Shown: piece after piece, positions 1 to 36,298 of the stretch | Position numbering within the stretch: position 1 is the first letter of the stretch | How the letters are laid out: each line of letters opens with the position of its first letter | NCBI GenBank assembly: GCA_015485385.1 | Contig: WFTS01000012.1 | Span: 1-36,298, forward strand | Source: Kordiimonadales bacterium | GTDB taxonomy: Bacteria; Pseudomonadota; Alphaproteobacteria; Sphingomonadales; Kordiimonadaceae | Length of the DNA stretch: 36,298 bases | Reading direction: 5' to 3' | Made by a program: the position numbers and the translations under genes | The notes under the pieces: generated by a model | What the model saw: only the letters and a program-made list of their open reading frames with translations | Databases searched by the model: none | Told to the model about the DNA's origin: nothing

Positions 1-1326
1 CGGGCAACCGACTATGGCGACAGTGTTCGCATGCGTCAAAGGGCTGCTCGAAAAATCGCTGCTGATGTTACTCTTAGCGAAGGCATTGGCCATAAAACCA
101 CCCGGATGCTTGATAAAGTCCTTCTGCACCCTGTGATCGGCCTTTTCATTCTCGCTTTGATGCTTTTCACTATGTTTCAGGCCGTCTTTTCATGGGCCGA
201 GGTGCCAATGGACATGCTGGAAAATGGCATCCGAGCGCTTCAGCAGATTTTCAAAAGCGTGCTAAATGACGGCTTATTTCTGAGCTTGCTCAATGACGGT
301 ATACTCGCAGGTGTTGGCACAGTGGTTGTGTTCCTGCCCCAAATTATCATTCTATTTTTGTTTATATTGGTCCTTGAATCAACCGGATATATGGCCCGTG
401 CGGCCTTCCTGATGGACCGCATGATGGCGGCAGCAGGCCTGAACGGCAGAGCCTTCATTCCGCTCTTATCAAGTTTTGCCTGTGCTATTCCCGGCATTAT
501 GTCGGCGCGCACAATTGCAAATGAAAAAGACAGGCTAACCACTATTTTGATCGCACCTCTGATGACATGCTCTGCCCGCTTGCCGGTCTATACAGTGATC
601 ATCTCAGCCTTCATCCCGAACAAACAAATTATGGGAGCCTTTGGCCTACAAGGCATTGTTTTATTTGGGCTTTTTATGGCTGGCATCGTATCGGCCTTGA
701 TCATTGCTGCCATCTTGAAACGAACTGCCATAAAAGGCCCGTCTGACACTTTCATATTAGAGCTCCCTAAATATCAGGCGCCCAATATGCGGTTTGTCAT
801 CGCAGGGTTATATGAACGCGCACGGCTGTTCCTAAAGCGCGCTGGTACAATCATTTTGATATCCGCCTTGGCTTTGTGGGCGCTCGCGATTTACCCCGTA
901 GCCCCAGAGGGTGCGACTGAACCCGATGTAGCCTATAGTATGATCGGCATCATTGGTGGCTGGCTTGAGGTTATTTTCGCCCCTATTGGCTTCAACTGGG
1001 AAATATCTGCGGCGCTTGTTCCCGGCATGGCCGCGCGTGAAGTGGCGCTGGCGGCGCTGGGCACGGTTTATTCTCTGCAAGGCAGCGAAGACATGATCGA
1101 AGCCGGGCTTGTTGCCACACTGAACGGACTGTGGTCATTGCCGACGGCTTTATCCTTCCTTGTTTGGTATATTTATGCGCCGCAATGTCTTTCAACCGTT
1201 GCGGTGATGCGCCGCGAAACAGGCGGCTGGAAATGGCCGATGTTCATGATGGCCTATATGTTCACTATGGCTTATGTAGCCTCGTTGATCACCTTCCAAA
1301 CCGCGACCGCTATTCTTGGGGGCTAA
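1..1326 (+). CDS. feoB: Ferrous iron transporter FeoB, C-terminal part (5' end outside window)
   Basis: Inner-membrane Fe(II) uptake protein; only the last 441 residues are here and the frame is open from base 1, so the N-terminal GTPase domain lies upstream of the window. What is seen is the membrane part: many hydrophobic segments and the FeoB-type Gate/core pattern, including ESTGYMARAAFLMDR, the segment SFACAIPGIMSARTI with its conserved Cys and Pro, MTCSARLPVY, and a C-terminal half with PGMAAREVALAALGTVY. These are typical of the paired Gate regions that form the ion path in this family. The stop is at 1324-1326. The next gene starts 75 bases downstream on the same strand with no clear terminator between. 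No feoA or feoC is visible on this side. Family assignment is firm. Confidence 0.95.
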   Translation, partial: RATDYGDSVRMRQRAARKIAADVTLSEGIGHKTTRMLDKVLLHPVIGLFILALMLFTMFQAVFSWAEVPMDMLENGIRALQQIFKSVLNDGLFLSLLNDGILAGVGTVVVFLPQIIILFLFILVLESTGYMARAAFLMDRMMAAAGLNGRAFIPLLSSFACAIPGIMSARTIANEKDRLTTILIAPLMTCSARLPVYTVIISAFIPNKQIMGAFGLQGIVLFGLFMAGIVSALIIAAILKRTAIKGPSDTFILELPKYQAPNMRFVIAGLYERARLFLKRAGTIILISALALWALAIYPVAPEGATEPDVAYSMIGIIGGWLEVIFAPIGFNWEISAALVPGMAAREVALAALGTVYSLQGSEDMIEAGLVATLNGLWSLPTALSFLVWYIYAPQCLSTVAVMRRETGGWKWPMFMMAYMFTMAYVASLITFQTATAILGG

Positions 1327-1400
1327 ATGGCTACTTGCGGCTGTTCATTATTTGCGGTAGCCACAATAACAGTTTAATCCATTTCTCTCGGGGGAGTATC

Positions 1401-2603
1401 ATGATGAAAGCACTTATCGCAGGCGTATCCTTATTGGCGCTGACCGCATGTAGCGACACGGCTGAAACAACCAATACCAGCGAAGCCGCCGCTAGGCTGG
1501 CACAAGAAACGATCATCGTTGATTCCCATATTGATGTGCCCTACCGCTTGAACAAAGCTTGGGAAGATGTCTCCAAGGCGACAGAAACTGGTAATTTCGA
1601 TTATCCGCGTGCGGTTGCAGGCGGCCTGAATGCGCCCTTTATGTCGATCTATACCCCTGCGGAATTTGATGGCACACCAAAAGCCAAGGCCCACGCCGAT
1701 GCCATGATAGATATAGTTGAGCGCGTTGTTGCAAGCGCCCCAGAAAAATTCACTATTGCCCGCACACCGGGCGAAGTAGAGGCCGCCTTTGCCGCTGGGA
1801 AAATCGCGCTGCCGTTGGGCATGGAGAACGGATCGCCTATCTCAGGCGATCTAGCCAATTTGGATTATTTCTTTGATCGCGGCATCCGCTACATCACGCT
1901 GGCTCACTCAAAATCCAATCATATTTCCGACAGCAGCTACGACCCCGAACGCCAATGGGGCGGCCTGTCAGACTTTGGCAAAGACGTGGTAAGACGCATG
2001 AATGCACTGGGCATTATGGTTGATATCAGCCATGTGTCAGACGAAGCCTTTTGGGATGCGATGGAAATCAGCGCCACCCCCGTGATCGCATCGCATTCCT
2101 CTGCACGCTATTTCACACCCGGGTTTGAGCGCAATATGGCCGATGATATGATCAAGGCACTGGCGGCTAAAGGCAGTGTGATCATGATCAATTATGGCTC
2201 GTCCTTCATTGAAGAAGCCGCCAACCAATATCGCCCCACCCGAGACGCCGCTTACACACAATATTTGCAAGACGGCGGGCTGACAGATACGCCTGAATTG
2301 AAAGAAAAATTCGAGGCCGACTATAGTGAAAGCCACCCCTACCCTTATGCAACCTTAGACAATGTACTTGATCATTTTGATCATGTGGTGAAACTTGCTG
2401 GCATTGACCATGTGGGCATTGGGTCTGATTATGACGGTGTCGGGGATAGCCTTCCCATCGGGTTGAAAGATGTATCTTCTTACCCAGTGTTGATCGAAGG
2501 TTTGCTGAAACGTGGCTACAGTGAAGCGGACATAAAGAAAATTCTCTCCGGCAATTTGCTCCGCGTTTGGCGCACGGTAGAGGATTACGCCAAAGCCAAT
2601 TAA
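1401..2603 (+). CDS. Membrane dipeptidase, peptidase family M19, lipoprotein
   Basis: Predicted zinc dipeptidase (renal-dipeptidase type) that hydrolyses dipeptides, anchored as a lipoprotein. I chose the ATG at 1401: it follows a GGGGGAG Shine-Dalgarno sequence at 1390-1396 and starts a clear lipoprotein signal with the lipobox LTAC (Cys17). The frame is open further upstream but that part overlaps feoB in another frame. Metal-binding features of M19 are visible: HxD at residues 43-45 (VDSHIDVP), GMENG for the bridging Glu, ISHVSDEAF, ASHSSAR and GIGSDYDG. The length of 400 residues is normal. An MFS transporter follows in the same direction, so the pair may take up or handle small peptides or related amides; substrate unknown. 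Relatives also cleave D-amino-acid dipeptides and some beta-lactams, so specificity should not be assumed. Confidence 0.9.
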   Translation: MMKALIAGVSLLALTACSDTAETTNTSEAAARLAQETIIVDSHIDVPYRLNKAWEDVSKATETGNFDYPRAVAGGLNAPFMSIYTPAEFDGTPKAKAHADAMIDIVERVVASAPEKFTIARTPGEVEAAFAAGKIALPLGMENGSPISGDLANLDYFFDRGIRYITLAHSKSNHISDSSYDPERQWGGLSDFGKDVVRRMNALGIMVDISHVSDEAFWDAMEISATPVIASHSSARYFTPGFERNMADDMIKALAAKGSVIMINYGSSFIEEAANQYRPTRDAAYTQYLQDGGLTDTPELKEKFEADYSESHPYPYATLDNVLDHFDHVVKLAGIDHVGIGSDYDGVGDSLPIGLKDVSSYPVLIEGLLKRGYSEADIKKILSGNLLRVWRTVEDYAKAN

Positions 2604-2685
2604 CACCTCTGTGCTTGCCAAAGCGATCAAATGCTCTAACGTCACAGTTTCACTTGGGGGAGTGACACTGCGCCAATGAGGTGCA

Positions 2686-2707
2686 CGGCTATACCGGTGT
2701 ATAGCCG
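2686..2707. promoter_or_regulatory. Perfect 9-bp inverted repeat just before the MFS start
   Basis: CGGCTATAC at 2686-2694 and its exact complement GTATAGCCG at 2699-2707 are separated by the four bases CGGT. The right arm ends one base before the purine-rich Shine-Dalgarno region of the MFS gene (2709-2715). It could be an mRNA hairpin that affects ribosome access, or a protein operator. The eight bases CGGCTATA recur once (minus strand, 4734-4727) ten bases upstream of the tetR start, which hints at an operator but is thin evidence. Confidence 0.5.
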
Positions 2708-2720
2708 GCGGGGAGACACT

Positions 2721-4016
2721 ATGGTTGATAGCACCAAAACAGGAGGGCGCACGGCATCCTCCTTTATGCGTAATTATACACTGTTTATTTTAACACTTGT
2801 CTATGCGTTCAACTTCATCGACCGCCAAATTTTGGTGATCATGCAAGAAGCCATCAAAACCGAGTTTGCCCTGTCAGACGCACAGCTTGGGCTGCTATCT
2901 GGATTTACGTTCGCAGTTTTTTATGTCTCTGTTGGCATCCCAATCGCTTACTGGGCAGACCGAGCCAACAGGCGCAACATCATAGCCGCCGCGCTCACCA
3001 TATGGAGCGGCATGACAGCCGTTTCCGGCTTGGTCGGCAATTACACTCAGCTTTTACTCGCACGGGTCGGTGTTGGTGTCGGGGAGGCAGGCGGCAGCCC
3101 GCCAGCCCATTCTATGATCTCTGATATGTACCCACCTAAAAAGCGCGCAACAGCGCTGTCCATTTATTCCGCAGGGCTCTATCTTGGCGTTATGGTGGGC
3201 TATGCTGCCGGGGGTATTATCAGCCAAACTTACGGCTGGCGCATGACCTTTTTAATTGTGGGGCTGCCCGGCATTGCGCTTGCGGTTTTACTTCGTTTTA
3301 CGATACGCGAGCCAGAACGCGGCACTTACGAGACACAGGACATCGAGCACAAGCCAACATTCACGGCTACATTAAGGGCTCTGTTAAAATTGAAATCCTT
3401 TCCCTATTTTGCCCTCGCCTGCGCAATGTCTGGCTTTGTTAGCTACGGGACTGGCAATTTTGTGCCGTCGCTGTTGGTGCGCTACCATGATATGCCCCGT
3501 GCAGAGATAGGCTTGGCACTCGCAGGAACCGCCGGGCTGGGAGGTATGATTGGAACCTTCCTTGGCGGCTATCTGACAGACAAGCTCGCCAAGCATGATG
3601 TGCGCTGGTATCTTTGGCTGCCCGGACTTACGGCTGTTGCGGCAATCCCTTTCATGATGTGGGCCTTTCAAACCGACGATACATCGCTGATGTTAACGCT
3701 ATATTTCTTTGTCAGTATTGGCGGCACGCTTTATCTGGCGCCTTCGATCGCCACCGCGCACCGTCTGGTGCATCCGCGCATGCGAGCCATGGCATCTGCT
3801 ATTCTGTTTCTTGTTTTAAACCTGATCGGCCTTGGCCTTGGGCCTCTGCTTGTTGGCTGGCTAAGTGATATCCTTCGCGAACTAAACGGCGGGACCGAAC
3901 AATTGCGCCTGGCCCTTACCATCGCCGCTGGGGTTACTTTGATTAAGGGCTATCTCTTTTACCAAGGCGGCAAAAAACTACCGGCTGATCTACAGCATAT
4001 TGAGGGGGAAGGTTGA
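2721..4016 (+). CDS. MFS transporter (spinster-like)
   Basis: Twelve-helix major facilitator of 431 residues in the inner membrane. Visible signs are FNFIDRQILVIMQEAI in helix 1, the loop 2-3 region AYWADRANRRN (the DRxxRR motif A of MFS), GVGVGEAGGSPPAHSMISDMY in helices 4-5, and a GxLTDKLAKHD repeat of motif A in the second half. The start at 2721 has a GGGGAG element at 2710-2715; an in-frame ATG at 2676 also has a G-rich sequence upstream but would put the 2686-2707 hairpin inside the coding region and adds 15 residues with no family resemblance that I can see. It lies 117 bases after the M19 dipeptidase and converges on the TetR gene. The substrate cannot be read from sequence; spinster-like relatives are often annotated as sugar-phosphate or organic-anion carriers. 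Confidence 0.88.
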   Translation: MVDSTKTGGRTASSFMRNYTLFILTLVYAFNFIDRQILVIMQEAIKTEFALSDAQLGLLSGFTFAVFYVSVGIPIAYWADRANRRNIIAAALTIWSGMTAVSGLVGNYTQLLLARVGVGVGEAGGSPPAHSMISDMYPPKKRATALSIYSAGLYLGVMVGYAAGGIISQTYGWRMTFLIVGLPGIALAVLLRFTIREPERGTYETQDIEHKPTFTATLRALLKLKSFPYFALACAMSGFVSYGTGNFVPSLLVRYHDMPRAEIGLALAGTAGLGGMIGTFLGGYLTDKLAKHDVRWYLWLPGLTAVAAIPFMMWAFQTDDTSLMLTLYFFVSIGGTLYLAPSIATAHRLVHPRMRAMASAILFLVLNLIGLGLGPLLVGWLSDILRELNGGTEQLRLALTIAAGVTLIKGYLFYQGGKKLPADLQHIEGEG

Positions 4017-4075
4017 ACAGCGAAACATGAACTGCTGAGTGTAGAACTGGAAACATCAGGACTATTGATAGAGCC

Positions 4076-4717
4076 TCAAGGTGTGACCATCAGGCTGCGC
4101 AAAATAATGCCGCTAACCGTTTCTTTCGCCTCTTCAAACTGTTGATCACTCAGTGGTTCGCCGCCATTCAGTGCAATAATCTGAGCTTCAAAATCCGCAT
4201 AATGCTGGGTTGCGCCCCAGATTAAATAAAAGAAATAGCGCGGGTTAACAGGCGCTAGTTTCCCCTCGGCAATCCAGCGCTCGACAATTTGTTCGCGGCT
4301 CTCTAACCACGGCTTTACCGTATTTGCCAGATATTCCTGAAGGAATGGAGCGCCGCTTGCCATTTCAATCGCCCACAAACGAGAGCCATGAGGCCTTGCG
4401 CGTGCTAGATCCATCTTTGAGGCCACATAGCTTAGGATCGCGGCTTTAGGATCATCTATTTCATCAAAATTATCAGCGGCATGCAGCCATATTTCACACA
4501 CGCCTTCGATCACCCGGTGATACAGATCTTCTTTAGCACCGAAATAATAATAAACATTGGGTTTAGGCACGCCTGCACGCTCTGCAATCAAGCCTACGCT
4601 GGCCCCCTGAAAGCCTTTCTCAGCAAAAACCGTTTCAGCGGCCTTCAGAATTTTGGCTTCATTATCGCGCCGGATACTAGCCTTATGGCCTGTGGCTGTA
4701 GTGCTTTTTTGTGTCAT
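4076..4717 (-). CDS. TetR-family regulator, RutR-like
   Basis: DNA-binding repressor or regulator of 213 residues. The N-terminal helix-turn-helix is at about residues 23-63, with GVPKPNVYYYFGAKEDLY where Escherichia coli RutR has the very similar GVSKTNLLYYFPSKEALY. The ligand domain also follows RutR: SRLWAIEMASGAPFL, GKLAPVNPRY and IWGATQHYADF match RutR SRLFCMEMLAGAPLL, GKLAPIDPQH and IWASTQHYADF (RutR recalled from memory). RutR binds uracil or thymine and controls pyrimidine use. I start at 4717 because residues before that in the frame do not look like the family and no signal supports them. It sits between the MFS gene (convergent) and the TonB receptor (same strand, upstream). RutR-type boxes elsewhere in the window make it the best candidate regulator of the nucleoside genes. 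Orthology to RutR itself is an inference; other YcdC-type TetR proteins sense other ligands. Confidence 0.85.
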   Translation of the reverse strand: MTQKSTTATGHKASIRRDNEAKILKAAETVFAEKGFQGASVGLIAERAGVPKPNVYYYFGAKEDLYHRVIEGVCEIWLHAADNFDEIDDPKAAILSYVASKMDLARARPHGSRLWAIEMASGAPFLQEYLANTVKPWLESREQIVERWIAEGKLAPVNPRYFFYLIWGATQHYADFEAQIIALNGGEPLSDQQFEEAKETVSGIILRSLMVTP

Positions 4718-4795
4718 GCTGACCCTTATAGCCGATCGTGGAAGCCAAGGTAAAAGATTAGCTAGCCCACCACAGGAAACAAAGCTTAAAATGCA

Positions 4796-4822
4796 CACGC
4801 CCGGAGAAATTCCCCGGGCGTG
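4796..4822 (-). terminator. Hairpin terminator after the TonB receptor
   Basis: A 9-bp perfect stem (CACGCCCGG 4796-4804 with CCGGGCGTG 4814-4822) lies 30 bases past the receptor stop. On the minus strand it is followed by TGCATTTTA, an imperfect T-tract. It separates the receptor from tetR. On the plus strand it is followed by CCTGTTTT, so it may work weakly in both directions. Confidence 0.6.
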
Positions 4823-4851
4823 CCTGTTTTATCGTGGTTACAAATTCAAAA

Positions 4852-7800
4852 TTAGAATCTGTATTTCAGGCCAACCTGAATGCGCCAAAGTGAATCACCT
4901 TGGTCCACTTGAGGACGCAGAGTATTTTCTGCGCTGAAGTCGTCATAGACATAATTGCTTGAAATCAAAGCATTTGTGACAGGATCACGAACTTCATTCA
5001 GTGTGGCTGAAACCACCGGAATAGCTTCACCAACATCCCCCGGACGGAAGAAGCGGTTAATACCTGTGCCACTACCCAAGAAGTTCAGGAAGTTTTCAAA
5101 ACCGACAGAAAGCTCGAACTTATCATCTCCAAAGAAGCCCGCACGGAATTCCTGTGAGAAGCGCAAATCAATGTCTGCAGCCCATGGCTGTTCGCGAATA
5201 CTACGGTCAAGAATTTCACCAGCATATTCATTCAAGCCTTCAGCCTTAAGGAAATCAAAGAACCCAGCAACATCAAAGCCATCAGCATATGTTACCAAAG
5301 GATCATTTGCACCTGTTGGGATATACAGCAAGCTACGAGCTTCTCTATCAGAATCACCGAAGACATTACGGTCAGTGTTGGCATCAAACACATATGACAA
5401 AGGCCGACCGGACCGAGCCCGGAAGAAGGCCGCGAATGTCGTGTTCAGGTCATCACCAAACATTTCATCACTATAAACAAGCCTTAAAGTGAGGTTATGT
5501 TTATTGTTATTAGGCGATGTACCAAGAGGTGAGCTGTTAAAGTTACGCGTTGCCACTTCCTCGAAGTTAGAGCCGGCAGTTGAACTTCCGCCTGCGTTAC
5601 CAACAACCGAGTCTGTGTAGGCGTAACCCAAGCTCACATCAAAGGTTGCAGAATCGCCAACGGTGAACTGTTTGGCAAACTGTGCAGCCAGTGAGAACTG
5701 ATAACCGCCGCCGTTTACAGCGTTGGTCAACAGAATATTCTGCCCACTACTTGTTGGAGTGCTGTTAAAGCAAGCCGCTGTTGTTCCAGAGAAGCCTTCA
5801 CGAATACCAGCGAACTGAGCGTTACAACCGTCTGCCAAACCAGGATTGCGGAAATTCATCTGTGAGAACAAATGACGACCATCAGGAGCAGTGCCTGACT
5901 GTGTCAGTGACAGATCAACAAAATCGAAACCATTGACGATATCGCCGTAGATAGCATCAACCTTGATGTTCCAGTCATCGAAGAAGTCAGATCCTGTGTT
6001 TTCTGTAAAGTGATTGATACCCAAGCTGAAACGGTTCATTTTCGCCAGTTTCAAATTTGGATCAATAGCAGCCACAGAACCAAGGTTTTGCTGCGCATTT
6101 AATTTAGCAGCATCAATAGCACACTGCGGAATACCAGAGAAGCTACCGCCTGAGAGAACGTTCAGGTCTTCTGGAGCACAAGATCTATGGTCACCAAAAC
6201 CGATGGCACCACCAAAGTTCTGGTACGAGTTAGAGAACCAAACCGTTGGATCACCACCTGTAAAGCTAGCAAATCCACCAGTTAATGTCGTGTTGCCAAA
6301 TTTCTCAGGCATGTTCCATGTAAAGCCGATACGTGGCTGGAAGGCATTCAAGCCATCATAGGACCCTGTATTGCTAAAGCCAAAGCGGCTAACAAATTCA
6401 GGGTTTTCCAGCGGAGCATCCCCTGAAGTGTAGAAATCATAACGCGCACCAAAGACAATTTGCAAATCGTTGCTGACTTGCCATTCGTCTTGAAGATATA
6501 CGGTATTGATTGTGCGAGAAAATTCCGCCGCAGCATCATTTGGATCACCCGTGAAAGATGAATTAATGCGGATACCGCTGGCAATACCAGACTCTAGCGC
6601 ATCAATATCAGCGTCTGCATCACCAAATGTACCAAACTGAACCGTACCAGTGGCGTTAATGATAAACAGATTAAAGACATCTAATTTATCATATTCATAA
6701 CCGAATGTGATCTGGTGATCCCCAGCAGAATAATCGCCTTTAATTTTAAACTGTGTTGTGCTGGTGTCCAATTGGTTGGCTGACCGGAACGTACCCGGAC
6801 CTGATACAAAATCAGTACCAAAGAACTCGTTACCAAACGGAAGGCCAATGCCAATACGCACTCTAGGAGTAGGATCCTGTGCTTCACCACCGCCCAGTGG
6901 GCTTTGGATGTCACCTACGGTATTTTTAGACGCGCGAATTTCGGTTGAGAAATTCTCTGACCAATCTGAGAACAAGCGCGCTGAATATGTATCAGACACA
7001 GACCCTCGAGATTGGAAGTTATCAGAGAAAGTAAAGTTACCACGGCCTGTATTGATATCATCACCTAGAATACGGTCTTCTTCTAAGCGGCTATAGGTAG
7101 CTTCTAAACGGTGGTTGTCATTGATGTTAAAATCAAGACGACCAAAGAAGCGGCGGCTGGTGTTTGGCAGTGTGCGAACAATTTCGCCAGGATCACGGCC
7201 ATACTGGTTTTTCAAAATATCGCGGATGCGGTTCACTTGGTCCAGTGTAAAGACACTAGGGTTTGCAAAACCAGCTTCTGCAGGGCCTTCACTTTGAAGG
7301 TCCGATGTGCTGGTTTCTTCATATGATCCATAGAAGAATAATTTGTCTTTAATGATCGGGCCGCCCAATTCAGCACCCCAGTCATATTGATCAAACTTCG
7401 CGCCACCCGTTACGTCAACACCGTCAATTTTTGACCCCGTTAAACCATCACCATTATAAAGGATAAAGGTAGACCCGTGGAACTCGTTGGATCCTGATTT
7501 GGTAACAACGTTAATGTTACAACCAGTAAATTGACCATATTCAACATCAACAGGTGAGAATTCCACTGCAACCGCATTCACACTATCGAACGGAATAGGG
7601 AAAGTACTGCGTGAAATATTACCTGATGAGTTCAAACCAAATGGATCGTTTGCGCGCACACCATCAATAGTGAAACTATTCACCCGGCTACTACCGCCCA
7701 AACAGTTGATGCCAAAGCCTTCACCACCGCTACCACGGCTGATGTTTACGCGAGGGTCAACCCGGATAATATCGCGAATTTGGCGGCTGATAGATGGAAG

Positions 7801-8250
7801 CGCCGTAATATCACCGAGGTTAAAGGTAGAACTTGGACCCGTTGCTACAGGTGACGAAACAATTGATTTAGCTGAAACAACAATTTCTTCAAAATCACCT
7901 TCCAACGCCTGAAGTTGGATCGGGAAACTTTGCATGGAACCAAGAGCGGCATAAACGCCTGTCACTGTCGATGCATCATATTCATCGCTTGATACGCGAA
8001 TGGTGTATGGACCACCAACCTGCAAGGCACGGACACTGAAATTACCGTTTGCGTTGGTTGTTGTCGTTGTTGAATTCCCTGTACGCGTGTCGGTTACAAG
8101 AACAGTTGCACCCGCAATTGCGCTACCATCTGGCCCTGTGACATTACCACGCACACCGGATGTAATTGCCTGCGAAACGGCTGGTACGCTTGCGGCCATG
8201 GCGGCAAGCGCGACACTGCTACATAAAGCAGTCTTAAAAAGTCGATTCAT
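4852..8250 (-). CDS. TonB-dependent outer-membrane receptor with N-terminal carboxypeptidase-regulatory-like domain
   Basis: Large outer-membrane receptor of 1132 residues. Order of parts: signal peptide (about 1-28, ending VSQA), a carboxypeptidase-regulatory-like beta-sandwich (about 30-115; VRGNVTGPDGSAIAGATV), a TonB-box-like EEIVVSA near 122, a plug with GGSSRVNSFTIDGV and FSPVDVEYGQFTGCNINVVTKSG, then a long beta barrel ending in aromatic GLKYRF. This is the Oar-like class of receptors. Such receptors use TonB energy to import large or scarce substrates; the substrate is not evident. Context suggests nucleic-acid fragments or nucleosides: an S1/P1 nuclease lies upstream and a RutR-like regulator downstream. 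The 518-bp leader carries two perfect TTGAC-N6-GTCAG palindromes. Two Cys in the plug (in NCLGG and GCNIN) might form a disulphide. The function as a receptor is firm, the substrate is inference. Confidence 0.93.
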   Translation of the reverse strand: MNRLFKTALCSSVALAAMAASVPAVSQAITSGVRGNVTGPDGSAIAGATVLVTDTRTGNSTTTTTNANGNFSVRALQVGGPYTIRVSSDEYDASTVTGVYAALGSMQSFPIQLQALEGDFEEIVVSAKSIVSSPVATGPSSTFNLGDITALPSISRQIRDIIRVDPRVNISRGSGGEGFGINCLGGSSRVNSFTIDGVRANDPFGLNSSGNISRSTFPIPFDSVNAVAVEFSPVDVEYGQFTGCNINVVTKSGSNEFHGSTFILYNGDGLTGSKIDGVDVTGGAKFDQYDWGAELGGPIIKDKLFFYGSYEETSTSDLQSEGPAEAGFANPSVFTLDQVNRIRDILKNQYGRDPGEIVRTLPNTSRRFFGRLDFNINDNHRLEATYSRLEEDRILGDDINTGRGNFTFSDNFQSRGSVSDTYSARLFSDWSENFSTEIRASKNTVGDIQSPLGGGEAQDPTPRVRIGIGLPFGNEFFGTDFVSGPGTFRSANQLDTSTTQFKIKGDYSAGDHQITFGYEYDKLDVFNLFIINATGTVQFGTFGDADADIDALESGIASGIRINSSFTGDPNDAAAEFSRTINTVYLQDEWQVSNDLQIVFGARYDFYTSGDAPLENPEFVSRFGFSNTGSYDGLNAFQPRIGFTWNMPEKFGNTTLTGGFASFTGGDPTVWFSNSYQNFGGAIGFGDHRSCAPEDLNVLSGGSFSGIPQCAIDAAKLNAQQNLGSVAAIDPNLKLAKMNRFSLGINHFTENTGSDFFDDWNIKVDAIYGDIVNGFDFVDLSLTQSGTAPDGRHLFSQMNFRNPGLADGCNAQFAGIREGFSGTTAACFNSTPTSSGQNILLTNAVNGGGYQFSLAAQFAKQFTVGDSATFDVSLGYAYTDSVVGNAGGSSTAGSNFEEVATRNFNSSPLGTSPNNNKHNLTLRLVYSDEMFGDDLNTTFAAFFRARSGRPLSYVFDANTDRNVFGDSDREARSLLYIPTGANDPLVTYADGFDVAGFFDFLKAEGLNEYAGEILDRSIREQPWAADIDLRFSQEFRAGFFGDDKFELSVGFENFLNFLGSGTGINRFFRPGDVGEAIPVVSATLNEVRDPVTNALISSNYVYDDFSAENTLRPQVDQGDSLWRIQVGLKYRF

Positions 8251-8442
8251 TCCCTAAGCTCCATTAAGTCCTGACACATGGCGCAATGTCCAAATGTCGT
8301 CCAATTCGGACGTTCGTCCGTCTTTATCCCAAGTCCCCACTCGAGTTTGAAGGCGCGGCTTGCGGCTTTGCCAACTTGTATAGGCAACATCCTCTTGAAT
8401 TGGGAAATATCACTATACTAGTTCTCACACATTTCAAGTTTC

Positions 8443-8456
8443 TGACGAAGGTGTCA
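8443..8456 (-). promoter_or_regulatory. RutR-like operator, TonB receptor leader, site A
   Basis: Perfect TGAC-N6-GTCA palindrome. Read towards the receptor it is TTGACACCTTCGTCAG (8457-8442). The outer TTGAC...GTCA frame is that of the RutR consensus TTGACCANNTGGTCAA; the inner CCA/TGG bases are not kept. About 190 bases from the receptor start. Confidence 0.55.
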
Positions 8457-8500
8457 AGATTGAGAGAAAAGGTTAAAAACCGTTAACTCCTATTAAATCC

Positions 8501-8514
8501 TGACCGTGTTGTAA
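8501..8514 (-). promoter_or_regulatory. Degenerate RutR-like site, TonB receptor leader, site F
   Basis: Read towards the receptor: TTTACAACACGGTCAG, seven of eight bases of TGAC-N6-GTCA, followed by GATT. The same GTCAGGATT follows both sites between bmpA and upp, which is why I list a one-mismatch site. Confidence 0.35.
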
Positions 8515-8532
8515 AAGGCACAGTTCGATAGC

Positions 8533-8546
8533 TGACAGCGTTGTCA
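8533..8546 (-). promoter_or_regulatory. RutR-like operator, TonB receptor leader, site B
   Basis: Perfect TGAC-N6-GTCA palindrome. Read towards the receptor: TTGACAACGCTGTCAG (8547-8532). It lies about 280 bases from the receptor start. It begins with TTGACA, a good sigma-70 -35 hexamer, but no matching -10 is seen 16-18 bases further on. Confidence 0.55.
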
Positions 8547-8768
8547 AGGCTCGTTTGTAAAACTATATATTGTAAAATTTTGCGGCCAACCACCAAGATA
8601 TGCCACGCAGCCAACCGATCAAGGCCAAGTGCATTTTCGATTCGAAATCGCACAAATATTGGAAACGCAAACACGCCACAGCGACGTAGGTCCCAGAAAA
8701 TAAAGGGTAAAAGCCTATAAATACAGTAGAATTTCAACCAAAATCTACACGGTATACGACTGTGGCCC

Positions 8769-9548
8769 TTATTTCTTGAATATAGCGTTCAAATAGCCCG
8801 CGAGGCGAATCCCGCCCTTTGACATCTGGCTTTTGATCAAGGGTGTATGTTTATAAACATAATCCCATTTCAAAATGCCCGTGCTGTTGGCGTATATATC
8901 GCCCCGATAGCTGATCAATTCCTCAACCCAATCAACCGGTGTCGCCTTTTGCCACTCGGTAATCTGTGCAGGTTTGATCTTACGGTCCAAAAAGTTGGTC
9001 CATTCAGTGTAGGAAAGCCGCTTATGCTGGATCAAATGCTCGTCCCATACCCGGTGAAGGTTTGTTATTTGCTCAAACCAGACAACATCAATGCGGTTGC
9101 CGCCTTGATCTTCTGCATGGCCCGCATGCAAAGGCTGGTGCAAGTCCCCGATGATATGAATGATATAGCGCAGAGCAAGCGCCTTATCTTGCTTGCTGGC
9201 TGCTGGGTCCTTCAGGGTTGCCGAAAAACTGGCAAGGGCTGTCACAGCGTCCCCTGCCGGGTTCTTTTCGCTGTCTTTATAGCTTACACCGTCAGGCACA
9301 TTAACATAATGATACGGCGCGGCGGTCCGGCCAAAATATGGGTCTGGGCTTGCGCGCATTTCATCGGGCCATGTGGCGGCCTCAGCCATGAAATCATCCC
9401 CCAGAAGCGCCTCAACCGCTGCCAGCGCCTCGGGCGTCATATGGCGAAACGCCAGTTCAGCCACAACACGGTGCCCTGTGGGGCCAAAAGCAAATGCGCT
9501 TGTTGACACTGCCAAAAGAAGCGCCAACGCGCCCAGTATAATCCGCAT
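8769..9548 (-). CDS. Exported S1/P1-family nuclease
   Basis: Predicted zinc-dependent, single-strand-preferring nuclease and 3'-nucleotidase acting in the periplasm or outside the cell; 259 residues with a signal peptide likely cut after Ala20 (SAFA|FGPTGH). The family's metal ligands are visible in order: GHR (mature His6), TWPDE, PYHYVN, HIIGDLHQPLHAGHAEDQGGN and NLHRVWDEH. In the family the mature N-terminus is normally Trp1, whose amine and carbonyl hold zinc; here it would be Phe1, with His6 kept in register. The gene lies 38 bases downstream of deoB in the same direction, so it appears to be the last gene of the nucleoside uptake operon, which supports a role in feeding on extracellular RNA or DNA. 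A 518-bp gap without a clear terminator follows. Confidence 0.9.
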   Translation of the reverse strand: MRIILGALALLLAVSTSAFAFGPTGHRVVAELAFRHMTPEALAAVEALLGDDFMAEAATWPDEMRASPDPYFGRTAAPYHYVNVPDGVSYKDSEKNPAGDAVTALASFSATLKDPAASKQDKALALRYIIHIIGDLHQPLHAGHAEDQGGNRIDVVWFEQITNLHRVWDEHLIQHKRLSYTEWTNFLDRKIKPAQITEWQKATPVDWVEELISYRGDIYANSTGILKWDYVYKHTPLIKSQMSKGGIRLAGYLNAIFKK

Positions 9549-9586
9549 AATATCCTCCGCTTGATGATCATTATTTGATTTGATTA

Positions 9587-10804
9587 TTAAAGAGCGCTTT
9601 CACCATATTCTAAAGGTGCAATCCCCAAATGGTTCGCCACCGTTTGTCCAATATCAGCAAAGCTTTTGCGCGCGCCAGCACTGCCTGGCTTTAAGTTTGG
9701 GCCATACGCCACAAAAGGGATATATTCCCGAGTATGGTCAGAACCGGGCCACGTTGGATCACAGCCGTGATCCGCGGTTAGGATAACAATATCATCCGCG
9801 CGCATCCCCTTTAAAAAGTCCGGCAGCAGTTTATCAAAATATTCCAGCGCTGATGCATAACCCGCCACATTGCGCCGATGCCCAAATGACTGGTCAAAAT
9901 CAACAAAATTCACGAAGGTCAGCGACCCATCAGCCGCGCTTTCCTGCATCGACATTGAGGCAGCAAACAGCCCATCAAGTCCGTACGCCTTGATCTTTTT
10001 GGTCAGGCCTTTATGGGCAAATATATCCGCGATTTTGCCGACCGAAATCACCTCACGCCCCGCAGCTTCAAGCTTTTCCAACAAAGTGGGCTTGGGCGGC
10101 GGCGTCGCCAAATCACGGCGATTGGTCGTGCGCTCAAAAACACCGTTTTCACCCACAAATGGCCGCGCGATCACTCGTCCGATTTCATATCTGTCGACCA
10201 GCTCGCGCGCCACCGCGCAAACTTCATACAGCCGTTCAAGCCCGAAATGCTTTTCGTGCGCCGCAATCTGAAACACACTGTCGCTTGAGGTATAAACAAT
10301 CGGCTTGCCGGTGGCGATATGCTCGTCCCCGAGTTCCTCAAGGATCACAGTACCAGAAGCCGCTTTGTTGCCAAGCACACCCGGCAGATCACAGCGTTTG
10401 CACAAGGCGTCCAGCAGTTCAGGGGGGAAACTTGGATAGTCGGGCGGGAAATATCCCCAGTCAAACATCACTGGAACACCGGCCATTTCCCAGTGACCAG
10501 AGGGAGTATCCTTGCCAGCCGACATTTCTGCACAAGCCGCATAAAGCCCTGTTGCATCGCCTTCAATCTCTAACCCTTTTGGGACAGACCCTGTGGCAAT
10601 CTCTGCCGCGAGGCCTAACCCCAAGCGTGCCATGTTTGGCAAAGATAAAGGCCCAGCCTTCGGGCGATCATCCCCGGTATTGCCGTCAGCACACCAGCGA
10701 GCGATATGGCCAAAGGTATCAGCGCCAACATCGCCAAATTTTTCAGCGTCCGGCGCTGCCCCGATGCCAAAACTGTCTAGGACCAGAATATATGCGCGTG
10801 CCAT
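9587..10804 (-). CDS. deoB: Phosphopentomutase
   Basis: Interconverts (deoxy)ribose 1-phosphate and 5-phosphate, linking nucleoside phosphorolysis to central metabolism; cytoplasmic, Mn-dependent. The 405-residue protein has the alkaline-phosphatase-fold signs of Deo[14 protein letters not shown] at the N-terminus, [30 protein letters not shown], and the C-terminal metal site [23 protein letters not shown]. The length is usual. It starts four bases after the deoA stop, consistent with one transcript. It receives the sugar phosphates released by DeoA here and PunA on the divergent unit. No deoC (deoxyribose-phosphate aldolase) is in the window, so the next step is encoded elsewhere or absent. 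Confidence 0.96.
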
Positions 10805-10808
10805 CCGT

Positions 10809-12152
10809 CTATCCCTTGATAATTTCTGCTGTTACCGGCGCAAGCTTAGGGGCCTCGCGTCCAATAGTGACCGCCCCTTGCACCGCAGCCACCGCCGCAT
10901 CGGCCGCTTCATCAGATGCAGCATACACCATTGCAAGCGGTTGGTCTTCCTCTAGGCTGTCACCAATTTGGCATAGTCCCGTAAAGCCAACACGGTGATC
11001 AATATCTTGCGACGGATCGGTGCGGCCCCCGCCGAGCGCCACCACCGCCATGCCAATATCACGGGTTTCCATCGCCTGCACATAACCCCGCGCCTCAGCT
11101 AGGATAGGCTTCACCACCGGAGCAAAGTCCAAATAATTTTGGTGCTTCTCCATGAAGTCTGTTGGCCCACCTTGGGCCGCAACCATTTTCCCAAAAATTT
11201 CTGCTGCTCGGCCCGATGTCAGGGCAGTCTCGGCGGCGGAGCGCGCTGCCTCCACATCAGCCTGCGCCCCCGAAAGCGCCAGCATATGCGCGGCCAAATC
11301 AAGTGTCACATCCAAAAGACGAGGGTCAGCGGCCTTGGGGTGTGTTAAAAAAACAATCGTTTCCAGTACTTCGACCGCGTTGCCCGCTGTGCGCCCTAGC
11401 ACTTGGTTCATATCTGTCAGCAAGGCCGTTGTTGGAGTGCCCGCAGCGGAGGCAACCCGCACGATATTTTCTGCCAATGTGCGCGCTTTATCTTGGCTGT
11501 TCATAAATGCGCCATTGCCGAATTTCACGTCCATCACCAAAGCGTTCAGCCCGGCAGCTAATTTCTTAGACAGAATAGAGGCGGTGATAAGCGGAACGCT
11601 TTCAACGGTGGCGGTTACATCTCGGATGCCGTAAAAGCGTTTGTCTGCGGGGGCAAGGTCGCCAGTTTGGCCAATGATAGAACAGCCAATGGTTTTAACG
11701 ATCTCGGCGAACCTATCAATGCTTGGGTATGGATCATAGCCCGGAATAGCCTCAAATTTATCGAGCGTGCCGCCAGTATGGCCCAAACCGCGCCCTGAAA
11801 TCATCGGCACCAAACCACCACAAGCCGCCACAATCGGCGCCAACATCAGGCTTACTTTATCGCCCACACCACCGGTGGAATGTTTGTCGGTAATAGGGGC
11901 GTCGGCCTCTAAGCCGTACTTGACCCAATTGATAACATCACCACTGTCGCGCATGGCCAGCGTTAAAGCGGCGCCCTCAGCCGGGGTCATACCGCGAAAA
12001 AAAACCGCCATCGCAAAAGCCGAAAGCTGCGCGTCAGTCACACCGCCGTTCGTTATACCGTCCACAAATAGCTGGATATCCTTATCCGAGACAATGCCGC
12101 CCTCGCGTTTGGTGCGGATCACTTCCTGCGGAAGGAAAACAGATGTACTCAT
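10809..12152 (-). CDS. deoA: Thymidine phosphorylase
   Basis: Splits thymidine or deoxyuridine with phosphate into base and 2-deoxyribose 1-phosphate. The 447-residue length fits the gammaproteobacterial-type DeoA. Signs: [22 protein letters not shown] at the start, the phosphate-binding [13 protein letters not shown] (about residues 84-96), [22 protein letters not shown], and [21 protein letters not shown]. Its product uracil or thymine is the ligand type of RutR, and uracil is the substrate of Upp encoded on the facing unit. It starts three bases after the cdd stop. Confidence 0.96.
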
Positions 12153-12155
12153 ACT

Positions 12156-12578
12156 TTAACTCCGGATTCTGTCGACATTTTCAGGACCAAAGCTAAAAGG
12201 CAGCAGGTCTGCGCTATTGGTCTCAAGAAGAATATTCCCCCGTTGATCACATATGGTGATGGGGATACCTGTTCGGCCACTAAATTCACGCAGTTTTTGG
12301 CGGCACCCTCCACACGGCGTACATAGATGCTCGCCCGGCCCTACCACGACCAGATGTTTCACCCTACTGCCCCCAGAGAGCACCATATTGCCGATCGCCG
12401 TTGCCTCGGCACATTGTCCAAGTGGATAGGCTGCATTTTCAATATTACAGCCAGCATATATTGCGTCGTCGTTCGCCAAAAGTGCCGCCCCGACCGGATG
12501 GTTTGAATAAGGCGCATAGGCTTTTTCAAGCGCAGCGACCGCAGCCGCAATAAGTTCTGCGCGATGATCAGTCATCAT
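12156..12578 (-). CDS. cdd: Cytidine deaminase
   Basis: Deaminates cytidine and deoxycytidine to uridine and deoxyuridine, feeding DeoA and Upp. A short, tetrameric-type enzyme of 140 residues. The zinc site is complete: CAEATAI for the first Cys and catalytic Glu, and PCGGCRQ for the two other Cys ligands. Two ATG codons are adjacent (12578 and 12575); AGGAG at 12583-12587 sits 4 and 7 bases before them, so the second is at least as likely. It follows the second permease gene by 20 bases. Confidence 0.96.
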   Translation of the reverse strand: MMTDHRAELIAAAVAALEKAYAPYSNHPVGAALLANDDAIYAGCNIENAAYPLGQCAEATAIGNMVLSGGSRVKHLVVVGPGEHLCTPCGGCRQKLREFSGRTGIPITICDQRGNILLETNSADLLPFSFGPENVDRIRS

Positions 12579-12598
12579 GTTGCTCCTGCTGTGGCATT

Positions 12599-13573
12599 TT
12601 AATGGTCTTTTTCATAGGGGATACCGCTGGCGCGCGGGGCCTGAATTTTCCCGACAAAGCCCGCCAAAATGATCACCGTCAACACATAAGGCAGCATGAT
12701 CGTAAACTGCACAGGGATTTCGCCAATAAGAGGCAGCGAAACGCCCTGCAAACGGCCTTGAAGCGCATCAACAAAGCCGAACAGCAGGCACGCAAGCAAT
12801 GTCGGCACCGGTTTCCATTTCCCAAAGATCATCGCTGCCAGCGCAAGGAAGCCCTTCCCCGCCGACATATCACGGATAAACCCAGCCCCAAGCCCGGTTG
12901 ATAGAACTGTCCCCGCCAGCCCGCACAGTATGCCTGCAATTATAATCGCTTGATACCTAAGAGCAGCCACAGAAATACCTGCCGTATCAACGGCCTCAGG
13001 GTTCTCACCCACCGCGCGAAGCCGAAGCCCAAAACGCGTTTTGTAAAGCATCCATGCCACCGCCGGCACCAAAAATACCGTCATATAAGTGATCAAATTA
13101 TGACCGGAAATAATCTCGCTATAGAGCGCACCCAAAACCGGCACATCCTTTAAGGTATCTGCAAACGGCAAGCTTATCGCGCTAAACCGGCTTTCGTCGG
13201 TCAACAGGGGTGTCTGCCCTCCGCGCTGGAACCAAAAGTTCGCAAGCGTTGGGGCCAGCCCCGCCACCGCAATATTGATCGCCATGCCCGATACAATTTG
13301 GTTGCCGCGCTGGCTGATAGACACATAGCCGTGCAACAGCGAAAGCGCCACAGAGGCCCCAATGCCCGCAGCCAAACCCGGCCACGGGGACCCTGTTACC
13401 GCAGCCGCCGCAGCCGCCGCAAAGGCCGCAGCCAGCATCTTGCCTTCCAAGCCAATATCCACCACGCCGCCGCGTTCAGCCACAAGGCCAGCCAGCGCCG
13501 CCAAGATTAAGGGCGTTGCAATGCGTAAGGTCGAATCTGCTAACAGTGTCAGATCAGCGAGAAACTCCATCAT
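12599..13573 (-). CDS. Nucleoside ABC transporter permease (second)
   Basis: Integral inner-membrane permease of 324 residues in the BPD_transp_2 family, as in the NupQ/YufQ subunits of BMP-type nucleoside importers. About eight to ten hydrophobic segments are visible, with AERGGVVDIGLEGKMLAAAFAAA and the family loop LRAVGENPEAVDTAGISV that contacts the ATPase. Its start overlaps the stop of the first permease as ATGA (13570-13573), indicating translational coupling. ATG is doubled (13573 and 13570). Confidence 0.92.
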   Translation of the reverse strand: MMEFLADLTLLADSTLRIATPLILAALAGLVAERGGVVDIGLEGKMLAAAFAAAAAAAVTGSPWPGLAAGIGASVALSLLHGYVSISQRGNQIVSGMAINIAVAGLAPTLANFWFQRGGQTPLLTDESRFSAISLPFADTLKDVPVLGALYSEIISGHNLITYMTVFLVPAVAWMLYKTRFGLRLRAVGENPEAVDTAGISVAALRYQAIIIAGILCGLAGTVLSTGLGAGFIRDMSAGKGFLALAAMIFGKWKPVPTLLACLLFGFVDALQGRLQGVSLPLIGEIPVQFTIMLPYVLTVIILAGFVGKIQAPRASGIPYEKDH

Positions 13574-14694
13574 TTGGTCTCTCCTTCACCAACAGCGTTT
13601 CGCCGCGAAAGCGCAAAAATTTTGGCAAGCATCCCCTTAAACAAATAGGGCATAGCCCCTGCGAACAGAATAACCAACCCCTGCACCATGACGATCACAT
13701 CATTGGTAATGGTTGAGATTTCAAACCCGATTTCAGAGCCGCCCTGATACAAAGCACCGAACAACAGCGACGCGATAACAATACCAATGGGGTGATTGCG
13801 CCCCATAAAAGCAACCGCAATACCAACAAAGCCGTAGCCTTGTGTGAAGCCGCCCACCAAACGGTGTTGATCCCCTAAAAGCTCGTTCAAGCCCATAAGT
13901 CCGGCCAATGCGCCCGAGATCATCATCGCCATAATGGTCATTTTCGAAACACTGATACCGCCAAATCGTGCAGCCTCTGGATTTTGTCCCACCACGCGCA
14001 ATTCATAGCCAAATCGTGTGCGCCACAATAAAAACCAAACACCGACCGCGCATACTAGCGCGATCAAAAGCGAAACATTCATCGGGCCTTCTTCAAAGTT
14101 AATCCCAATTCCTGCCAGAAGTTCGTGAATACCCATCAAGCTCGCCGCCTCGGGGAAATCAGCGCTTTCAGGCATCTGCCCGCCGGGACGCTGTAATGGC
14201 CCCACAAGAAAATAGGCTAAAAGTGCAGAGGCGATAAAATTAAACATGATGGTGGTGATAACAATGTGGCTGCCTCGCTTGGCTTGCAAATACGCCGGGA
14301 TATAGGCCCATGCGGCCCCAAACAAGGCCGAGCCAACAATAGCCGCCAGAACCGATACCACGGGCGAGAAATCGCCGACTAAAAAGACAGCAAATGTCAG
14401 CCCTAGCCCGCCTATCATGGCCTGCCCTTCACCGCCAATATTAAAGTGCCCAGCATGAAATGCCAGCGACACGGCAAGGCCGGTGAAGATAAAATTAGTG
14501 GCATAATAAAAAGTATAGCTAATCCCTTCCTCGAACCCAAATGCGCCTTCGATCAAAAGCGATAACACCTCAATTGGGCTTTCCCCCATCGCCAAAACCA
14601 CGAGGCCTGAGACAACAAAGGCTGCACATAAATTTAGGATCGGCAAAAGAATACCATCCGCCCACCAAGGCATTTTCTGCGCCGTAAAAGCCAT
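13570..14694 (-). CDS. Nucleoside ABC transporter permease (first)
   Basis: Integral inner-membrane permease of 374 residues, NupP/YufP-like partner of the following permease. Seen: several hydrophobic helices, FHAGHFNIGGEGQAMIGGLG, and the ATPase-contact loop LRVVGQNPEAARFGGISVSK, nearly the same as in its partner, as expected for a heterodimer. The start overlaps the ATPase stop by one base (TGATG at 14692-14696). Confidence 0.92.
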   Translation of the reverse strand: MAFTAQKMPWWADGILLPILNLCAAFVVSGLVVLAMGESPIEVLSLLIEGAFGFEEGISYTFYYATNFIFTGLAVSLAFHAGHFNIGGEGQAMIGGLGLTFAVFLVGDFSPVVSVLAAIVGSALFGAAWAYIPAYLQAKRGSHIVITTIMFNFIASALLAYFLVGPLQRPGGQMPESADFPEAASLMGIHELLAGIGINFEEGPMNVSLLIALVCAVGVWFLLWRTRFGYELRVVGQNPEAARFGGISVSKMTIMAMMISGALAGLMGLNELLGDQHRLVGGFTQGYGFVGIAVAFMGRNHPIGIVIASLLFGALYQGGSEIGFEISTITNDVIVMVQGLVILFAGAMPYLFKGMLAKIFALSRRNAVGEGETK

Positions 14695-16307
14695 CAGCTT
14701 GCCTCCTGTGAAGATGCGGGCAAGGTGCTTGCGCCGTCGTTTGAAGATGTGGGTATGGCGCTTACGCTGTCGTTGCTTTGGCGCTGCCCTGCCATCATCA
14801 GACCAAGCGTTTTCTCATCCGCCTCCTCTGTTGGCATGGTGCCAATAATTTCGCCCTCGCACATCACCGCGATCCGGTCAGAGATCGCCAGCAATTCATC
14901 CAAATCAGCCGAGACAACCAGTAACGCCTTTCCTGCGTTTCTAAGTTCCGTGATTTGATCATGAATTTTGGTCACCGCCCCAATATCCACGCCGCGTGTG
15001 GGTTGGCCGATCACCAGCAATTGTGGCGACCGCGCAATTTCCCGTGCGATCACAATCTTCTGCTGGTTCCCTCCCGAAAAGGAGCCAATATTTAAACCCG
15101 GATTGCGCGGCCGCACGTCTTGACTTTCAAAATAGTCTTCGGCGCGGTCTGCTATATCCTTGAGTTTCAACACGCCGTGTGCCGAAAAGTCCGGTTCACG
15201 TTGATATCCAAGAATAATATTTTCGCGCGCCGACATGGTCTCAACCACGCCTGTTTTCAGCCTGTCTTCTGCCACATGGGCCATGCCCATGCGCCGGAGC
15301 GCTATTGGGTCTTGCATATGGCTTGGACTGTTGGTCGTTTCACCTGCGAAACGTATTTCGCCGTCACTGATCTGTCTCAGCCCTGTGACAACTTCCAAAA
15401 GCTCGGTCTGACCATTGCCTGCGACGCCTGCAATCCCCAGAACTTCGCCGTCCCGAACCTCAAACGACACCGCCTTCAGCGCCTTCTGTCCTTGGCTATT
15501 AAAGCAGCTAACACCTGATAGAATAAGCCTTTCAGCATCATCGGCATGTTTTTCGCGCGCCACTTCGCGCACCACTACGCTGCCAACCATCAGTTCAGCC
15601 AATTCAGCAGACGATGTTTGTGCCGTAACACGCCGCGCCACCAGCTTACCTGCGCGGATAACGGTTACATCATCTGTCACAGCCATAATTTCATGCAATT
15701 TATGGGTTACGAACAAGATAGTTTTACCTTGCTCTTTCAATAGCTTAACCAAAGCAAACAACTGTTCGCACTCTTGCGGAGTTAAAACCGCTGTCGGTTC
15801 GTCCAATATTAATATTTCAGCACCTTTATAAAGGGCTTTCAAAATTTCCGCGCGTTGACGGACCCCAACAGCCAGATGTTCGACCGGCTCATCAAGCGGT
15901 AGATCGAAGCCAAATTTTTCTTCCAGTTCCACCAAAGCTGCGCGGGCTTTAGCCTTGGCTTGGTCGAGGTTATGGCTACCTTCTGCGCCTAAGATGATAT
16001 TCTCAAGCACCGTGAAGGGTTCCACCAACATGAAATGCTGATGCACCATACCAACCCCGCGCGCCATAGCATCCGCAGGGTTGACGAACGAAACATGCTC
16101 GCCATTTACCAAAATATCACCAGAATTTGGCGCATAAAAGCCAAACAGCATTTTTAACAGTGTGGACTTGCCCGCACCATTTTCGCCGACAATGCCGTGT
16201 ACAGTACCGGCCTTGACCCGCAGACTAATTTGGTCATTGGCCCGCACGTCACCAAAGCGTTTGCTTAGGTCTCTTGTTTCAATAGCTAGGCTGGTCTTCC
16301 CGGTCAT
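14694..16307 (-). CDS. Nucleoside ABC transporter ATPase with two nucleotide-binding domains
   Basis: Cytoplasmic energy subunit of 537 residues, a fused double ATPase like NupO/YufO. First domain: Walker A GENGAGKST at residues 41-49, a degenerate signature LAVGVRQRAEIL, and Walker B ILILDEPTAVLTP. Second domain: degenerate Walker A GVAGNGQTELLE and a good signature SGGNQQKIVIARE, the usual pattern in sugar- and nucleoside-type double ATPases. The Ser/Asn-rich tail after about residue 510 (NDSVSAIPTSSNDGAST) is low complexity. It follows bmpA by 28 bases. Confidence 0.94.
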   Translation of the reverse strand: MTGKTSLAIETRDLSKRFGDVRANDQISLRVKAGTVHGIVGENGAGKSTLLKMLFGFYAPNSGDILVNGEHVSFVNPADAMARGVGMVHQHFMLVEPFTVLENIILGAEGSHNLDQAKAKARAALVELEEKFGFDLPLDEPVEHLAVGVRQRAEILKALYKGAEILILDEPTAVLTPQECEQLFALVKLLKEQGKTILFVTHKLHEIMAVTDDVTVIRAGKLVARRVTAQTSSAELAELMVGSVVVREVAREKHADDAERLILSGVSCFNSQGQKALKAVSFEVRDGEVLGIAGVAGNGQTELLEVVTGLRQISDGEIRFAGETTNSPSHMQDPIALRRMGMAHVAEDRLKTGVVETMSARENIILGYQREPDFSAHGVLKLKDIADRAEDYFESQDVRPRNPGLNIGSFSGGNQQKIVIAREIARSPQLLVIGQPTRGVDIGAVTKIHDQITELRNAGKALLVVSADLDELLAISDRIAVMCEGEIIGTMPTEEADEKTLGLMMAGQRQSNDSVSAIPTSSNDGASTLPASSQEAS

Positions 16308-16335
16308 AAACTCTCAGCGCCCTACAGATCATGGC

Positions 16336-17337
16336 CTAATGGCCAGCGTTACTGCCTTTGATATCACCGACAATAATTTCGCCACTGATAATTTTCGCTC
16401 GCGCGGCCTCAAGCTTGGCCTTCATGGCATCGTCGATCAGGCCTGCATTATGGTCGTCCATTGCATAATCAACGCCGCCGTCCTTGAGTGTCATCACGCG
16501 GTGCCCAGGCTTCCAAGTGCCGTCTTTTGCCTCTTGCATTGCTTGCAGTACGGCAAGATCCACACGCTTGAGCATGCTGGTTAAAACATAGCCCGGCGCC
16601 ACATGGTTTTGGTTGCTATCCACGCCGATCGCAAGCTTGCCGTTATCCTTTGCTGCCTGAATGACACCAAGCCCCGAAGGCCCAGCAGCCGAGAAAATAA
16701 TATCGACTCCGCGTGCATATTGTGATCGCGCCATTTCAGAGGCTTTGATTGGATCATTCCATGCCGTGGGCGTTGTTCCGACGTAATTTTCCACAAATTC
16801 CAAATTGTCGCGTACATACATCGCGCCTTGCCGGTATCCAGCCTCGAACCGGCGAATCAGAGGAATATCCATGCCGCCAATAAATCCAAGCTTATCAGAT
16901 TTGCTTTTCATAGCGGCGATCATGCCGACCAAAAATGAGCCTTCATTTTCTTTAAAGGTAATCGACTGAACATTGGGTAGATCCACAATCGCATCAATGA
17001 CAGTAAAGCGCATATTCGGGTATTTTCTAGCCACATTGCGCACCGCAACAGAATATCCAACCCCGACAGCCACGATTAAATCAGCCTTGCGGCGAGCGAA
17101 GCGCTTTAGGGCTTGCTCGTACTGGGTTTCGCTTGAGGGTTCAAAGTCACGGTACGGTATCCCATATTTGGCCTTAAAGGCTTCGGCACCATTTCGCGCG
17201 GCTTCGTTAAAGCTTTTATCGAATTTTCCGCCGATATCATACAATAATACAGGCTTAAAATCCGCAGCCAATACTGCGCTTGTCACCAGTAAACTGGCCA
17301 GCATAGTGCCAGCAATTGCCTTCAATAATTTCGTCAT
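16336..17337 (-). CDS. BMP-family periplasmic nucleoside-binding protein
   Basis: Substrate-binding subunit of the importer, related to PnrA/BmpA/Med proteins that bind purine and pyrimidine nucleosides. 333 residues from the ATG at 17337, which has GGGGAG at 17347-17352 and begins a clear cleaved signal peptide (ending VLAAD). There is no lipobox Cys, so a soluble periplasmic protein is expected rather than the lipoprotein of Gram-positives. Family segments: VLLYDIGGKFDKSFNEAA, SITFKENEGSFLVGMIAAM and GYRQGAMYV. It is the first gene of the eight-gene minus-strand run down to the nuclease. The promoter region shared with upp holds two RutR-like palindromes about 105-140 bases upstream. A 29-residue longer frame from 17424 spoils the signal peptide and is not used. 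Confidence 0.93.
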   Translation of the reverse strand: MTKLLKAIAGTMLASLLVTSAVLAADFKPVLLYDIGGKFDKSFNEAARNGAEAFKAKYGIPYRDFEPSSETQYEQALKRFARRKADLIVAVGVGYSVAVRNVARKYPNMRFTVIDAIVDLPNVQSITFKENEGSFLVGMIAAMKSKSDKLGFIGGMDIPLIRRFEAGYRQGAMYVRDNLEFVENYVGTTPTAWNDPIKASEMARSQYARGVDIIFSAAGPSGLGVIQAAKDNGKLAIGVDSNQNHVAPGYVLTSMLKRVDLAVLQAMQEAKDGTWKPGHRVMTLKDGGVDYAMDDHNAGLIDDAMKAKLEAARAKIISGEIIVGDIKGSNAGH

Positions 17338-17440
17338 GCACCTACACTCCCCGATGCTATAAAATCCGTTGCAGCCTTTATGCCCCGTTTCTACAGTCCT
17401 GCGCAAGGGAACCAGAGCAAACATGCTGCGTCAACCATTT

Positions 17441-17456
17441 TTGACTATTTGGTCAG
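17441..17456. promoter_or_regulatory. RutR-like operator between bmpA and upp, site C
   Basis: TTGACTATTTGGTCAG agrees with the RutR consensus TTGACCANNTGGTCAA at 12 of its 14 defined positions, the best match in the window. It lies 104 bases from the bmpA start and 91 bases before the upp start, in the middle of the divergent promoter region. Confidence 0.7.
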
Positions 17457-17462
17457 GATTAG

Positions 17463-17478
17463 TTGACCCGACTGTCAG
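17463..17478. promoter_or_regulatory. RutR-like operator between bmpA and upp, site D
   Basis: TTGACCCGACTGTCAG agrees with the RutR consensus at 10 of 14 defined positions and keeps the perfect TGAC-N6-GTCA frame. It starts 22 bases after site C, about two helical turns, and both sites are followed by GATT. A possible upp promoter (TCGACA 17486-17491, 17 bases, TACTAA 17509-17514) lies just downstream. Confidence 0.65.
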
Positions 17479-17546
17479 GATTCAATCGACATTTGCTAAA
17501 ATTCAAATTACTAAGAAACTAGTTAGGGTTCCACAGGGATAGAAAA

Positions 17547-18197
17547 ATGACCTCTAAAGCCGCTGCCAAAGTCACAGTCGTTGACCACCCACTGGTGCAA
17601 CATAAATTAACGCTGCTCCGCCGCAAAGAAGCCAGCACGGCTGAATTCAGAAAATTGCTGCGCGAAATTGGGCTTTTCCTTGGATATGAGGCGCTACGCG
17701 ACCTCCCTATCGGCAAAATTCAAATTGAAACGCCGGTTTGTGCGATGGAGGCTCCGGTGCTTGCTGGCAAGAAACTGACATTCATTTCCGTGCTGCGCGC
17801 AGGAGATGGCCTCTTGGGCCCCATGCTTGATCTGGTGCCGTCGGCGCGGGTTGGCCAAATTGGCTTGGCACGCAACGAAGAAACCCTTCAGCCTGAAAAA
17901 TATTTCTTCAAAGTCCCTAAAGATACCGCCTCAAGGGTGAATATTGTTTTGGACCCAATGCTCGCCACCGGCCATTCAGCCATCCGAGCTGTGCAAGAAA
18001 TGAAAGATATTGGTGCAAAGGACGTTCGTTTTGTTTGCCTCCTTGCGGCCCCTGAGGGTATTAAGGAATTTACCGAGGCACATCCTGATGTGCCAGTTGT
18101 CACGGCGTCTATCGACGAAAGGCTGAACGAGAAAGCCTATATCGTACCGGGGCTGGGGGATGCGGGTGACCGTATATTTGGAACAAAAGGGGTTTAA
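17547..18197 (+). CDS. upp: Uracil phosphoribosyltransferase
   Basis: Makes UMP from uracil and PRPP in pyrimidine salvage; cytoplasmic. The 216-residue protein has family segments [27 protein letters not shown], the PRPP-binding [13 protein letters not shown] (about residues 133-145) and the C-terminal [13 protein letters not shown] that recognises uracil. A GGG/AGGGATAG stretch precedes the ATG. It is the first gene of the plus-strand salvage unit and shares its promoter region with the nucleoside importer operon. Confidence 0.97.
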
Positions 18198-18202
18198 GAC
18201 GC

Positions 18203-18757
18203 ATGACTGTAACCAAAAAATATGTAACCGCACAGGAACTGCTGGATGACAGCTTTCAGCTTGGTCTTCAGATTTTAAAAAGCGATTTCCGCCCGAAATT
18301 TATCGTCGGCGTTTGGCGTGGGGGCACCCCAACAGGGATCGCTGTTCAAGAAATCCTTGATTATTACGGTGTTGATACCGACCATATTGCCATTCGCACC
18401 TCTAGCTACATTGGCATGCAGCAACAAAAAGAGGTCAAAGTTCACGGGTTTGAATATATTGTGAATAATATCAACCATGATGATTCGCTTCTGATTGTGG
18501 ATGATGTGTTCGATAGTGGCCGCTCTATTGATGCGATCATCCAGCATTTGAACGAAAAGTGCCGCCGCAATACACCCGAGACAATCAAAATTGCCACGGT
18601 TTTCTATAAACCGTCGCGCAATGTCACAGATCTAGAGCCTGATTTCTACTGCCATGAAACCGATGATTGGCTTGTGTTCCCGCACGAGTTATCGGACATG
18701 ACACGAGAAGAAATTCTGGAGAAAAAAGGCCTAAGCTTGCCTGAGATCAAAATTTAA
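18203..18757 (+). CDS. Purine-type phosphoribosyltransferase (hypoxanthine/xanthine class)
   Basis: Type I phosphoribosyltransferase of 184 residues, likely converting hypoxanthine, xanthine or guanine with PRPP to the nucleotide. The PRPP loop is LLIVDDVFDSGRSI and the PPi loop region is GVWRGGTPTGIAV. The C-terminal YCHETDDWLVFPHEL resembles the base-binding hood of Gpt/Hpt-like enzymes. It starts five bases after the upp stop and precedes punA, whose products (hypoxanthine, guanine) it could use. I cannot tell which base it prefers, so no symbol is given. Confidence 0.85.
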   Translation: MTVTKKYVTAQELLDDSFQLGLQILKSDFRPKFIVGVWRGGTPTGIAVQEILDYYGVDTDHIAIRTSSYIGMQQQKEVKVHGFEYIVNNINHDDSLLIVDDVFDSGRSIDAIIQHLNEKCRRNTPETIKIATVFYKPSRNVTDLEPDFYCHETDDWLVFPHELSDMTREEILEKKGLSLPEIKI

Positions 18758-18789
18758 ACCAGATACTCTGTTCAACAAAACCAGAGCGT

Positions 18790-18831
18790 CTCTTGAGTAC
18801 AAGAGCCTCTATCCAAATTAAAAGCCTCTAT
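18790..18831 (+). repeat. Small hairpin and 19-bp direct repeat before punA
   Basis: The 103-base gap before punA has a 6-bp perfect stem with a 4-base loop (CTCTTG-AGTA-CAAGAG, 18790-18805) and the word AGCCTCTAT twice, 19 bases apart (18804-18812 and 18823-18831). No T-tract follows the hairpin, so it is not an intrinsic terminator. It may tune messenger stability between the two genes; function unknown. Confidence 0.4.
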
Positions 18832-18860
18832 AGACTATCAAAATAAAAGAAAGCCAACTC

Positions 18861-19682
18861 ATGAGCTATGATGACGTTCAAGCCTGCGCACAGCTGATCA
18901 AAGATAAATTTGACGGAACCATCCCAAAAATGGCGATGGTTTTGGGTAGCGGACTGAATGATCTGGCTGACAGCGTTGAAGATGCCACTGTCTTTTCATA
19001 CGCAGACCTGCCCGGTTTTCCAAAACCAACGGTTGCAGGGCACGCCGGGCGTATGCTGATCGGCAAACTTGCTGGCAGCCCTGTGATCTGTATGCAAGGC
19101 CGCGCGCACGCCTATGAAGGCCACCCGCCATCAACGCTGGCCTTTTCAACCCGTGTCCTTTGGGCGCTGGGAGTGGAAATTTTGGTCCTAACCAACGCAG
19201 CAGGCAGCCTTGACGAAAAAGCTGGCCCCGGCAGCCTTATGGCAATCACTGACCATATTAATTTCTCCGGCATTAACCCGCTGGTGGGCTTAAACGACGA
19301 GCGCTTTGGCCCTCGTTTTCCCGACGTGACAGCCGCGTGGGATAAGGCGCTAACCAAGACACTGGAAGGCTGTGCGGCTGATCTGGATATTGAGCTACAC
19401 CACGGCACATACTTGATGGCATTGGGGCCAAACTTTGAAACTCCGGCTGAAATCCGGGCGTTCCGGTCGTGGGGCGTGAATGCGGTCGGCATGTCAACGG
19501 TGCCTGAATGTCTGGTTGCGCGGCACTGCGGTATGCGCGTGTGCGGTATCAGCTCAATCACAAATTATGCGGCGGGAATGACCGGTGAGGAGCTCACCCA
19601 CCATGAAACCATGGAATATGGGGCTATCGCTGCCGTGAACCTTGATAAATTGCTGCGCGCTTTCGCTTCTAAAGTAGCGTAA
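18861..19682 (+). CDS. punA: Purine nucleoside phosphorylase, trimeric type
   Basis: Phosphorolysis of inosine, guanosine and their deoxy forms to base and (deoxy)ribose 1-phosphate. The 273-residue enzyme belongs to the PunA/XapA (trimeric PNP-I) class: phosphate site VLGSGLND, FPKPTVAGHAGRM, MQGRAHAYEG, TNAAGSL, ALGPNFETPAEIRAFRSWG, VGMSTVPE and SITNYAAG with the base-binding Asn. The sugar phosphate would go to DeoB, encoded on the facing operon. The ribosome site is weak (AAAGAAAGCC). The gene ends the salvage unit with an intrinsic terminator. Confidence 0.95.
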   Translation: MSYDDVQACAQLIKDKFDGTIPKMAMVLGSGLNDLADSVEDATVFSYADLPGFPKPTVAGHAGRMLIGKLAGSPVICMQGRAHAYEGHPPSTLAFSTRVLWALGVEILVLTNAAGSLDEKAGPGSLMAITDHINFSGINPLVGLNDERFGPRFPDVTAAWDKALTKTLEGCAADLDIELHHGTYLMALGPNFETPAEIRAFRSWGVNAVGMSTVPECLVARHCGMRVCGISSITNYAAGMTGEELTHHETMEYGAIAAVNLDKLLRAFASKVA

Positions 19683-19703
19683 AATATAAAGCCCTAAAAA
19701 TAT

Positions 19704-19747
19704 GGCCATGCACCCCGCTGAATAAACGCGAGGCACATGGCCTTTTT
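19704..19747 (+). terminator. Intrinsic terminator after punA
   Basis: GGCCATG (19704-19710) pairs with CATGGCC (19736-19742), the stem continues with imperfect inner pairing, and TTTTT follows at 19743-19747. On the minus strand it is followed by ATTTTTA, so it probably also ends transcripts of some read-through from the other side. It sits between the convergent punA and hydrolase genes. Confidence 0.85.
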
Positions 19748-19763
19748 AGTTTTACCTCATAGG

Positions 19764-20642
19764 TTAAGCCGCCACAGGCACATCACCGTAGGTGTCTAGG
19801 CCAATCCCCGTCAAAATCACTTGCACATTCGCGCGGAATTTTTCCACGTGGACCATATGGTCTGCATCCGGAACAGATATAAACCGCCCGCGCCGGAAGC
19901 TGTTCGCGACCCGAATATTTGCTTTTGACGGAATAAAATTATCATGCTCGCCGGAATAAACCGTCGTAGGGACATCTGGCAAATAGCGCAAATCCGTTTG
20001 GCCATCGCGCAAAATACGCTGTGTATTATGCCGAAATTGCTCGCGGATGCCCTTTGACGATGTCTTTAAGGCATAGCGCAGTTTTTCAGCGGCAACCCGT
20101 GCCAACCGGTTCACTTTTCTAAGTTCTGGATTTGTCATCAAATCAGTGAAACCATCGGCAAATTCTTCGATCCGGTCCCATTTAAGCTGAAATAGCAATT
20201 TGTTAAATTCATAATTCAAATCATCGGGCAGGCTTTCCATCGCTGCGCACAAGACAAGATTATTGATGCCAAGATAGCGCTGTGCATACCGCATCGCCAC
20301 GATGCTTCCGTATGAACCACCAAGCAGATTGATCGCGTCAACGCCCAAACCTTTCAAGCCGTAATGGATCGCTTCGCAAATGAAATCAAAATCATAATCT
20401 GACGGCAATACGCCCGTATTTCCATTCCCCGGAGTATCCACAGAAATCACCCATGTTTTTTCCGATAAAGCCCGACATACTTTTTCAACACGGTCAATAT
20501 TTTGAAATGCTCCGCCAATAAAAATCAGAGGAATATCAGTTAAGCCTTTCGAATATTGTTTAAAATGGATCGGGAATCCCTCGTACGACATGATGTGAAA
20601 ATCAGTGCCTGTAGACAGCATTTGAGTATTTTGAATCAGCAT
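19764..20642 (-). CDS. Alpha/beta hydrolase of unknown substrate
   Basis: Cytoplasmic hydrolase-fold protein of 292 residues. The nucleophile elbow is GGSYGS with Ser110; the acid is probably in SGEHDNF and the His in DADHMVHVEKF. An oxyanion-type FIGGAFQNIDRV replaces the usual HGxxG, so the fold is recognisable but the subfamily is unusual. The start at 20642 has AGGA about seven bases before it. It has no obvious link to the nucleoside genes and converges on punA. No signal peptide is seen. The substrate cannot be told from sequence. Confidence 0.8.
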   Translation of the reverse strand: MLIQNTQMLSTGTDFHIMSYEGFPIHFKQYSKGLTDIPLIFIGGAFQNIDRVEKVCRALSEKTWVISVDTPGNGNTGVLPSDYDFDFICEAIHYGLKGLGVDAINLLGGSYGSIVAMRYAQRYLGINNLVLCAAMESLPDDLNYEFNKLLFQLKWDRIEEFADGFTDLMTNPELRKVNRLARVAAEKLRYALKTSSKGIREQFRHNTQRILRDGQTDLRYLPDVPTTVYSGEHDNFIPSKANIRVANSFRRGRFISVPDADHMVHVEKFRANVQVILTGIGLDTYGDVPVAA

Positions 20643-20890
20643 ATAAATGTCCTTTCTTTTACTTCGTGGTTAAAGTTTATTAACCATAATCTTCCCAAGA
20701 TTCGCCTAACGGGGATCAGGACAAAAGTTCAAGTAAAATGAGAAAAATACACTTATTGATGGCTGTTAATCAAGATATGGGTTGCTTGATCTACTTAAAA
20801 GCGACCGGAAAACCAGCAAAACCCCATTGATAAACAGAAATGTTGCGGAGTCGGTTCAACACTACGCCGGAAAGATAAAGGCAAAAGCCT

Positions 20891-21490
20891 TTAGGGTTTA
20901 TGAAAGAAAATATGCTGTGCGGTGTCCGTCTCCCGGAACGCCTCACCGGGCAAGCCCGCCCCAATATCAAAGAAATGCCGTTCTATTAATTCGGTATCGC
21001 CAAAATCACCGTGCCCCATGTCTTGACGCAATTCCTCTTTTGTAAGAACAACCCCGGTACCGACAAAATAATGCACATCCCCAAAAGGGTCCAAAAGCGG
21101 TAATTGCAGCGTCCGATAATAAAAATGGTCCCCGACACGGTTGGGGGCCGATCGTGTCATCATCCCAGCACACGGAAAATCTCGCAGCGCTTTATAATAA
21201 CTTATCTCGGCAGGCCGAAGGGCTTCGGGTGTCATCTCAAAGATGTTTTTTCCAGTTAGGTCTTCGCCGATATGGCGGTCAAGCACAGTCCCTGTTTGAA
21301 TGATCACCAAATCATCTTCGCTGGTCCATTCGCTCAGAAAAACTTCAGGTAAGGCCCCATTGATAAGCGCGGATGAAAAATCTGCGCGCTTTGGGCAAAC
21401 TTGCCCATCCAGCCGAGGAAGGCTGTTCCAAAAGTTAACCAAATTTATGGTCGCTTTTGAATAACATAGGTCTTGCAATGCATTTAACAT
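20891..21490 (-). CDS. PAS-domain protein (PAS_5 type)
   Basis: Cytoplasmic protein of 199 residues resembling the PAS_5 family common in Alphaproteobacteria: FWNSLPRLDGQVCPKRADFSSALINGALPEVFL, then a beta-rich core with QTGTVLDRHIGEDLTGKN and HFYYRTLQLPLLDPFGDVHYFVG. There is no output domain, so it is probably a single sensory module or adaptor; the ligand is unknown. It faces the metallo-hydrolase gene across an AT-rich divergent region. Confidence 0.7.
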   Translation of the reverse strand: MLNALQDLCYSKATINLVNFWNSLPRLDGQVCPKRADFSSALINGALPEVFLSEWTSEDDLVIIQTGTVLDRHIGEDLTGKNIFEMTPEALRPAEISYYKALRDFPCAGMMTRSAPNRVGDHFYYRTLQLPLLDPFGDVHYFVGTGVVLTKEELRQDMGHGDFGDTELIERHFFDIGAGLPGEAFRETDTAQHIFFHKP

Positions 21491-21740
21491 TGTCTTGCTA
21501 ATATATACGCTATTGTTGCGCCCTCACTTAAGTTTATCATATCACTAACTGTATTTTAACTATGACACGCTTAGGTTATTAAAAGCAAATATACAATAAA
21601 CATAAGTATAGTTTTAACTTGTATCGTGAACGACTTTTATTCAACACAACTATAATATGATGATACAATATTAATGGTTGCGTTACTTTAACTTATATCA
21701 AAGAATATGTGGTCACCTCTGCCTGCCAAAAGGGAATTAA
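21491..21740. promoter_or_regulatory. AT-rich divergent intergenic region
   Basis: About 250 bases, clearly richer in A and T than the flanking genes, between the PAS gene and the metallo-hydrolase gene. Several TATAAT-like words are present (for example TATAATAT near 21653), so both promoters can be placed here but not precisely. AGGGA at 21730-21734 is the ribosome site for the plus-strand gene. I see no repeat or operator that I can name. Confidence 0.45.
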
Positions 21741-22640
21741 ATGCGTAATATTTACAAGATACTTCTGGCCGTAAGCTTCGTCACAAGTGCTGCCCACGCC
21801 GATATGCAATTGGTTCTCTTGGGTACAGGCACGCCCAACCCAGTGCCCGAGCGTGCAGGCGCCGCTAGCGCTGTGATTGTGGACGGCACGCCGTGGATTG
21901 TTGATGCTGGCCCCGGCGTAGTGCGGCGTATTTCAGCAGCCCACCGGGCGGGTATTCAGCCACTTGCACAACCCAATTTAAGCCGTGCATTGATCACGCA
22001 TTTGCATTCAGATCATACACTTGGCCTTGCTGACTTAATGTATGCCCCCTGGACCCTCGAGCGCACAGACCCGCTAATAATCATGGGGCCAGAAGGACTT
22101 ACAAACATGGTGCAGCACTTAGAGAAAGCCTATAGCGCCGATGTCCATATTCGGCTGGACGGTCGCGAACCCGCAAACACAACGGGCTGGAAAATTCTGC
22201 CCCGCGATGTAAAACCGGGCATTATCTACCAAAATGATACTGTAACCATCGAAGCGATCCCCGTTTGTCACGGCGACTGGAAGCAAGCCTTTGGCTATAA
22301 GTTCACAAGTGACGGAAAAATAATTGTTATCTCAGGCGACACCACATACTGCCCCGCGCTAGAGGCGGCGGCCATGGGTGCGGATATTTTGCTGCATGAG
22401 GTCTATGATGCCCAAGCCCTTGCGAAACGCAGTGGAGATTGGCAGGCGTATCATAAAGCCGCCCACACATCCGGCCCTGATCTTGGCAAGCTCGCCCGGC
22501 GTGCAAAACCAAAACATCTGATCCTGACACACCAATTGGCATGGAGCGGAAGCAAAGAGGCGATCATGGCGCAAGTCACGGCAAACTTTCACGGCAAAGT
22601 AACGTGGGGCGAAGATTTGATGGTCTTTGATCTGAAATAA
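21741..22640 (+). CDS. Exported metallo-beta-lactamase-fold hydrolase (RNase Z/arylsulfatase-like subgroup)
   Basis: Zinc hydrolase of 299 residues with a signal peptide cut after Ala20 (AAHA|DMQL), so it should work in the periplasm. The metal site HLHSDH is at residues 87-92, with further ligands likely in PVCHGDW, SGDTTYC and the C-terminal LTHQ. The layout LLGTGTPNPVPERAGAASAV at the mature N-terminus is that of the RNase Z-like group, but an exported member is more likely a phosphodiesterase, lactonase or arylsulfatase-like enzyme than a tRNA-processing enzyme. Its neighbours do not settle the substrate. A periplasmic phosphodiesterase would fit with the nucleic-acid theme upstream, but that is speculation. 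Confidence 0.85.
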   Translation: MRNIYKILLAVSFVTSAAHADMQLVLLGTGTPNPVPERAGAASAVIVDGTPWIVDAGPGVVRRISAAHRAGIQPLAQPNLSRALITHLHSDHTLGLADLMYAPWTLERTDPLIIMGPEGLTNMVQHLEKAYSADVHIRLDGREPANTTGWKILPRDVKPGIIYQNDTVTIEAIPVCHGDWKQAFGYKFTSDGKIIVISGDTTYCPALEAAAMGADILLHEVYDAQALAKRSGDWQAYHKAAHTSGPDLGKLARRAKPKHLILTHQLAWSGSKEAIMAQVTANFHGKVTWGEDLMVFDLK

Positions 22641-22722
22641 GTCCCACGCCACCCCTCTGAACAGCGTGCCCCCTTCGCACGGTCAGTTCGCGTTAGACAC
22701 TCTAGACAGGGCTTGAGCCACT

Positions 22723-22986
22723 ATGAACACCCACACACAACCCCCAAACGATCCCTTGATATCAGAGACCACCTTACGCCACAAAAAACACAGGGCTAGA
22801 ATTGCATATATTTTGATATGGACTATGTCGAGCGTTGCAATGTTTGTCGCAGTGGCATTCATGCTGCTTCTCACGGATGTCAATCCGCGCAATCTGCATT
22901 TTTACATTCCCGTTGGGGCATTCGCGCTGATCATGGCTATCGCCATTCCGGTCACAGCCAAAATCACCCGTCATTATTTTGATTAA
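22723..22986 (+). CDS. Small two-helix membrane protein
   Basis: An 87-residue protein with a polar N-terminus and two hydrophobic segments (about 28-50 and 58-78), separated by a short loop with DVNPRN. I do not recognise a family. The ribosome site is weak (GGG about 15 bases upstream). It follows the metallo-hydrolase by 82 bases on the same strand and converges on the serine hydrolase. An antisense frame covers part of it but looks like a shadow. Confidence 0.5.
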   Translation: MNTHTQPPNDPLISETTLRHKKHRARIAYILIWTMSSVAMFVAVAFMLLLTDVNPRNLHFYIPVGAFALIMAIAIPVTAKITRHYFD

Positions 22987-23007
22987 ACCATCGGCCCGAA
23001 TAGCCCT

Positions 23008-24171
23008 CTAGCGGGCGCTAATGGCTCTGCCGCTTGCCGCGGGTTCACGGGTGACTTCGGCCCAAAATTCCGCGCCTAATTTATCAATTGTCCGTGTTTC
23101 CGCATTCATAAGCATCACCAGCCCGATATCATGCTCTTTGGAATAGGCAATCAGGCTGCGAAAACCTGAAACACCCCCGCCGTGTAGAATTATATCCTCG
23201 CCCCCAATTTGGTAGATACGCCAACCATAGCCATAATAGGCATCGCTCACATAAGGACGCCACATGCGTTTGCGAAGTTCGCGTTTGGTTCTGATGCGCT
23301 TTTTGGTCACGGTTTTCAATAGGTCTGCCCCCAGCACTTTATTATTATAGCCCATCTGCGCGCGCACCCATTTGGCCAAGTCCATAATACTTGCATTGAT
23401 GCCCGCAGCCGGGGCCACTGTATAATAATTGGGCTTCACACTTGTGCGGTACCAGCCGCTGCGTGTGAGCACATGCGGCGCTGCGCGGTTCGCTGACGAC
23501 AAATAGCCCTCAAGCCCCACCGAGCTATCACGCATATCAAGAGGGGTGAAAATCCGAGTTTCGACCAGATGTTTAAAACTGTCGCCTGTGGTCTTTTCAA
23601 TCACCGGGCCAATGAAACTATACGCAATATTTTGGTAGCCATAACAGTTGCCGGGGCCACAAACAGCCTTTAGCCGTTTAAAGCGCGGTATGATTTTTTC
23701 CAGGCTCCAACCATCTTCAAGCATATTATCATAGGCATTTGGCGTTAGGCCGGTGGTGTGGCTTAGGATATTATCTAGCCGTATTTTCCGCGCGTGCCCT
23801 GGGGTTTTCAGATGAAAATTTGGCACATACTTTGATAATTTATCATCAAACGAAAATTTACCCTCGGCCACCATCATCGCGGCAAGCTCTGCGGAAAATG
23901 TTTTGGAAACAGAGGCAAGCCGAAACACAGTGTCGCTGGTGACAGGCAAATCAGCCCCTAGCGCACGCGTGCCGTAGCCCTTGGCGGCAATAACCTTGCC
24001 GTCTTGGATAATGGCATATGCCGCACCGGGCACATTATTTTCCGTGACTGCATACTGAAATTTCTGGTCAAAGCCTGTGATGGCCCGCGTATCTGACGCA
24101 GTGGCGCCTACTGTTAAGGCCATCACAGCCAAAAACAGGCCGCCAATAGCTGTTCTTGTTTTTGTCAACAC
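23008..24171 (-). CDS. Exported serine hydrolase, beta-lactamase class C/penicillin-binding-protein family
   Basis: 387 residues with an N-terminal signal peptide (about 1-25). The catalytic SxxK is SVSK (Ser87, Lys90), the YxN motif is YQN (179-181), and HGGG near residue 333 takes the place of KTG, as in esterase EstB-like and D-aminopeptidase-like members. It may be an esterase, a D,D-peptidase or a peptidase; a true beta-lactamase is not implied. A basic stretch VTKKRIRTKRELRKRMW is unusual. It starts 25 bases after the stop of the upstream hydrolase and may end the glmM-thiD transcript. Confidence 0.87.
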   Translation of the reverse strand: MLTKTRTAIGGLFLAVMALTVGATASDTRAITGFDQKFQYAVTENNVPGAAYAIIQDGKVIAAKGYGTRALGADLPVTSDTVFRLASVSKTFSAELAAMMVAEGKFSFDDKLSKYVPNFHLKTPGHARKIRLDNILSHTTGLTPNAYDNMLEDGWSLEKIIPRFKRLKAVCGPGNCYGYQNIAYSFIGPVIEKTTGDSFKHLVETRIFTPLDMRDSSVGLEGYLSSANRAAPHVLTRSGWYRTSVKPNYYTVAPAAGINASIMDLAKWVRAQMGYNNKVLGADLLKTVTKKRIRTKRELRKRMWRPYVSDAYYGYGWRIYQIGGEDIILHGGGVSGFRSLIAYSKEHDIGLVMLMNAETRTIDKLGAEFWAEVTREPAASGRAISAR

Positions 24172-24196
24172 ATGCTCCCCAGCGAAACTAACAGGT

Positions 24197-24961
24197 TCAG
24201 GCTGTCAAAAACCGACTGACAGCCCGTGCTACCATATCCGGTTTTTCCGCATGAAGCCAGTGCCCAACACCTTCTATGGTGCGAACGGTCGCATTTGGGA
24301 ATAGATCTAGTATGGCATCCCGGTGTTCAGCGCCGATATAATGCGACAGCCCGCCCCGTAAAAAAAGCACATCCCCTTTAAAGACTGAGCCGCTATTTCC
24401 TGCTGCAATATGGGCATATTCGCTGCGAATAGCCGCAAGATTATGCCGCCAACCCCAATTTCCATTCGTGTCACGTCGCCAATTGGTCATCAGAAAACTT
24501 AAAATCGCGGGCTCGCTTTCATAACGGCGCAAGATGTCCTCTGCCCCTTTGCGTGAAGACGGTGCAGCCTCCGCCACAGCCTGCATTCCGTCCAAAATCG
24601 CAGCGTGATGGTGCCTATAAGAAACCGGAGCTATATCCGCGATCACCAGTTTATTAACCCGGCTCGGGCAATCAAGCGCCAATTGCATCGCTACTTTACC
24701 GCCCATCGAATGACCAAAAACATGCGCGCGCTCTAGTCCCAATTGGTCCATCAGGGCACAGACATCCTCAGCCATAAGACTATAGGACATTCGGTCAGAA
24801 TGTGGGCTGCGGCCATGATTACGCAGATCAACCGTGATCGTATGAAATTCCTTCGCAAGTATCCGTGCAAGGCCGCCCAAATTGTCTGCCGAGCCAAATA
24901 ACCCGTGCAACATCACCAGCGGTGGGCCTTCGCCGCGCTCTCGATAGTGTAAATGCATCAT
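24197..24961 (-). CDS. Alpha/beta hydrolase, YbfF-like esterase
   Basis: Cytoplasmic esterase of 254 residues. HGLFGS (oxyanion region, 19-24), DLRNHGRSPHS, nucleophile elbow GHSMGG with Ser85, and GVGHWLHAEKP for the His match the YbfF group. I start at 24961: this ATG overlaps the thiD stop as ATGA, which indicates translational coupling. The frame is open a further 20 codons upstream inside thiD, without a family match. Confidence 0.88.
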   Translation of the reverse strand: MMHLHYRERGEGPPLVMLHGLFGSADNLGGLARILAKEFHTITVDLRNHGRSPHSDRMSYSLMAEDVCALMDQLGLERAHVFGHSMGGKVAMQLALDCPSRVNKLVIADIAPVSYRHHHAAILDGMQAVAEAAPSSRKGAEDILRRYESEPAILSFLMTNWRRDTNGNWGWRHNLAAIRSEYAHIAAGNSGSVFKGDVLFLRGGLSHYIGAEHRDAILDLFPNATVRTIEGVGHWLHAEKPDMVARAVSRFLTA

Positions 24962-25767
24962 GGATTGCCCGCAGTAGCATGCCCAAGCGGGCCGTACCCT
25001 GCCCCCAAGTTTGGCGCACATTCAATCGCACGGCGTACAAATCGGTGTGCGCCGCCAAACGCATCTTCTAGCGTCTGCCCAAGCGCAAGATATGTTGCCG
25101 CAGCACTCGCGGCCGTGCAGCCTGTTCCGTGGGTGTTGCGGCTGTTGATGCGTGTGGTTTCCAACACCGTGTGGTTTCCCTTCGCTGTTGCCAGCACATC
25201 AAGAAGACAGTCGCCCTTCAAGTGACCGCCTTTTATCCAAACAGCCTTGGCCCCCATGGCCAACAGCGCATCGCCTGCATGTTTCATGTCTTCCAAATTT
25301 GAAATTTCCACCCCTGTGAGCACCTCGGCTTCTGGGATATTAGGGGTCACCAACGCCGCCATCGGGATCAACAATTGCTTGAGGGCGTCCACAGAACCTG
25401 ACGCCAACAAACTATCGCCCGAAGTTGCCACCATAACCGGATCAATAACCAGTGCAGGCTTGCAGGCATGATCCTGAAGGAGGGTTGCCACCCCTTCGAT
25501 CATTGGGCTGTCAAATAACATGCCTGTTTTTATACAATCCGCACCAATATCATCCAGCACTGCGCGCATCTGCTCGGCGACGAACTTTGGCGGAATTGCC
25601 ATCACGTCGAAAACACCCAGCGTATTCTGGACTGTAAGCGCTGAAATGGCCGCTGCTGCGTAGCCGCCTAGGGCGGTCACGGTTTTAATGTCGGCCTGAA
25701 TACCAGCCCCGCCCGATGGGTCAGAGCCCGCGACAATAAGCACCCGGCCTTGAAGGCCGCGTCCCAT
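24958..25767 (-). CDS. thiD: Hydroxymethylpyrimidine/phosphomethylpyrimidine kinase
   Basis: Phosphorylates HMP and HMP-phosphate for the pyrimidine half of thiamine. The 269-residue ribokinase-fold protein shows GSDPSGGAGIQADIKT, IKTGML, IDPVMVATSGDSLL, the anion hole TRINSRNTHGTGCTAASA with the catalytic Cys/Asp region partly different from PfkB sugar kinases. I start at 25767 because the ATG overlaps the glmM stop by one base (TAATG); nine more codons upstream are inside glmM. No TPP riboswitch precedes the operon, so thiamine control is not evident. Confidence 0.94.
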   Translation of the reverse strand: MGRGLQGRVLIVAGSDPSGGAGIQADIKTVTALGGYAAAAISALTVQNTLGVFDVMAIPPKFVAEQMRAVLDDIGADCIKTGMLFDSPMIEGVATLLQDHACKPALVIDPVMVATSGDSLLASGSVDALKQLLIPMAALVTPNIPEAEVLTGVEISNLEDMKHAGDALLAMGAKAVWIKGGHLKGDCLLDVLATAKGNHTVLETTRINSRNTHGTGCTAASAAATYLALGQTLEDAFGGAHRFVRRAIECAPNLGAGYGPLGHATAGNP

Positions 25768-27113
25768 TAGGCCGCCACCTCTATCTCGCTGCAAATACCG
25801 TCCACAATAGCATTTATCTGATCTGCATCATCGCCTTCCGCCATGACCCGTATCACAGGTTCTGTGCCAGATTTTCTAATCAACACCCGGCCTGTGCCAT
25901 CTAATTTGGCTTCAGCGTCCTTGATGGATTTTTGGACTTTATCCGCACATAGCGGGTCCGCACCGCCGTAGCGAACATTCTTTAAAACTTGCGGCACCGC
26001 CTCAAATTGATCACATATTTCAGAGGCTGGCTTGTTGCTTTGGATGAGTTCAGTGATCACCTGCAGGGCAGCGACAAGGCCGTCTCCTGTGGTGCAATAA
26101 TCGCTTAGAACAATATGACCAGACTGCTCGCCGCCAATATTAATGCCGGTTTTGCGCATACGCTCTACCACATGGCGGTCACCCACTTTGGTGCGCTCAA
26201 GGTTCAGTCCTTCTGCTTCCAGAAGCCGTTCCAGACCAAGATTAGACATCACGGTCGCTACCAATCCGCCGCCCTTTAAAAGGCCACGCCGGCGCCAAGT
26301 GCGCGTGATAAGAGCCATAATCTGGTCGCCATCAATAATGCGGCCTTTTTCGTCGCACAGGATCAAGCGGTCAGCGTCCCCGTCAAGGGCGATACCAAGG
26401 TCAGCCCCTGTTTCAACAACCCGGCGACACATTTCTTCAGGGTAGGTCGAGCCGCAGCCATCGTTGATATTATAGCCATCTGGCGAAACACCCATGGCAA
26501 CCACTTCAGCGCCCAATTCCCACAAGACTTCAGGAGCCACCTTGTAAGCCGCGCCGTTTGCGCAGTCCACAACCACCTTCAAGCCACCAAAGCGCACATC
26601 CACAGGGATCGTGGCTTTGGCAAATTCCACATAACGCCCGCGTGCGCTTTCCATTTGGCTGGCCCGGCCAAGTCGCTCAGCCTGAGCCAACACATCGCCG
26701 TTACTGTTATCCATTAATTGTTCGATCTGTTCTTCTCGCGCATCTGATAATTTAAAGCCATCAGGGCCAAAGAATTTAATTCCATTATCATAATGCGGGT
26801 TATGACTAGCGGAAATCATAATGCCCAAATCAGCGCGCAATGATTTCACTAACATAGCAATCGCAGGGGTTGGCATCGGCCCAACCATGATCACATCCAT
26901 GCCTGCTCCGACAAATCCCGCGGCCAGCGCTGGTTCAAACATATAGCCCGACCGGCGGGTGTCCTTGCCGATCACAACACGGTGTACATGATCGCCGCGC
27001 CGGAACACCTTGCCAGCCGCAAGGCCCACCTTCAGCGCAACGTCAGGGCGCATATGCCCTTGGTTCACGGTTCCCCTGATACCATCTGTTCCAAAATACT
27101 TACGATCTACCAT
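25767..27113 (-). CDS. glmM: Phosphoglucosamine mutase
   Basis: Converts glucosamine 6-phosphate to the 1-phosphate for UDP-GlcNAc, thus for peptidoglycan and lipid A. The 448-residue enzyme has FGTDGIRG at the start, the phosphoserine loop [12 protein letters not shown] (second Ser at 103), the metal loop DGDADR, the sugar loop GGEQSGH and the phosphate loop RKSGTEP. It lies 138 bases downstream of folP, a pairing common in Proteobacteria (ftsH-folP-glmM). The gap probably contains its own promoter, but I see no clear hexamers. Confidence 0.97.
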
Positions 27114-27251
27114 GCGCCCCCGCCCTTACAATCATGCCGCAAACTTATACAATCGCGATACCCCATAAGCCCAACAATGGTTGCTTAAAACTACGATATC
27201 CAATTGATTTAATTGCTATAATAGCGCTTTCAATCGGGCGCGTCTACGGCT

Positions 27252-28388
27252 TCAACTGGTTGCGTCGATTATAGCTGCATCCCGAAAGCCTTGAACCATT
27301 GCCAGAGCTTGTTTTGTTTCCTTGACATCATGCGCCCTGATAATCTGCGCGCCCAATTCCACGGCTTTAATCGCCGCAGCCAACGAGCCCGGAAGCCGCT
27401 TTGACGCGTCCTCTTCTCCCGTAACCGCGCCGATAAAACTTTTGCGCGAGGCCCCAAACAAAACCGGGCAGCCTAGAGTATGCAACAGCGGCAGACCATT
27501 GATTAAGGCCAGATTATCTTTGACCATCCTTTTGCCAAAACCGATACCCGGATCCACGATAAGACGCGCCCGGTCAATACCCGCCGCCTCGCACGCCGCG
27601 ATACGTTCAGAAAGATAATCATAAACATCTAAAAGCGTATCCCGGTACATGGGATTATCTTGCATAGTTTTGGGATCACCCTTGGAATGCATTAATATGA
27701 TCGGCGCATCACTTTGGGCTGCAATTAGCATACTTTCGCTGTCGTAACTCAGGGCTGTCACATCATTGATAATGTGTGCACCTGCTGTGACAGCTTTTTC
27801 CATCACAAAGCTATGCCGAGTATCAATAGAAAGCGGGATGCCGCTGTCTTTTAGTGCTTCGATAACCGGCACAACACGGCGAGCTTCTTCGCCCTCCCAT
27901 ACAGGCTCAGCGCCGGGTCTGGTACTTTCGCCGCCAATATCGATGATGTCTGCGCCTTCAGAAATCATCCGATTTGCTTGCTCGGTCGCATGCTTTGGAT
28001 CAAGATATTTGCCGCCGTCAGAGAAGCTATCGGGCGTCACATTTAAAATGCCCATTATCAGAGGCTTGGTAAATGCAAGCGAAGGCGTTGCTGAGCCTAG
28101 CTTTAAAGGGGGGCGCGGGGCCGTTAGCCTGTCACACTGTGTCACAAGCCTGTCACACAGTTTGTCACACACGGTCTCAGCTTGTTTTTTCAGCTCTGAG
28201 GCTGTCATATAAGCATCAAAATTGCGCCTGCCGCCGGAGGTGCGGCCGATCACCCTAAAGCCTGAAAACCGAAGCCCTGTGGATGCAAAAGAGACCGCAG
28301 CCTCATCGCCAAAAACAGGACCGACGGGTACAAGGTAAATCCTCGTCCCGTCGGCCAATTCGCTTAGATTTTTTCCGTGCAGGTCCAC
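27252..28388 (-). CDS. folP: Dihydropteroate synthase with N-terminal extension
   Basis: Joins p-aminobenzoate and the pterin pyrophosphate in folate synthesis. The catalytic TIM barrel begins near residue 109: IMGILNVTPDSFSDGG, GADIIDIGGESTRPGA, SIDTRH, INDVTA, DPGIGFGK and FGASRKSFIG. The protein is 378 residues, about 100 more than the E. coli enzyme. The extra part has an N-terminal domain (about 1-65; RIYLVPVGPVFG, SGFRVIGR) and a linker with CDKL, CDRL and CDRL at 74-88. Such an extension is, as far as I recall, usual in many Alphaproteobacteria. The linker is coded by short tandem repeats (28126-28170). It starts six bases after the ftsH stop. Confidence 0.95.
   Translation of the reverse strand: MDLHGKNLSELADGTRIYLVPVGPVFGDEAAVSFASTGLRFSGFRVIGRTSGGRRNFDAYMTASELKKQAETVCDKLCDRLVTQCDRLTAPRPPLKLGSATPSLAFTKPLIMGILNVTPDSFSDGGKYLDPKHATEQANRMISEGADIIDIGGESTRPGAEPVWEGEEARRVVPVIEALKDSGIPLSIDTRHSFVMEKAVTAGAHIINDVTALSYDSESMLIAAQSDAPIILMHSKGDPKTMQDNPMYRDTLLDVYDYLSERIAACEAAGIDRARLIVDPGIGFGKRMVKDNLALINGLPLLHTLGCPVLFGASRKSFIGAVTGEEDASKRLPGSLAAAIKAVELGAQIIRAHDVKETKQALAMVQGFRDAAIIDATS
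28126..28170. repeat. Short tandem repeats in the folP linker
   Basis: TGTCACA occurs four times at 28130, 28140, 28151 and 28163 (steps of 10, 11 and 12 bases), and the 12-mer AGCCTGTCACAC occurs twice 21 bases apart (28126 and 28147). In protein this is the Cys-Asp-Lys/Arg-Leu repetition at residues 74-88, between the N-terminal domain and the catalytic barrel. Confidence 0.8.
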
Positions 28389-28394
28389 CAGGCG

Positions 28395-30296
28395 TTAGCC
28401 TTCAGGCTGCGGTGTACCGTGCTCAACCCCTGCGTCCGGCACTGCGGTTGGCGGAACATGCGGTGTGGTATCACCCTTCTTGGGTTTCACCCGAATTTCC
28501 TCACCGGCGATCAAAGCTTTGATCTCATCGCCTGTCAGGGTTTCATACTCAAGCAGCGCCTTGCCGACAATCTCAAGCTGATCACGGTGATCGGTCAATA
28601 TCTTGGTGGCCCGTGCGTTGGCCTCATCGACAAAGCGTTTAATTTCATCATCAATAAGCTTGGCCGTTTCATCCGAGACATTTTGCTTATTAGCAACCGA
28701 ATGGCCAAGGAAAACCTCTTGCTCGTTTGCGGCATATTGCAGTGGGCCAAGCTTGTCGGACATACCCCACTGGGTCACCATTGCCCGCGCCAATTCGGTG
28801 GCGTGCTGAATATCGCTAGAGGCACCAGATGTCACGGCATCATAGCCAAAAATCAGTTCCTCCGCCACACGGCCACCCATGGAAACCGCAAGGTTATCAT
28901 GCATTTTAGCACGGCTTTGAGAATATTCATCTCGCTCAGGAAGGCGCATTACCATGCCCAGTGCGCGTCCACGCGGGATGATCGTTGCCTTGTGAATAGG
29001 ATCAGATGTCGGACAGTGAAGCGCTACCAAAGCATGGCCGCCTTCATGATAAGCCGTCAGCTTTTTCTCGTCGTCGGTCATAACCATCGACCGGCGCTCA
29101 GCCCCCATCATCACCTTGTCTTTGGCGTCTTCAAATTCACGCATAGCAACAATTTTCTTGCCGCGACGCGCTGCCAGAAGTGCAGCCTCGTTCACAAGAT
29201 TCATCAAGTCAGCGCCAGAAAATCCCGGCGTACCGCGCGCAATCACCCGCAGATCAACATCAGGTGCCAGCGGAACTTTTTTGATATGCACGTTCAAAAT
29301 TTTCTCACGGCCTTCAATATCAGGGCGCGCTACAACAACCTGCCTGTCGAACCGGCCCGGACGCAAAAGCGCTGGGTCAAGAACATCAGGACGGTTCGTC
29401 GCCGCCAAAATAATGATGCCTTCGTTGGCTTCAAAGCCGTCCATCTCAACAAGCAATTGATTAAGCGTTTGCTCGCGTTCATCATTGCCGCCGCCAAGGC
29501 CAGCGCCCCGGTGCCGACCCACGGCATCAATTTCATCGATAAAGATAATGCACGGTGCATTTTTCTTGGCTTGCTCGAACATATCGCGCACACGACTTGC
29601 GCCAACACCCACGAACATTTCAACAAAATCAGAACCAGATATCGTGAAGAATGGCACATTGGCCTCGCCCGCAATCGCACGCGCCAGCAGGGTTTTACCT
29701 GTCCCCGGAGGCCCCACAAGCAAAGCGCCTTTCGGGATTTTACCACCAACCCGCTGGAACTTTTGCGGGTCTTTTAGAAAATCAACGATCTCTTCAAGTT
29801 CTTCTTTAGCCTCTTCGATACCGGCCACGTCTTCAAAAGTCACATGGCCCTGCTTTTCAGTGAGCAGCCTCGCTTTGGATTTACCAAAGCCCATCGCGCC
29901 GCCACCGCCGCCTTTGCCCTGCATCTGGCGCATGAAGAAAATCCATACCCCGATAATCAGCAAGAAAGGCAGCATGGAATAAATCAACCCATCAAACACA
30001 CTTGGTTCGTCCACCACTTCGGTGAAATCCACATTATGTTCGCGCAGAATATTATAAAGATCGGGGTGGAAAACCGGCTTCACAGCACGCCTTTGGCCCT
30101 CTGTACCTTCTTCAAACAAAATATTCTGCCCGGTGATTTTTGCCTTAGTCACGCGCTCTTGTTCAACGGCATCCAAAAACTCGCTGTAACTAACCTCAGT
30201 TACCCGCGAATTACTGCCTTGAAACGTCTGGAAAAGCACAATCAGGAGAATAAAAATTACGCCCCACACCAATGCATTCCGCATCAAACCATTCAC
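28395..30296 (-). CDS. ftsH: ATP-dependent zinc metalloprotease FtsH
   Basis: Membrane-bound AAA+ protease that removes damaged membrane proteins and short-lived regulators. 633 residues: TM1 at about 5-24, a periplasmic domain, TM2 at about 104-122, a Gly-rich linker (127-134), Walker A GPPGTGKT (195-202), Walker [15 protein letters not shown] around [17 protein letters not shown], zinc site HEGGH (417-421) and the third ligand region near 490. The tail after 605 is Pro-rich low complexity. A likely heat-shock promoter lies upstream (30372-30399). It is followed closely by folP. Confidence 0.98.
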
Positions 30297-30371
30297 ATTA
30301 TTGCCTTTCCATCATCGCCTATTCATCATAGTAGGCGGCAAGTCTTATTTTTAAACTAATCTTACCCCTTC

Positions 30372-30399
30372 AGATAAGCGTCTTGGCTTACTGTGCAAG
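30372..30399 (-). promoter_or_regulatory. Candidate sigma-32 promoter of ftsH
   Basis: On the minus strand CTTGCA (30399-30394) and CTTATCT (30378-30372, followed by GAAG) are placed as TTG-N17-CTTATCT. This fits the alphaproteobacterial RpoH pattern as I recall it (CTTGAA-like -35, CYTATNTNNG -10). ftsH is a classic heat-shock gene. The -10 ends about 75 bases before the ftsH start. Confidence 0.5.
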
Positions 30400-30419
30400 G
30401 GTTAGCTTGATTAGAGCGC

Positions 30420-31682
30420 TCACTTTTTCGTAACTAATTTTCTAATACTACGAGCAGTGACCTGTATTTCTTTATCTATAGTATAGTCTAAATGCGGCAC
30501 ACACCACAAATCTGTTCCTTTAAATATCGCAGGCAAAGCCCATACCGCCTTGATGGGGATCAATAAGTGTTCCAAATCAAAAGCTGAAGCTTTCAACTGG
30601 CGCCAACCATCCTCGCCAAGCGCAGAAATTTCGAGCCCTGCAATATCACCCTTCGCACAAATTTCAAACCGATTATCCCAAGTGACTGTTTCTTTTAGGC
30701 AAGTTCCGGCCTCACAGTCGCCCACTTCACGGCTGATCAAGATTTTACCGTCACAGTTGGCAGAAAATTGTGCGCCGTACAGTGTTTGCCCTCGAAACCC
30801 TTCCTGGGTGATCTGACGATATAGGCGCTGCAATTTTTCCATGCGCGGAACATACATGCCCTTGCCAACAAACCGGCACAGCGACGCTAAACCGCGCAGT
30901 AAAATTTCCTCTGGCTCGCCTGTTAAAGTGTCAGCCTTGAGAAAGACATACCCTTGATCACCGTGCGCCTCAACCGCACGACCAAGCCACAGCGCTTCAT
31001 AATGCTCTAACGCATCGCGAGACCGCCGCAAACGGCTTGCAGTGGCAGCCAAACGGTCAGCACGCAAGCCTTCCACCGGCGGATTTGCGAGCATACGGCG
31101 GATTTTCACTCGGTCATACGCATCGGACTGATTGCTAGGATCTTCGGCCCAAGAAACCCCCATGGCTTGCAAATATGCTGTTAGCTCTGATTTAGGGACC
31201 GTCAGCAAGGGACGTAGCAGTGTAACCCCATCCAAATCACGCACAGCAGCCATGCCTGCAAGCCCGTAAACCCCACTGCCCCGGGCAAGGCGCAACAGCA
31301 CGGTTTCGGCCTGATCGTCCATATGATGTGCTGTCAGAAGAAATTGGATGCCCTTGTCCTGACACCAGCCAGCCATCAAATCATAACGCGCTTGTCGGGC
31401 CTCGGCTTGGATATTGGCTACCGGCTTATCGCCGGTCCACAGTAATGTTTCATGATCTATAGAGTGCCGCTGACACACATCTGCCACCAATTGCGCCTCA
31501 TCGGCTGCCCCACTACGCAAGCCGTGATCCACAGTCAAAGCGCTGACACGGAAATGATCCTGCGCCAACAGCATCAAGGCCAAGCTGTCGGCACCACCTG
31601 AAACACCAACAGCGACCCGCGTACCTTCGGGCACACCCAATAAGACAAGCTGGTCACGAATATGTTGGCTGGTTAGGCGCAT
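30420..31682 (-). CDS. tilS: tRNA(Ile)-lysidine synthase
   Basis: Modifies C34 of tRNA-Ile(CAU) to lysidine so that it reads AUA; essential and cytoplasmic. The 420-residue protein has the PP-loop SGGADS at residues 28-33, TVDHGLRSGAADEA, LTAHHMDDQAETVLLRLARGSG and LLRPLLTVPKSEL, followed by a poorly conserved C-terminal part with the TilS-C-like region. The start at 31682 is 22 bases from an array of eight 11-bp repeats in the leader. The usual alphaproteobacterial neighbours cpoB (upstream) and ftsH (downstream) are present. Confidence 0.93.
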   Translation of the reverse strand: MRLTSQHIRDQLVLLGVPEGTRVAVGVSGGADSLALMLLAQDHFRVSALTVDHGLRSGAADEAQLVADVCQRHSIDHETLLWTGDKPVANIQAEARQARYDLMAGWCQDKGIQFLLTAHHMDDQAETVLLRLARGSGVYGLAGMAAVRDLDGVTLLRPLLTVPKSELTAYLQAMGVSWAEDPSNQSDAYDRVKIRRMLANPPVEGLRADRLAATASRLRRSRDALEHYEALWLGRAVEAHGDQGYVFLKADTLTGEPEEILLRGLASLCRFVGKGMYVPRMEKLQRLYRQITQEGFRGQTLYGAQFSANCDGKILISREVGDCEAGTCLKETVTWDNRFEICAKGDIAGLEISALGEDGWRQLKASAFDLEHLLIPIKAVWALPAIFKGTDLWCVPHLDYTIDKEIQVTARSIRKLVTKK

Positions 31683-31703
31683 GGTTGTTCTGTCAGGCTC
31701 ATT

Positions 31704-31791
31704 GGCTGGTCTCTGGCTGGTCTCTGGTTGGTCTCTGGCTGTTCTTTGACAGGTCTTTGATTGGTCTTTGACTGATCACGGGTTGATCACT
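31704..31791. repeat. Eight tandem 11-bp repeats between cpoB and tilS
   Basis: Eight consecutive 11-base units on the plus strand, of the form GGCTGGTCTCT. Units 1 and 2 (31704-31714, 31715-31725) are identical, unit 3 has one change, and units 4-8 drift (for example GATTGGTCTTT at 31759-31769, GGTTGATCACT at 31781-31791). The last unit contains the cpoB stop codon (31787-31789). The array fills nearly the whole gap upstream of tilS. The gradient from perfect near tilS to worn near cpoB suggests growth from the tilS side. Confidence 0.9.
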
Positions 31792-32740
31792 GGCAGCGCG
31801 CAGTCGCGCCAACGCGGTTCGCCCGTGCTATTAAACGTGCAGAGGCTTTATCTTCCACCCGGCGGAACTCGGCAAGAGCATTGCAGGCATCATCTGCACT
31901 GCCCAATTTCAACAAGACATCCGCCAAATCAACCAGCGCATCCGCGCGTTTAGGGTGATTAGGATGCCCTTCAATCAGCTCCAGCAAATACTGGGCAGCC
32001 TTCGCATTTCGGCCTTCTTGCAAATGAATACGACCGAGCCAATATTTGGCATTAGCGGCGCGGCTATCGCCTTTGTTCGCCTCAAGAAAAGCCTCAAGCG
32101 CCAACCGACCGCGCACCAGATCATTTTTGCGTACAAAAGCAAACGCATAATCAAACTGCCCAGCAGCATCACTATCAGGCAATTCTACGGTGGCGACAGG
32201 CTTTGCCTCAGCAATAGGCGCCAAGGCTTGCCCACTACCCGCTGCGCGGGCCGTATCCTTACCGGCAGACGCAGCAGACGCCGAAGCTGCAGTCTTCGCC
32301 CCCACGCCAACGGCTGATGCACTTATATCCTTGCTTGTATCTGGATTGCTGCCCCCTGCTCCAGCATTTACAGCCGCCAAAGCCGCGCTCGAGCGCGCAA
32401 ATTCCATTTCTTTTCTAAGGAGATCAATCTGGGTTTGCATCTGTCGTTGGCGATGTTCAAACAATTCCAACCGGCCTGTCAGCTTGCGAATTTGGCCCTC
32501 TAACGTCCCAATTTTGGCAGACATATCTGCGATCAACTGTGGATTTTTGACACCTGACGGTGCGGCCTCCTCCGGGGCTGGCGGGTTCATGCCAAGACGT
32601 GTGCGAAGCATGGTTACTTGGCGCTCCAACACCTCGATACGGGCACTGTTGACAGCACGACTGCCTTGGGCACTAGCGGGTTGCACCACAGATAAGCTCA
32701 GGCCAAGAACAGCAGCAAGAAACAGGCTTTTCAACAACAT
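31787..32740 (-). CDS. cpoB: Cell division coordinator CpoB (YbgF)
   Basis: Periplasmic partner of the Tol-Pal system that coordinates outer-membrane constriction with septal peptidoglycan synthesis. 317 residues: signal peptide (about 1-24, ending ASAQ), a coiled-coil region with heptad-like spacing (about 35-125), an Ala/Ser/Gly-rich linker (about 125-190), and C-terminal TPR repeats beginning FDYAFAFVRKNDLVRGRLALE and AKYWLGRIHLQEGRNAKAAQYL. The order pal then cpoB is classic, but an intrinsic terminator and 219 bases separate them here. Confidence 0.9.
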   Translation of the reverse strand: MLLKSLFLAAVLGLSLSVVQPASAQGSRAVNSARIEVLERQVTMLRTRLGMNPPAPEEAAPSGVKNPQLIADMSAKIGTLEGQIRKLTGRLELFEHRQRQMQTQIDLLRKEMEFARSSAALAAVNAGAGGSNPDTSKDISASAVGVGAKTAASASAASAGKDTARAAGSGQALAPIAEAKPVATVELPDSDAAGQFDYAFAFVRKNDLVRGRLALEAFLEANKGDSRAANAKYWLGRIHLQEGRNAKAAQYLLELIEGHPNHPKRADALVDLADVLLKLGSADDACNALAEFRRVEDKASARLIARANRVGATARCQ

Positions 32741-32806
32741 TGGTATCTCCGTAAATCAGCGGCAACCCCTCTGCCAAGCACATTCAGGCTTGCTGGAGGC
32801 CGCTCT

Positions 32807-32859
32807 TTATAGACTGACATTATAATATAGGCGGGCATCATATTATAGACTGGCATTAT
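32807..32859. repeat. Two-copy direct repeat upstream of cpoB
   Basis: TTATAGACTGACATTAT (32807-32823) recurs as TTATAGACTGGCATTAT (32843-32859), 36 bases later with one change; the sequence after each copy ends in similar GG(G)(C/T)ATCAT words, so the unit is about 33-36 bases. It lies 67-119 bases before the cpoB start, in its probable promoter region. Confidence 0.75.
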
Positions 32860-32894
32860 GTTAAGACGGTATCATGGCGCAAAAATACGGTTAT

Positions 32895-32933
32895 AAAAAG
32901 ACAGCCCCGCGCCGGATTTCCCGGGCACGGGGC
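32895..32933 (-). terminator. Intrinsic terminator after pal
   Basis: GCCCCG (32904-32909) pairs with CGGGGC (32928-32933), the stem is extended by GCC with GGC across one G-U pair, and on the minus strand the hairpin is followed by TGTCTTTTTAT (TTTTT at 32899-32895). It lies 26 bases past the pal stop and before cpoB. Confidence 0.8.
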
Positions 32934-32959
32934 CAAATGCTTTAAAAGACGCGTAGGGA

Positions 32960-33514
32960 TTATTGTACGCGCAGTACCCCACGACGGTTCTGGCTATAAT
33001 TACCAGGCTCTGCAGGGCGTTCCTTACCATAGCTGATTGTCTTCAACCGGCTTGCAGGCACGCCAAGGGCGATGAGGTAATTTTTAACCGCCGTTGCGCG
33101 TCTCTCACCAAGGGCAAGGTTATATTCGCGCGTACCGCGCTCGTCACAGTGGCCTTCGATCGTGGCACGAACCCGTGGATAGTGCATCAACCATGCGGCT
33201 TGTTTACCAAGGGTAGCGCGAGCGCTGTCGGTAAGATCACTACTGTCATAGGCAAAGAATACACGGTCAGCGCCAGCATAGGCCGCGACACCGTTGGATG
33301 TAGCACCACCCCATTCTTGCATATCCAGCTGTTCAGCTGTCATAGGCGGTGTTTCAGGCATAGCAGGCTTGCCGCCGCCGTCCATAGTATCTTCAACGGG
33401 AGCAACCGGCGCTGTGTCTTCTGGCGGCGGTGTTTCTTTGGCTGAACATGCTGCAAGGATGAATGCTGCTGCGGTTAGTAAGGCAATATTTTTGCCCAGT
33501 TGCTTGGACGTCAT
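32960..33514 (-). CDS. pal: Peptidoglycan-associated lipoprotein Pal
   Basis: Outer-membrane lipoprotein that binds peptidoglycan and the Tol proteins. 184 residues from the ATG at 33514, which has a strong GGAGGGAG ribosome site; lipobox LAAC with Cys23. The acidic Pro-rich linker is followed by an OmpA-like domain: VFFAYDSSDLTDSARATL, ATIEGHCDERGTREYNLALGERRA with the peptidoglycan-binding Asp/Arg, and ISYGKERPAEPGNYSQNRRGVLRV. Compared with E. coli Pal the loop before QNRR is a few residues shorter. No tolB lies upstream; pyrC does. Confidence 0.93.
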   Translation of the reverse strand: MTSKQLGKNIALLTAAAFILAACSAKETPPPEDTAPVAPVEDTMDGGGKPAMPETPPMTAEQLDMQEWGGATSNGVAAYAGADRVFFAYDSSDLTDSARATLGKQAAWLMHYPRVRATIEGHCDERGTREYNLALGERRATAVKNYLIALGVPASRLKTISYGKERPAEPGNYSQNRRGVLRVQ

Positions 33515-33683
33515 TTTAGCTCCCTCCAACGGAATGGGTTCCCCCAAAAAATACAAACCAGATAATCGACGGCGTGACTATGATACAACCGCACGAATTT
33601 TATTCGCCGCAACTATAGAACGCGATTCCCCAAGGATCAAGCATTCAAAGATGACCAAACAGTTGTTTTTCGTGACCTTTTCG

Positions 33684-33697
33684 TGACATGCGCGTCA
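33684..33697. promoter_or_regulatory. TGAC-N6-GTCA palindrome upstream of pal
   Basis: TGACATGCGCGTCA, a perfect fit to the palindrome frame seen at the nucleoside genes, 170 bases before the pal start and downstream of pyrC. It lacks the flanking T and G (TTGAC...GTCAG) that the other four share, so it may be chance or another regulator's site. Confidence 0.3.
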
Positions 33698-33785
33698 TAA
33701 AATGGGAATTCCTCCAAATCGCATGCAACAGAACAAGAAGAACTCACCAGCAAAAAGCTTTGCAGAAAACTTTCCGTGCGGTCTT

Positions 33786-34856
33786 TTATGGCTTTTCAAG
33801 GCCCATAAAGCGCCACGCCAGACGGTTTCCCGCGTGAAATGGTGCAAGTTGCAACGCACCGTCCCCTAACAGGCTTGGCACAGAGAAGGGCTTACGCTCA
33901 AGCACCACCCGCGCCTTGTTCAACTCAAGACCATAAAATTTGGGACCATTCTCGGACGCAAATGCCTCTAATTTATCAAGCGCACCGTCTTCATCAAACG
34001 TTTTGGCGTAACTTTCTAGCGCATATGGCGCATTGAAAATACCCGCGCAGCCACACGCTGTCTCTTTTTTGTCCCTCGTATGTGGGGCGCTGTCCGTGCC
34101 GAGGAAGAACTTGGCTGAACCTGATGTGGCCGCCTTTCGCAGTGCCGTGCGGTGGGTTTCGCGCTTAAGGATTGGCAGACAGTAAAAATCTGGCCTCATA
34201 CCGCCTTGGAACATGGCATTGCGGTTACAATCAAGATGGTGCGGAGTGATGGTCGCAGCGATCTGCTGACCGCTATCGGTGACAAAATCCACTGCCTCAG
34301 CTGTTGTGATATGCTCGAACACCAACTTTAAAGCGGGGAAATCTGCAATAAGTTTTGACAAAATACGGTCGATAAACACGGCCTCGCGGTCAAAAATATC
34401 AATGGCAGTATCGGTCACCTCGCCGTGCACCAATAAGGGCATACCGATACGCTGCATGGTTTCCAAAACTGGATAAATTTTCGCAATGTCAGTGACGCCG
34501 TGACTAGAATTGGTTGTCGCACCCGCTGGATATAATTTGCAGGCCGCAAACAGGCCTGAGGCAAAGCCGCGCTCAACCTCATCAGGCGCCATTTCATCGG
34601 TAAGATAACACGTCATCAAAGGCTTAAAAGCGCTGCCCTCTGGGATTGCAGCCTGAATGCGTTCCCGGTAGGCGGCGGCAAGTGCTACTGTGGTTATTGG
34701 CTGTGCAAGATTGGGCATGATGATCGCGCGGGCAAACTGCCGTGTGGTATAAGCAAGCACGCTTTCTAAGACCGCCCCGTCGCGCACATGCACATGCCAA
34801 TCATCGGGCTGGCGCAAGATTAAGCGGTTAGGAACACTATTTGGCGGATTGCTCAT
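33786..34856 (-). CDS. pyrC: Dihydroorotase
   Basis: Forms dihydroorotate in de novo pyrimidine synthesis. The type II, E. coli PyrC-like enzyme shows the zinc pair HVH (21-23) in DDWHVHVRD, the lysine to be carboxylated in CKLYPAGATTNS, LVHGEVT, FEHITTAEAV, TITPHHL and FFLGTDSAPH. I start at the ATG at 34856 (356 residues), with AAGG eight bases upstream; a GTG three codons earlier at 34865 is possible but overlaps that site. A 4 x 16-bp repeat lies from 18 to 81 bases upstream. It is divergent from ygfZ. Confidence 0.96.
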   Translation of the reverse strand: MSNPPNSVPNRLILRQPDDWHVHVRDGAVLESVLAYTTRQFARAIIMPNLAQPITTVALAAAYRERIQAAIPEGSAFKPLMTCYLTDEMAPDEVERGFASGLFAACKLYPAGATTNSSHGVTDIAKIYPVLETMQRIGMPLLVHGEVTDTAIDIFDREAVFIDRILSKLIADFPALKLVFEHITTAEAVDFVTDSGQQIAATITPHHLDCNRNAMFQGGMRPDFYCLPILKRETHRTALRKAATSGSAKFFLGTDSAPHTRDKKETACGCAGIFNAPYALESYAKTFDEDGALDKLEAFASENGPKFYGLELNKARVVLERKPFSVPSLLGDGALQLAPFHAGNRLAWRFMGLEKP

Positions 34857-34873
34857 GGTGGGCACCTTGGTGT

Positions 34874-34937
34874 AAAAGTTCGAGAGTGTAAAAGTTCTGG
34901 GACTTATAAGTTCGGGGACTTAAAAGTTCTGGCGAAC
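34874..34937. repeat. Four tandem 16-bp repeats upstream of pyrC
   Basis: Four exact-length 16-base units at 34874, 34890, 34906 and 34922 with consensus AAAAGTTCKGGGACTT. AAGTTC is constant in all four; the middle units (34890-34905 and 34906-34921) differ at two positions, the outer ones are more worn. The array occupies the pyrC leader or promoter between pyrC and ygfZ. Confidence 0.9.
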
Positions 34938-35055
34938 AGAGTTACGGACCCTTACATACCGGCATCTGCGCGCACTGACAACTTGAAAGCCGTGTATAAA
35001 GTGCCATTTTATCACATGTCTGCCAATGCCATAACGACACAGCAAGGGATCCTAT

Positions 35056-35841
35056 ATGACCGCACAGATACTCTGCCTAAAAAACCGCGCAGTGCTTCGG
35101 CTATCGGGCGGTGAGGCACGCCCCTTTCTGCAAGGACTTGTCACCAATGATGTGATGGCTGTCACCCCTGAAAAGGCAGTTTATGCGGCGATCTTAACGC
35201 CTCAAGGGAAATTCTTGTTTGATATGATCATCGTGGCTGAGGGCGATGACTTGCTACTGGATGTTGAGGCCGAGCGCAAACCCCAATTGATGCAGCGTTT
35301 GATGATGTATAAACTGCGGGCGGATGTTACTATTTCTGACGAAAATACATGCGTGTGGGCGCTGTGGGACGGTGCGGCCGAACAGGGCACAGCCTACACG
35401 GACCCCCGCCACAACGCTTTACAGGACCGTATCATAGCCGCAGAAAACCCATGCCCTAGCGCCGAGCCACTACCGCTTGTCCGGTACGAAGAACGCCGCA
35501 TTCGCCATAGCGTACCAGACGGCAGCCGCGACATGGTGGTGGAAAAATATTTCTGGCTGGAAACGGGTGCAGAAAAACTGAACGGTGTTTCCTTCGATAA
35601 AGGATGTTATGTGGGCCAAGAATTAACCGCCCGCATGAAACACCGCACAAATCTGAAAAAAATGCTGATGCCTGTCCAATTAACTAGCGAGGCACACACC
35701 GGGGACCAAATCACCAACACTGCTGGCAAAAGCGCTGGCGAAATCCGTACGGTGGCCGGTGGTTATGCGCTTGCGTACCTGCGCCTTGCCTTCAAAGATG
35801 ACCCATTGAGTGTAAATAATGCCCCGATCAACCTTATTTAA
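35056..35841 (+). CDS. ygfZ: Folate-binding protein YgfZ/CAF17-like
   Basis: Iron-sulphur cluster assembly or repair factor of the GcvT fold; 261 residues. The YgfZ signature KGCYVGQE is at 182-189 (Cys184), followed by LTARMKHRTNLKK. The start GCVT-like segment FLQGLVTNDV and TPQGKFLFDMI are typical. Start at 35056 with AAGGGA upstream. The gene is divergent from pyrC and followed by a small membrane peptide gene. Confidence 0.93.
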   Translation: MTAQILCLKNRAVLRLSGGEARPFLQGLVTNDVMAVTPEKAVYAAILTPQGKFLFDMIIVAEGDDLLLDVEAERKPQLMQRLMMYKLRADVTISDENTCVWALWDGAAEQGTAYTDPRHNALQDRIIAAENPCPSAEPLPLVRYEERRIRHSVPDGSRDMVVEKYFWLETGAEKLNGVSFDKGCYVGQELTARMKHRTNLKKMLMPVQLTSEAHTGDQITNTAGKSAGEIRTVAGGYALAYLRLAFKDDPLSVNNAPINLI

Positions 35842-35904
35842 AAGGCTGACTAAACCCTTGCCATTCGCTTTAAAATATGGTGCCTTTCCTTACGGGAGAT
35901 CATC

Positions 35905-36024
35905 ATGACCAAACATAAAAAACAACGCCAATCAACGGTTAATAAATCGCATGACAAGAAGAATATGATCGTGCTCAGCCTCACTGTGGCAACAATCATT
36001 TTAATCATCTATTCCATGAGCTAA
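35905..36024 (+). CDS. 39-residue single-helix membrane peptide
   Basis: Short frame of 39 residues from ATG at 35905 to TAA at 36022-36024. It has a good ribosome site (GGGAG at 35894-35898, six bases before the ATG). The first 20 residues are very polar and basic (MTKHKKQRQS...HDKKN) and residues 21-36 are hydrophobic (MIVLSLTVATIILIIY). This is a typical layout for a small inner-membrane protein with its N-terminus in the cytoplasm. No family recognised. It follows ygfZ by 63 bases. Confidence 0.6.
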   Translation: MTKHKKQRQSTVNKSHDKKNMIVLSLTVATIILIIYSMS

Positions 36025-36072
36025 ATCAAAAGAAAAGACTGTGATTTAAAAGTAAAGCGCTCACCCGGCGCC

Positions 36073-36106
36073 TCGGCCACAGCTTTCTCTGGTCAGGCCT
36101 TTTTAA
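36073..36106 (+). terminator. Weak hairpin with T-tract after the small peptide gene
   Basis: GGCC with CAG pairs across a loop to CTG and GGCC, with a bulge, and TTTTT follows near 36100-36104. It overlaps the end of the minus-strand gene. The stem is short, so this is a weak call. Confidence 0.3.
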
Positions 36107-36298
36107 GGATGTCCGTAATCTGTAAAATAAACAGATTTTTCAAAAAGGGGATGCGGCCAAAAGGCATATTCATGCTGGTTCGCACCTGATAATTTTGGTG
36201 GTAAAATCCTGCTTTTTTCACCGTTTTCAGGTATCGTCTTTCGGTCAATTGGTTTAGCCCCAAGTCAGCCCATTTGGTGGCATCAATATGTCCCGGAT
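36093..36298 (-). CDS. C-terminal end of a possible methyltransferase (5' end outside window)
   Basis: A minus-strand frame open from the window end gives 67 residues to a TGA at 36093-36095: GHIDATKWADLGLNQ, LKTVKKAGFYHQNY, FLKNLFILQITDILKKA. The pattern 'W..L....... K..GF' followed by a basic amphipathic tail is common at the end of class I SAM-dependent methyltransferases, but no catalytic motif lies in the part seen. The frame itself is convincing; the function is a guess. Confidence 0.5.
   Translation of the reverse strand, partial: PGHIDATKWADLGLNQLTERRYLKTVKKAGFYHQNYQVRTSMNMPFGRIPFLKNLFILQITDILKKA

Follow-up and report, generated by a model that had tools for sequence, protein, structure and literature searches.

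The window, that is, the whole stretch of 36,298 nucleotides analysed here, is contig 12 of a Kordiimonas-group genome (2.97 Mb, 167 contigs, 93% complete). It contains a same-strand run of import and catabolism genes, all on the minus strand, beginning with bmpA (16336-17337), which encodes a BMP/PnrA-like substrate-binding protein. This is followed by genes for the ABC importer ATPase (14694-16307), two ABC importer permeases (12599-14694, assigned by position and sequence), cytidine deaminase (cdd, 12156-12578) and thymidine phosphorylase (deoA, 10809-12152), then by a gene of the Pfam metalloenzyme family which we take to be deoB, encoding phosphopentomutase (9587-10804), and finally by what is presumably an S1/P1-type nuclease gene (8769-9548). 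Divergent from bmpA, on the plus strand, are upp, encoding uracil phosphoribosyltransferase (17547-18197), a second gene after upp, encoding a phosphoribosyltransferase that is nearest to the hypoxanthine type and below the cut-off for it (18203-18757), and a nucleoside phosphorylase gene of the PNP_UDP_1 family (18861-19682). Also on the minus strand is a gene for a TonB-dependent receptor (4852-8250), to which the NCBIfam TonB receptor families match weakly, below cut-off. It lies directly upstream of the gene for a RutR-like TetR-family regulator (4076-4717), at a gap of about 134 bp, and the two probably form one operon.

The gene order is kept in the 15 loci of the genus that were retrieved as long stretches. 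The order is regulator, TonB receptor, S1/P1-type nuclease, deoB, deoA, cdd, two permeases, ATPase and bmpA, and on the bmpA side there follow the divergent upp, phosphoribosyltransferase and nucleoside phosphorylase genes. One of these loci (L100) stops inside bmpA. The nuclease was not found in L092, and in four loci (L088, L089, L094 and L100) about 1.4 kb separates it from the TonB receptor gene.

The gap between bmpA and upp contains two palindromes, neither assigned to a strand: operator 1, TTGACTATTTGGTCAG (17441-17456), a candidate RutR-type operator between the divergent promoters, and operator 2, TTGACCCGACTGTCAG (17463-17478), a weaker copy. Operator 2 derives from a tandem duplication of 22 bp (units 17441-17462 and 17463-17484, TTGACTATTTGGTCAGGATTAG / TTGACCCGACTGTCAGGATTCA) 5' of the upp -35 element, and the two sites are spaced 22 bp from start to start. 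The E. coli RutR consensus is TTGACCANNTGGTCAA. Compared by eye with this consensus, operator 1 agrees at 12 of the 14 specified positions and operator 2 at 10, its centre being weaker. Both the pair of palindromes and the count of 12 for the first had been given in a preliminary description of this DNA, and both were recovered here. The same description took the sites to be tandem operators, which stands for operator 1 and not for the pair: a palindrome of the operator 1 form is present in the bmpA/upp gap of 19/19 genomes of the genus, while operator 2 is absent from the gaps of the other 18, so that the window alone has two. A conserved tandem pair was therefore ruled out. In the aligned gaps the block reads GGTCAACCATTTTTGAC-nnnn-tGGTCAaGATT-nn-gTCGACA, with arms that are almost fixed and a centre that varies. 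The preliminary description had proposed conservation where the divergent gene pair is kept as a check, and beyond the genus a site is present in three of five more distant relatives keeping the pair (scores 20.3, 14.5 and 12.5 on the matrix described below). Two relatives (G042 and G052) keep both the pair and a RutR homologue (44% and 40%, respectively), and a matrix scan found no site there. Operator 1, with genes for nucleoside uptake on one side and the gene for uracil salvage on the other, is very probably bound by a repressor that senses uracil.

Candidate promoter elements flank the operator. For upp, a -35 candidate, TCGACA (17486-17491, plus strand), is present in all 20 aligned intergenic regions (the 19 genomes of the genus and G019), and a -10 candidate, TACTAA (17509-17514, plus strand), lies 17 bp from it; at this position 16 of the 20 regions have a hexamer starting TAT. 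The operator at upp is 7 bp upstream of the -35 element and does not cover it. For bmpA, TTGACG (17429-17434, minus strand; TTGACC in most relatives) is a putative -35 element, and no -10 element was recognized in the aligned intergenic regions. Read as its reverse complement, GGTCAA may be a mirror-image -35 element for bmpA, and the operator of the relatives would then lie approximately midway between two -35 elements. An 18 bp element, GCGCAAGGGAACCAGAGC (17401-17418), upstream of bmpA is near-invariant in the genus, and its spacing from the operator block does not change; it is altered in L096 and L060, and by one or two bases in a few other loci, and was not found in G019. It is neither a RutR site nor a recognizable -10 element, and is perhaps part of the bmpA promoter or a site for another factor. 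A known riboswitch was rejected for this region, as a scan of the whole window gave no Rfam match at the gathering score.

A further palindrome pair, overlooked in the preliminary description, lies upstream of the TonB-receptor gene. On the minus strand, TTGACACCTTCGTCAG (8442-8457, score 14.1) is the counterpart of a distal site conserved in the relatives, and TTGACAACGCTGTCAG (8532-8547, score 8.8) is weaker; between them is a degenerate site, TTTACAACACGGTCAG followed by GATT (8500-8515, minus strand, score 8.4). The window's own sites at this promoter are weak, and it lacks the strong proximal site that most relatives have. At least one site is present at the TonB-receptor/regulator promoter in 16/16 genomes of the genus in the set, which comprises 16 of the 19 because contig breaks place G006, G008 and G015 outside it; G008 nevertheless shows a site (L182). 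Outside the genus, G020 and G027, which belong to another genus and have the regulator and no bmpA match, keep TTGACCATTTGGTCAG and TTGACCGTTTGGTCAG at this promoter. The pattern expression found no site there in G019 and G024; on the matrix, G019 has a degenerate site scoring 14.8. Separately, the sequence up to the start codon of the TonB-receptor gene (8248-8262, GGAGCTTAGGGAATG) is strongly conserved in the genus, perhaps beyond the plain needs of a ribosome-binding site.

A weight matrix was trained only on 31 TonB-promoter sites of relatives and then applied to other promoters. Operators 1 and 2 score 19.8 and 13.2, a sequence fitting the E. coli RutR consensus scores 23.5, and the DNA upstream of bmpA/upp scores 16.3-22.8 in 19/19 genomes of the genus. 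The matrix also recognizes an operator upstream of deoC in 19/19 genomes (scores 13.8-23.5) and upstream of preT, and with it of the dihydropyrimidine dehydrogenase operon, in 10/10 genomes that have the gene (scores 16.7-22.4); a PreT-like gene is present in 10 of the 19. The preT/preA genes, taken together as dihydropyrimidine dehydrogenase, are followed by an omega-aminotransferase gene. PreA (well above), deoC, thymidine kinase, dihydropyrimidinase and the aminotransferase match their families above cut-off. The labels PreT and pydC are our own, PreT matching related families only, below cut-off, and pydC matching N-carbamoylputrescine amidase below cut-off. At preT, inspection by eye shows that the operator's left arm could double as a -35 element, and a hexamer resembling a -10 element follows after 17 or 18 bp in 10/10 loci; the operator overlaps -35 and spacer, so that a bound repressor would block polymerase. 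The upstream DNA of pydC served as the negative set. The pattern expression found no site in 9/9 pydC loci, and scores were at most 0.2 in the eight that could be scored, the ninth lacking upstream DNA; control of pydC by an operator of its own was therefore rejected.

Pattern searches first pointed to deoC and preT as targets. Because orthologues of both were afterwards collected by protein similarity, the counts do test the motif; a few loci (e.g. G002) had already been seen by pattern before this. The preliminary description had named bmpA and upp as targets. These stand, but the regulon appears wider, extending to deoC, dihydropyrimidine dehydrogenase and the TonB receptor and regulator genes. 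In the genome to which the window belongs, contigs C53 and C121 both end near the same deoC operator, which fits an assembly break with overlap; the two matches are probably one site and were counted once. A match on contig C137, TGACTATATAGTCA, was discarded as a real operator, since it sits past the 3' end of the dihydropyrimidinase gene.

Two other palindromes deserve mention. One like TTGACCTTTTTGTCAA lies upstream of an adenosine-deaminase-like gene in 6/6 relatives (L127-L131 and L138), and in five of them it overlaps the early, 5' portion of the adjacent thymidine-kinase frame. The corresponding stretch of the window's genome lacks this palindrome, which may be an operator or mere conserved coding sequence. 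In two relatives, palindromes of the same form (L139, 6063-6078; L140, 5256-5271) lie between a presumed sfsA-like gene and a divergent TonB-receptor-like gene, possibly a further target.

Within the window, the core TGACN6GTCA occurs five times against 0.27 expected, and none of 100 shuffles reaches five; four of the five cores are at two promoters, two at bmpA/upp and two upstream of the TonB-receptor gene. Across the whole genome, TTGACN6GTCAG is hardly enriched (10 matches against nine for the reversed control), with four of the 10 matches in the window, which is about 1.2% of the genome. TTGACN6GTCAA gives six matches against seven for the reversed control in this genome, and 200 against 145 over the 19 genomes of the genus, being the higher in 13. 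The signal thus resides in where the sites are and not in how many there are. In three block shuffles of 479 kb, which permute two-base blocks, a total of 14 positions score at least 13.5. Because the presence of sites had guided the choice of some loci in the background scan, the fair yardstick there is the shuffled rate alone.

The regulator gene (4076-4717) encodes the only PF08362 protein found in this genome at its 93% completeness. Its domains, TetR_N (58.7 bits) and TetR_C_3 (PF08362, 150.9 bits), are both above their cut-offs. The match to the RutR family TIGR03613 (E 3.6e-54, 183.7 bits) is below the equivalog cut-off of 368, and that to NF011584 (163.7 bits) is below the cut-off of 230. 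The protein aligns without gaps to residues 1-208 of E. coli RutR (3loc), and has all five residues, W77, Y97, W167, Q171 and Q179, given as uracil contacts of the E. coli protein in PMC10891134. Among 30 homologues four of these are invariant and Y97 is nearly so. The RutR-like TetR gene announced in the preliminary description is therefore borne out by its PF08362 domain and full uracil pocket, with the equivalog cut-off missed.

The link between RutR and bmpA was followed beyond the genus. A survey of 289 genomes of the class, the Alphaproteobacteria, identified 66, including the present one, with bmpA at E 1e-60 or better; the 600 bp upstream of bmpA was scanned in those 29 of the 65 others with returned loci. 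A site scoring at least 12 precedes bmpA in 8/16 genomes with a RutR homologue versus 0/13 without (Fisher p 0.003). This threshold was chosen after the scores were known; a rank test, which needs none, gives p 0.00016, and counting by genus gives 5/11 versus 0/10 (p 0.023). Two of the eight sites, TTGACCAAATGGTCAA and TTGACCAATTGGTCAA, are perfect, and half of the genomes with RutR (8/16) have no strong site at bmpA. The link to a RutR-type regulator proposed in the preliminary description thus finds support in these 29 genomes of the class. In G079 the RutR homologue is directly upstream of bmpA, and before both genes are two palindromes 22 bp apart, the spacing seen in the window, plus a third (L306, 1340-1406); because the regulator gene intervenes, this genome was entered as having no site.

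In Leeia oryzae (Betaproteobacteria) a RutR homologue is located beside upp, a bmp importer, cdd, deoB and deoA. A sequence one step off a palindrome, CTGACCATTTGGACAG, begins 37 bp before the upp start (score 13.5), the best match of the locus (19.9) is at or inside deoA, and the matrix scan found no strong site directly before bmpA. The support from this locus therefore comes from gene neighbourhood more than from sites. In a tree, the Leeia protein, on a long branch, groups with Burkholderiaceae proteins, apart from the Kordiimonas proteins, which speaks against recent transfer between them. With loci assigned to groups by their record titles, 45/49 alphaproteobacterial RutR loci have a site of this form in the 300 bp preceding the rutR homologue, against 0/14 Burkholderiaceae and 0/11 Pseudomonas loci. 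In many Rhodobacterales and relatives (among L183-L259), another, diverged gene of the RutR family is found close to the first, and paired operators with a spacing of about 33 bp precede rutR.

On this evidence, we consider it highly likely that operator 1 is bound by the 4076-4717 protein, acting as a repressor which is released by uracil or thymine and which puts the import and phosphorolysis of nucleosides, the salvage of uracil and the breakdown of pyrimidines under joint control. A dimer of the RutR-like protein would bind palindromes of the TTGACnnnnnnGTCAA type. With one operator between the divergent promoters, a single dimer could shut both upp and the bmpA operon, the latter comprising the importer, cdd, deoA, deoB and nuclease genes. 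In the window, operator 2 would offer a second, weaker dimer a place two helical turns away, an arrangement so far confined to this genome, and this could tighten repression. We predict that the protein also binds upstream of deoC, of the dihydropyrimidine dehydrogenase operon and of its own TonB-receptor operon. Imported nucleosides would be phosphorolysed by DeoA, and the uracil or thymine released would fill the pocket of the regulator and free the operators. Import and phosphorolysis would then rise together with the breakdown of deoxyribose phosphate and the salvage and degradation of uracil, and the regulator's own gene would also be raised, through the TonB operon.

The palindromes may instead belong to another, unlinked regulator, with the RutR-like gene a bystander. 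As a simple palindrome, TTGAC-N6-GTCAA could serve other factors, and a protein search gave seven TetR-family matches in the genome, the RutR-like regulator included. Against this, the targets are pyrimidine and nucleoside genes, as expected of RutR, sites also precede the regulator's own operon, and the site at bmpA tracks the presence of a RutR homologue; moreover, the motif fits the E. coli consensus and such sites accompany nearly all the alphaproteobacterial rutR loci (45/49). A bystander role is accordingly improbable. Function as an operator might also be denied altogether, the matches being chance palindromes or -35-like elements, given that TTGAC is also the -35 consensus, that operator 2 is not conserved and that the bare pattern is not enriched across the genome. 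This was dropped as extremely improbable, in view of the enrichment in the window (5 versus 0.27) and the matrix scores relative to shuffled background; in addition, arms are conserved around a variable centre in 19/19 genomes, and promoters kept out of the matrix training have much higher scores than the negative set.

The mode of action and the ligand could each differ from those proposed. The position of the operator off the core promoter, 7 bp upstream of the upp -35 element, leaves room for activation, and the regulator might mainly activate bmpA and upp, recruiting RNA polymerase from a position upstream of both -35 elements until ligand ends the activation, in a sparing mode. The operator at preT is, by contrast, in a repressor position, TetR-family members usually repress, and a repressor released by inducer suits catabolic genes better; a mainly activating role is thus unlikely. 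To about the same low degree it is conceivable that the ligand is a compound other than uracil or thymine, such as an intermediate of the pathway or the substrate that the TonB receptor imports. The regulator does miss the cut-off of the RutR equivalog, and the gene closest to its own encodes a TonB receptor, but 5/5 uracil-contact residues are kept and dihydropyrimidine dehydrogenase is among the targets.

E. coli RutR is a uracil- and thymine-sensing TetR-family repressor of the rut operon and a regulator of carAB. The Kordiimonas regulator resembles it in the PF08362 fold, the gap-free alignment and the five uracil contacts, and its putative operators are, at the sequence level, 16 bp palindromes of the same consensus. 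It differs in scoring 184 bits against the equivalog cut-off of 368, in the position of its gene after a TonB receptor gene, and in its predicted targets, which are nucleoside import, the deo genes, upp and the reductive pyrimidine pathway. RutA had no match in 19/19 genomes of the genus, in a search whose control was positive in E. coli, and the candidate target in place of the rut operon is the reductive pathway of PreT/PreA. Co-regulation of nucleoside import and phosphorolysis recalls enterobacterial CytR and DeoR, which are LacI- and DeoR-family regulators of deo and nucleoside-transport genes responding to nucleoside or deoxyribose-phosphate signals; the Kordiimonas regulator is, in contrast, of the TetR family and a proposed nucleobase sensor.

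Other alphaproteobacterial RutR regulons comprise pyrimidine-catabolism clusters with hydantoinase, PreT and PreA, and RutR is also compiled in RegPrecise. They share with Kordiimonas the operator, there often in tandem before rutR, and the proximity of dihydropyrimidine dehydrogenase genes. The Kordiimonas protein falls among other alphaproteobacterial RutR proteins in the tree, with Thalassospira nearby at weak support. Unlike theirs, its gene is outside any pyrimidine-catabolism cluster, and its sites add bmpA/upp, deoC and the TonB receptor. PMC5343134 presents RutR as a regulator of pyrimidine catabolism, in a table row reading '68 (13)', which we take to mean 68 genomes or regulators divided among 13 groups, and defers the gene lists to RegPrecise. 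Among titles and the opening portions of abstracts, we found no description of RutR control of BMP-type nucleoside import, upp, deoC or a TonB receptor; RegPrecise gene lists lay outside this search, and part of the Kordiimonas regulon may already be catalogued there. The type of regulator and the operator are known, and what is probably new is the enlargement of a RutR regulon to nucleoside import.

There is perhaps an even chance that in Kordiimonas this RutR-type repressor is the master switch of a full route for scavenging nucleic-acid pieces, which begins with a dedicated outer-membrane TonB receptor and an S1/P1-type nuclease that is exported, and leads by way of the BMP importer and phosphorolysis to uracil salvage and reductive breakdown, replacing control of the CytR/DeoR type, and that RutR-governed BMP import arose or persisted in other Alphaproteobacteria, and perhaps in a betaproteobacterium. 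The locus offers a testable, uracil-responsive regulon for marine bacteria able to feed on nucleosides. It links a BMP-type importer, and possibly a TonB receptor too, to pyrimidine sensing, and shows how the RutR regulon may have grown past pyrimidine catabolism.
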